A DNA stretch of 64,000 nucleotides from Frateuria soli (GTDB taxonomy: Bacteria > Pseudomonadota > Gammaproteobacteria > Xanthomonadales > Rhodanobacteraceae). The DNA lies in the NCBI RefSeq assembly GCF_021117385.1, contig NZ_CP088252.1:434001-498000 (forward strand). Reading direction: 5' to 3'. The number at the start of each line of letters is the position of its first letter. The first letter of the stretch is position 1. The notes beneath the pieces were generated by a model that had not been told where the DNA came from, made no database searches, and saw only the letters and a program-made list of their open reading frames with translations. This document shows positions 1-64,000 of the stretch, piece after piece. Position numbers and translations under genes: made by a program.

Positions 1-1356
1 GGCTGCGCCACCTACCGTCCCGCGCCGGTCGACCCGGCCGCGACGCGTGCGCAGTGGCAGGCCAGCAGGCTGGACGATCCGGCGCTGGCGGCCCGGTTGC
101 GGCCGTGGCTGCCGCCGCGCGATCACGGCCAATGGCCGCCCGGAGACTATGGCCGGGTCGAACTGGTGCTCGCCGCGCTCGCGCTCAATCCGGACGTGGC
201 CGAGGCGCGCGCACACCTGGCCGAGGCCAGCGCGGCGGTGCGGACGGCGAAGGCGCGCGCCAATCCGACGTTGGGCCTGGCGCTGGAGCGCTACACCCGG
301 GCACAGGCCGACGGCGCACCGTGGCTGTGGGGCCTGAGCACCGATTTCCTGCTCGACGGCGGCCTGCGCCGGCGCCTGCGCGTACAACTGGCGGACCAGG
401 GCGTGCGCGGCGCGCGCCTGGACTACGCCGGCAGGCTGTGGGACGTGCGCAGTGCCGTGCGCGATGCACTGGAACAGCTGCTGATCGCCCGCCGCCAGCA
501 GAACCTGGCCGCACGGACCGCCGCTGCCGCGACGGCGCTGGAGCAGGCCGCCCGCCAGCGCGTGGCGCTGGGCGAAGACGCGCCGCAGGTCGTCCTGCAA
601 GCCGTGCAGACGCTGGCACGGGCGCGCAGCGACCAGGCCGCGGCCGGCCAGCGCGCCACCAGCGCGCAGGCGCAACTGGCGCGTGCGATCGGCGTGTCCG
701 TGGCTGCGCTCCAGGGCCTGGCGTTGCGCTGGGACGATTTCGACCGGCCTGCCGCACCGCCCTCCGCCCGGCTGGACACACTGGCCGACCACGCCCTGCT
801 GGCGCGCAGCGACCTGGAGCGCGCGCTGGTCGACTACGCCCGGCGCGAGACCGAGCTGCACCAGCAGGTCCACGCGCAGTACCCGCAGCTCTCGCTCGGG
901 CCGGGCTACACCTACGACCATGGCATCCGCAAACTGACCTTCAACGCCAGCCTCAGCCTGCCGCTGTTCGACCAGAACCAGGGGCCGATCGCCGAGGCCC
1001 GGGCGCGGCGCGAGGCGGCCGCGGCGCACGTGCGCGCGGTGCAGGCCGATATCGCCAGCGCCATCGACGCGGCGCGCGCCCGGCTGGCCGCGGCGTTGCC
1101 GGCGCTGGACGCCGCGCGCGCAGGAGAGCAGGCGGCCGTGCGGGCGCGCGACCAGACCGACCATGCGTTCGCGCTCGGCGGAACCGATCGCGGCACCTTG
1201 CTGGAGTCGCGCCTGGCCGCACTCGCCGCAGGACAGGCGACGCTCGCCGCGCTCGATGCCGCCTGGCAGGCCGAGGCCGCGCTCGAGGATGCCCTGCGCA
1301 CCCCGCTGGACCCGGCCGAGGCCACGCTCCGGCTCGCCGACGGAGGCCGCCCATGA
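1..1356 (+). CDS. Outer-membrane efflux lipoprotein, TolC/CzcC family (5' truncated)
   Basis: This is the outer-membrane channel of a tripartite RND efflux system. The frame is open from base 1, so the start lies outside the window. The second visible codon is a Cys after Gly, followed by a long Ala/Arg-rich helical protein. This fits a lipoprotein signal whose first part is cut off by the window edge. The rest shows the two repeated coiled-coil halves of the OEP family, with the typical segment YPQLSLGPGYTYDHG near nt 880-920. Its stop TGA overlaps the ATG of the adaptor gene by four bases (ATGA), so the genes are translationally coupled. The family is clear; the substrate cannot be read from the sequence. 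Confidence 0.88.
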   Translation, partial: GCATYRPAPVDPAATRAQWQASRLDDPALAARLRPWLPPRDHGQWPPGDYGRVELVLAALALNPDVAEARAHLAEASAAVRTAKARANPTLGLALERYTRAQADGAPWLWGLSTDFLLDGGLRRRLRVQLADQGVRGARLDYAGRLWDVRSAVRDALEQLLIARRQQNLAARTAAAATALEQAARQRVALGEDAPQVVLQAVQTLARARSDQAAAGQRATSAQAQLARAIGVSVAALQGLALRWDDFDRPAAPPSARLDTLADHALLARSDLERALVDYARRETELHQQVHAQYPQLSLGPGYTYDHGIRKLTFNASLSLPLFDQNQGPIAEARARREAAAAHVRAVQADIASAIDAARARLAAALPALDAARAGEQAAVRARDQTDHAFALGGTDRGTLLESRLAALAAGQATLAALDAAWQAEAALEDALRTPLDPAEATLRLADGGRP

Positions 1357-2264
1357 AACGTCTCGCACCGCTGGCCCTGCTGTTCGCCCTGCTGAGCGGG
1401 AGCGCCACCGCCACCGAACTGGACGCTGCATCCCAGGCCAGGCTCGGCCTGCGCCTGGCGACCCTGGCCCAAGGCTCGATGCCGCCGACCACGCGCGCGG
1501 TGGCCGATGTGCTCGACCCGGTGCCGCTGGCCAAGGCCATCGACGAACTCGAGGCGGCTCAGGCGGCGGCGCACGCCTCGCACGCGGAGCTGGCACGCAC
1601 GAAGGCCTTGCTCGCCGCGGAGGGCAACGCGTCGCGCAAGGCGCTGGAGGCGGCGCAGGCGCAGGCGGCGACCGACCGGGCGCGACTGCGCGAGGCCCGC
1701 GTGGCGCTGCGCAGCGCCTGGGGCGACGATCTGGCGGACATGGCGCCCGCGCGCCGCGACCAGCTGCTCGATGCGCTGGTGCGCGGTGATCAGGTGCTGC
1801 TCAGGGCCGAGCCGCTGGGCCGCCCCGCCGCGACCTTGAAGGTGCGCGCCGCCACCCTGCGGATGCCTGGTGGCGCCGGCGTGACCGCGCGGGTGCTCGG
1901 GCGCCTGCCGCGCAGTACCTCTGGCCTGGCCGCCGGCTGGCTGTTGCAGGCCGAAGCCGGTCCGCTGGTGCCCGGCATGGTGCTGACCGCGCAGTTGGAT
2001 GGCGAGGGCACGCCGGTGCGCGGCGTATTGCTGCCGCGCGCCGCGATCGTGCGCTGGAACGGGCTGGACTGGGCCTATGTCGCCACGGGCGCCACCGAAT
2101 TCGAGCGCCGCGTGGTGCACCCGGGTGCGATGACCCCGACCGGCTGGCTGGTCGGTGCGCCCTTCAAGCCGGGCGAGCGCGTGGTGGTGCAGGGCGCCGA
2201 GGCACTGGTCGCGATCGATGCCGCGCCGGTGCCCGGCAGCACCGCCGGCGTCTCGGACGACTGA
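1353..2264 (+). CDS. Short periplasmic adaptor (membrane fusion protein) of an RND efflux pump
   Basis: The predicted product is 303 residues with an N-terminal signal peptide (residues 1-20). It is the periplasmic adaptor that would join the pump at 2269 to the channel gene just upstream. An Ala/Glu-rich hairpin spans about residues 50-115. It is preceded by a half-lipoyl-like strand (TRAVADVLDPVPLAK) and followed by beta-barrel and membrane-proximal-like segments ending in FKPGERVVVQGAEALV. At 303 residues it is shorter than usual CzcB/CusB adaptors, and I cannot find the second half of the lipoyl domain after the hairpin. No Met- or His-rich metal-binding N-terminus is visible. The start is set by the ATGA overlap with the upstream gene. 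Confidence 0.85.
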   Translation: MKRLAPLALLFALLSGSATATELDAASQARLGLRLATLAQGSMPPTTRAVADVLDPVPLAKAIDELEAAQAAAHASHAELARTKALLAAEGNASRKALEAAQAQAATDRARLREARVALRSAWGDDLADMAPARRDQLLDALVRGDQVLLRAEPLGRPAATLKVRAATLRMPGGAGVTARVLGRLPRSTSGLAAGWLLQAEAGPLVPGMVLTAQLDGEGTPVRGVLLPRAAIVRWNGLDWAYVATGATEFERRVVHPGAMTPTGWLVGAPFKPGERVVVQGAEALVAIDAAPVPGSTAGVSDD

Positions 2265-2268
2265 CGCC

Positions 2269-5200
2269 GTGCTCGTCGCGATCGTCCGCAGCGCGTTGCG
2301 CGCCGCCGGCTGGGTGGTGCTGCTGGCCGTGCTGGTGCTGGCACTGGGCGTGCAGCGGCTGTTCGACGCGCGCTACGACGTGTTCCCCGACTTCGTGCCG
2401 GCGCAGGCCACCGTGCAGGTGGAGGCGCCCGGTCTGACCGCATTGCAGGTCGAGCAACGCGTTGCCCAGCCGATCGAGAATGCGGTCAACGGCACCACGG
2501 CCGTGGAAACGGTGCGTTCGCAGTCGATCCAGGGCCTGGCGGTGATCGACGTGGTGTTCAGGGAGGGCAGCGATCCGTTCCGCGATCGCCAGCTGCTGGC
2601 CGAGCGGGTGAGCGAGGCGGCGGCCAACCTGCCGGCCGGCGTGGATGCGCCCTCGTTGAGCCCGATGACCTCCTCGACCATGGACCTGCTCAAGATCGGC
2701 CTGATCAGCGACCGCCTGGATCCGCTGGCCCTGCGCGATCTCGCCGACTGGACCGTCAAGCCGCGCCTGCTGGCCGTGCCCGGCGTCGCCGACGCGATCG
2801 TGTTCGGCGGCGGTGTGCGCGAATGGGAGGTACGCGTGCATCCGGGTCGCCTGGCCGCCTACGGCCTCACGCTGGAGGACGTGCGCATGGCGGCTGCCGC
2901 GGCCAGCGGCGTGCGTGGCGCCGGCTACATGGACACGCCCAGCCAGCGGGTGGTGCTGGAGGCGGACGGCGGCCTGAGCGACCCGGCGCAGCTGGGCCGC
3001 ACCGTGCTGACCCGCCATGCCGGACGCAACGTAACGCTGGCGGACGTGGCCAGCGTCGACGTGGACGCCGCGCCGGCGTTCGGCGATGCGCGCATCGACG
3101 GGCGCCCCGGCATCCTGGTCGCGATGACCAGCCAGTACGGCAGCAATACGCTGGAAGTCACCCGGGCGGTGGAAAAGGCGCTGGACGATCTCAAGCCCAT
3201 GCTCGCGGCCCAGGGGGTGACGCTGGTCCCCGCGCTGCACCGTCCGGCTACCTTCGTGGAGGTGGCACTAGCCAACATGCGCGACGCGCTCGCCTTCGGC
3301 GCCGCGCTGGTGCTGCTGGTGCTGGTGCTGTTCCTGAAGGACTGGCGGACCGCGCTGATCTCCTTCGTCAGCATTCCCTTGTCGCTCGCGCTGGCCGTGC
3401 TCGCGCTGCGCTGGTTCGGCTGGACCATCAACACGATGACGCTGGGCGGCCTGGCGGTGGCGCTGGGCGTGGTGGTGGACGACGCGATCATCGACGTGGA
3501 GAACATCGACCGGCGCCTGCGCACGGCGGGTGGCGCGGCGCCACGCCTGGACACGATCCTGGCCGCGTCGCTGGAAGTGCGCCGGCCGGTGGTGCTGGCC
3601 ACCGTGGTGGTCGGGCTGGTGTTCGTGCCGATCCTGCTGCTGCCGGGGTTGCAGGGCAGCTTCTTCGCGCCGCTGGCTGGCGCTTTCCTGCTGGCCACCT
3701 TCGCCTCCCTGCTGGTGGCGCTGACGGTGACGCCGGCGCTGTGCCTCTGGTTGCTCCGGCCGGGCCGGCGCCATCGCGAACCGCGCTGGCTCAAGCGCAT
3801 GAAGCTCGCCCAGTACCGCCTGCTCGAGCGTGCGTTGCCGCACGGCCGCGCCTTGCTGGTGGCCGCGCTGGTGGTCGGTGCGCTCGCGGTGGCGGCACTG
3901 CCGTTCTTCGGCGCACAGCTGCTGCCCGAGTTCCGCGAGGGTCACTTCGTGCTGCAGATCACCGGCCCGTCGGGCGCAACGCTGGCGGAGATGGACCGCA
4001 TCGGCGAGCGGATCAGCCGCGGCGCGCTCGCGATCCCCGGCGTGGCCAGCGTGTCGTTGCAGATGGGCCGGGCCGAGGCGGTGCAGGACACCTGGCCGCC
4101 GAACCGGGGCGAGCTGCACGTGGAACTCAAGCCCGGCCTGGCGGCGGACGCGCAGGTGCGTATCGAGGAGGCGTTGCGCCGGCTGTTGGACGGCTATCCC
4201 GGCCTGGGCTCGGAGGTGGTGACCTTCCTCGGCGATCGCATCAGCGAGTCGCTCTCCGGAGAAACGGCGCCCGTCACGTTGAGTCTCTACGGCTCCGACC
4301 TCGACCGGCTCGATGCGCTGGCTGCCCAGGCGCAGGCCATCGTGCAGGCGCTGCCTGGCGCCGGCAGCGTGCGGCTGGCCGCGTCCCCCGGCGTGCCGAC
4401 CATCCGCATCGCGCCCGATCCGGACCGCTTGTCCGCGCGCGGGCTGCGCATGACCGAGGTACTCGACGCGATCGCCGCCGCTCACCAGGGGGTGATCGTG
4501 GGCGAGGTGTACCGGGGCGTGCAGCCGGTGGCGATCCGGCTCACGCTGGACAACGCGGCCGTGCGCGATCCGGAGGCGGTCGGCGCGCTGCTGCTGCCGG
4601 CGGCCGACGGGCAGAGTGTGCCGCTGTCCGAGGTGGCCGCGGTCGACCTGGTCAGGGGCCGCGCCAGCGTGCAGCACGAGGGCGGTCGGCGCCGACTGGT
4701 GCTGGGGGTGACGCCATCCGGTCCGGACGTGGTCGGTTTCCAGGCGATGGCGCGCGCGGCGCTGCACCGCCGACTGAAACTGCCGGCCGGTTACTACGTC
4801 GAGTTCGGCGGCGCCGCCAGGGGCGCGGTTGCCGCGCAGCATGCGCTGCTGCTGCACAGTGCACTGGCCGGGGCGGCCATCATCGTGCTGCTGCTGCTGT
4901 CTTTCCCCGACCGGCGCAGCGTGGCGCTGATCCTCGCCAACGTGCCTTTCGCGCTGGTCGGCGGCGTGATCGCCGCGGCGCTGGCCGGCGGCGTACTGTC
5001 GATCGGCGCGCTGGTCGGCTTCGTAACCCTGTTCGGCATTGCCGCGCGCAACACCATTCTGCTGATCGCCCATTACGAGCATCTGGTCACCGCCGAGGGC
5101 GCGCACTGGAACCGCTACACCGTCCTGCGCGGCGCACGCGAGCGGCTGACGCCGATCCTGATGACCGCGCTGGTCACTGCACTGGGCCTGCTGCCGCTGG

Positions 5201-5343
5201 CGCTCGGCAGCGGCGAGCCTGGACGCGAGGTGGAAGGACCGATGGCGATCGTGATCCTTGGCGGGCTGCTCAGCTCCACCGTGCTCAACCTGCTGGTGAT
5301 GCCGGCCCTCGCTGGCCGCTACCTCAGGCCCGTTACCCCGTAG
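2269..5343 (+). CDS. CzcA/CusA-type RND efflux permease
   Basis: The inner-membrane proton-driven pump, 1024 residues, has the RND layout of two repeats, each with one TM, a large periplasmic loop and five TMs. The GTG at 2269 lies four bases after the adaptor stop and gives the usual short cytoplasmic start before TM1, so I preferred it to the longer frame. The early YDVFPDF motif is typical of heavy-metal RND pumps. The TM4 signature near residues 396-412 reads VALGVVVDDAIIDVEN. The Asp and Glu of the relay are present, but the DFG of CzcA is replaced by ALG, so the substrate may differ from Co/Zn/Cd. The stop TAG at 5341-5343 lies inside a GTAG-type repeat. Confidence 0.9.
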   Translation: MLVAIVRSALRAAGWVVLLAVLVLALGVQRLFDARYDVFPDFVPAQATVQVEAPGLTALQVEQRVAQPIENAVNGTTAVETVRSQSIQGLAVIDVVFREGSDPFRDRQLLAERVSEAAANLPAGVDAPSLSPMTSSTMDLLKIGLISDRLDPLALRDLADWTVKPRLLAVPGVADAIVFGGGVREWEVRVHPGRLAAYGLTLEDVRMAAAAASGVRGAGYMDTPSQRVVLEADGGLSDPAQLGRTVLTRHAGRNVTLADVASVDVDAAPAFGDARIDGRPGILVAMTSQYGSNTLEVTRAVEKALDDLKPMLAAQGVTLVPALHRPATFVEVALANMRDALAFGAALVLLVLVLFLKDWRTALISFVSIPLSLALAVLALRWFGWTINTMTLGGLAVALGVVVDDAIIDVENIDRRLRTAGGAAPRLDTILAASLEVRRPVVLATVVVGLVFVPILLLPGLQGSFFAPLAGAFLLATFASLLVALTVTPALCLWLLRPGRRHREPRWLKRMKLAQYRLLERALPHGRALLVAALVVGALAVAALPFFGAQLLPEFREGHFVLQITGPSGATLAEMDRIGERISRGALAIPGVASVSLQMGRAEAVQDTWPPNRGELHVELKPGLAADAQVRIEEALRRLLDGYPGLGSEVVTFLGDRISESLSGETAPVTLSLYGSDLDRLDALAAQAQAIVQALPGAGSVRLAASPGVPTIRIAPDPDRLSARGLRMTEVLDAIAAAHQGVIVGEVYRGVQPVAIRLTLDNAAVRDPEAVGALLLPAADGQSVPLSEVAAVDLVRGRASVQHEGGRRRLVLGVTPSGPDVVGFQAMARAALHRRLKLPAGYYVEFGGAARGAVAAQHALLLHSALAGAAIIVLLLLSFPDRRSVALILANVPFALVGGVIAAALAGGVLSIGALVGFVTLFGIAARNTILLIAHYEHLVTAEGAHWNRYTVLRGARERLTPILMTALVTALGLLPLALGSGEPGREVEGPMAIVILGGLLSSTVLNLLVMPALAGRYLRPVTP

Positions 5344-5371
5344 GGCGGGCTTCAGCCCACCCCTGCGGGGA
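5340..5371. repeat. GTAGGG palindromic repeat (family B)
   Basis: A short imperfect palindrome GTAGGGCGGGCTTCAGCCCA followed by CCCCTGCGGGG. Related copies lie at 16499-16554 and 42713-42777. The TAG of the leading GTAG is the stop codon of the efflux pump. Confidence 0.6.
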
Positions 5372-5421
5372 TGGACGTGGCGTGCTCCAATGGGGCTTGG
5401 GCCACGGACACGGGATCGACC

Positions 5422-5769
5422 ATGCGTTACCACGGCAGCTGTCATTGCGGTCGCGTCGCGTTCGACGTCGAGGGCGAGCTGGAGCAGGCGATCGACTGCA
5501 ACTGCTCGCATTGCAGCCGCAAGGGTTACCTGCTCTGGTTCGTACCGCGCGAGCGGCTGGAACTGGCCACGCAGGAAGCGGACATGGCGACCTACACCTT
5601 CAACAAGCACGCCATCCAGCACCGCTTCTGCCCGCGCTGCGGCTGCGCGCCGCTGGCGTTGGGCACCGCGCCGGACGGCCAGCCGATGGCCGCGATCAAC
5701 GTGCGCTGCCTGGAAGACCTCGACCTGGCCACCGTCAAGCGCGTGCCGGTGGACGGTCGCAGCTTCTAG
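5422..5769 (+). CDS. GFA/CENP-V family zinc-binding protein
   Basis: The 115-residue product belongs to the glutathione-dependent formaldehyde-activating enzyme-like (GFA) fold. The conserved zinc ligands are all present: CHC at residues 7-9, CNCSHC at 26-31 and CPRCGC at 70-75. The ATG at 5422 gives the family N-terminus MRYHGSCHCG. An upstream in-frame ATG would add 17 unrelated residues and was not used. Most small GFA proteins have no proven activity, so a formaldehyde role is not implied. Its stop overlaps that of the convergent small gene downstream. Confidence 0.85.
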   Translation: MRYHGSCHCGRVAFDVEGELEQAIDCNCSHCSRKGYLLWFVPRERLELATQEADMATYTFNKHAIQHRFCPRCGCAPLALGTAPDGQPMAAINVRCLEDLDLATVKRVPVDGRSF

Positions 5770-6017
5770 CGCGGCGTGGCCGGTGCCCTGGCGGGCGCCT
5801 CGCGATCCTGCGTTGCCGGGACGGGTTGCGGCGGCTTGCGGGGACGGCCGGCGTCGTGGCGTGCCTGCTCACGCGCCCGCCGGAGTTCGGTTGCGTGATG
5901 GAACGCCAGCAGCCGGGCGCGGATTTCAGGTGGCGCGTAAAGCAGCTCGCAGTCGGCGCGTGCCGTGCCGCAGGCAAGCGCGCAGGCCAGGGCAAGCAGC
6001 AGGATCGGTCGTGGCAT
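5766..6017 (-). CDS. Small exported protein of unknown function
   Basis: I do not recognise this 83-residue product. It starts with a clear signal peptide (MPRPILLLALACALA, cleavage likely after ARA at about residue 29). A basic helical stretch rich in Arg and His follows, and then a Pro/Ala-rich tail. A GGAG sits upstream of the ATG at 6017, which supports this start over a longer one nine codons upstream. Its stop codon shares bases with the stop of the GFA gene on the other strand. Coding potential is moderate. Confidence 0.55.
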   Translation of the reverse strand: MPRPILLLALACALACGTARADCELLYAPPEIRARLLAFHHATELRRAREQARHDAGRPRKPPQPVPATQDREAPARAPATPR

Positions 6018-6089
6018 GGGATGGCTCCGGGAGGGAGCCACCATCCTCCGGTCGTCCCCTTCGCGCCGGCCATCCGCTTCTTGCCGTCG

Positions 6090-6578
6090 TCAGCGGACCG
6101 GCTTGACCATCCGCAGCAGGTCGACGTCGTAACCGGCGGCCTCGTAGATCGCGCGGGCCCGCTCGTTGCCCGGAAACACTGCCAGCGTGACCAATGCGCA
6201 GCGGTGCTCGCGCGCCCATGACTCGGCATGTTCCATCAGCGCCTTGCCCACGCCACGCCCTTCGTACGCCGGCGCCACCGCCACGTTGTTGATGTGGCAG
6301 TTGGTGCGGCCGGTGAAGAAGTCCTGCGTCTTCTGCAGCTCGATGAAGCCGGCGACGGTGCCGTCGTCGTCCTCGGCGACGAACAGGAAGTCGTTGGCGG
6401 TGCCATCCTCCAGGTGCCGCAACAGGTCTTTGCGGATGCCTTCGATGCATTCGTGCCGCTTGCGCCAGGGCGGCAGGGGAAAGTCCACGAATCGCGGAAC
6501 CAGCCCCAGGATGAAATCGTCGTCGTCCTCGGCCAGGCGGATCAGAAAGCTCGTGTCGTCCATGCGGGCTCGTTTCAT
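6090..6578 (-). CDS. GNAT family N-acetyltransferase
   Basis: The 162-residue product is a Gcn5-related acetyltransferase. The acetyl-CoA pyrophosphate-binding motif is complete at residues 98-113 (VAVAPAYEGRGVGKAL), and a C-terminal FPGNERARAIYEAAGY matches GNAT motif B. The acceptor is unknown. Two ATGs are possible, at 6578 and 6563 (MDDTS); neither has a strong ribosome-binding site. The gene stands alone, divergent from the Rid-family gene. Confidence 0.85.
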   Translation of the reverse strand: MKRARMDDTSFLIRLAEDDDDFILGLVPRFVDFPLPPWRKRHECIEGIRKDLLRHLEDGTANDFLFVAEDDDGTVAGFIELQKTQDFFTGRTNCHINNVAVAPAYEGRGVGKALMEHAESWAREHRCALVTLAVFPGNERARAIYEAAGYDVDLLRMVKPVR

Positions 6579-6692
6579 TGGCAACGATGGGAGCGGTTCT
6601 ACCACCGAGCGGGCGCGGTGGGGAAGCCCCTGCCCACGAGCCCGGTCGGGCTTTGCTACGGTTGGATGGCTCCTCCACGCGAAGGAATCCCG

Positions 6693-7202
6693 ATGAACGC
6701 ACGTCCATCCGCTCCCCGCGCACCGCGCACGCCGCGTACCCTCGTGGTCTGCGCAGGACTTGCCCTCGCCACTGCCGCGCATGCCCGGGAGGCCCCGCAG
6801 GCGATCAACCCCTCCGCGCTGCCGCCCGCACACGGCTATTCGCACGTCATCGTCGCGCCGCCGGGGCGGATGGTGTCGATCTCCGGCCAGGTCGCGATGG
6901 ACCGTGGCGGCAAGCTCGTCGGCGAAGGCGATTTCCGCGCCCGGTGCGTGCAGGTGTTCGAGAACCTGCGCATCGCGCTGAACAGTGCGGGCCTGGACTT
7001 CAGGGACGTGGTGCGTACCGACATGTACGTCACCGACCTGGATCACCTGGATGTGTTGCGCGACGTGCGGGCGCATTACCTGCCTGCCGACGCACCGGCC
7101 ACCAGCACGCTGGTGAAGGTCGATGCACTGTTCCGGCCTGGACTGATGATCGAAGTGGCGGCCGAGGCGGTACTGCCCCCGGGACGAACGCCGCACCGCT
7201 GA
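6693..7202 (+). CDS. Exported Rid (YjgF/YER057c/UK114) family protein
   Basis: The 169-residue product has a signal peptide (about residues 1-32, ending ATAAHA) and a complete Rid domain after it. Typical segments are GQVAMDRGGKLVGEGD at about 66-80, FENLRIALNSAGLDFRDVV and DMYVTDLDHLD. The C-terminal signature begins STLVKVDALF. The Arg that RidA enzymes use for 2-aminoacrylate hydrolysis is not at the usual place (Asp-Ala instead of Ala-Arg). This points to a non-RidA subgroup acting in the periplasm. A GAAGGAA precedes the ATG. Confidence 0.85.
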   Translation: MNARPSAPRAPRTPRTLVVCAGLALATAAHAREAPQAINPSALPPAHGYSHVIVAPPGRMVSISGQVAMDRGGKLVGEGDFRARCVQVFENLRIALNSAGLDFRDVVRTDMYVTDLDHLDVLRDVRAHYLPADAPATSTLVKVDALFRPGLMIEVAAEAVLPPGRTPHR

Positions 7203-7272
7203 TCCGCATCGTCCGCGGGGCGCATCGGGCGCTACCGCTGGAATCGGCCGACGCGAAAGAAGGAGCGGATGC

Positions 7273-7878
7273 GTGGCGAACCTTGCGCTGTTCGACTTCG
7301 ACGGGACGATCACCACCCGCGAAACCATGGCGGCCTTCATGTACCGCGCCGCGCCAGCGCGCCGACAGGCCTGGGGAAGATTGCTGCTGGCGCCCTGGGT
7401 CGCCGGCTACAGATGCGGCGTGGTTTCGGGGGCATCGGTGCGCGCCGCCGTGGTGCGGGTGGGCTTCGCCGGCGTGGCGCTCGCGCACGTGCAGGCTTGC
7501 GGCGCGGCGTTCGCCGACGAGGCGCTGCCGCCGCTGCTGCGCCCGAAGGTGATGGCGCGCATCCGCTGGCATCAGCAGCAGGGCGATACCGTGGCGGTGG
7601 TTTCCGGTGGCCTCGACGCGTACCTCGCACCGTGGTGCCGCGCCCATGGCCTCGCCCTGGTGTGCTCCACGCTGGAACATCACGATGGCCGCCTTACCGG
7701 ACGTTACCTGGGCGCGCAGTGCGTGGGTGAGGAAAAGGCGCGTCGGGTCCGCGCCCGGTACGACCTGGCGCGATACCGGCGCATCTACGCCTATGGCGAC
7801 ACGCACGAGGACCTCGCGCTGCTGGATCTCGCGCATCACCGCTTCTATCGCGGCCGGGAACAGCGGGTGGGGGCCTGA
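7273..7878 (+). CDS. HAD-IB family phosphatase (phosphoserine phosphatase-like)
   Basis: The 201-residue product is a haloacid dehalogenase-fold hydrolase. Motif I is FDFDGT with nucleophile Asp8 and Asp10. Motif II is VVSGG with Ser111, motif III uses Lys155, and motif IV is GDTHED at 175-180. The size and motif spacing match the HAD-IB branch (SerB-like and PhoC-like). The substrate is uncertain. The start is GTG 7273, with an AAGGAG eight bases upstream. Confidence 0.85.
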   Translation: MANLALFDFDGTITTRETMAAFMYRAAPARRQAWGRLLLAPWVAGYRCGVVSGASVRAAVVRVGFAGVALAHVQACGAAFADEALPPLLRPKVMARIRWHQQQGDTVAVVSGGLDAYLAPWCRAHGLALVCSTLEHHDGRLTGRYLGAQCVGEEKARRVRARYDLARYRRIYAYGDTHEDLALLDLAHHRFYRGREQRVGA

Positions 7879-7936
7879 CCGACCGTCGTACAACCCCCAC
7901 CCGGATCTTTCCCCGCGTGCGGGGGATGGCGTGGTC

Positions 7937-9892
7937 TCAGCGGTTCACGACCGGCAGGGCGATGAAGCTCGCCTTGCCCGGCGCGTGGTACACCCGCTGG
8001 GTCGCCTTGACGTAATCGGCCGGCTTGGCGTTGAAGATGTTCGGCACGTACGTCTGCGGGTTCCGGTCGTACAGCGGGAACCAGCTCGACTGCACCTGCA
8101 CCATCAGCCGATGGCCGGGCAGGAACACGTGGTTGGCAGTGGGCAGGCTGAAGCGGTAGTCCAGCGGGTGGTTGGCGGCCAGCGGCGCCGGCTTGTCGAA
8201 GCCGGTGCGGTAGCGGCCGCGGAAGATATCCATCGCCACGGCCAGCTGGTAGCCGCCCATCTCCGGCTGCTCGGCGACCTGGTCGGGATAGACGTCGATC
8301 AGCTTGACCACCCAGTCGCTGTCGGTGCCGCTGGTCGAGGCGACCAGGTGCACTTCGGGCGCGCCGGCGATGGCGAGCGGGGCGGTCAGCGGCTCGGACA
8401 CGTAGGTCAGCACATCGGTGCGGCCGGAGGCCTCGCGCTGGTCGTCGACCAGCCACTGCGACCAGGTCAGGCCGTTGTCGTAGCCCATCGGCTGGCTCGG
8501 GCGGGCGCGGTAGGGCACCGGATGCGCCGGGTCGGAGACGTATTCGTCATAGGCAGCGCCCTGGACGGGCGCCTCGAAGCCGACCCTGTTGTCCGGTTCA
8601 AGGTACAGCGCGCGGCTTGCGGTCGGGCAGCCCTGCGCACAGACAAGCGGCCAGCGGTCCAGCCGCTGCCAGCGGTTGGTGCCGGTCTGGAAGGCGGTGA
8701 CCGGGGCGAGGTCGGCCTTGGGCGCGCCATCCTTGAGGTATTGCGCCAGGAACGGCCGCAGGATGTGCTCGCGGAAATACTTGGCGGTGTCGCTGCCGAA
8801 GCGGATCGCGCCCAGCGAACTCCCTTCGTCGATCTCCTGGCCGTGGTGCCACGGGCCCATCACCAGCCTTACCATGTCGCCCCGGGTGTCCTTGGGCTTG
8901 ATCGCGCGGTACACCGCCGGCGCGCCATAGATGTCCTCCTGGTCCCACAGGCTGTGCACCAGCATCACCGGTACCTTCAGCGGCAGTTTCGCCAGCAGCT
9001 TGTCGACCGCCTGCCCCGACCAGAAGTCATCGTAGGCCGGGTGCGCCACGATCTTGTTCCAGAAGCCCAGCTGCTGCATGCCGTAGGCCTCGCCCAGCGC
9101 GCCGGCCGAGCCGTAGTGCATGAACATGTCGTAGGTGTCGTGGTAGTTCGACCACCAGCGGATCGAGTTGTCGCGGCTGGCCTCCTGCTCGTAGATGTAG
9201 CTCATGTTCTGCTGCCGGAAGGCGCCGTTGTGGAACCAGTCGTCGCCCATCCAGCCGTCGACCATCGGATTCATCGGTACCGACACCTTCAGCGCCGGGT
9301 GCGGATCGACCAGCGCCATCAGCGGCTCGAAGCCGTCGTAGGAAATACCCAGCGTGCCGACCTTGCCGTTGGACTCGGGGATGTTCTTCACCAGCCAGTC
9401 GATGGTGTCGTACGTGTCGGTGGCGTCGTCGACCGGGGTGGGGTTGAGCGGGCCGCGCAGCGGGCGGTTCATCACATAGTCGCCCTCCGAGCCGTACTTG
9501 CCGCGCACGTCCTGCACTACGCGGATGTAACCGTCCTCGACGATCACGTCGGTGGCGTTGTCGTAGCCCTGGAGCATCGGCGCCAGGTGGCCGCTCATGG
9601 TGTGGCTGGTCAGCGCATCCGCGTCGTAGGGCGTGCGGGTGAGCAGGATGCCGGCGTGCTTCGCGCCCTTGGGCACCAGGATCACCGTGTGCAGCTTCAC
9701 GCCGTCGCGCATCGGGATCATCACCTCGCGCCGCTCGTAGTCGAAGCTGGCGGTAACCGGGGTGAAGTGCGCGGGGGTCTCGCTGGGGTAGTCGGGATAC
9801 TTGGCCTGCGGCGCATCGGCCGCGGGCAGGGCATGGCTGGCGGCCAGCAGCAGGGCCAGCAGGGTCGAACGAACGGCGAGGCGTGGCTTCAT
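7937..9892 (-). CDS. Secreted CocE/NonD family hydrolase (S15-type acylase/esterase)
   Basis: The 651-residue product has a signal peptide (1-25), an alpha/beta-hydrolase domain and a C-terminal jelly-roll domain as in X-Pro dipeptidyl-peptidase (S15), cocaine esterase and glutaryl-7-ACA acylase. The nucleophile elbow LGISYDG (181-187) places the catalytic Ser at 184. The C-terminal part contains the typical segments VYHAPGKASFIALPVVNR and LPGHRLMVQVQSSWFP. It probably cleaves an ester or amide bond in the periplasm; the substrate is unknown. The start is the ATG after GGGGAG. The gene is monocistronic. Confidence 0.9.
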   Translation of the reverse strand: MKPRLAVRSTLLALLLAASHALPAADAPQAKYPDYPSETPAHFTPVTASFDYERREVMIPMRDGVKLHTVILVPKGAKHAGILLTRTPYDADALTSHTMSGHLAPMLQGYDNATDVIVEDGYIRVVQDVRGKYGSEGDYVMNRPLRGPLNPTPVDDATDTYDTIDWLVKNIPESNGKVGTLGISYDGFEPLMALVDPHPALKVSVPMNPMVDGWMGDDWFHNGAFRQQNMSYIYEQEASRDNSIRWWSNYHDTYDMFMHYGSAGALGEAYGMQQLGFWNKIVAHPAYDDFWSGQAVDKLLAKLPLKVPVMLVHSLWDQEDIYGAPAVYRAIKPKDTRGDMVRLVMGPWHHGQEIDEGSSLGAIRFGSDTAKYFREHILRPFLAQYLKDGAPKADLAPVTAFQTGTNRWQRLDRWPLVCAQGCPTASRALYLEPDNRVGFEAPVQGAAYDEYVSDPAHPVPYRARPSQPMGYDNGLTWSQWLVDDQREASGRTDVLTYVSEPLTAPLAIAGAPEVHLVASTSGTDSDWVVKLIDVYPDQVAEQPEMGGYQLAVAMDIFRGRYRTGFDKPAPLAANHPLDYRFSLPTANHVFLPGHRLMVQVQSSWFPLYDRNPQTYVPNIFNAKPADYVKATQRVYHAPGKASFIALPVVNR

Positions 9893-10046
9893 TGGTGGGC
9901 TCCCCTGGATCAACCGGCCTAGCGTAGTGCGATTGCCGCCGGGTGCGCACCATACGGCGCACGCGCCTGGCCGCACATCACTCCGCCCGAACCCTCTCCT
10001 TCCGCGGGGCGGAATGCCGTGGACGGGGACGGCGATTGCCGCTGGA

Positions 10047-11432
10047 TCAACTCGTCAATGCATGCAGGAACGCAATGCGCCAGGCGGTCAGGTCATGCCG
10101 CTGCAGCACGTCCATCATCGAGCGCCACCGCGCGATGCGCTCGCGCTGCGGCATGGCCAGCGCCCGCTCCAGCGCATCGGCCACCTCGACCGTGTCGGCC
10201 GGATTGACCAGCAATGCCTCGGTCAGCTCCTGCGCCGCCCCGGCGAAGCGCGAGAGCACCAGTACCCCGGGGTTCTTCGGGTCCTGGCTGGCCACGTACT
10301 CCTTGGCCACCAGGTTCATGCCATCGCGCAACGGTGTGACCAGGCCCACCCGCGCCACGCGGTAGTAGCCGGCGAGGAGGCTGTGCGGGAAGGACTGGTT
10401 GACGTAGCGGATCGGCACCCACTCCGGCGTGGCGTACTTGCCGTTGATGTGCCCGGACATGCGCTCGAGCTCGCGGCGGATCAGCCGGTACTCGGGCACC
10501 GCTCCACGCGAGGGCGGCGCGATCTGCAGCAGGGTAACGTGGCTGTGCAGCGCGGGCGAGCGCTCCAGCACGTGGGCGAACGCCTCGAAGCGTTGCGCCA
10601 GACCCTTGGAGTAATCGAGCCGGTCGACGCCGATGATCAGGTCGCGGCCGTCCAGGCTCTGCTTGAACTCGCGCACGGCATCCTCGGTCATCGCCTTGCG
10701 CGCCGTCTCGGCCACCTCCGCGGTGTCGATGCTGATCGGGAATATGCCGGCGCGGAACAGCCGGCCGTTGGCCGCGCGCAGGCGGCCGCCGGGGCGCATC
10801 GCGCCGCCGACCTCGTGCAGGAAGTAGTCCTCCAGCGCACGCAGGTCGCGCGCGGTGTGCAGGCCCACCAGGTCGTAACTGGCCAGCGTCTCGAGCAGCT
10901 CGCGATGCTTGGGCAGCGCGATCAGCAGCGCGGCGGCCGGCAGTGGGGTATGCAGGAAGAAGCCGATGCGGTTGCGCACGCCGCGCTCGCGCAACATCGC
11001 GGCGAGCGGGATCAGGTGGTAGTCGTGCACCCAGATGATGTCGTCCGGTTCGAGCAGGGTTGCCAGCTCGTCGGCGAAGATCGCGTTGACCCGCAGGTAG
11101 CCTTCCAGATGGCTGCGCTGGTAATCGACCAGGTCGGGCCGGTAGTGGAACAGCGGCCACAGCGTCCGGTTGGCGAAGCCGGCGTAGAAGTCGTCGTGGT
11201 CGGCGCGCGAGAGATCGATGGTGACGTACTCGATCGCGCCATCACCGAGCCGGTGCAGTTCCTCCGCGCTGCGCGCGGCGAGCTTTCCGCTCCAGCCGAA
11301 CCACAGTCCGCCGCGTTCCTGCAGCGCCGCACGCATGGCCGAGGCGAGGCCGCCGGTGGCCGTCTGCCTGGGCATGGCGACGCGGTTGGAGACCACCACC
11401 AGTCGCCCGGGCTTCTTGCCGGTGCGCGTCAT
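10047..11432 (-). CDS. otsA: Trehalose-6-phosphate synthase
   Basis: OtsA (GT20) joins UDP-glucose and glucose-6-phosphate into trehalose-6-phosphate in the cytoplasm. The product is 461 residues. Visible are the N-terminal nucleotide loop VVSNRVAMPRQ with GGLASAM, the catalytic VHDYHL (Asp137), the phosphate/UDP site VDRLDYSKGL (Arg271, Lys276) and the donor-binding DGMNLVAKEY. It lies 69 bases downstream of otsB on the same strand, so the pair forms an otsBA operon. Trehalose here would serve as an osmotic and desiccation protectant. Confidence 0.96.
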   Translation of the reverse strand: MTRTGKKPGRLVVVSNRVAMPRQTATGGLASAMRAALQERGGLWFGWSGKLAARSAEELHRLGDGAIEYVTIDLSRADHDDFYAGFANRTLWPLFHYRPDLVDYQRSHLEGYLRVNAIFADELATLLEPDDIIWVHDYHLIPLAAMLRERGVRNRIGFFLHTPLPAAALLIALPKHRELLETLASYDLVGLHTARDLRALEDYFLHEVGGAMRPGGRLRAANGRLFRAGIFPISIDTAEVAETARKAMTEDAVREFKQSLDGRDLIIGVDRLDYSKGLAQRFEAFAHVLERSPALHSHVTLLQIAPPSRGAVPEYRLIRRELERMSGHINGKYATPEWVPIRYVNQSFPHSLLAGYYRVARVGLVTPLRDGMNLVAKEYVASQDPKNPGVLVLSRFAGAAQELTEALLVNPADTVEVADALERALAMPQRERIARWRSMMDVLQRHDLTAWRIAFLHALTS

Positions 11433-11501
11433 CGCATGCCGCCGCGGCTCGCGCGGCCCGTGCGTGGCGCGGTGGTCGGGTCCGCGCCGGTCGGGTCCAG
11501 C

Positions 11502-12356
11502 TCACGGCTGGCGCTCGGGTGACGGTCCTCCGCCTTGGTTGGCATCAATCGAAACTCCCTGTGCAAAGTCCTGCGCATGGTCGAGTGCGTCCCGCACCCG
11601 CTCCAGCCAAGCCTGGACGGCGACCGGGCTAGGCAGCGTGAATCGCGCCCGGGTGGGCTCGCGCCAACCTACCCGCACACTGGCGCCGCCGGCCCCGTTG
11701 ACCGCCTCGAAAGCGTGCTCGTCGGTAAGGTCGTCGCCCAGATAGACCGGGTTGCGGCCGGCGAACGGCGGCTGCTGCATCAGTTCCTCCACCGCGCGGC
11801 CCTTGTCCATGCCGGCGGGCTTGAACTCCATCACCAGGTTGCCCGGTTGCAGTTCGTAGCCAGGCAGGTCGGCCGCGATCGCCCGGGCCGCCGCGTGCAG
11901 CGCGGAGAGGTGTTCAGGGGCACGCCGGCAGTGCAATGCCATGGCGTGGTGCTTGTCTTCCAGTTGTACCCCATCCATGCGCGCCGCCAGGGCCTGCACT
12001 GCCGCACGCATGCGCGCCTGGTCGTCCGGGTCGACGACGATCTCGCGGTGGCGGCCGTTGCCGTGCTGCAACTGGTAGCCGTGCAGGCCGGCCATCGCCC
12101 AGCCCGGCGTGCCGAACAGGCGGTCGAGGTCGCTGACGCCGCGGCCGCTCACCAGCGCCAGCGCACCGTCGAGCCGCGTGTGAAGGGCTTGCAGCACGGC
12201 GCGCAACGTCGGCGACACGCGTACCGCGGCCGGGTCGTCGGCGAATTCCAGCAGGCAGCCGTCCACGTCGAGGAACAGGGCCCAGCGCTGATGCGCATCG
12301 GGCAGTGGCGGCGCCGGCAACGGAGCACTCACGCTGGCGGGCTTGGATGAAGACAT
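11502..12356 (-). CDS. otsB: Trehalose-6-phosphate phosphatase
   Basis: OtsB removes phosphate from trehalose-6-phosphate. The 284-residue HAD protein has motif I FLDVDGCL (Asp30, Asp32), motif II LVSGRG at 69-74, the Lys of AGMDKG (Lys185) and motif IV GDDLTDE at 207-213. The residue after DVDG is Cys where most homologues have Thr. All catalytic Asp residues are present. It is the first gene of otsBA. The C-terminal tail after the HAD core is Gly/Pro-rich. Confidence 0.95.
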   Translation of the reverse strand: MSSSKPASVSAPLPAPPLPDAHQRWALFLDVDGCLLEFADDPAAVRVSPTLRAVLQALHTRLDGALALVSGRGVSDLDRLFGTPGWAMAGLHGYQLQHGNGRHREIVVDPDDQARMRAAVQALAARMDGVQLEDKHHAMALHCRRAPEHLSALHAAARAIAADLPGYELQPGNLVMEFKPAGMDKGRAVEELMQQPPFAGRNPVYLGDDLTDEHAFEAVNGAGGASVRVGWREPTRARFTLPSPVAVQAWLERVRDALDHAQDFAQGVSIDANQGGGPSPERQP

Positions 12357-12406
12357 CGGCCCAAGGTTATCAAAACGCCCGTGAAGGGCCGAATCCGCGC
12401 CCCGGG

Positions 12407-13729
12407 CTACTGCTCGTCGTCGGGCGCCTCGATGCGCGGGGCGGGCGTCACCAGCAGCTTGTCGATGCGCGCGCCGTCGAGGTCGACCACCTCGAAACGG
12501 ATCCCGCGCCAGGCGAAAACCTCGCCCACCTGCGGGATGTGCCCCAGCGCGGTCATCACCATGCCGGCGGCGGTGCGGAACTCATGTTCCTCCTCGCCGG
12601 GCAGGCGCTCGAGATGCAGCAGCTCGCGCAAGTCCTCGGTGGAGAGCGAGCCGTCGATGAGCCAGCTGCCGTCCTCGCGCGCCACGATCGGCGGGTGCTC
12701 CTCGCTGCCGCCGTGGCCGAGCTGGCTGGCCCCGACCACGGCCGCGAGCAGGTCGTTGAGCGTGACCAGTCCCTCGATGTCGCCGTACTCGTCCACCACC
12801 AGCGCCACCGGCGTCTCGGCATCGCGGAATTCTTCCAGCAGGTCCATCGCGCGCGCGGTGGCCGGGACGTACAGCGGCTTGGCCAGCTGGCGGAACAGCT
12901 CCGGCGTGTCGCCGGTCATGCCGCTGATCAGGCTCTTTACCTCCAGCACGCCGACGACGTCGCTCTCGTCGCCCTGGTAGACCGGATAGCGCGAATACGG
13001 CGTTTCACGCATCACCGCGATGTTTTCCTCGCGCGGCGCGGACTGGTCCAGCCAGGCGATGCGCATGCGCGGGGTCATCACGCTGTCGACCGTGCGGTCG
13101 CCAAGGCGCAGCACCCGGTTGACCATGTTGTGCTCGTCCGGGTCCAGCACGCCCTGTTCGGCGCTTTCGGCGACCAGCAGGCGGATTTCCTCTTCGGTGA
13201 CCCGGCCGCTGCCCTGGTCGTTGACCCGCAACAGCTTGAGCAGCAGCCCGCTGGAGCGGTTGAGCAGCCACACGAACGGGCCGGTGAGCCGGGCCAGGAA
13301 CAGCATCGGCATGGCCACGAAGCCGGACAGCCGTTCCGGTGCCGACAATGCCAGCCGCTTGGGCAGCAGCTCGCCGATCACGATCTGGATGTAGGAGATC
13401 ACCACGAAGCCGATCACGATGCCCAGGCCGTGGGCGTAGGGCGCGAGCCAGCTGATCCGGCCCCCCTGCAGCAGCACGGCGAAGCGGTCGCCGAGCCGGT
13501 CGCCGGCCACCGCGCCGGTCACCAGCATCACCAGCGTGATGCCCACCTGCACGGTCGAGAGGAAGTGTTCCGGCGCATCGGCATGGCGCAGCGCCACCCG
13601 GGCGCGCCGGCTGCCCTGGGCCATCTGCTTGAGGCGGCTCTTGCGCGAGGTGACCAGCGCCATTTCCGACAACGCGAAGAAGCCGTTGAACACCGACAGA
13701 AGGATGACGAGCGCGATATCGGTCAGCAT
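12407..13729 (-). CDS. CNNM/CBS/CorC_HlyC membrane protein (hemolysin family, TlyC-like)
   Basis: The 440-residue inner-membrane protein shows an N-terminal CNNM (DUF21) domain with about four membrane segments (1-190). A CBS pair (about 205-325, including DSVMTPRMRI and DEYGDIEGLVTLNDLL) and a C-terminal CorC_HlyC domain (about 345-430) follow. Relatives act in Mg2+/Co2+ export; despite the family name, none of this makes it a hemolysin. The start MLTDIALVILL is the usual one and gives a first TM directly at the N-terminus. It is divergent from the phosphate uptake pair. Confidence 0.92.
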   Translation of the reverse strand: MLTDIALVILLSVFNGFFALSEMALVTSRKSRLKQMAQGSRRARVALRHADAPEHFLSTVQVGITLVMLVTGAVAGDRLGDRFAVLLQGGRISWLAPYAHGLGIVIGFVVISYIQIVIGELLPKRLALSAPERLSGFVAMPMLFLARLTGPFVWLLNRSSGLLLKLLRVNDQGSGRVTEEEIRLLVAESAEQGVLDPDEHNMVNRVLRLGDRTVDSVMTPRMRIAWLDQSAPREENIAVMRETPYSRYPVYQGDESDVVGVLEVKSLISGMTGDTPELFRQLAKPLYVPATARAMDLLEEFRDAETPVALVVDEYGDIEGLVTLNDLLAAVVGASQLGHGGSEEHPPIVAREDGSWLIDGSLSTEDLRELLHLERLPGEEEHEFRTAAGMVMTALGHIPQVGEVFAWRGIRFEVVDLDGARIDKLLVTPAPRIEAPDDEQ

Positions 13730-13895
13730 CGCGGCGGGTAACTTCGAGGTCGCATGGGTGCGCAGTGTACGGGATGCCAGGCGGGCCCGCAGCGGCGCGT
13801 GCACGGCCGGTGAAGGTCCCCGCCCTGCCGTTGCCGCGGTGGCTCCTGTAACATATCGGCTGTTTTACCCATCACTCCGGCTTCCAGGCACGCGC

Positions 13896-14525
13896 ATGTT
13901 TTCACTGCAGACGATTTTCGGTAAGGGCGACAAGTTCTACGGACTGCTGGAGCAGAGCGCGGAGGCCGCGCAGGGCAGCGCCACGGCACTGCACCAGATG
14001 CTTGCCAACCGGGACCGCGCGCCGGTGATGGCCGATTTCGCCGGTGTCCGTGCCCGCGAGAAGGCGCTGGCCGCCCAGATCAGCGAGGAACTGGTGAACA
14101 CCTTCGTCACCGCGCTGGACCGCGAGGACATCGAGGCGCTCAATTCTGCGCTGTACAAGATTCCCAAGACGGTGGAAAAGTTCGCCGAGCGCTACGCGAT
14201 CGTGGGAGAGCGGGTGGCCGACGTGGATTTCGCCCAGCGTGCCTGCGTGCTGGAGGAATCCACCGCGGTGGTCAGCGAAATGATCGCCGAGTTGCGCCGG
14301 GGGCTGCGCATCGACCCGGTAAGGAAGCTCCAGGATCGCTTGCAGGCGCTGGAGTCCGAGGGCGACCGCATGCTGCTGGCGCCCTACCGCTCGCTCTACA
14401 TCGAAGGCAACGACGCGATGAAGGCGATGCTCGCCAAGGATCTGTTCGAGCTGATCGAGAAGGCGATCGACAAGTGCCGCGACGTCGGCAACATCGTCTA
14501 CTCGATCGTGCTCAAGCACTCCTGA
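13896..14525 (+). CDS. DUF47 (PhoU-like) partner of a Pit phosphate transporter
   Basis: The 209-residue all-helical protein belongs to the DUF47/TIGR00153 family. These cytoplasmic PhoU-like proteins are almost always encoded just before Pit transporters and are thought to regulate them. Here the pit gene follows after ten bases. The N-terminus FSLQTIFGKGDKFYGLLEQ and the C-terminus KAIDKCRDVGNIVYSIVLKH are typical. Confidence 0.92.
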   Translation: MFSLQTIFGKGDKFYGLLEQSAEAAQGSATALHQMLANRDRAPVMADFAGVRAREKALAAQISEELVNTFVTALDREDIEALNSALYKIPKTVEKFAERYAIVGERVADVDFAQRACVLEESTAVVSEMIAELRRGLRIDPVRKLQDRLQALESEGDRMLLAPYRSLYIEGNDAMKAMLAKDLFELIEKAIDKCRDVGNIVYSIVLKHS

Positions 14526-14535
14526 GGCCGCGCGC

Positions 14536-15651
14536 ATGAGCCTGGGCCTGGTTTTCGCGGTGGTGCTGATCGCACTCGCCTTCACCTACATCAACGGCTT
14601 CCACGACACCGCCAACTCGATCGCCACGGTGGTGGCGACCAAGGTGCTCAGTCCCGGCCAGGCGGTGCTGCTGGCGGCGGTGACCAATCTCATCGGCGCG
14701 TTGTGGGGCACCGCGGTGGCCAAGACCATCGCGGCCGGACTGATCGACACACGCGTGGTCGATGCCGGGCCGCAGTTGCTGATCTGCGCGCTGCTGGCCG
14801 CCACGGTATGGAACCTGATCACCTGGTGGTGGGGTCTGCCGTCCAGTTCGAGCCATGCCCTGGTCGGCGCGCTGGTGGGGTCGGCGATCGCCGCGGCGGG
14901 TGATGATTTCGGTGCGGTGATCTGGTCGCAGGGTGGCTGGTGGGACGGCAAGGGCGTGATCCCCAAGGTGATCGTGCCCATGGTCGTTTCGCCGCTGATG
15001 GGCTTCGTCATCGGCTTCCTGCTGATGGGCGCGCTCTATGCGTTGTTCGCCTGGCTTGCCAACCGCAGGGGCTGGCTGCAGCGGCTGGGACGCACGCCGT
15101 TCGTCAACGCTTTCTTCGGCAAGGCGCAGATCGTCTCGGCCAGTGCCATGGGCCTGGCGCACGGCATGAACGATGCGCAGAAGAGCATGGGCATCATCGC
15201 CCTGGCGCTGGCCGGCGGCACCGCCGCGGGCCAGCTCGACCACCTGCCTCACTGGCTGGGTTTCCTGCGCATCGCCGGTTCCGCCGAAGGCGGTTTCAGC
15301 GTGCCCGCGTGGGTGGCGGTGGTGTGTGCGCTGACGATGGCCGCAGGCACCGCGGGCGGCGGCTGGCGGATCATCAAGACGCTCGGCCACAAGATGGTCA
15401 AGCTGCATCCGATCAACGGCTTCGCCGCCGAGGGCAGCTCGGCGGCGGTGATCCTCACCGCCTCGGCGTTCGGCATCCCGGTGTCGACCACGCACAACGT
15501 GTCCGCCTCGATCATGGGCGTGGGCGCGGCCAAGCGGTTCAACGCGATCCGCTGGTCGGTGGTCGAGCGCATGGTGTGGGCTTGGATCCTCACCCTGCCG
15601 ATCACGGCGTTGCTCGCCTACGCTTTCGTGCGGCTGGTGCAGGCGTTCTGA
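14536..15651 (+). CDS. Inorganic phosphate transporter, Pit family
   Basis: A 371-residue polytopic PiT (SLC20-type) permease that imports phosphate as a metal-phosphate complex with H+. Both family signatures are present. The first is GFHDTANSIATVVATK, from about residue 21. The second is the inverted-repeat copy HGMNDAQKSMGIIALAL, from about residue 207. A third piece, GIPVSTTHNVSASIMGVGA, is in the C-terminal half. It is co-transcribed with the DUF47 gene upstream. It could equally be called PitA or PitB, so no symbol is given. Confidence 0.95.
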   Translation: MSLGLVFAVVLIALAFTYINGFHDTANSIATVVATKVLSPGQAVLLAAVTNLIGALWGTAVAKTIAAGLIDTRVVDAGPQLLICALLAATVWNLITWWWGLPSSSSHALVGALVGSAIAAAGDDFGAVIWSQGGWWDGKGVIPKVIVPMVVSPLMGFVIGFLLMGALYALFAWLANRRGWLQRLGRTPFVNAFFGKAQIVSASAMGLAHGMNDAQKSMGIIALALAGGTAAGQLDHLPHWLGFLRIAGSAEGGFSVPAWVAVVCALTMAAGTAGGGWRIIKTLGHKMVKLHPINGFAAEGSSAAVILTASAFGIPVSTTHNVSASIMGVGAAKRFNAIRWSVVERMVWAWILTLPITALLAYAFVRLVQAF

Positions 15652-15673
15652 TTCCGCGACGGATGACCGCCGG

Positions 15674-16078
15674 TCAGAAGCTGTCGCCACCGCTGGCGAT
15701 GATCTGTTCGAGCTGGTCGCCCAGCAGGCCGATTTCGCCGATCAGCCGTTCCAGCTCGCCGCTGTCGAGAAATTCATAGGGACGGTTCTCGCACAGGTGC
15801 AGGTAGGGCGAGCCATCCAGGTCGGCCACCGCGAGAAAACCGGTGCGCTGCGCCCAGTTGAAACGCAGGCAGCGACGCGGGTCGGTGCCGGCCAGCGGGC
15901 CGATCGGCGTGGACAGGCGCAGGTAGCGGCGGCCGCCTTCGTCCTCGAGTTCGGCCAGGTAGATGCCCTGGTGGCGGCCCAGCGGCAGCGCCAGATCGAA
16001 GCTGATGAGATACGGATCGTTCTGTCGCAGCGCGTGCTGGCTGCCGACGTGGGAACGCACGGCTTCGAAGTGGCGCAT
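15674..16078 (-). CDS. Conserved-looking cytoplasmic protein of unknown function
   Basis: I do not recognise this 134-residue protein with certainty. It is acidic, has no signal or membrane segment, and looks like an alpha/beta protein with strands such as YLISFDLALPLG and GIYLAELED. It ends in a helix (ERLIGEIGLLGDQLEQII). The pattern recalls the YbjN / type III chaperone-like fold, but this is only a resemblance. The ATG at 16078 has an AAGGAG at good spacing, which fixes the start. It is convergent with pit and divergent from the ATL gene. Confidence 0.75.
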   Translation of the reverse strand: MRHFEAVRSHVGSQHALRQNDPYLISFDLALPLGRHQGIYLAELEDEGGRRYLRLSTPIGPLAGTDPRRCLRFNWAQRTGFLAVADLDGSPYLHLCENRPYEFLDSGELERLIGEIGLLGDQLEQIIASGGDSF

Positions 16079-16142
16079 GGGCGGGCTCCTTGATGCATCG
16101 CCGATGGTAACCTCCCGCCGCATCGTGCCCAAGTGACGAGCC

Positions 16143-16481
16143 ATGCAGGAAATCCACGCCCGCGTCTATGCCGCCATCGCCGCCATCCCGCGCGGCCGCG
16201 TCGCCAGCTATGGGGTGATCGCCGCCCGCGCCGGGTTGCCGGGACGCGCGCGGCTGGTCGGGAAGCTGCTGGGCGAGACACCGGATGGCATGAACCTGCC
16301 CTGGTACCGCGTGCTGCGCGCCAGCGGCCAGGTCGCGCTGCCGCCGGGTAGCCGCGGCTTCCGCGAGCAGTGCCGCCTGCTGCGTGCCGAGGGCGTCGAG
16401 GTGGTCAACGGCCGCGTGCCGCTGTCGCGCTTCGGGCTGGATGCCGACCTGGACCGCGCGCTCTGGGGCATGTCCTCGTAG
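16143..16481 (+). CDS. Alkyltransferase-like (ATL) DNA repair protein
   Basis: The 112-residue product is an MGMT-family DNA-binding domain without the N-terminal domain. MGMT has the acceptor Cys in PCHRV; here the motif is PWYRV, with Trp in place of Cys. It therefore cannot transfer alkyl groups. Known ATL proteins with this Cys-to-Trp change bind O6-alkylguanine and hand it to nucleotide excision repair. The helix-turn-helix region with GRVASYGVIAARAGLPGRAR is intact. Confidence 0.9.
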   Translation: MQEIHARVYAAIAAIPRGRVASYGVIAARAGLPGRARLVGKLLGETPDGMNLPWYRVLRASGQVALPPGSRGFREQCRLLRAEGVEVVNGRVPLSRFGLDADLDRALWGMSS

Positions 16482-16498
16482 TGCAGGCATGAGTTCGC

Positions 16499-16554
16499 CC
16501 CGCGCAGGGGTGGGCTCAAGCGCAGCTCTCGGGGTGCGCCCTACGGTCGCCTCC
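16499..16554. repeat. GTAGGG palindromic repeat (family B), inverted copy
   Basis: Sequence running CGCGCAGGGGTGGGCTCAAG to GGTGCGCCCTAC, the reverse orientation of the element at 5340-5371. It lies between the ATL gene and recQ. Confidence 0.5.
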
Positions 16555-16615
16555 GGTTTTTGCCTACCGCTTGCGCCGTCCGGCGCCGACGGCTGCGGAT
16601 CGCCGCTTTGGTAGC

Positions 16616-18439
<1,824 letters not shown>

Positions 18440-18818
18440 GGTCCCGGCCGGGCAGGGCGGCACCCGGCGCTCGCCGCCGGCGGCCTCCACGCCGGATTCA
18501 CGCGCTGTCGCACGGTTTCGTGAGCCTTTTCGCTGGAAGTGCGGCGGGTGCCCTGGTCTGGCGGGTGCGCCAGGGAGCCGTCTGGAGCATCCGGCGCGAT
18601 TCGGTCGGCCTGTGCGGGCGACTGCGCTTCGGGCCGGCCATCAGGCTGGCCCGGCCCGGCCGGGATGGATCGGTGGCGCTGGCTCGATTGCGGGCATGGC
18701 CTCCGGACGGGCGATCGCGGGGCCGGGCGCGCGTTCGCCTGGCGGCGGCACCGGATCGGCCGTCAGGTGATCGGCGCGGGTGGCCCGCCCATGCGGTTTT
18801 CGCGGATCTTCGCGGTAC
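18440..18818. other. Non-coding or degenerate stretch between recQ and the MliC-like gene
   Basis: About 380 bases with no gene I can support. Two overlapping plus-strand frames (from 18520 and from 18539) are open, but they run on antisense through the MliC-like gene. Neither resembles a known family, and both have the Arg/Ala-rich composition of chance frames in GC-rich DNA. Short pieces look protein-like (for example SVALARLRAW), so a decayed gene is possible. Confidence 0.4.
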
Positions 18819-19142
18819 CTACCACGCCTGGCAGGCCACGCCGGGCGCCGAGGCCACCGTTTCGCCGGGCCGCAGCGGCGCCAGCCAGGCGTCGTGCATG
18901 CCCTTGGTCCACCACTGCCAGCCCTCGCCCAGATAGCGCGCCCCGCTGGCCGAGATGGCGACCGTGAGCCGGTAGGGCCTGCCGTCGATCAGCAGGCGGG
19001 CATGGTCGCTGTCCCCGTAGGTGGCCTGTACCGTACGGCCGTCGGTGCACCGGTAAAGGACGGCTTCGGCCCTGGGTCGGACCGGCTGGCAGGCGGTCGG
19101 CGACAGGCAGGCCAGGGCCAGCAGAAGGCGGGAAGGGCTCAT
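18819..19142 (-). CDS. MliC-like membrane-bound lysozyme inhibitor
   Basis: The 107-residue exported protein matches the MliC/PliC fold. After a signal region come YRCTDGRTVQATYGDSDHAR, the core SASGARYLGEGWQWWTKG and the end PGVACQAW. MliC proteins block C-type lysozyme with a Ser/Tyr loop in this SGxRY segment. Cys12 and Cys18 are candidate lipidation sites, but neither lipobox is canonical, so it may be periplasmic rather than lipid-anchored. A GGGAG precedes the ATG. It is divergent from the FHA gene with 105 bases between. Confidence 0.75.
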   Translation of the reverse strand: MSPSRLLLALACLSPTACQPVRPRAEAVLYRCTDGRTVQATYGDSDHARLLIDGRPYRLTVAISASGARYLGEGWQWWTKGMHDAWLAPLRPGETVASAPGVACQAW

Positions 19143-19214
19143 CGGTTTCTCCCTTGCTTTGACGGGCAAGGCCGGGACGAGGGCGTCCCCATGCCTTGAT
19201 GACGGACGCTTGGT

Positions 19215-19220
19215 TATAGT
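19215..19220 (+). promoter_or_regulatory. Candidate -10 box of the FHA-kinase operon
   Basis: TATAGT lies 27 bases before the FHA start codon, within the 105-base divergent spacer. No convincing -35 is seen at 16-18 bases, so an activator may be needed. Confidence 0.3.
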
Positions 19221-19247
19221 GCGCGGATATCCCACCGAGGCATATCG

Positions 19248-19772
19248 ATGGACAGCCCTGGACAGACTCCCGTTCTTTCCCGCTCCAAGCGATCGTCCGG
19301 ACCGCAGGGAACCCGGCTGTTCTCCGCCGAGGAACTGCGCCAGGTCGCTCGCGAAGCCGCCCCCGTCCTGCTCGGCCGCGCCAGTGCCGCAGCCCCGGTG
19401 CTGGAGGGCGCCAACGGCGGGCTCCAGGGCCAGCGGATCTCGCTGCGCCCGGGGCGGCAGACGATCGGCCGGCGCGGCGACAACGACATCGTGCTGGACG
19501 ATCTGAGCGTGTCGGCTTCGCACGCGTGGATCATGAACCAGCAGAACCACTACGTGATCATGAACACGCTGTCGACCAACGGCACGTTCGTCAACGGCAA
19601 GCGCGTCCACGAGGCCACGTTGCGCCACGGGGACCGCGTCCGTTTCGGGCAGCTGGAGTTCACCTTCCTCACCCGCGAACGCGGTACCGGGGCTGCGGTC
19701 CGGCACGGGTGGCTGGCGCTCGGCGCGGCGGCGCTGGTGGCAATGGGAGTGGCGGCATGGTGGCTGGTCTGA
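19248..19772 (+). CDS. Membrane-anchored FHA-domain protein
   Basis: The 174-residue product carries one forkhead-associated domain (about residues 60-142), which binds phosphothreonine. The key residues are visible: IGRR at 73-76, SxxxSH ending at His92, and NGTFVNG at 111-117. A single C-terminal membrane segment (about 154-174) places the FHA domain in the cytoplasm at the inner membrane. The N-terminal 58 residues contain Ser/Thr that a kinase could modify. The gene overlaps the start of the kinase gene by 16 bases, so the two are translated together and the FHA protein is a likely kinase partner or substrate. Confidence 0.88.
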   Translation: MDSPGQTPVLSRSKRSSGPQGTRLFSAEELRQVAREAAPVLLGRASAAAPVLEGANGGLQGQRISLRPGRQTIGRRGDNDIVLDDLSVSASHAWIMNQQNHYVIMNTLSTNGTFVNGKRVHEATLRHGDRVRFGQLEFTFLTRERGTGAAVRHGWLALGAAALVAMGVAAWWLV

Positions 19773-21487
19773 CCCCAGCGGCGGAGGAGCGCGCGATCCC
19801 GCCGACGGTGGGACGCTACCGCATCGAAGGCGTGCTCGGCGCAGGCGCCATGGCGGTGGTCTACGCCGGCTTCGACCCGGACATCGAGCGCCAGGTCGCG
19901 ATCAAGTGCCTGCGCAATGCGGTGGCGGCCGATCCGGCCTATCGGGCGCGCTTTCTCACCGAGGCGCGCGCGGTCGGCCACCTGACCCATCCACACATCG
20001 TCACCCTGTTCGACGTGGGCGAGATGGACGATGGCCGCCCCTACATCGCGATGGAACGCCTTTCCGGCGACACCCTCGCCAGCCGTGTGGCGCGCGAGGG
20101 CTTTCCGCCGCTGCCGGTGATCCTCGGGCTGGTCGAGCAGATTGCCGGCGCGCTCGATTACGCGCATGTGCAAGGGGTGATCCACCAGGACATCAAGCCG
20201 GAGAACATCATGCTCTCCGACGGCTGGCAGCACGCCAAGGTGAGCGACTTCGGCATCGCCGAGCGGCGCGACCCCAACAGTACCGGCGCGCCCCGCCGCG
20301 AGGTCGGTGGTACGCCCGCCTTCATGGCGCCCGAGCACCTGCAGGGCGAACGCACCGATGCGCGCAGCGACCTGTTCTCGCTGGGCGTGGTGCTGTTCTG
20401 GCTGCTGAGCGGCAAGCTGCCGTGGGAGGAAACCGGCGACGTCCGGCGCCTGCTGGCCGAGCGCCAGCGCCTGCAGCAGCCCACGCTGCAGCCGCGCGAC
20501 CCGTTCACTCCCTCGATCCTGATCGACATCGTGCAGACCCTGCTCGCGCCCGCGCCGCAGGACCGCTACCAGCGCGGCGCCGAGCTGATCGACGACCTGC
20601 GCCTGGCCCTGCGCGAATACGAGCGCCTGCACGAGAAGCCGATCGCCACGCGGCTGATCTCGCTGCGCCTGCGTTGGGCGGGCATTCTGGCCTCGGTGCT
20701 GAGCCTGACCCTGCTGATCGGCCTGGCCGCGATCTACGCCCGCCAGAACGCGGCGGTCACCGGCCTGGCGCAGGATTTCGGGCGTTCGCTCGGCCGGATG
20801 GTCGCCAGCGAGGCGGCCGAGAACCTGCTGCTGGACGACCGCGCCGCCACGCGCGCGCTGGTGCAGGACATCGCCCGCAACAAGCAGATCTATTACCTGG
20901 CGGTGGCCAATCGCTACGGCGAAGTGATCGCCAGCACCCGCGACGACGAGCTGGGCAAGCCCCTGCCGGCGCGCACCAACGAAACGTTCCTGCCGGGCGC
21001 GGGCGACATCGCCAGCTACCGCGTGCGCCTGCCCGACGGCGACGATTCGGGCGAGATGCTGGTGTTCGACGTGCCGGTCAACTACCAGGTCGCCAAGGTC
21101 GGCCAGTTGCGCCTCGGGATCAGCGACGCCCCGCTGCGCGCCGCACAGAAGACCACGCTGAAGGCCATCGTCGCGGTGTTGCTGGTCACCCTGGCGGCGG
21201 TGACGGGCGCGGCCTACTGGTTGTTCCGTCGCCTGCTCGGCTTGCTCGACGTGCTCGGCGAGGCGATGCTGAGGGTCGGTCGCGGCGACTTCGGGCACCG
21301 CATCCGGCTGGTGCGCCACGACGAACTGGGCCGCCTGTTCACCGCCTTCAACCTGATGTGCAACGCCTTGCAGGCACGCGAACGGCGCCCGCGCCGGCCC
21401 AGCGCAAAAGCGACGTCGCCGCTGGAGTTGCCCACCCGCATCCTGCCTGCGGCGGAGCGGGTGGAGGACAGGGTGACGCGGGATTAG
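19757..21487 (+). CDS. Receptor-type Ser/Thr protein kinase with periplasmic sensor and C-terminal HAMP
   Basis: The 576-residue product begins with a Hanks-type kinase domain (about 18-290). It has the Gly loop LGAGAMAVVY (27-36), Lys50, HQDIKPEN with catalytic Asp145, DFG (164-166) and APE (191-193). The residue before the catalytic Asp is Gln, not Arg, so it is a non-RD kinase. A membrane segment (307-327), a periplasmic region of about 140 residues (328-466), a second membrane segment (467-490) and a HAMP domain (488-545) follow. The periplasmic part resembles the small sensor domains of chemoreceptors and histidine kinases. A kinase placed before the sensor and HAMP, with almost nothing after HAMP, is unusual. 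The start is set by overlap with the FHA gene. Confidence 0.9.
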   Translation: MVAGLTPAAEERAIPPTVGRYRIEGVLGAGAMAVVYAGFDPDIERQVAIKCLRNAVAADPAYRARFLTEARAVGHLTHPHIVTLFDVGEMDDGRPYIAMERLSGDTLASRVAREGFPPLPVILGLVEQIAGALDYAHVQGVIHQDIKPENIMLSDGWQHAKVSDFGIAERRDPNSTGAPRREVGGTPAFMAPEHLQGERTDARSDLFSLGVVLFWLLSGKLPWEETGDVRRLLAERQRLQQPTLQPRDPFTPSILIDIVQTLLAPAPQDRYQRGAELIDDLRLALREYERLHEKPIATRLISLRLRWAGILASVLSLTLLIGLAAIYARQNAAVTGLAQDFGRSLGRMVASEAAENLLLDDRAATRALVQDIARNKQIYYLAVANRYGEVIASTRDDELGKPLPARTNETFLPGAGDIASYRVRLPDGDDSGEMLVFDVPVNYQVAKVGQLRLGISDAPLRAAQKTTLKAIVAVLLVTLAAVTGAAYWLFRRLLGLLDVLGEAMLRVGRGDFGHRIRLVRHDELGRLFTAFNLMCNALQARERRPRRPSAKATSPLELPTRILPAAERVEDRVTRD

Positions 21488-21594
21488 CGGGCATTTGACA
21501 AGTCAGGTCCGGGAATGGCCGGGCCCGATCGGGTTGAAGGCCTCAAGGCCCGACGTGTCCGAACCCCGGGTGCGCGGGTCCCCGGCGGCCTTCC

Positions 21595-22527
21595 TCAGTA
21601 TTGTTTCAGCCGCTGCTTGAGCTCCAGCGCCCGCGCGCGATAGACCGTCGCCGGCTCGAAATCCGGTTCGATCGCCAGCACGCGGTTCCACAGCGAGATC
21701 GCCTGGTCCAGTTGCTGGTCGCGGTAGAGCACGATCGCACGCTGGTGGTAGACCGACACCAGTTGCTTGCGCAGCGACCTGGCGTCCGCGTCGGAAGGCG
21801 GCAGCTGGGGGTCGACGTCCAGCGCCTGGTCCATCCGTTCCAGCGCCTCGCTGCGCTGTCCCTTGTGCAGCAGCGCGAGGCTTTCGTCCTGCAGGCGGCG
21901 CGCCTTGGCCGCACCCGCGCCGCTGGCGGAAGGCTCCGTCGCGGCGGCGGTCTGCACCGGACCCTCCGGTTGCGTTCCGCTGGCCAGTCGCGAGGCGGGC
22001 ACGCGCAGCGTCTGGCCCACACGCAGCATCGAGGGATTGGTCGAGCCGTTGTAGCGTGCCAGGATCAGGAAGCGCCCGCCGTCACCGAGGAAGCGGGCGG
22101 CCAACGTGCTGTAGGAATCGCCCGGTCGCACCACGTACGGGCGCGAGGCATGGCCCAGCGCTTGCTCCGGGTCGACCGTCAGCTGGCGCAGCACCGCCTC
22201 GGCGGCATGGTCGTCGGGGTAGACCTCCAGGTAGCGGCGCAGTTGGCGCTCGCCCTCGGCAAAGTGGCCCGACTGCAACTGGCCGTTGATGATCGACGAC
22301 AGCGGACGCGGCGCCGTGTCCTCCGGGGCGCGCGTCGGCGCCGGCGTGGGCGCCGGCGTCACCGTGACCGTCGGCTTGCGATGGCCGGTCACGCGGGCCT
22401 TCAGCTGCTGCAACTGGGCGCAGCCGCCCAGGCCGACGGCGAGCAGCCCGACCAGTACCAGTGGCCCCACCCGGGAGCCTTGCGCGGCAAAGCGCGCGTC
22501 TTGCGAGTTCTGCACCGAAATCCTCAT
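21595..22527 (-). CDS. LysM and TPR-like lipoprotein
   Basis: The 310-residue lipoprotein has a canonical lipobox LGGC with lipidated Cys36. A Thr/Pro/Ala linker and a short helical repeat pair (80-125) come next. One LysM domain (about 130-178, YVVRPGDSYSTLAARFLG to GQTLRVP) is expected to bind peptidoglycan. A C-terminal TPR-like region (about 215-310) may contact a protein partner. Its ATG overlaps the stop of the PP2C gene by four bases (ATGA), so a periplasmic wall-binding protein is made together with a cytoplasmic phosphatase. It ends convergent to the kinase gene. Confidence 0.88.
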   Translation of the reverse strand: MRISVQNSQDARFAAQGSRVGPLVLVGLLAVGLGGCAQLQQLKARVTGHRKPTVTVTPAPTPAPTRAPEDTAPRPLSSIINGQLQSGHFAEGERQLRRYLEVYPDDHAAEAVLRQLTVDPEQALGHASRPYVVRPGDSYSTLAARFLGDGGRFLILARYNGSTNPSMLRVGQTLRVPASRLASGTQPEGPVQTAAATEPSASGAGAAKARRLQDESLALLHKGQRSEALERMDQALDVDPQLPPSDADARSLRKQLVSVYHQRAIVLYRDQQLDQAISLWNRVLAIEPDFEPATVYRARALELKQRLKQY

Positions 22528-23372
22528 ACCTGTCCGATACCCATGTCGCCCGCCATGCGGCGGTGGGCGAGTCGCTTCCACAGCCGGCGGCCATGGGCGC
22601 GCAACCAGTGGGTCCAGCCTATCCGGGCGAAGATCAAGGAGACATTGTCGCCATCCACGCCCCCCCGCTCTATCGCCCGGGACAGCGCTTCCTTGAGGGC
22701 GTGGCGCAGGTTGCCGCGACGGGCAAGCCGGCCCAGTTCCTCGGTCGAGAGCCGCTCCCACACGCCGTCGCTGCACAGCACGAAGGCCTGGCCGGGACGC
22801 AGCGTGGTAAAGCCGTGCTCGACCTGTGGCGGCTGCGGCCCGCCCAGGCCGCGCAGCAGCATGTGCTGGTCGACGTCCTCGCCCATCGCCTCGGCCGCGA
22901 GCTCCCCGCGGGCCACTTTCAGTTGCGCCACGCTGTGGTCCTCGGTGCGGCCCAGGCAACGTCCGCGCTGGAACCGGTAAAGCCGGCTGTCGCCGACGTG
23001 CGCCCAGCAGGCGCGCCGCCCACGAACCAGCAGCGCGACCACCGTCGAGTGGGGTTCGGCGCCGACCAGGCCGTCGCCGCGCTGGCGCAACTCGGCGTGG
23101 GCGGACTGGCACAGCGTCTCCAGGAACAGCGGGCCGGGCTGCTCGCGCCACAGGCCCTGCTGCCAAAGGCGGCGGGTCACCTCGATGACGCCGGCGGATG
23201 CCAGCTCGCCCGCGCCGTCGCCGCCCATGCCGTCGGCCAGGACCAGCAGTCGCGCGTCGGTGGCCGGGTCGTGCAGGCAGATGCAGGCATCCTGCTGGGT
23301 GGCACGTCCGCCGCGCGCACGGCCCGCCGCTACCGCCGGCATTGCCTGGGCTTCCTCGATCCCCTGATCCAT
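22524..23372 (-). CDS. PP2C-family Ser/Thr protein phosphatase
   Basis: The 282-residue product is a metal-dependent PPM/PP2C phosphatase, cytoplasmic and without TM. The metal-binding motifs are present: RATQQDA (Asp28), LADGMGGDGAGE (Asp47), SRLYR after HVGD, LCSDGVWE and GDNVSLIF at the C-terminus. It probably reverses the phosphorylation made by the kinase encoded 2 kb away on the other strand. The start is the ATG at 23372. It is the first gene of a two-gene unit with the LysM lipoprotein, 155 bases downstream of holC on the same strand. Confidence 0.92.
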   Translation of the reverse strand: MDQGIEEAQAMPAVAAGRARGGRATQQDACICLHDPATDARLLVLADGMGGDGAGELASAGVIEVTRRLWQQGLWREQPGPLFLETLCQSAHAELRQRGDGLVGAEPHSTVVALLVRGRRACWAHVGDSRLYRFQRGRCLGRTEDHSVAQLKVARGELAAEAMGEDVDQHMLLRGLGGPQPPQVEHGFTTLRPGQAFVLCSDGVWERLSTEELGRLARRGNLRHALKEALSRAIERGGVDGDNVSLIFARIGWTHWLRAHGRRLWKRLAHRRMAGDMGIGQV

Positions 23373-23527
23373 CGTCCGGCCCCCTGCCCGAAGATGCCAA
23401 GAGCATACCTCCCCGGATCGCAGGTGTGCGGGGTTTGCGGTGTCTGCGCAGGCGGGCACCCGGTGCGACCGCCGTGCCGGTGCAGCCGGGAATCCGCGGC
23501 ATTGGCGGTCGCGCACATGACGTGCTG

Positions 23528-23950
23528 CTACATGTCGAACTTGGCCAGTTCGAAGCCGCGTTGCTGGTACTCGCGCCAGCGTTCGCGCGAGCCGGTGCGC
23601 TCGGCCCGGTCGGCGGCGACCACTTCCAGAACGCGTTCGAACCGTCCTTCGGGACAGGTCTCGCGCAGGTTGATCAGCAGCGGGCGGTCGGCGGTGTCGA
23701 TGCCGGGCGGCACGATCAGCACCGCGGTGTGCGCGTCGTCCTCGTCGCCGGCGAGTTGGTGCGGGATAAAGGCATCGCTGTCGAAGTCCCACAGCAGTTC
23801 GTCGATCGCCTCGGCCTGCTCGAAGTCGCGGGTGAGGATCAGCGTCGGCTGCTGCGCGGCATAGGCACGCCGCGCCAGCTCGCACACCAGCAGCAGCGGC
23901 TGTTCGCGGAAGCGCGGCTTGTCGATCAGGTAGAAGTCGGCGCGGGGCAT
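23528..23950 (-). CDS. holC: DNA polymerase III chi subunit
   Basis: HolC is the chi subunit of the clamp-loader complex and links it to SSB. The 140-residue product has the typical start RADFYLIDKPRF, the central LWDFDSDAFIPHQLAG and LINLRETCPEG. The gene follows pepA by 61 bases on the same strand, the usual arrangement in gammaproteobacteria. Confidence 0.94.
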   Translation of the reverse strand: MPRADFYLIDKPRFREQPLLLVCELARRAYAAQQPTLILTRDFEQAEAIDELLWDFDSDAFIPHQLAGDEDDAHTAVLIVPPGIDTADRPLLINLRETCPEGRFERVLEVVAADRAERTGSRERWREYQQRGFELAKFDM

Positions 23951-24011
23951 GGTCGACTCGGCAGGATGGCGGGAAGTCCGGCGCCGCGCTCGCGGCGCCG
24001 GCAGGCGGCGA

Positions 24012-25505
24012 TCAGCCGGCGCGATCGATCAGCCACTGCGCCAGCAGCGGCACCGGTCGGCCGGTGGCCAGGCCCTTGCGGCCCTCGTCCCAGGCGGTAC
24101 CGGCGATGTCCAGGTGCGCCCAGCGCTGGCCTTCGGTGAAGCGCGAGAGGAAGCAGGCGGCAGTGATCGCACCGGCGCTCTTGCCGCCGATGTTGGCCAC
24201 GTCGGCGAAACCGGATTCCAGCTGCACCTGATAGTCGTCCCACAGCGGCAGGCGCCAGGCGCGATCGAGTGTGTCCTCGCCGGCGCCGAGCAGTTCGGCG
24301 GCCAGGTCGTCGTGCTTGCTCATCAGGCCGGTGGCGTGCTTGCCCAGCGCCACGACGCAGGCGCCGGTGAGCGTGGCCGCGTCGACGATCGCCTTGGGCT
24401 GGTAGGTCTGCGCGGTCCAGGTCAGCGCGTCGCACAGGATCAGGCGGCCCTCGGCGTCGGTATTGAGCACCTCGATGGTCAGGCCCGACAGGCTGGTGAG
24501 CACGTCGCTGGGGCGGTAGCTGTCGCCGTCGGGCATGTTCTCGGCCGAGGGCACGACGCATACCAGGTTGAGCTTGAGCTTCATCTTCACCGCGGCGACG
24601 AACGCGCCGAGCACGCCCGCCGCGCCGCCCATGTCGAACTTCATCTCTTCCATGCCGGCACCGGGCTTGAGGCTCAGGCCGCCCGAATCGAAGGTGATGC
24701 CCTTGCCGACGAGGGCGTAGGGCTTGTCGCCCTCGGCGCCACCCTTGTATTCCAGTGCGACCAGGCGCGGCTTGTTGGTCGAGCCGCGGCCGACCGCCAG
24801 CAGCGAACCGAAGCCGAGCTTGTCCATCTCCACGTGGTCGAGCACGCGGCAGCTGACGCCCTCGCTGGCTTCGGCGAAGGCCTGTGCGCGGGCCGCGATG
24901 TAGGCGGGGTTGCAGATGTTCGGCGGCAGGTTGGCCAGCTCGCGCGCGAAACGCACGCCCTCGGCGATCGCAGACGCCCGGTCCAGGCCCGGTTTCGCCT
25001 CGTCGCCGGCGGCGAAGGCGACCGACTTCAGCTCCGGTTGCGCGCTCTTCTCGCGCGGCTTGAAGGTGGCGGTGTAGCGGTAGGCCGCATGGTCGGCGGC
25101 AAGCGCCGCGGTGCGCACGCGCCAGGCGGCGTCACGGCCAGGGACGTCCACCTCCGTCAGGAACGACACCGCCGACTCCACCGGCAGCTTGCCCAGCGCG
25201 CGCGCGGCTTCCAGGCTGACTTTCTGGAAGCGCGCCGCGTCGAAGCCCTTCTGCGCGCCCAGGCCCACCACCAGCACGCGGCGGGCCGCGACGCCGGCCG
25301 GCGCGAACAGCACGCAGACGCTGCCGGCCTTGCCGTTGACGTCGCCGCTCTCGACCTGGCGCTTGATCGCGCCCTCGGCGGCGCCGTCCACACGGGCGGC
25401 CGCGCTGGTCAGCAGGCCGTTCTCGTAGACGCCCACCACCAGGCAGGGCGTATCGACGGTTTCGGGAGAGGTACTGGCGGCGACCAGACTGAACTGAAGC
25501 GTCAT
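24012..25505 (-). CDS. pepA: Cytosol (leucyl) aminopeptidase, M17 family
   Basis: PepA is a two-metal hexameric aminopeptidase; in enterobacteria it also binds DNA at Xer sites. The product is 497 residues. The metal and active-site signature is intact: GKGITFDSGGLSLKP with GMEEMKFDM, and the family motif NTDAEGRLILCDAL. An AGGA precedes the ATG. The gene is divergent from lptF, separated by 103 bases, and followed by holC. Confidence 0.96.
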   Translation of the reverse strand: MTLQFSLVAASTSPETVDTPCLVVGVYENGLLTSAAARVDGAAEGAIKRQVESGDVNGKAGSVCVLFAPAGVAARRVLVVGLGAQKGFDAARFQKVSLEAARALGKLPVESAVSFLTEVDVPGRDAAWRVRTAALAADHAAYRYTATFKPREKSAQPELKSVAFAAGDEAKPGLDRASAIAEGVRFARELANLPPNICNPAYIAARAQAFAEASEGVSCRVLDHVEMDKLGFGSLLAVGRGSTNKPRLVALEYKGGAEGDKPYALVGKGITFDSGGLSLKPGAGMEEMKFDMGGAAGVLGAFVAAVKMKLKLNLVCVVPSAENMPDGDSYRPSDVLTSLSGLTIEVLNTDAEGRLILCDALTWTAQTYQPKAIVDAATLTGACVVALGKHATGLMSKHDDLAAELLGAGEDTLDRAWRLPLWDDYQVQLESGFADVANIGGKSAGAITAACFLSRFTEGQRWAHLDIAGTAWDEGRKGLATGRPVPLLAQWLIDRAG

Positions 25506-25608
25506 CGGGAAGGGTCCTGCGAAGTAAGAAAGAGTGCGCTCGGCTAGACTTGGCGGTCAGAGCATCCCTAAGCGCCGGCCTGCGGTGCGAGACCCTCAAT
25601 CCTATCGC

Positions 25609-26721
25609 ATGCTGAGCATCCTCGACCGATACTTCCTGCGCGAGCTGGCCCAGACCGTGGCGGCGACGACCATCGTGCTGGTCGCGATCATCACCGGCAC
25701 CACCTTCGCCAAGGTCCTGCAACAGGTCGCGGGCGGCGGCTTCCCGGCCAGCGTGATGTTCCCGGTGCTGGGCCTGCGCACGCTGGACGGACTGACCAAC
25801 CTGCTGCCGCTGGCCGGCTTCCTCGGCGTGATGATGGCGCTGGGCCGCATGTACCGCGAAAGCGAGATGCACGTGCTGGCGTCCTCCGGCATGGGGCCGC
25901 GCGGACTGCTCAAGCCGGTGGCGATCCTGGCCGGCATCATCGTGCTGATCACCGGCCTGGTGTCGCTGTGGCTGGGGCCGTGGGCCGTACGCACCGCCGA
26001 TACGCTGGTGGCCGAGGCGAACCGCTCGGTCATCGCCGCTGGCCTGGATGCCGGCCGCTTCACCGCGCTGCCGGGCAAGGGCGGCATCATCTTCGTCGAC
26101 TCGCTGAGCCGCGACGGCAGCGTGCTGGGCAGGACCTTCGTCGCCACCGAAAGCGTCGACAGCGATGGCGTGCGCCAGCTCAAGGTGATCACCGCCGCGG
26201 GCGGGCAGCTCTACCAGGAGAGCAGTGGCGAAGGCCGCTTCATGGCGCTGCGCAACGGCTGGCAATACAAGATCCCGCTCGGCCGCGACGACTGGTGGCG
26301 CATGCAGTACGCGCGCAACGACGTGGCGCTGTCCGACGTGAAGGCCGACGAGGAAGAGGATCCGGCGCACTCGCAGGGCACCTGGGCGCTGGCCACCTCG
26401 CCCTCGCCCGATGCGCGAGCCGAGTTCGCCTGGCGCATCCACGCGCCGCCGATGGCGTTCGTGCTGCTGATGCTGGCGCTGCCGCTGTCGCGGCAGAGCC
26501 CGCGCGAGCCGCGTTACGGGCGCATCCTGCTGGCCCTGCTGGGCTTCTATTTCTACTACCTGCTGCTGGCGCTGGGCCGCGCGCAGATCGGCAAGGGCCA
26601 CTGGGCCAATTCGTCGCCGCTGCTGCTGGTGCACCTGCTGGCGCTGGCACTGGCGGGATGGCTGTTCTGGAAGCAGCATGCCCCGCGCAAGCCGCGCGGC
26701 CCGCGCAAGGCGGTGGCGTGA
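25609..26721 (+). CDS. lptF: LPS export ABC transporter permease LptF
   Basis: LptF, with LptG and the LptB2 ATPase, extracts lipopolysaccharide from the inner membrane. The 370-residue product starts MLSILDRYFLRELAQT. It has the six-TM permease layout with a periplasmic beta-jellyroll domain (about 125-255) between TM3 and TM4. The stop TGA and the ATG of lptG share one base. An upstream extension of the frame was rejected because this start matches the family. Confidence 0.95.
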   Translation: MLSILDRYFLRELAQTVAATTIVLVAIITGTTFAKVLQQVAGGGFPASVMFPVLGLRTLDGLTNLLPLAGFLGVMMALGRMYRESEMHVLASSGMGPRGLLKPVAILAGIIVLITGLVSLWLGPWAVRTADTLVAEANRSVIAAGLDAGRFTALPGKGGIIFVDSLSRDGSVLGRTFVATESVDSDGVRQLKVITAAGGQLYQESSGEGRFMALRNGWQYKIPLGRDDWWRMQYARNDVALSDVKADEEEDPAHSQGTWALATSPSPDARAEFAWRIHAPPMAFVLLMLALPLSRQSPREPRYGRILLALLGFYFYYLLLALGRAQIGKGHWANSSPLLLVHLLALALAGWLFWKQHAPRKPRGPRKAVA

Positions 26722-27818
26722 TGGGCCTGACGATCAAGCGGGTCGACCGGCTGGTCGGCCTCACGGTGCTGGGCTCGCTGCTGACCACCTGGCTGGTGTT
26801 GACCGGCTTCGACGTGGTGACGCAGTTGCTGCGCCAGCTCGGCTTCGTGGGGCGCAACGGTTTCACCACCCTCGACGCGATCAGCTACGTGCTGGTGACC
26901 GTGCCGCGGCGCCTGTACGAGTACTTCATCTTCGCCGCGGTGATCGGCGGCCTGATGGGGCTGGGCAGCCTGGCCGGGAACGGCGAGCTGACCGCGTTGC
27001 GCGCCGCGGGCATGTCGCGGCTTCGCATCGCCGCCTCGGCTGCCGGCGTGGTGGCCGTGCTGATCGTGGGCGTGACCGTCCTGGGCGAGACCGCCGCGCC
27101 ATGGGGCGACCAGAAGGCGCAGGCCATCCAGTTGCGCATGAAGGCCAACCACCTGGGCCTGTCCGGCAGCACCGGCCTGTGGGCGCGCGACGGCAACCGC
27201 GTCGTCAATGCCAAGGCCACGCTGCTCAGGCAGGTGCAGGGGCACAACGTGGTGCAGCTGGCCGACGTGCGCGTGTTCACGCTGACGGCGGACGGCCAGA
27301 TCGATCGTTTCGACTGGGCGCAATCGGCCGAGAACGACGGCCGCGAATGGATCCTCAAGGACGTTCGCACCACCACCCTCGACGCGAGCGGCACGCACAC
27401 CACGCACCACGCCAGCGAGCGCTGGGATTCGCACCTCAACCCACGCGTGCTCGAACAGTCGGTGATCCAGCCGCAGTACCTGCCCATGCGCGACCTCTAT
27501 CGCAACATGCGCTACCTGGAGCGCAACGGGCAGAACCCGGGCGTCTACGCCGTGACCTTCTGGGGCCGCGTGCTCTATCCGCTCAATGCGCTGGTGCTGG
27601 TGCTGTGCGCGATGCCGTTCGCCTTTGGCGCACTGCGTTCGGGCGGCCTGGGCAAGCGCATCTTCGTGGGCATCCTGCTGGCGATCGGCTGGTTCTTCCT
27701 GCAGAAGGCGCTGGTCAACTTCGCCACCATCTACGGCGTACCGCCGCTGCCGGCCAATCTGCTGCCCGCGGGGGTGCTGGCGCTGGGTGCGTGGCTGTAT
27801 TTCCGCAAGCGCAGCTGA
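26721..27818 (+). CDS. lptG: LPS export ABC transporter permease LptG
   Basis: The 365-residue partner of LptF has the same TM and jellyroll organisation. Typical pieces are KRVDRLVGLTVLGSLLTTW at the N-terminus, LPMRDLYRNMRYLERNGQNP before TM4, and a C-terminus of three closely spaced membrane helices ending LPAGVLALGAWLYFRKR. It is translationally coupled to lptF through TGATG. Confidence 0.95.
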   Translation: MGLTIKRVDRLVGLTVLGSLLTTWLVLTGFDVVTQLLRQLGFVGRNGFTTLDAISYVLVTVPRRLYEYFIFAAVIGGLMGLGSLAGNGELTALRAAGMSRLRIAASAAGVVAVLIVGVTVLGETAAPWGDQKAQAIQLRMKANHLGLSGSTGLWARDGNRVVNAKATLLRQVQGHNVVQLADVRVFTLTADGQIDRFDWAQSAENDGREWILKDVRTTTLDASGTHTTHHASERWDSHLNPRVLEQSVIQPQYLPMRDLYRNMRYLERNGQNPGVYAVTFWGRVLYPLNALVLVLCAMPFAFGALRSGGLGKRIFVGILLAIGWFFLQKALVNFATIYGVPPLPANLLPAGVLALGAWLYFRKRS

Positions 27819-27828
27819 CGCTTCTGGC

Positions 27829-27871
27829 GGGAGTGCGCTCCCTGCGCAACCGGGCGGTACGGCGGTTGCGC
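27829..27871. repeat. Two hairpins after lptG
   Basis: GGGAG/CTCCC (27829-27842) is followed by a 9-bp stem GCGCAACCG (27844-27852) with CGGTTGCGC (27863-27871). There is no T-run, so this is more like a REP-type palindrome than an intrinsic terminator, though it could end the lptFG message. Confidence 0.4.
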
Positions 27872-27923
27872 GCGGGGTTCGCCCTGCCGGGGCCGGCCAG
27901 TCCTTGATGCAGAGGAGACGCGC

Positions 27924-28391
27924 ATGAGCAAGCACACCGCCGAATTGACCTGGATCCGCGAGGATCAGCCCTTCCTGGACAACCGCTACAGCCGCCGGCA
28001 CATGGTGCGTTTCGATGGCGGGGAGCAAGTGCCGATGTCCTCGTCGCCCGACGTGGTCCCGATGCCGATGTCCGATCCGTCGGCAGTGGATCCGGAGGAG
28101 GCTTTCGTCGCCTCGCTGGCGAGCTGCCACATGCTGTGGTTCCTTGGCCTGGCGGCGCGCCAGGGCTTCCGCGTCGACAGCTACCGGGATGCGGCCGTCG
28201 GCACGATGGGGCGCGACGAGCAGGGACGCACCGTCATGCGCGACGTGCTGCTGCGTCCGCGCGTGGATTTTTCCGGCGATACCAGGCCCACCCGCGAACA
28301 GGTCGGGCAGCTCCACCACCAGGCGCACGAGACGTGTTTCCTGGCCAACTCGGTACGCTGCGACGTGCGTTGCGAGCCGGTGTTCGAGTGA
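27924..28391 (+). CDS. OsmC/Ohr family protein
   Basis: The 155-residue product belongs to the OsmC/Ohr peroxide-reductase fold. Both reactive cysteines are conserved: Cys68 in VASLASCHM and Cys138 in AHETCFLANS. It is expected to reduce organic hydroperoxides using a dithiol reductant. The sequence resembles the OsmC-like group rather than classic Ohr. AGGAG is well placed before the ATG. Its stop overlaps the GTG of the next gene. Confidence 0.9.
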   Translation: MSKHTAELTWIREDQPFLDNRYSRRHMVRFDGGEQVPMSSSPDVVPMPMSDPSAVDPEEAFVASLASCHMLWFLGLAARQGFRVDSYRDAAVGTMGRDEQGRTVMRDVLLRPRVDFSGDTRPTREQVGQLHHQAHETCFLANSVRCDVRCEPVFE

Positions 28392-29068
28392 CGAGCTCGC
28401 CACCCGGCCTGGTGATCTTCGACTGCGATGGAGTGCTGGTCGACAGCGAGCCGGTCGCCAATCGCGTGTTCGCGGGAATGCTGGCCGAGCAAGGGCTGGA
28501 TCTGGACGACGGGCAGATGGACGAGCTGTTCCTCGGCCGTACCATGGCGCATTGCCTGGCGCTGGTCGCCGAACGGCTTGGACGGGCCTTGCCGGAGGGT
28601 TTCGAGGCCGAGCACGACCGGCGGCTGTTCCTTGCGCTGGCGGCCGAACTCGCGCCGGTGCCGGGCGTGGCGCAGGTGCTCGACGGATTGGCGCTGCCGT
28701 CCTGCGTGGCCTCCAACGGCAGTCCGGACAAGGTGCGCTTCAGCCTGGGGCGGGTCGGCCTGCTGTCCCGTTTCGAGGGCCGCCTGTTCAGCGCGGCACA
28801 GGTGGCGCGTGGCAAGCCGGCGCCTGACCTGTTCCTGCACGCTGCCCGTTGCATGGGCGTGGCGCCCGCCGCGTGCGTGGTGGTCGAGGATTCGCCGGCC
28901 GGTGTCGCCGGCGGCGTCGCGGCGGGCATGACGGTGCTCGGCTTCGCGGCGCACACGCCGGCGGGGCGGCTGCGCGGAGCCGGCGCGCAGCGCGTGTTCA
29001 AGGCAATGGACGAACTGCCGGCCCTGCTGGACCAGTGGGTGCCCTCCGGCGCCACCCAACCCCTGTAG
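28388..29068 (+). CDS. HAD-superfamily hydrolase, beta-phosphoglucomutase/Gph-like
   Basis: The 226-residue HAD-IA type protein begins with motif I FDCDGVLVDSE (Asp12, Asp14). SNGSPDKV is motif II, KPAPDLFLHAA carries the Lys, and [17 protein letters not shown] is motif IV. The cap domain after DSEP is helical, as in phosphoglycolate phosphatase and beta-PGM relatives. The substrate is uncertain. The start is GTG 28388, overlapping the OsmC stop (GTGA). The stop TAG lies within the GTAG of a REP element. Confidence 0.88.
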   Translation: MTSSPPGLVIFDCDGVLVDSEPVANRVFAGMLAEQGLDLDDGQMDELFLGRTMAHCLALVAERLGRALPEGFEAEHDRRLFLALAAELAPVPGVAQVLDGLALPSCVASNGSPDKVRFSLGRVGLLSRFEGRLFSAAQVARGKPAPDLFLHAARCMGVAPAACVVVEDSPAGVAGGVAAGMTVLGFAAHTPAGRLRGAGAQRVFKAMDELPALLDQWVPSGATQPL

Positions 29069-29107
29069 GAGCGCCCCCGTGCGCGACCGGGGTACACACG
29101 GTCGCGC
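29065..29107. repeat. GTAG-type REP element
   Basis: Begins GTAGGAGCGCCCCCGTGCGC and forms a 9-bp stem GCGCGACCG (29081-29089) with CGGTCGCGC (29099-29107). This is the head and palindrome layout of the GTAG REPs (SMAG) of Xanthomonadaceae. The head overlaps the stop codon of the HAD gene. Confidence 0.7.
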
Positions 29108-29132
29108 TCGATGCCGCTGCGCTGGACGGTCG

Positions 29133-29837
29133 CTACTGCCGCTGCCGCCGGTGGCGCGTGAGGCGGCCGATCAGCAGCGGCACCAGTGCCAGCAGCGCGA
29201 TCGCGCCCAAGGGCAGCAACACATCGCGGTGCATGAAAAGGCCGAAGCCGATGCGGTCGCTTTCACTGAGCGCATGGCCCAGCCCCGCGCCGATCGAGGT
29301 TTCGAAGACCAGCGCAACGGTACCCCCCAGCCAGGTGGCGCCGACGAACAGCCACATCGGGCAGCGCAGCCAGGCCAGGCAGACGGTGATCAGGCCGAAG
29401 GGCGCCACCGGCACGAAGCGCAGGAACAGCGTGTAGCTCACCGGGTGCCGCTCGAAGCCGTGGTGCAACCGCGCCACCAGCGCCGGCGGATGCCGGATGC
29501 CCGCGCCGAAGGCGTAGCGGCTGGCCAGGAACAGGATCAGCGAACCCAGGGTCAGCCCCATCGAGGACCAGGCGGTGCCTTCGACCACGCCGAAGGCGAA
29601 ACCGCCGGCGAAGATGATGATCACGGTGCCGGGAATGCCGGTGGCCATCGTCAGCGTGAGCAGGCCGATGTACGCCAGCCGGGCCAGCCACGGGTGCGAG
29701 GCGATCTGTGCGTGCAGTTCGCCCTGGTGCGCCACCAGCTGCTCGGGATGGAGCTTGTCCAGCGCGCCGGAGGCGAACAGCACCACGCCGGCGACCACCA
29801 GCAGCAGCAAGGGCAGTGCGGCTCGCAGCCGGCTCAA
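29133..29837 (-). CDS. VTT/DedA-like (TVP38/TMEM64) membrane protein
   Basis: The 234-residue product is a polytopic inner-membrane protein of the VTT (DedA/TVP38) family. It has the re-entrant segment GIPGTVIIIFAGGFAFG (about 70-86) and the second signature FLRFVPVAPFGLITVCLA. Family members are lipid scramblases or flippases and proton-dependent transport factors; the specific role is unknown. The start is a TTG at 29837 with GGAG nine bases upstream. It overlaps the deaminase stop (ATTGA), so it is coupled to that gene. No ATG gives a sensible N-terminus. Confidence 0.85.
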   Translation of the reverse strand: MSRLRAALPLLLLVVAGVVLFASGALDKLHPEQLVAHQGELHAQIASHPWLARLAYIGLLTLTMATGIPGTVIIIFAGGFAFGVVEGTAWSSMGLTLGSLILFLASRYAFGAGIRHPPALVARLHHGFERHPVSYTLFLRFVPVAPFGLITVCLAWLRCPMWLFVGATWLGGTVALVFETSIGAGLGHALSESDRIGFGLFMHRDVLLPLGAIALLALVPLLIGRLTRHRRQRQ

Positions 29838-30397
29838 TAGTGCGCTCCGCCCTGGCCGTAGTCGGCAAGCACCGCGCGCGCTTCCTCGCGCAGGATGTCG
29901 CGCCGCACCGCGATGCCGCGGCGTTCGAGCTGGTCCACCCAGTCGGCCGGCAGCGGGCCTTCGTCGAAGGTGGTCAGCGACTCGACATCCTCGCCCCGCG
30001 CGCCGATCAGCAGCTCGTCGATGCCCGCCCAGACGGTGGCGCCATAACACTGGCAGCACGGCTGCGCGCTGGTGGCCAGGATGAAGCGGCCATTGCCGCC
30101 GGCGTTGAGACGGAAGCTGGCCAGGCGCTGCTGCGCCAGCATGTAGGCCATCATTTCGGCGTGCGCCACCGAACAGGCCTGGCGCACGACGCGGTTGATC
30201 CCGGCGGAGACCAGCCGGCCGTCTTCGTGGAACACCGCCGCGCCGAACGGGCCGCCTTGGCTGCGCCTGACGTTCTGGCGAGCCAGCTCGATCGCCAGTC
30301 CCACGCGTTCCTCGTCGGTGAGGTAGCGCCGGCGGGTGTCGGCGACCTCTTCCACCCAGGGCGGCAGGGTCAGGTGAAGCTGGAGCGGCAGCAGCAC
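29834..30397 (-). CDS. Nucleoside/guanine deaminase-like protein (CDA fold)
   Basis: The 187-residue zinc-dependent deaminase has the HAE motif (His79, Glu81) and PCCQC (Cys114, Cys117) that bind zinc and activate water. The order and spacing match guanine deaminase and the tRNA adenosine deaminase-like group. The substrate is not certain. It begins with GTG one base after the glnS stop and runs into the VTT gene, so the three genes probably form one transcript. Confidence 0.85.
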   Translation of the reverse strand: MLLPLQLHLTLPPWVEEVADTRRRYLTDEERVGLAIELARQNVRRSQGGPFGAAVFHEDGRLVSAGINRVVRQACSVAHAEMMAYMLAQQRLASFRLNAGGNGRFILATSAQPCCQCYGATVWAGIDELLIGARGEDVESLTTFDEGPLPADWVDQLERRGIAVRRDILREEARAVLADYGQGGAHY

Positions 30398-30398
30398 G

Positions 30399-32156
<1,758 letters not shown>

Positions 32157-32291
32157 CGGTGTGGCTCGGGCGGGTGCGGGGCGGAAACCGGAGAGTTTAA
32201 CCGCAACTCGCGCGGGGCTCCGCGCTTCGGGGCCTGGGAAGCGGGGGCCCGGTCGCTTGCCGCCTCGTCGCCCGCGCAGTAGCGTGGCCGC

Positions 32292-32567
32292 ATGCGCATC
32301 GCCTACCGAGCCGAAAGCCTGATCGACGCCCATCTGGTGAAGGATGCGCTGGAGCGTGAGGAGATCCCCGCGTTCGTCTCCGGCGAGTACCTGACCGGCG
32401 CGGTCGGCCAGCTGCCGGCGCTCGATTACGTCGCGGTGATGGTGCCCGAATCCTCCGCCGCCGCCGCCGATGCGGTGGTGCGGCGGGTCGAGGCGCAGCT
32501 GGCCGAGGCGCGCGCGTCGATCGACGACTGGGACAGCGACGCGCAACTGGCGACCGACACGCCGTGA
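32292..32567 (+). CDS. DUF2007 domain protein
   Basis: The 91-residue small cytoplasmic protein matches the DUF2007 family (putative signal-transducing proteins). It shows [20 protein letters not shown], followed by [18 protein letters not shown] and a VAVMVPE strand. No biochemical function is established for the family. The stop overlaps the GTG of the transporter gene downstream. Confidence 0.88.
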
Positions 32568-33472
32568 CCGCACAGGCTCCCCTGACCGCGGCGCCCGGGG
32601 CGCCGCCGGCGGCGGTCGGCCGCATGGCGCTGGGCGCGATGCTGCTGTCCACCACCAGCATCTTCGTGGTGCTGGCGCAGGTGGGGCCGACCGTCTCGGC
32701 GTTCTACCGCATGCTGTTCGGCGGCGTGATGCTGCTCGGCTGGGTGGCGCTGACGCGGCGCTGGGTGCGCGTCCAATGGCACGACCTTGCGCTGGCGCTG
32801 CTGCCGGCGCTGGGTTTCTCGCTCGACCTGGTCTTCTGGCACCGCTCGATCCTCTGGGTGGGGCCCGGCGTGGCCACGCTGCTGACCAACCTCCAGGTGT
32901 TCCTGATGGCGCTGGTCGGCTGGTGGGCCTACCGCGAGCGGCTGGGGCGATGGTTCGTGCCGGGCCTGGTGGTGGCGCTGGCCGGTTTGTGGTTGCTGGT
33001 CGGCGCGCACTGGTCGCTGTTCGATGCACGGCATCGGCTGGGTGTGTGGTTCGGACTTGCCAGCGGCGTGGCCTATACGCTGTACCTGCTGAGCTTCCGG
33101 CGGGCGCTGTCCGGGCACACGGCGTTGTCGGCGGCGCAGTTCCTGGGGCTGATGAGCCTGTTGAGCGCGGGGTTGCTGCTGGCCTGGGGCGGCTTCGAGG
33201 GCGATACCTTCGCCCTGACCACGGCGCGCGGCTGGAGCGCGTTGCTGGCGCTGGGCTTCTTCGGCCAGGTGGTGGCCTGGCTGTTGATGGTGCGCGCGAT
33301 GCCCTTGCTGCCGGCGTCGCTGGTGGGGTTGCTGCTGCTGCAGCCGGCGCTGGCCTTCGTGCTGGACGTGCTGCTGTTCAAGCGCCCGACCGGGACGGGC
33401 GACTGGCTGGGATTGGCGCTGGCCTTGGCCGGCATCCTGCTGGGGACGCTGCGCGGCACCCGGCGAAAATAG
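32564..33472 (+). CDS. EamA-family DMT transporter
   Basis: The 302-residue inner-membrane protein has ten predicted membrane helices in two EamA repeats. The first begins [20 protein letters not shown]; the second contains [16 protein letters not shown] and ends in [18 protein letters not shown]. It is a drug/metabolite exporter of unknown substrate. The start is GTG 32564, overlapping the DUF2007 stop (GTGA). Confidence 0.9.
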
Positions 33473-33480
33473 GCATGCTT

Positions 33481-33541
33481 CCCTGCAGGAGCGCACTTGT
33501 GCGGACCGCCATGCCTCCGTTCGCGCACAGGTGCGCTCCTA
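33481..33541. repeat. Inverted pair of GTAG-type REPs
   Basis: The right copy read on the minus strand (33541-33521) is GTAGGAGCGCACCTGTGCGC. The left copy (33485-33502) is GGAGCGCACTTGTGCGGA in plus orientation. Head-to-head pairs like this are typical of the GTAG REPs of Xanthomonadaceae. It lies between the exporter gene and apt. Confidence 0.75.
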
Positions 33542-33566
33542 CGGAAATCCCGACAAGGGCCATGCA

Positions 33567-34085
33567 ATGCACGACTTCGAAGCACTCATCCGCGCCATCC
33601 CGGACTTCCCGCAGCCCGGCGTCGTGTTCCGCGACGTCACGCCGCTGTTGGCCGATGCCGGCGCATTCGCTCGCTGCATCGATGCCCTCGCCGAGCCCTG
33701 GCTGGGAGAAGGGGTGCGGGCCGTGTGCGGGATCGAGTCGCGCGGCTTCATCTTCGGCGCCGCGTTGGCGCAGAAGCTCAACGCGGGCTTCGTGCCCCTG
33801 CGCAAACCGGGCAAGCTGCCGCCGCCCGTGGTCGGCGTCGATTACGCCCTGGAGTACGGCCACGACCGGCTGGAGCTGCGCGCCGATGCGCTGACCCGCG
33901 GCGAACGCGCGCTGCTGGTCGACGACGTGCTGGCCACCGGCGGCACGCTGGCCGCCGCGCAGGCGCTGCTCGAAAGGATCGGTGTCGAGCTGGTGGGGGC
34001 GGGCGTGGTGATCGAACTGGAAGCGCTCGCGGGCAGGGCGCGCTGGCAGGGCGAGGTGCCGCTGCACGCGCTGCTGCGCTATTGA
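33567..34085 (+). CDS. apt: Adenine phosphoribosyltransferase
   Basis: Apt makes AMP from adenine and PRPP (purine salvage). The 172-residue product has the family start IPDFPQPGVVFRDVTPLLAD, the adenine-loop region GIESRGFIFGAALA, and the PRPP-binding motif ALLVDDVLATGGTL. AAGGG is eight bases before the ATG. It overlaps the convergent plsC gene by seven bases. Confidence 0.96.
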   Translation: MHDFEALIRAIPDFPQPGVVFRDVTPLLADAGAFARCIDALAEPWLGEGVRAVCGIESRGFIFGAALAQKLNAGFVPLRKPGKLPPPVVGVDYALEYGHDRLELRADALTRGERALLVDDVLATGGTLAAAQALLERIGVELVGAGVVIELEALAGRARWQGEVPLHALLRY

Positions 34086-34810
34086 GCGGGGCCTTCGGCC
34101 AGCAACGCCACCACCGCGTCGCGAGCCTGCCGGGCCAGCGCGCTACGCTCGTGCGGCACCAGGCCCTGGCTCGGCAGCGGATCGCCGATCCGCACCACGA
34201 TCCGTCCCGGTCGCACGCGGAAGCCCGCGGCCGGCAGCACCTTGCCGCTGCCTTCGATCGCCACCGGCACCACGGCCACGCCGGCCTCGATCGCCAGCTG
34301 GAAGGCGCCGCCCTTGAACGGGCCCACGCGACCGCGACCGCGCGTGCCTTCCGGAAACGCACACACGCTGGCGCCGCCGCGCACCAGATCGACCGCCGCG
34401 CGCAGGCGGCGCGCCGAACTGCGCGCGCTGGCGCGCTCGATGAACACCATGCCCATCGCCTGTGCGTACCGGCCGACGAACGGTACCTTCGCCAGCTCCT
34501 GCTTCAGCACGAAGCGCAATGGCACCGGCACGGCACGGAACAGCGCGCAGATGTCGATCATCGACCGGTGGTTGGCCACGATCACGTGTGGCCGCGACCA
34601 GTCGACCCGCTCCCGCCCGTACACCTCCAGCCGCGCACCGGCGCCGTGCAGCAGCCCGGGCGCCCAGCAGCGCGAGGCCATCCGCAGCGGCCAGTGGCGC
34701 CCGCCGGTAAGCATCCGCGCCAGCAGCGCCAGGCAGATCCAGGCGGCGGTCCAGAGCAGGGTGAACAGCAGTTGCAGCGCGTTGACAGGCGCCCAGGCCA
34801 GGCGGCTCAT
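34079..34810 (-). CDS. plsC: 1-acyl-sn-glycerol-3-phosphate acyltransferase (PlsC family)
   Basis: PlsC acylates lysophosphatidic acid to phosphatidic acid at the inner membrane. The 243-residue product has a TM near the N-terminus, the HX4D motif in VANHRSMID, the second box FVLKQELAKVPFVGRY, and FPEGTRGRG with VAIEGSGKVLPA. The start MSRLAWAPVN puts the TM at about residues 12-30. Other paralogues of this family use different acceptors, so the symbol is likely rather than certain. Confidence 0.9.
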   Translation of the reverse strand: MSRLAWAPVNALQLLFTLLWTAAWICLALLARMLTGGRHWPLRMASRCWAPGLLHGAGARLEVYGRERVDWSRPHVIVANHRSMIDICALFRAVPVPLRFVLKQELAKVPFVGRYAQAMGMVFIERASARSSARRLRAAVDLVRGGASVCAFPEGTRGRGRVGPFKGGAFQLAIEAGVAVVPVAIEGSGKVLPAAGFRVRPGRIVVRIGDPLPSQGLVPHERSALARQARDAVVALLAEGPAQ

Positions 34811-34908
34811 ACACGCGATCCGGAAGGTTTCATCACACGGTGCCCCTGCACGCAAAGCCGAAAATGATACGGGTCAAGACCCTGCGTCGAACAGGTGGTA
34901 ACGCCCGT

Positions 34909-34934
34909 CTTGAAGGGCGCTGAGACGCCCCTAT
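34909..34934 (+). promoter_or_regulatory. Heat-shock (sigma-32 type) promoter of clpB
   Basis: CTTGAA (34909-34914), a 13-base spacer, and CCCCTAT (34928-34934) closely match the sigma-32 consensus CTTGAA-N13-CCCCAT. Transcription would start near 34941, leaving a leader of about 44 bases before the clpB ATG. This fits clpB being a heat-shock gene. Confidence 0.78.
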
Positions 34935-34984
34935 GTCTTGCGCATTGCGGCGGGCCGCCGGTCATTTCCGAAGGATCCACAAAC

Positions 34985-37576
<2,592 letters not shown>

Positions 37577-37586
37577 CGCCGCTTGG

Positions 37587-37763
37587 CTCCCTCTCCCCTC
37601 CGAGGGAGAGGGCTGGGGTGAGGGGCGGGGCTCGGGGGATGTTCTGTTGCTGCTGTGGAGCCATTCCCGCGGAAGCAGGAATGGCTTTTGTTTTTCGCCT
37701 GTCCGGTCTCTGTGGCGAGCCCCGGCCCCTCACCCCAACCCTCTCCCCGAGGGGGAGAGGGAG
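37587..37763. repeat. Inverted pair of CCCTCTCCCC repeats (family C)
   Basis: The left element (37587-37625) runs CTCCCTCTCCCC to GGGTGAGGGG. The right element (37726-37763) runs CCCCTCACCCC to GGGGGAGAGGGAG in the opposite orientation. About 100 bases containing the clpB terminator lie between them. The same paired layout occurs at 47421-47614 and 61896-62030. Confidence 0.65.
37659..37695 (+). terminator. Intrinsic terminator after clpB
   Basis: A 9-bp perfect stem AGCCATTCC (37659-37667) with GGAATGGCT (37678-37686), a 10-base loop, and a T-rich tail TTTTGTTTTT. Its position, 80 bases after the clpB stop, fits a factor-independent terminator. Confidence 0.8.
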
Positions 37764-37777
37764 TCAGTTCCGGGTGC

Positions 37778-40201
37778 CTACCAGCTGTACCGTACCTTTC
37801 CGTACACGTACGCCCCGTTGAACCCGAACGGCGAGAACACGCTGTACGGCATCGCGCCGTTGTTGTCGCTCGCCGGGATCACCCGGTCCGGATAGGTGTC
37901 GAACACGTTGTCCGCGCCCACCGAGAACATCCACCGGTCCATCGAGTAATTGAGCGCCAGGTCGAACAACCACTTCGAGTCGAAGGTCTGGTCCAGCGCC
38001 GGATTGGTCGAGTTGTACGAGGTGAAGCTGCCATAGCGCGTGAGCGTGCTGTCCAGGCTCCAGCGTCCATTGGTGTAGAGCCAGTTGAAGATCAGCTTGC
38101 TGCGGGGCGTGGTGTCGGCCAGCAACCCGTACTGGTCGCGCCGGTCGATGCGCCTGAAGCTCACGCCCAGGGCGTCGAGCACCGCCGGGTTGGGCCGCAC
38201 GTCGGTCACTTCGTTCTTGTTGTAGTTGAAGCTGACGGTGGTATGCAGCGAGGCGCCGTCGCCCACGTCGAACAGGTAGCTGGCGACCAGGTCGATGCCG
38301 CGCGTGCGCGTGTCCACCGCGTTGGTGAAGTAGGAGATGCCGCTGAAGTTGGTGTTGCCGATGCCGTTGGCAACCAGGTAGTCGCGCACCGCGGGCGAGG
38401 TGGTCGAGATCGTGCTGGACAGGGTGATGCGGTCGCGGATCCTGATCTGGTAAAGGTCCGCGCTGAGGTCCAGCCCATCGACCGGGCTCCACACGGCGCC
38501 GAAGGTAAGGTTGCGCGATTTCTCCGGCTTCAGCGCCTCGCCGCCCAGCAGCGTGGCGATGGCGCTGGTGGAGGACACCAGGCCCGTGTTGTAGATGCCG
38601 GCGGGCAGGCCCAGCGAGTTGCCCTCGCCGAAGTACAGCGACGAGGTGTACGAGTAGTACTGCTGCGCCAGCGAGGGTGCGCGGAAGCCGGTCGAGGCGC
38701 TGCCACGCAGGGCGAAGCGGTCGGTGAAGTCGAAGCGGGCGGCCAGCGCGCCGGAGGTGGTGGTGCCGAAGTCGGAGTAGTCCTCGTGGCGTACCGCCAG
38801 CGAGGTGCCCAGGCGGTCGGTCAGGTTGGTCTCCACGCTTACGTACTCGGCCACGTCGTGCCGGCTGTGCGAGCCGGCGTTGGCCGGCTGGTAGCCACCG
38901 AAGCCCTGCGCCCCGCCGGAAAAGCCGGAGGTGCCGGTGTAGTAGGAGGGCAGGTCGCCGGCGCGGATCTGGTAGCTCTGGCGCAGGTATTCCGCACCGA
39001 AGGCGAACGTCACGTCGTTAGGCAGCCAGCCGACCGAGAGGTCCTTGGCCACGTCGACGTCGAACGACTGCTGGGCGGCATCCAGGATGCCGTCGTGGAA
39101 GCGCGTCGGCGTGCTGCCGAAGTCGTTGAGATAGGCGCGGTTGAGCGTGTTGAAGGTGGCGTAGGAGACGCGATTGCCGCCGTAGTTGCCGGAAACATCC
39201 CAGCGCCAGCCACCCTCGGTCTTGCCGCGGATGCCTACGACCAGCGAGCGGTCGGTCGCGTTGGCGTTCTCCAGCGGCAGGTAGCCGCCGGGGTAGAGCG
39301 ACGGTACCGCGTTGGCGTTGTCCAGGTTGCGGAAGAACGCCGGCGATACCGAGTCGCGCTTGCCGTAATGGCCGAACGCGTAGAGCTGCGCGCCGCCGAA
39401 GTCGTACTGCCCGTTGAGCATCAGGTTGCGATCGGTGACTTCCGGGTCGCCGTAGCGCTGGGTGACGCCTTCCTGCGGCCGCGTGCGGTTGGGGCCGGCG
39501 CGGTTGGTGTAGTCCTGGTGACCCGCCTGCGCGGTGAAGCGGATCCAGCCGGCATCGGAGAGCGGGATGCCCGCGTTGGCCGAGCCCTGCCACTTGCGCC
39601 CGTCGCCGGCCGAATACTGGCCGCCCGAGAGCGTTACGTCGCCGCCCCCGGCGCCCTTCTTGAGCACGATGTTGATCACCCCGGCAATGGCGTCGGAACC
39701 GTACTGTGCCGACGCGCCGTCGCGCAGCACTTCGATGTGGTCGATGGCGTCGATCGGGATGGTGTTGAGGTCCACCGCCTGCGAGCCGCGACCGAGCACG
39801 CCGTTGGTAAGGATGATCGCGCCCGGGTGCCAGCGCTTGCCGTCGACCAGCACCAGCACCTGGTCGGGCGAGAGGCCGCGCAGCTGCGCGGGCCGCTGCG
39901 AGTCGGCGGTATCGGCGGCGGAGGGGCGGGGGAAGGTGAGCGACGGGATCACCCGCGCGAGCGCGGTGGACAGCTCTGTGGTGCCGGTCTGCTTGAGCAG
40001 TTGGGCCGAGACCACGTCGACCGGGGTGAGCGAGCTGCTTTCGGTGCGGTTGTCGGCGCGCGTGCCTGTGACGATCACGGTGCCGAGGTTCTTCGCGCTC
40101 CTGGTGCCCAGGGAGGTGTCCTGCGCGTGGGCAGCGGAGCAGGCAAGCAGCATCGCCGCAGGGAGCAGCGCCAGGCGGGGAAGACGGTGGGGATGCTTCA
40201 C
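37778..40201 (-). CDS. TonB-dependent outer-membrane receptor
   Basis: The 807-residue product has a signal peptide (about 1-28, ending SAAHAQ), a plug domain and a 22-strand-type barrel that closes with a C-terminal aromatic residue (VRYSW). A TonB-box-like LGTVIVTGTR lies just before the plug, followed by GLSPDQVLVLVDGKR and IEVLRDGASAQYGSDAIAGV. The ligand is unknown and no regulator or permease is adjacent. It starts with GTG at 40201, chosen because AGGAG is seven bases upstream; the longer frame lacks a signal peptide. Confidence 0.93.
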   Translation of the reverse strand: MKHPHRLPRLALLPAAMLLACSAAHAQDTSLGTRSAKNLGTVIVTGTRADNRTESSSLTPVDVVSAQLLKQTGTTELSTALARVIPSLTFPRPSAADTADSQRPAQLRGLSPDQVLVLVDGKRWHPGAIILTNGVLGRGSQAVDLNTIPIDAIDHIEVLRDGASAQYGSDAIAGVINIVLKKGAGGGDVTLSGGQYSAGDGRKWQGSANAGIPLSDAGWIRFTAQAGHQDYTNRAGPNRTRPQEGVTQRYGDPEVTDRNLMLNGQYDFGGAQLYAFGHYGKRDSVSPAFFRNLDNANAVPSLYPGGYLPLENANATDRSLVVGIRGKTEGGWRWDVSGNYGGNRVSYATFNTLNRAYLNDFGSTPTRFHDGILDAAQQSFDVDVAKDLSVGWLPNDVTFAFGAEYLRQSYQIRAGDLPSYYTGTSGFSGGAQGFGGYQPANAGSHSRHDVAEYVSVETNLTDRLGTSLAVRHEDYSDFGTTTSGALAARFDFTDRFALRGSASTGFRAPSLAQQYYSYTSSLYFGEGNSLGLPAGIYNTGLVSSTSAIATLLGGEALKPEKSRNLTFGAVWSPVDGLDLSADLYQIRIRDRITLSSTISTTSPAVRDYLVANGIGNTNFSGISYFTNAVDTRTRGIDLVASYLFDVGDGASLHTTVSFNYNKNEVTDVRPNPAVLDALGVSFRRIDRRDQYGLLADTTPRSKLIFNWLYTNGRWSLDSTLTRYGSFTSYNSTNPALDQTFDSKWLFDLALNYSMDRWMFSVGADNVFDTYPDRVIPASDNNGAMPYSVFSPFGFNGAYVYGKVRYSW

Positions 40202-40379
40202 GGGGAACTCCTGTAAGGGTGCGGGCGATGCACGGTCGATGCCGGCATCGGGATCGACGGACTTATCGGGACGTGTCGACGTCAAGGAACGCGCGCAGGC
40301 GCAGGTGTCGCGTGAGCTCGATGCGCGCCCCCGGGGCAGGCTACTCCCGGCGGCAGGTCGCGCCAAGGCGCGTGCGCCA

Positions 40380-40407
40380 TTGAAATCGCGACCGGCGACT
40401 CGATAAT
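40380..40407 (+). promoter_or_regulatory. Sigma-70 type promoter before the fmdB-like gene
   Basis: TTGAAA (40380-40385), a 16-base spacer and GATAAT (40402-40407); each hexamer differs from the consensus at one position. It lies 43 bases upstream of the FmdB-like start codon. Confidence 0.6.
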
Positions 40408-40450
40408 GCGCACCAGCGTCTCATAGGGGCTGCCTGCCCGGAGTTCATCC

Positions 40451-40744
40451 ATGCCCATCTACGAATTCGAGTGTGTCCAGTGCGGGCATCGTTTCGATCG
40501 CCTGCAGAAGCTGTCCGACCCTGACCCGTCCGCGTGCCCGTCCTGCGAGGCGCCGCGGGTGCAGCGCAAGGTGAGCGCGCCTTCGTTCCGCCTGGCCGGG
40601 AGCGGCTGGTACGAGACCGACTTCAAGAAGGATGGCGACAAGAAGCGCAACCTGGCCGGCGACAGCGAGACCAAGGCGGCCGCGCCGGCGCCCGCGCCTG
40701 CTCCGGCTGCGGAGAGCAAACCGGCGGCGGCTGGGGGGGACTGA
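40451..40744 (+). CDS. FmdB/zinc-ribbon protein
   Basis: The 97-residue product has the FmdB zinc ribbon at its N-terminus (MPIYEFECVQCGHRF, then CPSCEAPRVQRKVS; Cys8, Cys11 and a second CxxC). A low-complexity tail of Ala, Pro and Lys follows, probably disordered. The family is often called a putative regulatory protein, but its role is not proven. The gene lies upstream of aspS, an arrangement also seen in other proteobacteria. Confidence 0.9.
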   Translation: MPIYEFECVQCGHRFDRLQKLSDPDPSACPSCEAPRVQRKVSAPSFRLAGSGWYETDFKKDGDKKRNLAGDSETKAAAPAPAPAPAAESKPAAAGGD

Positions 40745-40784
40745 GCGCACGCGACTTCGACACCGCCTGCTGGCGCCCGGCGTG

Positions 40785-40841
40785 AACGCTCCTCCCTGGA
40801 GCGTTGTTCCTGAGCGTAGGCCGCAGGCCGGAGTCGAGGGA
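40785..40841. repeat. Hairpin plus CTTCGACT/GAAGTCGAA-family repeat (family D)
   Basis: AACGCTCC (40785-40792) pairs with GGAGCGTT (40798-40805). TTCCTGAGCGTAGGCCGCAG follows and ends GGAGTCGAGGGA (to 40841). The second half resembles the right arm of the repeat at 59486-59600. The hairpin could also attenuate transcription into aspS. Confidence 0.45.
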
Positions 40842-40890
40842 TCCGGCCGGTTACCGGACGGTGCAGGACATCCGTGGATGCGGCCGATGC

Positions 40891-40896
40891 TAAAAT
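40891..40896 (+). promoter_or_regulatory. -10 box of the aspS promoter
   Basis: TAAAAT followed by CGTCCGTTCG. The same box and GC-rich discriminator occur before yebC (43491) and tRNA-Lys (55917). The -35 region is weak (GGACA at long spacing). Confidence 0.45.
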
Positions 40897-40945
40897 CGTC
40901 CGTTCGCACGCCTCAATCGGCACCATCCCCGGAGTTCCAGTTCCT

Positions 40946-42700
<1,755 letters not shown>

Positions 42701-42712
42701 CCGGAACCCTCA

Positions 42713-42777
42713 GGGTGGGCTTCGCCCACCTTGCCGCCTCGCCGCAAACCCCCATGGTGGGCTGAGGCCCATCCTAC
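42713..42777. repeat. Two facing copies of the family B palindrome
   Basis: GGGTGGGCTTCGCCCACC (42713-42730) and, inverted, ATGGTGGGCTGAGGCCCATC ending CCTAC (42754-42777). They lie between aspS and the hydrolase gene and are related to 5340-5371. Confidence 0.6.
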
Positions 42778-42795
42778 GAAGGCTGCCGGATCCCC

Positions 42796-43422
42796 ATGCC
42801 CGACCAGATCATCCTGCTGCACGGCCTGTGGATGCGCGGCTTCGCGCTGGGCCTGCTGCACAAGCGGATGGCCGAAGCGGGCTTCGCGGTCGACCGCTTC
42901 GACTACATGAGCGTGGTCTCGCCGCAGGAGCGCATCGTCGAGCGCCTGCACCTGCTCATGCGGCGGTTCGCGCCCGGGCCGGTGCACCTGGTCGGCCACA
43001 GCCTGGGCGGGCTGCTGGCGCTTACGGCCTGCCGCGAGTCGGCCGACCTGCCGCCGGGCCGGATCGTCTGCCTCGGCTCTCCGCTGCAGGGCAGCGCCGC
43101 GGCGCGGGGTTTCGCCGGGTTTGGCCAGGGCGGCGAAGCGTTGCTGGGCCACAATCGCGACCTGCTGGAACACGGCATGGAGCGCTGGGACGGCGAGCGC
43201 GAGGTGGGCGTGATCGCCGGCCGCGTGCCGATCGGCCTGGGCGCGATGCTGGCGCACATGGAGGGTGAACACGATGGCACGGTCGCCGTCGCCGAGACGC
43301 GCCTGCCGGGCCTCACCGATCACTGCGTGGTCGAAACCAGCCACACCGGACTGCTGCTCTCGGCCGACGCCGCCCAGCAGGTGGCGCATTTCCTGCGGAA
43401 CGGCCGTTTCGCCTCCCGGTAG
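42796..43422 (+). CDS. Small lipase-like alpha/beta hydrolase
   Basis: The 208-residue product is a minimal alpha/beta hydrolase. The oxyanion segment ILLHGLWM lies near residue 8. The nucleophile elbow GHSLGG places Ser69, and Asp in GEHDGTVAV and His in VVETSHTGLL complete the triad. It resembles the PGAP1-like/lipase group. No signal peptide is seen, so it is cytoplasmic. The substrate is unknown. Confidence 0.87.
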   Translation: MPDQIILLHGLWMRGFALGLLHKRMAEAGFAVDRFDYMSVVSPQERIVERLHLLMRRFAPGPVHLVGHSLGGLLALTACRESADLPPGRIVCLGSPLQGSAAARGFAGFGQGGEALLGHNRDLLEHGMERWDGEREVGVIAGRVPIGLGAMLAHMEGEHDGTVAVAETRLPGLTDHCVVETSHTGLLLSADAAQQVAHFLRNGRFASR

Positions 43423-43465
43423 CGGCGGGCCCCGCCGGTCGCGCCAGGGGTGCTCCCGCAGCGGT

Positions 43466-43496
43466 TTGCCGGCGCCGCCGCCGGTTGGAGTAAAAT
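43466..43496 (+). promoter_or_regulatory. Candidate promoter of yebC
   Basis: TTGCCG (43466-43471), a long 19-base spacer and TAAAAT (43491-43496), followed by CGTCCGCTTG. The box and discriminator match those at aspS and tRNA-Lys. Confidence 0.4.
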
Positions 43497-43529
43497 CGTC
43501 CGCTTGTCCATTGTTCAGGTTTTCCCGCC

Positions 43530-44243
43530 ATGGGTAGAGGCCCGTCCATCGAAGGCCGCAAGAACGCCGAGGACGCCAAGCGCGCCAAGGTGTTCACCAA
43601 GCTGATCCGCGAAATCACCGTCGCCACCCGCGCCGGCGTTGCCGACCCTGCCGCCAATCCGCGCCTGCGCGCGGCGGTGGACAAGGCGCTGTCGGCCAAC
43701 ATGACCAAGGACACCATCGAGCGTGCGATCAAGCGCGGCTCGGGCGCCGAGGGCGGCGGCGAGGAGCTGCGCTACGAGGGCTACGGCCCGGGCGGCGTGG
43801 CGATGATCATCGAGTGCTTCACCGACAACCCCACCCGCACCGTCGCCGACGTGCGCCACGCGTTGACCAGGCACGGCGGCAACCTGGGCACCTCCGGTTC
43901 GGTGGCGTTCCAGTTCACCCGCTGCGGCGAACTCACCTTCGCCACCGGTGGCGACGAGGCGATCGAGGAGAAGGTGCTGGAGGCGGCGCTTGAGGCTGGC
44001 GCCGACGATGTGGTGAACGAGAACGGCGAAAGCACGGTGATCTGCGCGCCCGAGAACTTCGAAGCGGTGCAGCAGGCGCTGGCCGATGCCGGCCTGGAGT
44101 CGCTGCACGCGGGCGTGGGCATGCGCCCCAACAACCGCGTGGCCGTGCCCGAGGACGTGCTCGAACCGCTGACCGACCTGCTCGAGCGCCTCGATGCGCT
44201 GGACGACGTGAGCGAGGTCTATCACAACGCGCAGCTGCCATGA
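43530..44243 (+). CDS. yebC: YebC/PmpR/TACO1 family protein
   Basis: The 237-residue product is a full-length YebC. The N-terminus is shortened relative to the usual MAGHSKW start (here [18 protein letters not shown]). Conserved segments include [48 protein letters not shown] and [12 protein letters not shown]. The family acts as transcription regulator or as translation factor for polyproline stalls. The position directly upstream of ruvC is typical. Confidence 0.95.
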
Positions 44244-44250
44244 GGCCGGG

Positions 44251-44369
44251 ATTCGCGATTCGGGATTCGGGATTTGCCGGTGCGCGCGGTTGCGCGCACG
44301 GCATGTAACCGGGCCGGATGCCGCTGTGGCCTTCACCGAATCCCGAATCCCGAATCCCGGATGCCGGAT
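44251..44369. repeat. Inverted GATTCGGGATTC repeats across the yebC-ruvC junction (family E)
   Basis: ATTCGCGATTCGGGATTCGG (44251-44270) and, inverted, GAATCCCGAATCCCGAATCC (44338-44357) flank about 65 bases. The right arm continues into the place where the ruvC start codon is expected. Confidence 0.65.
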
Positions 44370-44877
44370 CATCGGCATCGACCCCGGCAGCCAGCGCACC
44401 GGCTTCGGGATCATCGACGTGGATGCGGCGGGCAAGCTCACGCACGTGCACCATGGCGCGCTGGTGGTGGCGGGCGAGGAGACCTTCCCGCTGCGCCTGA
44501 AACGCATCTTTGACGAGCTCACCGCCATCATCGGGGACCACCAGCCGAACGAGTGCGGCATCGAGCGGGTGTTCATGGCGCGCAATCCGGACTCGGCGCT
44601 GAAGCTCGGCCAGGCGCGCGGCGCGGCGATCTGCGCGGTGGCGGCCCGCGGCCTGGCGGTGCACGAATACGCGCCCACCGAAATCAAGCAGGCCGTGGTC
44701 GGCAGCGGCCGCGGCGACAAGACGCAGGTACAGCACATGGTTGGCATCCTGCTCGGCCTGAAGGGCCCGTTGCAGCCGGACGCGGCGGACGCGCTGGCCA
44801 TCGCGGTCACCCATGCGCACACGCGCGCGAGCCTCGCGCGCGTGGGCATTCCCCGTACGGCCTGGAGGCGGCGATGA
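44326..44877 (+). CDS. ruvC: Crossover junction endodeoxyribonuclease RuvC
   Basis: RuvC cuts Holliday junctions. The catalytic acidic residues are present in [21 protein letters not shown] and [11 protein letters not shown]. The usual start, two to four codons before IIGIDPG, does not exist: the nearby ATG at 44361 is out of frame, and the upstream bases are a GATTCGGG-type repeat. I propose GTG 44326 (183 residues), which adds about 14 repeat-encoded residues; TTG 44290 is an alternative. A one-base error near 44361 would also explain it. It overlaps ruvA by four bases (ATGA). Confidence 0.9.
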
Positions 44878-45473
44878 TCGGACGACTACGCGGCACCCTG
44901 GTTTCCAAGCAGCCGCCGTGGCTGCTGGTGGAGGTCGGCGGCGTCGGCTACGAGCTCGAAGCGCCGATGTCGACCATCTACGACCTGCCGCAGACCGGCA
45001 AGGAAGTGACCCTGCTCACCCACTACGCGGTGAAGGAGGACAGCGTCGCGCTGTACGGCTTCCTGCGCGAGGACGAGCGCGCGTTGTTCCGCAACCTGCA
45101 GAAGGTGTCCGGCATCGGCGCGAAGATCGCGCTGGCGGTGCTCTCGGGTGTTTCCACCGCGGATTTCGCGCGACTGGTGCAGGCCGGCGACGTGGTCGCG
45201 CTGACCAAGATCCCCGGTATCGGCAAGAAGACCGCCGAGCGCATCGTGGTCGAGTTGCGCGACCGGGTCGAAGGCCTGGGCGCGGCGCTGCCCGGCCTTG
45301 CCGGCAAGGGCGCCGGCGCACCGATGGATCCGGCCGGCGAGGCTGCCGTGGCGCTGCAGCAACTGGGCTACAAACCTGCCGAAGTCACCCGTCTCGTGCA
45401 GAAAGTCGCCGCCGAGGGCGACGATGCCGAGGCAATCATCCGCAAGGCGCTGCGCGCCGCACTGGGCCACTGA
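44874..45473 (+). CDS. ruvA: Holliday junction branch migration protein RuvA
   Basis: RuvA binds the four-way junction as a tetramer and loads RuvB. The 199-residue product has domain I ([20 protein letters not shown]), two helix-hairpin-helix motifs ([15 protein letters not shown] and [16 protein letters not shown]) and the C-terminal RuvB-contacting domain (about 150-199). It is coupled to ruvC by ATGA. Confidence 0.97.
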
Positions 45474-45496
45474 GGCCCGGTGCACGAGCAAGAGAC

Positions 45497-47419
45497 ATGA
45501 ACGACGTATCCCACAACGCGCCAACGCCGGCCGGACCCGAGGCCGACGAGCAACTGCATGGCACCAAGGCCGCGCTGATCCTCGGTGCCATCGGCGTGGT
45601 GTTCGGCGACATCGGCACCAGCCCGCTGTACACGCTCGCCGAGGTGTTCCGCCCCGAATACGGACTGCATCCGTCCGAGAGCACCGTGCTGGGTGTGCTT
45701 TCGCTGGTCACCTGGGCGTTGATCATCGTGGTGGCGATCAAGTACGTCACCTTGGTGATGCGCGCGGACAACCGCGGCGAGGGCGGCATCATGGCGCTGA
45801 TGACGCTTGCGCAGCGCGCAGTCGGCGGCTCGCCGATGGCGCGGCGGGTGGTGATGCTGATGGCGCTGCTTGGCGCGGCGCTGTTCTTTGGCGACGGCGT
45901 GATCACGCCGTCGATTTCAGTGCTTTCGGCGGTGGAAGGCCTCGAGGTGATGGCCCCGTCGCTGGAGCATTGGGTCGTGCCGCTGGCGGTGCTGGTGCTG
46001 TTGTTCCTGTTCTGGCTGCAGAAGCACGGCACGGCAAAGGTAGGTGCGTTGTTCGGGCCGGTGATGGGCGTATGGTTCCTCGCCCTGGCGGTAATCGGCG
46101 TGTGGAACATCATCCAGGCGCCGGAGGTACTCAAGGCACTCTCGCCCTGGTACGCAGTGCGCTTCTTTGCATCCCACGGCACGATTTCCTTCGTGGCGCT
46201 CGGCGCCGTGGTGCTGTGCGTGACCGGCGCCGAGGCGCTGTACACCGACATGGGCCACTTCGGCCGGTTCCCGATCCGCGCGGCCTGGTTCTTCTTCGTG
46301 TTGCCTTCGCTGTTGCTCAACTACTACGGCCAGGGCGCGCTGCTGTTGCACGAGCCGGAGGCGGCGGTCAATCCCTTCTTCCACGCGGTGCCGGACTGGG
46401 CCGGCTATCCGATGATCGTGCTGGCCACGGCGGCGGCGGTGATCGCCTCGCAGGCGGTGATTTCCGGCGCCTTCTCGGTGACCCGCCAGGCGATCCAGCT
46501 CGGCTTCGTGCCGCGCATGCAGGTGGTGCACACCTCGCGCGAGGCGATCGGCCACATCTTCCTGCCCTGGGTGAACCGCGCGCTGATGGTGATGGTGATC
46601 CTGACCGTGGTCGGCTTCGGCTCGTCCAAGGCGCTGGGCGGCGCCTACGGCATCGCGGTGACCGGCACCATGGCGATCGACACGCTGCTGGTGATGCTGG
46701 TGGCCTGGCGCCGCTGGAACTGGAGCCTGGCCGCGGTGATCCCGTTGACCATCGGCCTGCTGTGCGTGGACCTGTCGTTCTTTGGCGCCAACACGCTGAA
46801 GATCCCCGACGGCGGCTGGTTCCCGCTGGTACTGGGGCTGTTCCTGTTCGCCGTGATGACCACCTGGCGCCGCGGACGCGAACTGGTGGTGCGCGAGATC
46901 AAGCAGGGCGGGCTGGCGCTGGCACCGTTCATCGAGAACCTGGCCGAGCACCCGCCGCTGCGGGTGCCGGGCACGGCGGTGTTCCTCACCGCCAACCAGC
47001 ACGCGGTACCGCACGCGCTGCTGCACAACCTCAAGCACAACAAGGTGCTGCACGAGCGCAACGTGATGCTCACCGTGCAGATCCTCGAAACGCCGGTGGC
47101 CGAGGCCGACGAGCGCATCGAGATCACGCCGATGGATGGCGGCTTCTTCGGGCTGGAGTTGCGCTTCGGCTTCGCGGAGGACCCGAACATCCCGCACGCG
47201 CTGTCGTTGTGCGGGCGCGAGGGGCTGACCTTCGACCTGATGGACACCACCTTCTTCCTCTCGCGCGAGACCATCGTCGCCGACGCGCGCCGTCCGGGCA
47301 TGGCGCTGTGGCGCGACAAGCTGTTCGCCTTCCTCGCGCGCAACGCGTTGCCGGCGACGGCGTTCTTCCAGATTCCGGGCAACCGGCTGATCGAGCTGGG
47401 CGCGCAGGTGGAGATCTGA
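45497..47419 (+). CDS. kup: Low-affinity potassium uptake protein Kup
   Basis: Kup (TrkD) is a K+/H+ symporter with twelve membrane helices and a cytoplasmic C-terminal domain. The 640-residue product begins its first TM with [17 protein letters not shown], the family signature. Other conserved parts are [18 protein letters not shown] and [19 protein letters not shown]. It lies between ruvA and ruvB, 23 bases after ruvA, so the ruv genes are split by a transporter. Confidence 0.96.
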
Positions 47420-47420
47420 A

Positions 47421-47614
47421 GCTCCCTCTCCCCTGGCGCAGCCGGGGGAGAGGGTTGGGGAGAGGGGGAGGCCTTTGCTCTTTGCCCGCAGTCGTTTGCG
47501 TCCCACGGCGCAACCACGGAGTAACAACGTCCGCAGGAACCGCCTTTCGCCAGGCCAGCGAAAAGCCCCCCTCTCCCCGCCCCTCTCCCCCGGCTGTGCC
47601 GGGGGAGAGGGAGC
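47421..47614. repeat. Inverted pair of CCCTCTCCCC repeats (family C)
   Basis: The left element (47421-47470) runs GCTCCCTCTCCCC to GGGGAGAGGGG. The right element (47566-47614) runs CCCCCCTCTCCCC to GGGGGAGAGGGAGC, inverted. About 95 bases lie between, with no gene. The pair fills the kup-ruvB spacer. Confidence 0.65.
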
Positions 47615-47624
47615 AAAGCGGTGC

Positions 47625-47630
47625 CATAAT
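47625..47630 (+). promoter_or_regulatory. Candidate -10 box directly before ruvB
   Basis: CATAAT ends six bases before the ruvB ATG (47637). If used, the message would start at or next to the start codon, that is, leaderless. No clear -35 and no ribosome-binding site are seen. Confidence 0.35.
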
Positions 47631-47636
47631 GGCCGC

Positions 47637-48680
47637 ATGACCGAAGCGCGCATCATCACCTCCGCCGCCCAGCTCGACGACGAGGCGCTGGAGGCCTCGA
47701 TCCGCCCCAAGCGCCTGGACGAATACCTGGGCCAGCAGGCGGTGCGCGAGCAGCTGGCGATCTACATCGAGGCGGCCAGGAGGCGCGGCGGGGCGCTTGA
47801 CCACGTGTTGATCTTCGGGCCGCCGGGGCTGGGCAAGACCACGCTGTCGCACGTGATCGCCAACGAGCTGGGCGTCAATGTGCGTTCGACTTCCGGCCCG
47901 GTGCTGGAGCGTGCCGGCGACCTCGCGGCGCTGCTGACCAATCTCGAGAAGAACGACGTGCTGTTCGTCGACGAGATCCATCGGCTCTCGCCGGTGGTCG
48001 AGGAGGTGCTCTATCCGGCGATGGAGGATTTCCAGATCGACATCATGATCGGCGAGGGCCCGGCTGCGCGCTCGATCAAGCTCGACCTGCCGCCGTTCAC
48101 GCTGATCGGCGCGACCACGCGTGCCGGCCTGCTCACGGCTCCCCTGCGCGACCGCTTCGGCATCGTGCAGCGGCTGGAGTTCTATTCGCCCGAGGAGCTG
48201 GCTGCGATCGTGCGGCGCTCGGCGCGCATTCTCGGGATCGAGTGCGAATTCGAGGGCGCCGCGGAGATCGCCCGCCGCGCGCGCGGCACGCCGCGCATCG
48301 CCAACCGGTTGCTGCGCCGGGTCCGCGACTACGCGGAGGTGCGCGCGGGCGGCAACATCACGCTGGCGGCGGCGCAGGCGGCGATGGCCATGCTGAAGGT
48401 CGACGCCGAGGGCTTCGACGACCTCGATCGGCGCATGCTCGCCACGATCATCGAGAGCTTCGACGGCGGCCCGGTCGGCGTCGAATCCCTGGCCGCCGCG
48501 CTGTCCGAAGACCGAGGCACGCTGGAGGACGTGGTCGAGCCCTACCTGATCCAGCAGGGCTTCCTGATCCGCACGGCACGCGGCCGCATGGCCTCGGCCA
48601 AGGCCTGGCGCCACCTGGGGCGCAATCCACCTCCGCGGCAGGCGATGATGGGCGACATGTTCGAGGGTACGGATAGCTGA
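47637..48680 (+). CDS. ruvB: Holliday junction branch migration helicase RuvB
   Basis: RuvB is the AAA+ motor that drives branch migration with RuvA. The 347-residue product has Walker [11 protein letters not shown], Walker B FVDEIHRL, sensor [18 protein letters not shown] and the C-terminal winged helix ending [17 protein letters not shown]. It lies downstream of kup and a repeat pair rather than directly after ruvA. Confidence 0.97.
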
Positions 48681-48687
48681 CCCCCAT

Positions 48688-48768
48688 CCCTTGCAGGAGC
48701 CCGCTTGCGGGCGATACTCAAGGTCGACCAAGCGAAGAGCATCGCCCGCAAGCGGGCTCCTGCAAGGG
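48688..48768. repeat. Inverted pair of GTAG-like REPs
   Basis: CCCTTGCAGGAGCCCGCTTG with CGGGCGAT (48688-48715) and its nearly exact inverse (48741-48768) can form a stem of about 28 bp. It lies between ruvB and ybgC and would make a strong cruciform or RNA hairpin. Confidence 0.75.
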
Positions 48769-48847
48769 TGGTAGACCCGGAAGCGAGTTTGATCCTGGCG
48801 CCGCCAGCACGCATGCTCTTGCGCTGGCTAACCCAAGAGCTCCCCGC

Positions 48848-49258
48848 ATGTCCCCGACCGCTCCTTTCACGTGGCCCGTCCGCGTCTACTGGGAAGACAC
48901 CGATGCCGGCGGCGTGGTCTACCACGCCAGCTACCTGCGCTTCCTGGAGCGCGCCCGCAGCGAGTGGCTGCGCGCGCAGGGCGTGGACCAGCGCGCCTTC
49001 AAGGAAGCCACCGGGCTGGCGTTCCTGGTTCGCGAGATGCACCTGGATTTTCTGCGGCCGGCCCTGCTGGATGATGAATTGTCGGTGACGGTCACCGTCA
49101 AAGAATCACGCGCAGCCAGTATCCTGTTCAGCCAAGCGATCCGCCGGGCGGACGACACGGAACTGGTCCGCGCCCAGGTGCGGATCGCCTGCGTGGACAT
49201 CCGCCGCATGCGCCCGGCGCCGATTCCGGCCGATCTCATTCCCGGCCTCGCCCCCTGA
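48848..49258 (+). CDS. ybgC: Tol-Pal-associated acyl-CoA thioesterase YbgC
   Basis: The 136-residue hot-dog-fold thioesterase has the active-site segment YWEDTDAGGVVYHASYLRF with the catalytic Asp, and FLERARSEWLR. YbgC is the first gene of the tol-pal operon in many proteobacteria; it is thought to act on acyl-CoA or acyl carrier protein in phospholipid metabolism. Confidence 0.94.
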   Translation: MSPTAPFTWPVRVYWEDTDAGGVVYHASYLRFLERARSEWLRAQGVDQRAFKEATGLAFLVREMHLDFLRPALLDDELSVTVTVKESRAASILFSQAIRRADDTELVRAQVRIACVDIRRMRPAPIPADLIPGLAP

Positions 49259-49306
49259 CGAATCATCCCGCTTTCCAAGCAGCACGCCCCGGAGAACCCC
49301 CAAGCC

Positions 49307-49993
49307 ATGAATGGTGGATTGAACATTTTCAAGCTGGTCGCCGAGGCCAGCCTGCCCGTGCAGCTGGTCATGCTGCTGCTGCTGGTGTTCTCGTTCCTGT
49401 CCTGGGTGATCATCCTTCGCAAGTACTCGCAGATGAAGGCGGCGATGGAGAACGCCGAGGCGTTCGAGGAACGCTTCTGGTCCGGCGGCGACCTGGCGGG
49501 CCTGTTCCGCGAGGTGAGCGGTCGCAATGCCGACAACGGCGGCATGGAGACCATCTTCGAGTCGGGCTTTCGCGAATTCGCCCGCCAGCGCCAGCGCAAG
49601 ACCTACGACGTGCGCATCGTGATGGAGGGCACCGAACGCGCCATGCGCGTGGCCGGTACCCGCGAAATCGGTCTGCTGGAACGCAACCTGGAGTTCCTCG
49701 CCAACGTCGGCTCGATCAGTCCGTACGTGGGCCTGTTCGGCACCGTGTGGGGCATCATGGGCGCGTTCCAGGGGCTGGGCGAGGTCAAGGACGTCACCAT
49801 CGCGGTGGTCGCGCCGCACATCTCCGAGGCGCTGATTGCCACTGCCATGGGCCTGTTCGCCGCGATTCCCGCGGTGTGGGCGTACAACCGCTACGCCAAC
49901 AAGGTCGAGCGCGTGGCCTCGCGCTACGAGGTGTTCCAGGAGGAGTTCTCCTCGGTGCTGCAGCGGCAGATCCAGACCGACGAAGCGGCCTGA
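49307..49993 (+). CDS. tolQ: Tol-Pal system protein TolQ
   Basis: TolQ forms, with TolR, the proton-driven motor that energises TolA. The 228-residue product has three membrane helices. The first is VQLVMLLLLVFSFLSWVII. The other two, near 135-195, have the conserved LFGTVWGIMGAF and ALIATAMGLFAAIPAVWAYN. It opens the tolQRAB-pal run. Confidence 0.96.
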   Translation: MNGGLNIFKLVAEASLPVQLVMLLLLVFSFLSWVIILRKYSQMKAAMENAEAFEERFWSGGDLAGLFREVSGRNADNGGMETIFESGFREFARQRQRKTYDVRIVMEGTERAMRVAGTREIGLLERNLEFLANVGSISPYVGLFGTVWGIMGAFQGLGEVKDVTIAVVAPHISEALIATAMGLFAAIPAVWAYNRYANKVERVASRYEVFQEEFSSVLQRQIQTDEAA

Positions 49994-50005
49994 CGAGGGC
50001 AAGCC

Positions 50006-50447
<442 letters not shown>

Positions 50448-50461
<14 letters not shown>

Positions 50462-51389
50462 GGGCACCTCCACGGCGGTCCTGCTTTCCGCCGTCCTGCA
50501 CCTTGGCATCGTCGGCTTCCTCGCGCTGGCGATCGTGCCGTGCTCGTTCTACGAAAGCCTGTTCAGCACCCTGCACCTGCCGGCGAGCTGGAATCCGATC
50601 ACCTGTTCCAAGCCGCTGGAGCTGCAAGGCCCGGTGATCGAGGCCACGTTGATCGGCCCGACCGGCGCGCCGCCGCCGAAGGCCGAGAAGAAGGCCAAGC
50701 CCGTGCCGACCATCCCGCCGCCGCCGACGGTGACGCCGCCGGACGTGAAAACGCCGCCGCCGGAGATCAAGACCCTGCCGCCGCCGCCGGAGCATCCGGA
50801 CACGGTCGATCAGGAAAAGATCGTGGCCGACGCGCTGGAAAAGGCCGAGGAGGCCAGGAAGGAGCAGGAAGAGAAGCAGCGTCAGCGCCAGGCCGAACTG
50901 GACGCCCAGGCGGCGAAGAAGAAAGAACAGCAGAAGAAGCAGCTGGACGAGCTGTTCGCCAAGATGGACGCGGCCGCCGCGGCGCGCCAGAAAGCGGAAA
51001 ACCGCGCCAAACAGGCCAAGCAGCAACTGGAAGACCTCAGGGACGCGAAGGAGGAGGGTCTTTCCGACGTGCCGCACGCCGCGCAGCGCCAGACCGGCAA
51101 CAACGCCCAGAACAGCTCTCTGGCCGACCAGTATGCAGCGGCCATTCAGAATGCGGTCACGCCCAACTGGTTACGTCCGGATAACATGCCGGATGTTCCG
51201 TGCAAGGTGCATATCGTCCAGCTGGTAGGGGGCGACGTGATGAGTGCGAAGGTCGATCCGAGCTGCCCGTACGACGATGCAGGCAAACGCTCGATCGAGA
51301 ACGCCGTGCTCAGGACCAAAACCTTGCCGTACCAGGGGTTCGAGAGCGTCTTCAGCCGCGAACTGACCCTTACCTTCAGGCCGCAGTGA
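50448..51389 (+). CDS. tolA: Tol-Pal system protein TolA
   Basis: TolA links the TolQR motor to TolB and Pal across the periplasm. The 313-residue product has one N-terminal TM (about 9-30). A Pro-rich part (about 70-108) and an Ala/Lys/Gln-rich coiled coil (about 115-205) follow. The C-terminal domain (about 220-313) carries the TonB/TolA-like end LTLTFRP. Sequence between TM and helix includes two Cys (32 and 53) not usual in E. coli TolA. It starts within tolR. Confidence 0.93.
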
Positions 51390-51396
51390 GACGTTC

Positions 51397-52713
51397 ATGT
51401 CCAATTTGAAATCGCTCTTCGCCCTTGCCGTGCTTTGTCTGGCCGCCCTCGTCGCCGGACCCGCGGGTGCGCAGGCGCTCAACGTGGACATTGTCGGCGG
51501 CGTCAAGACGGCCACGCCGATCGTGGTGGTGCCCTTCGCGCAGAACGGCGGTGCGCCGCTGCCGACCGACGTGGCGGACGTCATCCGCAACGATTTCAAC
51601 CGCTCGGGCAAGTTCCGCGCGCTGGCCAGGAGCGAGATCGTCGAGTCGCCCTCGCGCGGCGCGGACATCAAGTTCGCGACCTGGCGGCTGCTCAAGCAGG
51701 ACTACATCACCGTCGGCCGCATCAGCGACGCCGGCGGTGGCCTGCTGCGGGTCGAGTACGAGCTGTGGGACGTCAACAAGCAGCAGAGCCTGCTGGCCCA
51801 GGCGTTCACCGCCCCGGCGGGCGACCTGCGCGGCGTCGCCCACCAGATCGCCGACCAGATCTACGAGAAGATCACCGGCGTGCGTGGCGCCTTCTGGACG
51901 CGCATCGCCTACATCACCGCCGTGGGCCTGGGCAACAACACCACCTATTCGCTGATCGTGGCCGACTCGGACGGCTACAACCCGCAGGTGGTGGCCCGTT
52001 CGCGCGAATCGCTGCTGTCCCCCTCGTGGTCGCCGGACGGCACCAAGATCGCCTACGTTTCCTTCGAGAGCGGCAACTCGCAGGTCTACGTGCAGGACAT
52101 CACCACCGGCTCGCGCCAGCTGGTCGCCGCGCACAAGAAGGGCATCAACGGCGCTCCTGCCTGGTCGCCGGACGGCAGCAAGCTGGCCGTGTCGCTGTCC
52201 TACGTGGGCAACCCCGAGCTCTTCGTGATCGACATGGCTTCGCGCCATGAGACGCGTCTGACCAACAGCCTGTCGATCGACACCGAGCCGACCTGGTCGG
52301 CCGACGGGCAGAGCCTCTATTTCACCTCCGACCGCTCCGGTCGGCCGCAGATCTACCAGATGCCGGCCAGCGGCGGCTCGCCCACCCGCATCAGCTTCGA
52401 GGGGCAGAACAACGCCAACGCCGACGTCAGCTACGACGGCAAGCTCATCGCCATGGTGCAGGGCAATGGGAACGTGTATCGTATTGCCATCATGGATCGC
52501 AGTCTGGGTGGGCAGGTGCGCTTCATCTCGCCCGGCCCGATTGACGACTCCCCGAGCTTCGCACCGAACGCCAGCATGCTGTTGTACGCCGCTACGGAAG
52601 GGCGCCGTGGCGTGCTGTATGCCGTGTCGGCCGATGGCCAGGTCCGCCAGCGCCTCGTGCTGTCCGATGGGGATGTTCGCGAACCGGCCTGGGGGCCGTA
52701 CCGGAAGCGTTGA
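51397..52713 (+). CDS. tolB: Tol-Pal system beta-propeller protein TolB
   Basis: TolB is a periplasmic protein that competes for Pal and is pulled by TolA. The 438-residue product has a signal peptide (about 1-25, ending GAQA), an N-terminal alpha/beta domain and a six-bladed propeller with repeated WSPDG motifs (SPSWSPDGTKIAYVS, APAWSPDGSKLAVS, EPTWSADGQSLYFTS). Confidence 0.97.
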   Translation: MSNLKSLFALAVLCLAALVAGPAGAQALNVDIVGGVKTATPIVVVPFAQNGGAPLPTDVADVIRNDFNRSGKFRALARSEIVESPSRGADIKFATWRLLKQDYITVGRISDAGGGLLRVEYELWDVNKQQSLLAQAFTAPAGDLRGVAHQIADQIYEKITGVRGAFWTRIAYITAVGLGNNTTYSLIVADSDGYNPQVVARSRESLLSPSWSPDGTKIAYVSFESGNSQVYVQDITTGSRQLVAAHKKGINGAPAWSPDGSKLAVSLSYVGNPELFVIDMASRHETRLTNSLSIDTEPTWSADGQSLYFTSDRSGRPQIYQMPASGGSPTRISFEGQNNANADVSYDGKLIAMVQGNGNVYRIAIMDRSLGGQVRFISPGPIDDSPSFAPNASMLLYAATEGRRGVLYAVSADGQVRQRLVLSDGDVREPAWGPYRKR

Positions 52714-52972
52714 GTTTTTTTGTCCGTTGGGGCGCGCGAGCGCTCCGGCGGAATGCCCATGGAACGGGCCGAAACGGCGCCTTGGCGCCATTTCGCTTAG
52801 GGCGGGGCGCAGCCAAAGGCGTCCAGCCAACGGTTGCCAGGCGCGACGAGTGACTGGCCCGCGGTAACACCAAGCGTCACACAACAAGCCGGACCACCGG
52901 CGATCACTGTCCCAACACCGCAATCGTCATTGACTGTCGGAACTCAAACCCCGTTTTGAAGGAACGTCACCC

Positions 52973-53479
52973 ATGAATAAGACCGCTCGCGTCGCCCTGG
53001 TCGCCCTGCTCTGCATCGGCGCAGCCGCTTGCTCGAAGAAGCAGGAAGTCAAGCCGCAGCCCCAGCCGGAGCCGCAGCCGCAGACCCAGCCGGCCCCGGA
53101 GAGCAACAAGTACACCCCGGCCGACCTCGATACCGACGCCTGCCTGCGCCAGCGCGTCGTGTACTTCGATTTCGACAAGACCGAGATCAAGCCGGAGTTC
53201 CAGCAGATCATGGCGTGCCACGCCAAGTACCTGCAGGACCGTCCGGAATCGCACGTGCGCCTGGAAGGCAACACCGACGAGCGCGGCACCCGCGAATACA
53301 ACCTGGGCCTGGGCGAGCGCCGCGGCAATGCCGTGTCCGACGCGCTGCAGGCCAACGGTGGCTCGGCCAGCCAGATCGAAGTGATCTCCTACGGCAAGGA
53401 AAAGCCGGTGTGCCGTGAGCACAACGAGGACTGCTGGAGCAAGAACCGTCGCGTCGAGATCGTCTACACGGCGAAGTAA
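52973..53479 (+). CDS. pal: Peptidoglycan-associated lipoprotein Pal
   Basis: Pal anchors the outer membrane to the cell wall. The 168-residue lipoprotein has the lipobox GAAAC with lipidated Cys20, a Pro/Gln linker, and an OmpA-like domain (about 60-168). That domain has the peptidoglycan-binding motif GNTDERGTREYNLGLGERR. A 259-base spacer separates it from tolB, so it may have its own promoter. AAGGA precedes the ATG. Confidence 0.97.
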   Translation: MNKTARVALVALLCIGAAACSKKQEVKPQPQPEPQPQTQPAPESNKYTPADLDTDACLRQRVVYFDFDKTEIKPEFQQIMACHAKYLQDRPESHVRLEGNTDERGTREYNLGLGERRGNAVSDALQANGGSASQIEVISYGKEKPVCREHNEDCWSKNRRVEIVYTAK

Positions 53480-54333
53480 TGAAGAGCGCACTGGCTAAGC
53501 GTTTTTCGGCCAGGCTCGGCATGGCGGGCGCGTTTGCGTCCGCCATGCTCGTTGCCGTTCCGGCCCTGGCACAGAATTCCCGCCTGAGCCTCGCCGACCG
53601 CGTGTCGCGGCTGGAGCAGCAGGCACAGGCTCAGAACCAGGGTGGTACCAGCCTGGTCAACCAGGTGCAGCAACTGCAGGCGCAGGTGCAGCAGTTGCAG
53701 GGCCAGGTCGAGGAACTGCAGCACGCCCTGCAGCAGCTCGAAGAGAAGAACAAGGCGCAGTACATCGACCTCGACTCGCGGCTCGGCCGCCTCGAGGGCA
53801 ACGGCGCCGGCACGAATTCCACGCCCGCAGGCAGTGCCCCGGCATCCGCCGGCTCGGCCGCGGCAACCCCGGCCAATCCGGCCCAGTCCCCCGCCGGCAC
53901 GGCAGCCAGCGGCAGCGGCACGCCCGCGTCAGCCCCGGACGGAAATGCACAGGCTGCCTACGATGCGGCTTTCCAGGCGTTGCGTGGCGGTGACTACGCG
54001 CAGGCCTCGCGCGGCTTCCGCAGCTTCATCCAGCAGTATCCGGACACCACGCTCACGCCAAACGCCTGGTACTGGCTCGGCGAGTCCTACTACGTGACCA
54101 TGAACTACCCGGTGGCGCTGGAAGCCTTCCAGCGGCTGCTGAGCCAGTTCCCGCAGAGCGAAAAGGCCCCCGACGCGCTGCTCAAGGTCGGCTACAGCCA
54201 GCTCGAGCTCAAGCAGACCGATGCCGGCAAAGCCACGCTGCAACAGGTGACCAGCAAGTACCCCACCTCCCGCGCCGCCAGCCTGGCGCAGGAACGCCTG
54301 CGCCGACTGCAACTGCAATCGGCGATCCGCTGA
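53479..54333 (+). CDS. cpoB: Cell-division coordinator CpoB (YbgF)
   Basis: CpoB ties Tol activity to septal peptidoglycan synthesis by PBP1B. The 284-residue product has a signal peptide (about 1-32), a trimeric coiled coil rich in Gln and Leu (about 45-95), an Ala/Pro/Ser linker and C-terminal TPR repeats (about 155-284). Its ATG overlaps the Pal stop (TAATG). Confidence 0.95.
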   Translation: MKSALAKRFSARLGMAGAFASAMLVAVPALAQNSRLSLADRVSRLEQQAQAQNQGGTSLVNQVQQLQAQVQQLQGQVEELQHALQQLEEKNKAQYIDLDSRLGRLEGNGAGTNSTPAGSAPASAGSAAATPANPAQSPAGTAASGSGTPASAPDGNAQAAYDAAFQALRGGDYAQASRGFRSFIQQYPDTTLTPNAWYWLGESYYVTMNYPVALEAFQRLLSQFPQSEKAPDALLKVGYSQLELKQTDAGKATLQQVTSKYPTSRAASLAQERLRRLQLQSAIR

Positions 54334-54338
54334 GAAGT

Positions 54339-55022
54339 ATGGGCAGTGACGCGGGCGAGGCGCCCGTCGCGCCGGTCCCGGCCGAACGCCTGCGCATCAC
54401 CGAGATCTTCCATTCGATCCAGGGTGAAGCCGACGCCATCGGCTGGCGCACCGTGTTCGTGCGCCTCACCGGTTGCCCGCTGCGCTGCGTCTGGTGCGAC
54501 ACCGAGTATTCGTTCCATGGCGGCCAGTGGCACGCAATCGACGACATCCTCGCCGAGGTCGCCGGGCATGGGGCGCACCATGTCTGCGTTACCGGCGGCG
54601 AGCCGCTGGCACAGAAGCGTTGCCTGATCCTGCTGCGCCGCCTGTGCGATGCCGGTTACGACGTCTCGCTGGAAACCTCCGGCGCGCTGGACGTGTCGGC
54701 GGTCGATCCGCGCGTGCGCAAGGTGATGGACCTGAAGGCGCCCGACTCGGGCGAGAGCGCGCGCAACCTGTGGAGCAACCTCGACCACCTGTTGCCGCAC
54801 GACCAGGTCAAGATCGTCATCGCCAGCCGTGCCGACTACGAGTGGGCGCGCAGCGTAGTGGCCGAGCATGCGCTGGATCGCCGCTGCATGGTGCTGTTCT
54901 CGCCCGTGCATGGTGCCGTGCAGCCGCGCGAGCTGGCCGAGTGGATCATCGAGGATCGCCTGCCGGTCCGCTTCCAGTTGCAGTTGCACAAGCTGCTCTG
55001 GAACGACGCGCCGGGGCATTGA
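54339..55022 (+). CDS. queE: 7-carboxy-7-deazaguanine synthase QueE
   Basis: QueE is a radical-SAM enzyme that makes 7-carboxy-7-deazaguanine from 6-carboxytetrahydropterin, a step to the queuosine base. The 227-residue product has the CxxxCxxC cluster in TGCPLRCVWCDTEYS and the SAM motif VTGGEPLAQK. It starts five bases after cpoB and is followed by queC. Confidence 0.95.
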   Translation: MGSDAGEAPVAPVPAERLRITEIFHSIQGEADAIGWRTVFVRLTGCPLRCVWCDTEYSFHGGQWHAIDDILAEVAGHGAHHVCVTGGEPLAQKRCLILLRRLCDAGYDVSLETSGALDVSAVDPRVRKVMDLKAPDSGESARNLWSNLDHLLPHDQVKIVIASRADYEWARSVVAEHALDRRCMVLFSPVHGAVQPRELAEWIIEDRLPVRFQLQLHKLLWNDAPGH

Positions 55023-55025
55023 ATT

Positions 55026-55049
55026 CTCCTTTCCCTCGGCGGAAAGGAG
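55026..55049 (+). promoter_or_regulatory. Perfect hairpin directly after queE
   Basis: CTCCTTTCC (55026-55034) pairs with GGAAAGGAG (55041-55049) around a six-base loop. No T-run follows. A second, G+C-only palindrome (55087-55103) sits just before the queC ribosome-binding site. They may control read-through or translation of queC. Confidence 0.45.
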
Positions 55050-55121
55050 GAACCGCGCCGTGGCCTGTGACGCCGCGAGCGCCCTCCGGCCGGTGACCGG
55101 CCGTATGCAAGGAACCGTTCC

Positions 55122-55802
55122 ATGTCAGAAACCACTCCCCGCAAGGCCGTCGTGCTCGTCTCCGGCGGCATGGATTCCGCCGTCACCCTGGCCATCGCAC
55201 GCGAACAGGGCTTCGCGGTCTACGCACTGAGCGTCGCCTACGGCCAGCGGCACGGCTCCGAGCTGGAGGCCGCGGAGCGGGTTGCACGCGCGATGGGCGC
55301 CCTGGCGCACAAGACCGTGCAGGTCGACCTGCGCAGCATCGGCGGTTCGGCGCTCACCGCGGACATCGACGTGCCCGAACAAGGCGGCGAGGGCATCCCG
55401 GTGACCTATGTACCCGCACGCAACACGATCATGCTGTCGATAGCGCTGGGCTGGGCCGAAGTGCTCGGCGCCAACGATATCCTCTGCGGGGTCAACGCGG
55501 TCGACTACTCCGGTTACCCGGATTGCCGCCCGGCCTTCATCGACGCCTTCGAGCAGCTGGCCAACGTCGCCACCCGGGCCGGCGTGGAAGGCGCGGGCCT
55601 GCGCATCCACGCGCCGCTGATGCGCATGAGCAAGGCCGACATCGCGCGCGAGGGCCAGCGCCTGGGCGTGGACTTCGCCCAGACCGTCAGCTGCTACCAG
55701 GCCGACGCCCAGGGACGCGCCTGCGGGCACTGCGACGCCTGCCACCTGCGTGCCGAAGGTTTCCGGGCTGCCGGCCTGCCGGACCCCACACGCTACGCCT
55801 GA
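55122..55802 (+). CDS. queC: 7-cyano-7-deazaguanine synthase QueC
   Basis: QueC turns CDG into preQ0 with ATP and ammonia. The 226-residue product has the PP-loop [12 protein letters not shown] at the N-terminus and the C-terminal zinc cluster [24 protein letters not shown] precedes the ATG. Together with queE it supplies the queuosine pathway. Confidence 0.96.
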
Positions 55803-55808
55803 TGCCTT

Positions 55809-55878
55809 GCGGGAGTCCGCTTGTGGGCGATGCTACCGTCGAGCCCGCAAATGGCATCGCCCGCAGGTGAACTCCCGC
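55809..55878. repeat. Inverted pair of GTAG-like REPs
   Basis: GCGGGAGTCCGCTTGTGGGC (from 55809) and its inverse ending GAACTCCCGC (to 55878). Related to the pairs at 33481 and 48688. It lies between queC and tRNA-Lys. Confidence 0.65.
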
Positions 55879-55893
55879 ACGTGCTCCGCGGGA

Positions 55894-55922
55894 TTGTGTG
55901 CTCCGTACGCAAACCTTAAAAT
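55894..55922 (+). promoter_or_regulatory. Promoter of tRNA-Lys
   Basis: TTGTGT (55894-55899), a 17-base spacer and TAAAAT (55917-55922), then the GC-rich discriminator CGCCCG. This is the layout of growth-rate-controlled stable-RNA promoters. Confidence 0.6.
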
Positions 55923-55938
55923 CGCCCGTTCGCTTGAT

Positions 55939-56014
55939 GGGTCGTTAGCTCAGCTGGTAGAGCAGTAGACTTTTAATCTATTGGTCCCGGGTTCGAGTCC
56001 CGGACGACCCACCA
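55939..56014 (+). tRNA. tRNA-Lys (anticodon TTT)
   Basis: All 76 positions fold as a tRNA. The acceptor stem is GGGTCGT with ACGACCC. The D-arm GCTC/GAGC, anticodon stem GTAGA/TCTAT with loop CTTTTAA (anticodon TTT at 55972-55974) and T-arm CCGGG-TTCGAGT-CCCGG are all present. The 3' CCA is encoded. Confidence 0.97.
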
Positions 56015-56020
56015 TCTTCA

Positions 56021-56043
56021 CCCGCGCTCGTCGCGGGTTTTTT
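56021..56043 (+). terminator. Intrinsic terminator of tRNA-Lys
   Basis: CCCGCG (56021-56026), a five-base loop, CGCGGG (56032-56037) and six T residues (56038-56043), starting seven bases after the tRNA end. Confidence 0.88.
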
Positions 56044-56103
56044 GTGCCCGCTTGCCTCGCGCCAGATCGCGCGCGAAGCTGCTTCCTTTGCCGGGAGCAC
56101 AAT

Positions 56104-57132
56104 GTGGACTGGGTCGACCTGCGCAGCGATACCGTAACCAGGCCAACGCCCGCGATGCGTGCGGCCATGCTGGATGCCTCGGTCGGGGACGACGTCTACG
56201 GCGAGGACCCGACCGTCAATGCCCTGCAGCAGCGCCTGGCCGACGAGCTCGGCTTCGAGGCCGCGCTGTTCGTGCCAAGCGGCACGCAGTCGAATTTGCT
56301 GGCGCTGATGTCGCACTGCGAACGTGGCGACGAGTACATCGTCGGCATGGACGCGCACACCTACAAGTTCGAGGGTGGCGGCGCGGCGGTGCTCGGCTCC
56401 ATCCAGCCCCAGCCGATCGTGCAGGATGCCGACGGCGCGCTGCCGCTGGACCGCGTGGCCGCGGCAATCAAGCCGGTCGATCCGCACTTCGCGCGCACGC
56501 GCCTGCTCGCGCTGGAGAACACCTGGCATGGCCGCGTGCTGCCGATGGACTACCTGCGCGCCGCGCACGACTTCGCCCGCGAGCGCGGCCTGGCCTTCCA
56601 TCTGGATGGCGCCCGCCTGTACAACGCGGCGGTGGCTTCCGGCGTGCCCGCGCGCGAGATCGCCCGGCAGTTCGACAGCGTGTCGGTGTGCCTGTCCAAG
56701 GGGCTGGGCGCGCCGGTCGGTTCGGTGCTGGTCGGTTCGGCGACGCTGATCGACAAGGCGCGGCGCTGGCGCAAGGTCGCCGGCGGCGGCTGGCGCCAGG
56801 CCGGCATGCTGGCGGCGGCCGGCCTGCACGCGCTGGACCATCACGTCGCGCGGCTGGCCGACGACCACGCCCGCGCCGCCACGTTGGCACGGCGGCTCGA
56901 GGCCGTGCCGGGCCTGCACCTGCTCGGCCAGCACACCAACATGGTCTTCGTCGAAGTGCCGGCCGAGCGGCTGCGGGAGCTGGACGCACATCTGCGCGAG
57001 GCCCGCATCCGCATCAGCATCGGCTACCTGCCGACACTGCGGCTGGTCACGCACCTGGATGTGGACGATTCCGGCATCGCCCGCACCGCCGAAACGTTCG
57101 CCGCGTTCTTCGCCCGCGGGAAGGCGACGTGA
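56104..57132 (+). CDS. ltaE: Low-specificity L-threonine aldolase
   Basis: LtaE is a PLP enzyme that splits threonine and allo-threonine to glycine and acetaldehyde. The 342-residue fold-type I product has the PLP-lysine in VCLSKGLGAPVGS (Lys199), the Asp/Arg pair in HLDGARLYNA, and the N-terminal WVDLRSDTVTRPTPAM. The start is GTG 56104 with GGAG six bases upstream; the ATG one base before is out of frame. Confidence 0.95.
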   Translation: MDWVDLRSDTVTRPTPAMRAAMLDASVGDDVYGEDPTVNALQQRLADELGFEAALFVPSGTQSNLLALMSHCERGDEYIVGMDAHTYKFEGGGAAVLGSIQPQPIVQDADGALPLDRVAAAIKPVDPHFARTRLLALENTWHGRVLPMDYLRAAHDFARERGLAFHLDGARLYNAAVASGVPAREIARQFDSVSVCLSKGLGAPVGSVLVGSATLIDKARRWRKVAGGGWRQAGMLAAAGLHALDHHVARLADDHARAATLARRLEAVPGLHLLGQHTNMVFVEVPAERLRELDAHLREARIRISIGYLPTLRLVTHLDVDDSGIARTAETFAAFFARGKAT

Positions 57133-57135
57133 ACG

Positions 57136-58152
57136 GTGCGGGGGGCGGCGGCCCGCGCGCACGGTGCGAGGCTGCTGAGGTCGACCCTGCTGGCCCTCGC
57201 GCTGGCCTCTCCGGTCGCCGCGGGCGGCGCGCGCCAGGGCGCCGTGGCACACGCCGGCAACCCGGTCATTCCCGGCTGGTACGCCGATCCGGAGGCGGCG
57301 ATCTTCGACAAGGAATACTGGATCTATCCGACCTTATCCGCCGGCTACGACCAGCAGCTCTTCTTCGATGCGTTCTCCTCGCCGGACCTGGTCAGGTGGA
57401 CGCGCCATCCCCGCGTGCTGGACGCGCCCGCGGTCCGTTGGGCCAGGCGCGCGATGTGGGCACCGGCCGTGGTCGCCAAGGGCGGGCGCTATTACCTGTT
57501 TTTCGCGGCCAACGACATCCACGACGATCGCGAGGTTGGCGGCATCGGCGTGGCGGTGGCCGATCGGCCGGACGGCCCGTTCCGCGACCTGCTCGGCAAG
57601 CCGCTGGTGGGCGCTTTCCACAACGGAGCGCAGCCCATCGACCAGTCGGTCTTCCGCGATGACGACGGGAAGTACTACCTGATCTACGGCGGCTGGAAGC
57701 ACGCCAACATCGCCCGCCTGAAGGACGACTTCACCGGGTTCGTGCCCTTTGCCGACGGCACGGTGTTCAAGGAGATCACGCCGGAGCACTACGTCGAAGG
57801 CCCGATGATGTTCAAGCGCGATGGCCGCTATTATCTGATGTGGTCAGAGGGCGGCTGGACCGGGCCGGATTATTCGGTGGCCTACGCGATCGGCGATTCG
57901 CCGCTGGGTCCGTTCCGGCGCGTGGGCAAGATCCTCGAGCAGGATCCGTCGATCGCCACCGGCGCCGGCCACCACTCGCTGCTCCACACGCCCGACGGTC
58001 GCTGGTACATCGTCTACCACCGGCGGCCCAGGGGGGAGACGGTCGCCAACCACCGCGTGGTCTGCATCGACCGCCTGGAGTTCGATGCCCGGGGCCGCAT
58101 CCTGCCGGTGAAGATGACGCGGCAGGGCGTCGAGGCTCATCCCTTGCGCTGA
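57136..58152 (+). CDS. Exported glycoside hydrolase, family 43
   Basis: The 338-residue product has a signal peptide (about 10-33) and one five-bladed GH43 propeller. The three acidic residues of the family are placed as expected: Asp51 in GWYADPE (base), Asp169 in QPIDQSVF (pKa modulator) and Glu221 in VEGPMMF (acid). It probably removes arabinose or xylose from plant polysaccharides in the periplasm or outside. It starts at GTG 57136, three bases after the ltaE stop, and overlaps the convergent phaZ-like gene by 16 bases. Confidence 0.9.
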   Translation: MRGAAARAHGARLLRSTLLALALASPVAAGGARQGAVAHAGNPVIPGWYADPEAAIFDKEYWIYPTLSAGYDQQLFFDAFSSPDLVRWTRHPRVLDAPAVRWARRAMWAPAVVAKGGRYYLFFAANDIHDDREVGGIGVAVADRPDGPFRDLLGKPLVGAFHNGAQPIDQSVFRDDDGKYYLIYGGWKHANIARLKDDFTGFVPFADGTVFKEITPEHYVEGPMMFKRDGRYYLMWSEGGWTGPDYSVAYAIGDSPLGPFRRVGKILEQDPSIATGAGHHSLLHTPDGRWYIVYHRRPRGETVANHRVVCIDRLEFDARGRILPVKMTRQGVEAHPLR

Positions 58153-59414
58153 GGCGCCCGGCGCGGCGCTTGCGGGGCGTGCTGGCGGATGAAGTCGCGC
58201 ACCTGCGGATAAACCGTCTCGCGCCAGCGCCGGCCACTGAAGATGCCGTAGTGCCCGGCGCCTTCGATCACGCGGTGGGCATGCCGCTTCGCCGGGATGC
58301 CGGTGCACAGCGCGTGCGCCGCTTCGGTCTGGCCCAGGCCCGAGATGTCGTCCAGTTCGCCCTCGATGGTGAGTAGCGCGCTGCGCGTGATGGCGGCAGG
58401 ATCCACGCGCTCGCCAGCCACATCCCATAGACCGCGCGGCAGCAGGCTTTGCTGGAACACCGTGCTGATCGTGTCCAGGTAGTACCCGGCGGGCATGTCG
58501 AGTACGGCGTTGTACTCGTCGTAGAAGCGCCGGTGCGCCTCGGCATCGTCCAGGTCGCCGCGCAGCAGGTCGAGGTAGAAGTCCCAGTGCGAGGACAGGT
58601 GGCGGCCCGGGTTCATCGCGACGAAGCCGGCGTGCTGCAGGAAACCCGGATAGACCCTGCGCCCGCGTCCCGGATAGTTGGCCGGCACGGTATGAATCAG
58701 GTTGGCCTCGAACCAGGACAACGGCTGGGTGGTGGCCAGGTCGTTGACGCTGGTAGGGCTGCGCCGGGGGTCGATCGGGCCGCCCATCATCACCAGGCTG
58801 CGCGGTGTTTCTTGCCCGCGTGCGGCCATCAGCGAGACCGCGGCCAGTACCGGGACGGTCGGCTGGCATACCGACACCACGTGCAGCTCGCCCGCGCCGA
58901 TGTGGCGGATGAAGCGCTCGACGTAGCCGACGTAGTCGTCCAGCCGGAACATGCCCGCTTCGGCCGGCACCATGCGCGCGTCGACCCAGTCGGTGACGTA
59001 GACCTTGTGATCGCGCAGCAGCGTGCGCACGGTGTCGCGCAGCAGCGTGGCGTGGTGGCCCGAAAGCGGCGCCACCACCAGCACCACCGGCTGGCGGCGC
59101 ATCGCCTCGATCACCGCGGGGTCGTCGCTGTAGCGCTTGAAGCGCTTCAGCTGGCAGAACGGCAGGTCGAGCGCGGTCTGCTCCACCACCGCGACGGTGT
59201 GGCCGCCGGCGCGGACCTCGTGGATGCCGAAGGAGGGCTTCTCGTAGTCCTTGCCCAGCCGGTACATCAGTTCGCAACCGGCCGCCCATCGCGCCGCGCC
59301 CGGCCACTGCGCGAGCAGGCTGCCCGGCTCGCTGAACATCTTCGCGCCGGCTTGCGCGAAGTAGCTCATCGGGCCCATGAAGGCGCGCTGCCATTCGTGG
59401 AGTTGGTAGAGCAT
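58137..59414 (-). CDS. phaZ: Intracellular polyhydroxyalkanoate depolymerase
   Basis: The 425-residue cytoplasmic enzyme mobilises poly(3-hydroxybutyrate) granules. It matches the PhaZa1-type family with the start MLYQLHEWQRAF. The nucleophile is a Cys in SVCQPTVPVL at residue 183 instead of the lipase Ser, as in that family. Other conserved parts are APLSGHHATLLRDTVRTLL and GHYGIFSGRRWRE with the catalytic His. An upstream ATG at 59429 is possible; TAGAAT at 59447-59442 may be its -10 box. No PHA synthase gene lies in the window. Confidence 0.93.
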   Translation of the reverse strand: MLYQLHEWQRAFMGPMSYFAQAGAKMFSEPGSLLAQWPGAARWAAGCELMYRLGKDYEKPSFGIHEVRAGGHTVAVVEQTALDLPFCQLKRFKRYSDDPAVIEAMRRQPVVLVVAPLSGHHATLLRDTVRTLLRDHKVYVTDWVDARMVPAEAGMFRLDDYVGYVERFIRHIGAGELHVVSVCQPTVPVLAAVSLMAARGQETPRSLVMMGGPIDPRRSPTSVNDLATTQPLSWFEANLIHTVPANYPGRGRRVYPGFLQHAGFVAMNPGRHLSSHWDFYLDLLRGDLDDAEAHRRFYDEYNAVLDMPAGYYLDTISTVFQQSLLPRGLWDVAGERVDPAAITRSALLTIEGELDDISGLGQTEAAHALCTGIPAKRHAHRVIEGAGHYGIFSGRRWRETVYPQVRDFIRQHAPQAPRRAPQRKG

Positions 59415-59485
59415 GGCGGACCGGGGCATGGGCAAAGCACTATTCTAGCGGCTTTACGCTTGCGATGTTGCGGTGCGGCAAAGAA

Positions 59486-59600
59486 GGGCGCTTCGACTCC
59501 GGCGCTGCGCGCCTACGTTCGGGGCGAACGGTTGAGGGGGCGGCCGGAGCGGTAACGAAAGAACCGTTCGCATTGAGCGTAAGGGCGAAGTCGAAACGCC
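59486..59600. repeat. Inverted pair of CTTCGACT/GAAGTCGAA repeats (family D)
   Basis: GGGCGCTTCGACTCCGGCGC (from 59486), running on to CGAACGG (59532), and the inverse arm CCGTTCGCATTGAGCGTAAG to GAAGTCGAAACGCC (59564-59600). It lies between the phaZ-like and methyltransferase genes and abuts the stop of the latter. Confidence 0.6.
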
Positions 59601-59604
59601 TGCC

Positions 59605-60351
59605 TCAGCCGCCAAGCCGCCGACACACCAGCAGCACCTCATCCACGCCATCCACGCCGGACAACCCCTCGCGCCACTGCAGAGGCTTCTGGAACCTGAG
59701 CCCCAGCGGCATGAACACGTGGTTGTACCACCACATCGCACGCTCGCGCCGGTGGGTGAGGAACCACTGCCCCAGGTCCAGCAGGCGCGAGGATTTCGGC
59801 TGCATGCCGTAGATCGCGCTGCGTTCCAGCGCGAACCCGTGCGCGGCAAGCTTGGCTCCGATCGCCTCCGGCTCGTAACGCCGGCAGTGCCCGACGAACT
59901 CGTCGAACGCGGTCCACGCGTCGGCATGCAACGGCACCGACAGCAACAGCGTCGCACCCGGCGCCGCCACGCGCGCGAGTTCGCGCAAGGCGCTGTCGTC
60001 GTCGGCGACGTGTTCGAGGATGTCGAACGCACACACCAGGTCGAACTGCGCATCGGTGCAGGGCAGGGCCCCGATCATGCCGTGCATGGCGTTCGCGCCG
60101 CGCGCCCGCAACTGACGCAGCGCCGCGTGACTCAGGTCGACGAAACAGGTGCCTTCCAGCGGCAGGCGAGGACGCAGGCCGGGGGCGACTTCGAGCCGGC
60201 GCGGCGCTGCCGCGGCCAGCTCGCGCAACAGCGGCCAGGTATTGAAACGCTCGGGATCGACAAGCCGCGCCTGCGCCCACAGCGCTTCGTAGAAGCCGCG
60301 GTTGACGCGGAGCAGTTCGGCATCGCTGCGGATAGGGGCGGGAGTGGCCAT
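59605..60351 (-). CDS. SAM-dependent methyltransferase, class I
   Basis: The 248-residue product has a Methyltransf_11-type Rossmann core. It shows motif I RLEVAPGLRPRLP (about 53-65), GMIGALPCTDAQFDLVCAFD, the post-I acidic FDILEHVADDDSALREL, and PGATLLLSVPLHADAW. The C-terminal part includes TW/YN-rich segments typical of methyltransferases acting on small or lipid substrates. The substrate is unknown. It is probably co-transcribed with the RDD gene 43 bases upstream. Confidence 0.85.
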   Translation of the reverse strand: MATPAPIRSDAELLRVNRGFYEALWAQARLVDPERFNTWPLLRELAAAAPRRLEVAPGLRPRLPLEGTCFVDLSHAALRQLRARGANAMHGMIGALPCTDAQFDLVCAFDILEHVADDDSALRELARVAAPGATLLLSVPLHADAWTAFDEFVGHCRRYEPEAIGAKLAAHGFALERSAIYGMQPKSSRLLDLGQWFLTHRRERAMWWYNHVFMPLGLRFQKPLQWREGLSGVDGVDEVLLVCRRLGG

Positions 60352-60394
60352 GAGCCCTTGTACAGCAAGCGCGGCGGCGGTGGATGTGAACCGG

Positions 60395-60895
60395 CTAGGC
60401 AATCCGCCGCAACTCGGTCGCGGCAGCCACGTCGTGCAGCGCGCGGCGGCGCCGGTCGAACAGGGCCGGAGCAAACCACGCCGCCCAGCCGACGAGCACC
60501 GCCCAGACGGCGCCCCGCAGTCCCAGCCACGGCGCCAGCCCGAGCAACAGCAAAGGCAGCGCGGCGACCACCACCCGTCGCAACGCCTGTGCCGGCCGCA
60601 GCTTCCCGCCGTCGGCCGCGACCAACCGGATGCGCCACGGCCGCATGCCCAGCGTCTGCCCGCCGCGCAGCCAGGAGATCACGAAGTACGCGCCGACGAC
60701 CAGACCTTGCAGCGGTTGGTACCACCAGGCGATCGCCGTGCGGGCACCGGTGGCTACCAGGTGGCCACCGGTGGCGAGCTGGGACAGCAGCCCCACCACC
60801 ATCACGATGGCCACCACCGCCAGCAGGTCGTAGACCAGCGCGGCCAGGCGGCGCCACAGCGGGCAGGGGCGGTGGGTGTCGTGCGGTCGGTTCAT
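60395..60895 (-). CDS. RDD family membrane protein
   Basis: The 166-residue product has the Arg-Asp-Asp-type motif region RRLAALVYDLLAVVAI at the N-terminus (here Arg and Asp remain), with further TMs at about 55-75 and 100-140. The second box is GGQTLGMRPWRIRLV. Some RDD proteins are Na+/Li+:H+ antiporters; the function here is open. It is divergent from xerD with 46 bases between. Confidence 0.85.
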   Translation of the reverse strand: MNRPHDTHRPCPLWRRLAALVYDLLAVVAIVMVVGLLSQLATGGHLVATGARTAIAWWYQPLQGLVVGAYFVISWLRGGQTLGMRPWRIRLVAADGGKLRPAQALRRVVVAALPLLLLGLAPWLGLRGAVWAVLVGWAAWFAPALFDRRRRALHDVAAATELRRIA

Positions 60896-60941
60896 CGATA
60901 TCTGGCTTGCGCCCGCCGCGGCTCGCGGCGAGCATCTGCGC

Positions 60942-61853
60942 ATGCAGGAAAAGAGCGCAAGTATCGCCGAAGCCGACCAGCGGAGCATCGCCGCCTTCCT
61001 GGAACGGGTCTGGTCCGAAGACGGCCTGGCCGATCGCACCCTGGAGGCCTACCGGCAGGACCTGGAAGCACTGGCACGCTGGCTCGCCTCTCGCGGGCGC
61101 GGGCTGCAGACGGCGCGGCGCGAGGACCTGTCGGCGTTCCATGGCAGCCAGCGGGCGGCAGTCCGTTCGATGGCGCGGCGCCAGTCGGCGTTCCGTCGCT
61201 ACTACGGCCAGCAGGCGCGGGACATGCCCGGTTTCGAGGATCCGACCCTGTTGATCGAACGCCCGCGCATGCCGCGCAGCCTGCCCAAGGCGCTGGCCGA
61301 GCGCGAGATCGAGGCGCTGCTGGCCGCGCCGGATGCGGGTTCCACGCTCGGGCTGCGCGACCGGGCGATGCTCGAACTGATGTACGCATCCGGCCTGCGC
61401 GTCTCCGAGCTGGTGGGACTACCGCTGGCGGCGCTCAACACGCGCCAGGGCGTGCTGCGGGTCACCGGCAAGGGCGGCAAGGATCGCCTGGTGCCGGTCG
61501 GCGAAGTTGCGCTCGAGCGTATCGAGGCGTATCTCGCCGACGCACGGCCGCAGCTTGCGAAGGGCCGCCAGCCGGCGGCGCTGTTCCTCAGCCAGCGTGG
61601 CGAGGGCATGACGCGGCAGATGTTCTGGACACTGGTCAAGCGCTACGCGCTGGCGGTCGGCATCGAGGGCAAGCGCATCTCGCCGCACGTGCTGCGCCAC
61701 TCGTTCGCCACCCACCTGCTCAATCACGGCGCCGACCTGCGCGCGCTGCAACTGTTGCTGGGCCACGCCTCGCTCAGCACCACGCAGATCTACACCCTGG
61801 TGGCGAAGGAAGGCCTGAAGCGCCTGCACGCGAAACACCACCCGCGCGGGTAG
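60942..61853 (+). CDS. xerD: Tyrosine recombinase XerD
   Basis: XerD with XerC resolves chromosome dimers at dif. The 303-residue product has the N-terminal SAM-like DNA-binding domain and the catalytic core. The core has Arg in ASGLRVSELVGL, HxxR in HVLRHSFATHLLNHG, the Lys in TGKGGKDRLVPVG, and the nucleophile Tyr in LSTTQIYTLV. It is followed by dsbC, as in many gammaproteobacteria. The start is ATG 60942. Confidence 0.95.
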   Translation: MQEKSASIAEADQRSIAAFLERVWSEDGLADRTLEAYRQDLEALARWLASRGRGLQTARREDLSAFHGSQRAAVRSMARRQSAFRRYYGQQARDMPGFEDPTLLIERPRMPRSLPKALAEREIEALLAAPDAGSTLGLRDRAMLELMYASGLRVSELVGLPLAALNTRQGVLRVTGKGGKDRLVPVGEVALERIEAYLADARPQLAKGRQPAALFLSQRGEGMTRQMFWTLVKRYALAVGIEGKRISPHVLRHSFATHLLNHGADLRALQLLLGHASLSTTQIYTLVAKEGLKRLHAKHHPRG

Positions 61854-61895
61854 TGCCTCCTCCCCCCCGGCACAACAGCACCCTCGCCGGTAGTG

Positions 61896-62030
61896 CCCCC
61901 TCTCCCCCGGCCCCGCCGGGGGAGAGGGCTGGGGAGAGGGGGAGGCTCTTCGCTCTGATCGGGAGATGGCGAAAAAGCCAAAGGCCTCCCCCCAACTCTC
62001 TCCCCTGGGCTGCGCCCGGGGCGAGGGAGC
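61896..62030. repeat. Inverted pair of CCCTCTCCCC repeats (family C)
   Basis: The left element (61896-61945) runs CCCCCTCTCCCCCGG to GGGGAGAGGGGGAGG. The right element (61985-62030) runs CCTCCCCCCAACTCTCTCCC to GCGAGGGAGC. They are inverted, about 40 bases apart, and fill most of the xerD-dsbC spacer. Confidence 0.65.
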
Positions 62031-62113
62031 AAGCGTGTCAGCCCCCGCTTATCCCCGCTGTGCCAGAATCGGCCTGATCGCCGCTTTCCCCCGCGCGGCC
62101 ACGAGGTTTGCCG

Positions 62114-62899
62114 ATGTTCAAGAAGCTATCCGCCGCGCTGCTCGCCAGCGTCTTCGCGCTCGCCGCCTGCGCCGCCGATCGCCAGGGTGATCCCGCCAGC
62201 GCCCCGGCCGCCGGCAGCGCCGTCGATCCGGCCGCGGAACAGGTGGTACGCGCCGCATTGAAGAAGCTTGCCCCCGGCGTGCAGATCGACCAGATCGCAT
62301 CCTCGCCGCTGCCGGGCTTCTACCAGGTGATCGCCTCGGGCCAGCTGGTCTACGTGAGCACTGACGGCAAGTACATGGTCAACGGCGACGTGGTCGACCT
62401 CGGCGCGAAGGAAAACCTGAGCGAACGCGCCTGGGCCAGCTTCCGCAAGGCCGAGCTGGCCAAGGTGCCGGCGTCGCAGCGCATCGTGTTCGCGCCGCCA
62501 CATCCGAAGTACACGGTGACCGTGTTCTCCGACGTCAACTGCGGCTACTGCCGCATGTTCCACTCGCACATCAAGCAGTTCAACGACGAAGGCATCGCGG
62601 TCGAGTACCTGGCCTGGCCGCGCGAGGGCGTGACCGATACCGCCGGCGCGCCCACCGATACCTACAAGGAAATGGTCTCGGTCTGGTGTGCCGCCGACCG
62701 CAAGGCCGCCTTTACCGCCGCCAAGCAGGGCAAGACGCCCACGTCGGCCGAGTGCCCCAACCCGGTCAAGGACGAGTTCGACCTCGGCGTCAAGCTGGGC
62801 GTCACCGGCACGCCGATGGTGCTGGGCCCCGACGGGATGGTGCTGGGCGGCTACGTGACGCCGGACAAACTGCTCAAGCTGCTCGAAAAAGGCGGCTGA
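62114..62899 (+). CDS. dsbC: Thiol:disulfide isomerase DsbC/DsbG family
   Basis: DsbC corrects wrong disulfides in the periplasm. The 261-residue product has a leader with a lipobox, LAAC (Cys19), so it may be an outer-membrane or inner-membrane lipoprotein, unlike soluble E. coli DsbC. The dimer domain (about 40-100) is followed by a thioredoxin fold with active site CGYC (Cys143, Cys146) and cis-Pro loop GVTGTPMV. ATG 62114 was chosen over TTG 62108 because of a GAGG seven bases upstream. It follows xerD. Confidence 0.93.
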   Translation: MFKKLSAALLASVFALAACAADRQGDPASAPAAGSAVDPAAEQVVRAALKKLAPGVQIDQIASSPLPGFYQVIASGQLVYVSTDGKYMVNGDVVDLGAKENLSERAWASFRKAELAKVPASQRIVFAPPHPKYTVTVFSDVNCGYCRMFHSHIKQFNDEGIAVEYLAWPREGVTDTAGAPTDTYKEMVSVWCAADRKAAFTAAKQGKTPTSAECPNPVKDEFDLGVKLGVTGTPMVLGPDGMVLGGYVTPDKLLKLLEKGG

Positions 62900-63006
62900 G
62901 CGGCCGGGACCGCGCGGAGAGGGCCGCGACGCGGGAGGTTTCCCCTGCCTTCGGCCCCCTGACGCCCTGTTACGCCGCCATAGACGGGCCGCCCGGCCGC
63001 ATCGGG

Positions 63007-63012
63007 TAGAAT
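63007..63012 (+). promoter_or_regulatory. Candidate -10 box of purL
   Basis: TAGAAT, followed by AGGGCGCTTC, about 32 bases before the purL ATG. The best -35 candidate is TAGACG at a long, 20-base spacing. Confidence 0.35.
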
Positions 63013-63044
63013 AGGGCGCTTCCCTTCAGCGCCGAATCCCCCGC

Positions 63045-64000
63045 ATGATCGCTTTCGACGGGCAGAGCGCCCTTTCGCCGTTTCGCCTGGATCGCCTGAA
63101 CGCCCGCCTCGATGCGGTGCACCGTGGCGCACGCGTACAGGCTTCCTGGTTCGTCTACGTGCTGGACGCCGGCCACGCGCCCGAAGGCACCGAGCGCAAG
63201 CGTCTGCTGGAAGTGCTGGAAGCCAGGGACGCCGCGCCCGAGTCCGCCACGCTGTGGACCGTGCCGCGCCTGGGCACCATCTCGCCATGGTCGAGCAAGG
63301 CCACCGACATCCTGCATGGCGCCGGCTTCGACGTGCGTCGCGTCGAGCGCGGCATCGCCTGGCAGGTGGCGGGCCTGCCGGAGGCCGGCGCGCCCGATCA
63401 CGCGGCGGTGCTGGCCGTACTGCACGACCCGATGACCGAGTCGGTGCTGACCGACCTGGCGCAGGCGCAGGGCCTGTTCCTGGCCGGCACGCCGGGCGAC
63501 CTGGTGCACATCGAGCTGGGTGGCGACCCGCGTGAGGCGCTCGCCTCCGCCAACGCCCGCCTGGGCCTGGCGCTGGCCGACGACGAGATCGAATACCTGG
63601 TCGCGCGCTACGCGGAACTGGGCCGCGATCCGACCGACGCCGAACTGTTCATGTTCGCGCAGGCCAATTCCGAACACTGCCGCCACAAGGTGTTCAACGC
63701 GAGCTGGACGATCGACGGCGAGGAACAGGACAAGAGCCTGTTCGCCATGATCAAGCACACCCACCAGAGCTCGCCGGCGCACACGCTCTCGGCCTACAAG
63801 GACAACGCGGCGGTGATCGAGGGCCACACGGCCCATCGCTTCTTCACCGACGGCGACGGCAACTGGCGCAAGCACGACGAGCAGGTCGACTACGCGATCA
63901 AGGTCGAGACGCACAACCACCCGACCGCGATCGCGCCCTGGCCGGGCGCGGCCACCGGCGCGGGCGGCGAAATCCGCGACGAGGGCGCCACCGGCCGCGG
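63045..64000 (+). CDS. purL: Phosphoribosylformylglycinamidine synthase PurL (3' truncated by window)
   Basis: PurL converts FGAR to FGAM in purine synthesis. The frame is open from ATG 63045 to the window end (318 codons plus two bases). The visible part is the N-terminal PurS-like domain and the start of the first AIRS-like domain. Family motifs seen are [18 protein letters not shown] and [20 protein letters not shown] with [15 protein letters not shown]. This is the long, single-chain proteobacterial form. Confidence 0.95.

Follow-up and report, generated by a model that had tools for sequence, protein, structure and literature searches.

A conserved kinase, FHA protein and LysM lipoprotein set in Frateuria soli with features of a GarA-like phospho-switch facing the cell envelope

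Organization of the locus

The window analyzed here is a stretch of 64,000 nucleotides from Frateuria soli (assembly GCF_021117385.1, contig NZ_CP088252.1, positions 434,001 to 498,000). Within it, the gene for an FHA protein overlaps by 16 bp the gene for a Ser/Thr kinase, whose ATG at 19757 lies inside the FHA gene. A PP2C-type phosphatase gene and a LysM/TPR lipoprotein gene, joined by an ATGA overlap, converge on this first pair across a gap of 107 bp (Table 1). The FHA, protein kinase, HAMP, LysM, TPR, PP2C and MliC domains all score above their Pfam cut-offs. Coordinates and domain matches confirm the four-gene grouping that an earlier note on this DNA had described, namely an FHA protein gene overlapping that of a transmembrane kinase and, convergent to them, a PP2C gene overlapping that of a LysM/TPR lipoprotein. 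The lysozyme-inhibitor-like gene that the same note placed divergent from the FHA gene encodes a true MliC domain.

Table 1. Genes, domains and candidate phosphosites of the module and its immediate flanks, in window coordinates.
Feature	Positions	Strand	Basis or remark
recQ	16571-18439		Flank of module
MliC-type lysozyme-inhibitor gene	18819-19142	-	PF09864 53.9 bits (cut-off 22); neighbor, not a conserved module part
FHA protein, 174 aa: N-terminal GPQGT motif, FHA domain, C-terminal TM anchor	19248-19772	+	PF00498 69.7 bits
GPQGTRLF motif, candidate phospho-switch (Thr22)	19299-19322	+	Alignment of 26 rows; GarA profile
FHA domain, pThr-binding residues intact (GR, SxxH, NG)	19461-19649	+	Alignment
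C-terminal transmembrane helix of FHA protein	19713-19769	+	Hydropathy; helix 150-173 in model
Ser/Thr kinase, 576 aa: kinase - TM - Cache - TM - HAMP - tail	19757-21487	+	Pfam, alignment, TM prediction
Hanks-type kinase domain, HQD replacing HRD	19817-20569	+	PF00069 156.2 bits
Periplasmic single-Cache-like sensor domain	20738-21154	+	sCache_3_2 27.1 bits; WalK/CitA fold match
HAMP domain	21218-21373	+	PF00672 37.5 bits; 31/31 homologs
Thr560 codon, kinase tail (T-R-I-L), candidate FHA docking phosphosite	21434-21436	+	Alignment of 31
LysM/TPR lipoprotein, 310 aa	21595-22527	-	LysM 33.2 bits, TPR_2 40.2 bits; lipobox
LysM domain	21997-22137	-	PF01476 33.2 bits
PP2C-type Ser/Thr phosphatase, 282 aa	22524-23372	-	PF13672 45.7 bits; alignment
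holC	23528-23950		Flank of module
pepA	24012-25505		Flank of module

The genes identified in the flanks, from 14.5 to 27.8 kb, comprise recQ, holC, pepA, a DNA methyltransferase-like gene and, farther out than recQ, holC and pepA, a PHO4-type phosphate transporter and two LptF/LptG genes. None belongs to a type VI secretion system (T6SS), as the earlier note had remarked. The trio of kinase, PP2C and FHA protein nevertheless resembles the T6SS regulators PpkA/PppA/TagH, and a review of T6SS in the Xanthomonadales describes tagF-pppA-ppkA-fha inside T6SS clusters (PMC6653060). That the module is a displaced T6SS post-translational control set, a reading favored by its having the same three activities and by one distant family in which the kinase lies near a T6SS FHA protein and PP2C (L218), is scarcely probable. 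The only T6SS sheath gene found in the genome (VipA, C1:1013158) is more than 500 kb from the module, and the genomic T6SS, at about C1:1.01-1.04 Mb, comes with its own T6SS_FHA_C protein (C1:1029882-1031204, 178.2 bits), a PP2C (L138) and kinases at C1:1040409 and C1:1043339, making a T6SS role for the window module unlikely. Moreover, the window FHA protein differs from TagH in having no T6SS_FHA_C domain (no PF20232 match), and it scores 45.7 bits on the TagH equivalog TIGR03354 against a cut-off of 120.25. A T6SS link was rejected on the grounds of these profile failures, the separate T6SS set and the lack of T6SS genes nearby.

Conservation of the gene set

Full-length kinase orthologs, defined as matches reaching residue 538 or beyond of 576, occur in 25 of 151 sampled genomes of the order, 10 from the window's family and 15 from a second family; the listed matches short of full length cover the kinase domain or little more. 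All 25 genomes also hold the LysM and FHA proteins. The LysM protein is found in 26 of the 151 genomes (the 25 and G119) and the GPQGT-type FHA protein (E <= 3.5e-47; next match 1.6e-30) in 28 (the 25 and G020, G094 and G119). A full-length kinase was searched for in G020, G094 and G119 and not found; a contig end cuts through the motif in the G094 copy of the FHA protein. Co-occurrence of the kinase with LysM has a Fisher p of ~1e-27 and with FHA one of ~1e-25, values that ignore shared ancestry.

Conserved clustering in relatives had been named beforehand as the point on which the grouping should be judged, and clustering is conserved. The FHA gene lies directly upstream of the kinase gene in 19/25 genomes (10/10 in the window's family, 9/15 in the second), including Rhodanobacter (L054, L055) and Dyella (L057), where the FHA-kinase pair is likewise accompanied by LysM. 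The LysM gene is directly convergent to the kinase gene in 20/25 (10/10 and 10/15), and among the five loci with no visible convergent LysM gene are two whose contigs end beside the kinase (L136, L137). Where adjacency is absent, the FHA or LysM gene is located elsewhere in the same genome. In the six genomes with FHA away from the kinase, it sits directly behind a PP2C gene (L170-L175), an arrangement shared by G119 and G020 (L181, L183). The observed layouts thus reveal four pairings, FHA-STK, STK-LysM, LysM-PP2C and PP2C-FHA.

That the kinase, FHA protein and LysM lipoprotein form one conserved unit, to which the PP2C belongs more loosely, is well supported. Within the family, distances of kinase and LysM protein correlate with r 0.84 (15 loci), versus a moderate r of 0.53 for kinase and FHA protein. 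PP2C is the least fixed part of the module; it adjoins LysM in 7 of 10 same-family genomes, and the second-family PP2C is only 27-29% identical to that of the window, so that the two may differ in descent. This variable PP2C adjacency, together with the relatedness of the sampled genomes, could be taken to mean that the kinase-FHA and LysM-PP2C pairs are adjacent by descent only and share no joint function. We hold this very improbable, given that the partners re-pair and still co-occur when unlinked; co-occurrence and re-pairing also led us to reject chance neighbors. Nor does simple descent of the whole region explain the grouping, since just 2 of the 32 loci examined (4-20 kb each), both from the window's genus, have MliC, recQ, holC and pepA as neighbors.

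The same count undercuts the inference, drawn in the earlier note, that the module senses lysozyme stress, and a lysozyme link through MliC was rejected because this neighborhood is not conserved. A broader version, in which the module answers peptidoglycan or lysozyme stress with the LysM lipoprotein as sensor and MliC as part of the response, draws on the LysM/TPR lipoprotein that accompanies the kinase across genomes and on the genuine MliC-domain gene divergent from FHA. We nonetheless consider it quite improbable: MliC adjoins the module in a single genus, and the kinase has a Cache-like sensor of its own.

Beyond the order, a sample of 321 genomes across the class yielded 14 with a full-length kinase (profile coverage to at least position 471) and 16 with a match to the profile of the LysM protein. 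Thirteen of the 14 kinase genomes are among the latter; in the exception, G182 (86% complete), no LysM-profile match was found and the full-length kinase carries an internal stop. Two of the 13 matches (G250, G465), both situated >20 kb away from the kinase, are restricted to the TPR half; Pfam finds no domain in the G250 protein. Setting these two aside leaves LysM in 11/14 kinase genomes versus 3/307 others (p ~2e-15, shared ancestry ignored); in the three others (G233, G287, G356) a full-length kinase was searched for and not found. The FHA protein occurs in six of the 14 kinase genomes (G000, G307, G417, G371, G435, G295), the remaining eight giving no FHA match at E<=1e-25; it is therefore not obligatory for kinase and LysM. 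Kinase and LysM, found together in 11-13 of 14 kinase genomes, thus seem to form the broader core, to which a subset adds the FHA switch. Three loci from two other families of the class have the exact convergent FHA-STK / LysM-PP2C quartet of the window (L215, L216, L225). Elsewhere the kinase-LysM pair stands beside a cyclase-FHA fusion (L227, L228) or, at L218, near the T6SS FHA protein mentioned above. Recurrence of the same four-gene set in distantly related bacteria suggests joint reporting on the cell envelope.

Domain layout and conserved threonines

Of the 33 kinase matches, 31 were aligned, the truncated L059 and an additional, distinct kinase from L048 being left out. The alignment reveals invariant K50, H143, D145, D164 F165 G166, G185 T186 and E193. 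We take these to be the catalytic Lys, HxD, DFG and GT..PE residues, a Hanks-type set that is complete in the window kinase. At the HRD position, the 15 same-family rows read HHD (13) or HQD (2), while the other 16 read HRD; with its Arg replaced, the kinase of the window's family is of the non-RD kind. Non-RD kinases are usually not gated through activation-loop phosphorylation.

Hydropathy places two TM helices in all 31 kinases, in keeping with the transmembrane kinase of the earlier note, and a Cache/PAS-like fold lies between them. The window sequence scores just below the Pfam sCache_3_2 cut-off of 28.4 bits; 24 of the 31 homologs match at E<=0.001, and the class-level loci L215 and L225 score 31.9 and 28.3 bits. 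WalK and CitA fit the predicted fold about equally well, with DcuS/DctB also close. The kinase itself is a candidate sensor, with a periplasmic Cache-like fold close to WalK/CitA followed by HAMP. The LysM lipoprotein, which the earlier note had regarded as the likely cell-wall sensor, remains a candidate for that role without being the sole one. PASTA repeats gave no match in the window kinase at E<=0.01, and the PASTA-kinase profile NF033483 scores 237.8 bits against a cut-off of 450.

Beyond HAMP, little of the tail is conserved (mean identity 27-29%) apart from a single Thr. This residue, Thr560, is found in 28 of 31 kinases (L054 has Arg there), and in all 28 the residue at +3 is hydrophobic (I, L, M, V or F), compared with 18/90 for the other Thr of the last 75 residues. 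The T-x-x-hydrophobic spacing is the same as in the motif of the FHA protein, so that both could bind one FHA pocket. The near-invariant tail site is thus a candidate FHA docking site. By eye, a T-x-x-hydrophobic site is present in the tails of kinases with an FHA partner (L215, L216, L217, L219, L225) and absent from those with none (L218, L224, L226, L227); L228 is ambiguous.

The FHA protein alignment holds 26 of 28 matches. GPQGT and F25 are invariant across its rows, as are G74, R75, S89, H92, N111 and G112, which cover the motifs assigned roles in FHA domains (GR, SxxH, NG; PMC1262709). The back-translated GPQGT pattern has a single match in the F. soli genome. A C-terminal TM helix is predicted from hydropathy in 24 of 26 homologs, L054 and L058 falling under the threshold. 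The two sequences left out of the alignment are upstream copies at L035 and L055, where a different FHA gene, lacking GPQGT, stands directly upstream of the module. The L035 copy is 65% identical to another C-terminally anchored FHA protein of the F. soli genome (C1:1218366-1219130). This FHA gene was considered as a fifth module part and rejected: at E<=1e-10 it has matches in 82 of the 151 genomes of the order, and in 25/25 genomes of the window's family whether the module is present or absent, and thus is not module-specific.

GarA and OdhI are the best PDB matches of the FHA protein by both profile and fold, and the core of the predicted model superposes on them at 1.3 A over 98 residues. 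The protein falls short of the NCBIfam OdhI equivalog NF041660 (57.6 bits, cut-off 200). In profile comparison, Thr22 aligns with the phosphorylated Thr22 of GarA; the GarA ETTS motif is not matched, the aligned segment being GPQGTRLF, with the Thr and the +3 Phe in common. A GarA 17-mer fits the N-terminal profile best exactly at Thr22, at a score equaled by 1297 of 20000 shuffled peptides. A PDB search with residues 12-65 alone found no chain. Model confidence is low for the GPQGT segment, which the fold search barely covers, so that a missing match there carries no weight.

The LysM protein carries a lipobox Cys in 26/26 sequences, followed at +2 by A, Q, T or S and never by D. Under the Lol sorting rule, the +2 residue decides the membrane destination of a lipoprotein; judged by this residue, the protein is probably anchored in the outer membrane. 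In the PP2C, D28, D47, D202 and D242 are invariant in 13 aligned sequences and presumably bind metal.

A possible trans-envelope switch and its relation to known systems

These features can be assembled into a four-part, GarA-like Ser/Thr phospho-switch that spans and faces the envelope, a reading whose chances we judge to be about even. The lipoprotein would bind peptidoglycan from the outer membrane and signal the condition of this polymer to the inner-membrane kinase by way of the WalK/CitA-like Cache domain, with Cache and HAMP setting kinase activity. The kinase would then autophosphorylate Thr560 in its own tail, creating a docking site for the membrane-anchored FHA protein; once docked, it may phosphorylate Thr22 in the GPQGTxxF segment. 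As with GarA/OdhI and DgcB, phosphorylated Thr22 is predicted to bend back and occupy the FHA pocket of the same protein; this self-binding would switch the protein's choice of partner until the PP2C resets the phosphorylated sites.

Alternatively, the Cache domain could bind a soluble carboxylate or amino acid and the FHA protein control a metabolic enzyme in the manner of GarA/OdhI, with LysM only positioning the complex. The Cache fold is close to that of the citrate sensor CitA and also to DcuS/DctB, and the nearest matches of the FHA protein, GarA and OdhI, regulate 2-oxoglutarate dehydrogenase (PMC12321487). Still, WalK fits the sensor as well as CitA does, and across the class LysM is the steadier partner of the kinase (11-13/14 versus 6/14 for FHA). 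The FHA protein is also membrane-anchored, whereas GarA is soluble and has no membrane anchor. On balance we find such a small-molecule sensor unlikely.

For Hanks-type kinases in Gram-negative bacteria, little is established about the cues they detect or about the way a signal gets across the envelope. The module is a compact system in which to ask: besides a sensor it has a putative wall-binding lipoprotein, a pair of predicted phosphosites and a single eraser, each of which can be probed by point mutation. Should the GPQGT Thr act as predicted in the envelope-facing switch, the GarA/OdhI principle would reach further than believed and be wired here to the cell envelope.

Sets of kinase, FHA protein and PP2C are already known in kind, and in M. 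tuberculosis FHA genes have long been seen to cluster with those for Ser/Thr kinases and phosphatases (PMC1262709). Among the matches listed, no open-access PMC paper was recognized as dealing with this module or motif. GarA and OdhI, actinobacterial FHA switches that PknB/PknG phosphorylate, share with the window FHA protein a small size and an N-terminal T-x-x-F segment ahead of a single FHA domain. The window protein differs from them in its GPQGT in place of ETTS, a single Thr, a C-terminal membrane anchor, an adjoining kinase gene with a Cache-HAMP sensor and a gammaproteobacterial host; a 2025 paper terms GarA unique to Actinobacteria (PMC12321487). In Bdellovibrio DgcB (FHA-GGDEF), the FHA domain likewise binds its own N-terminal Thr segment, with a hydrophobic residue at +3 (PMC6733907), but the output is a diguanylate cyclase that the window protein lacks.

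The sensor recalls WalK, CitA and DcuS, in which a Cache-like domain between two TM helices precedes HAMP; here, however, the output is a Ser/Thr kinase placed N-terminal to the sensor. Of 2499 sCache_3_2 proteins in a census based on 2012 data, 2 are listed as Ser/Thr kinases (PMC4822843 Table 1). The overall arrangement of outside lipoprotein, membrane protein, kinase and FHA switch is that of GlnH-GlnX-PknG-OdhI/GarA, where the kinase acting on the FHA switch is proposed to answer to a lipoprotein and a membrane protein (PMC8546545); in the window, a single protein combines sensor and kinase, and its lipoprotein partner is of LysM/TPR type, not a solute-binding protein.

The PASTA kinase systems (PknB/PstP/FHA) likewise join a transmembrane Hanks kinase to PP2C and FHA partners and have a cell-wall-binding element outside the cell. 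In the window kinase the sensor is Cache-like and followed by HAMP, and the candidate for wall binding is a LysM lipoprotein with a gene of its own. We tentatively propose, with somewhat less than even confidence, that the module is a Gram-negative counterpart of the PASTA-kinase/GarA systems: a membrane-anchored GarA/OdhI-type switch in Gammaproteobacteria, served by its own kinase with a WalK-like sensor and coupled to a LysM lipoprotein, with wall binding and sensing split between the outer lipoprotein and the inner-membrane kinase.

Catalytic motif of the module kinase

Across the 31-row kinase alignment, HQD or HHD replaces the HRD motif of the catalytic domain in all 15 kinases from Rhodanobacteraceae, the family of the window, and HRD is kept in the 16 others. 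Read from these aligned motifs, a shift to a predicted non-RD kinase has occurred inside one module.

FHA partners and a joint PP2C-LysM frame

A second FHA protein, anchored at its C-terminus, is present in 25/25 sampled genomes of the family; its gene lies distant from the module in the window's own genome (G000, contig C1) and immediately upstream of it at two loci from the order, L035 and L055. At L137, also from the order, a tandem pair of FHA genes precedes the kinase gene, and both encode the N-terminal GPQGT motif.

Among loci drawn class-wide, the kinase-LysM pair of another family (L227, L228) is adjoined by a class III cyclase-FHA domain fusion, which suggests output by cyclic nucleotide, replacing the GPQGT FHA switch. 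At L218, the neighbours of a module-type kinase are a PP2C and an FHA protein of the T6SS kind, marked by T6SS_FHA_C; LysM lies farther along. We read this arrangement as a natural bridge between T6SS control and the kinase/FHA/LysM/PP2C module. In the window's own genome, a T6SS region carries a T6SS_FHA_C protein, a PP2C and two kinases of its own.

On a metagenome-assembled contig, L056, one unbroken reading frame spans the PP2C and the LysM/TPR lipoprotein; this may be a natural fusion, or the stop may be absent by chance.

Coordinates of the features
Feature	Location	Strand	Score
Short protein with O6-methylguanine methyltransferase DNA-binding domain	window 16143-16481	+	77.3 bits
Kinase domain	window 19817-20569		
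T6SS region	G000:C1:1013158-1044007		
Second anchored FHA	G000:C1:1218366-1219130		
Second anchored FHA	L035:7467-8234		
Second anchored FHA	L055:7569-8333		
PP2C-LysM/TPR frame	L056:7747-9534	-	
Tandem FHA pair	L137:1094-2204		
Kinase-T6SS FHA-PP2C-LysM	L218:1934-10129		
Cyclase-FHA fusion	L227:9055-10014	-	
Cyclase-FHA fusion	L228:9389-10342	-	

A possible alkyltransferase-like gene in the window

The short methyltransferase-domain protein scores under the NCBIfam ogt cut-off (34.6 vs 46.4) and carries Trp at the expected acceptor Cys position (PWYRV), a substitution also seen in alkyltransferase-like proteins.
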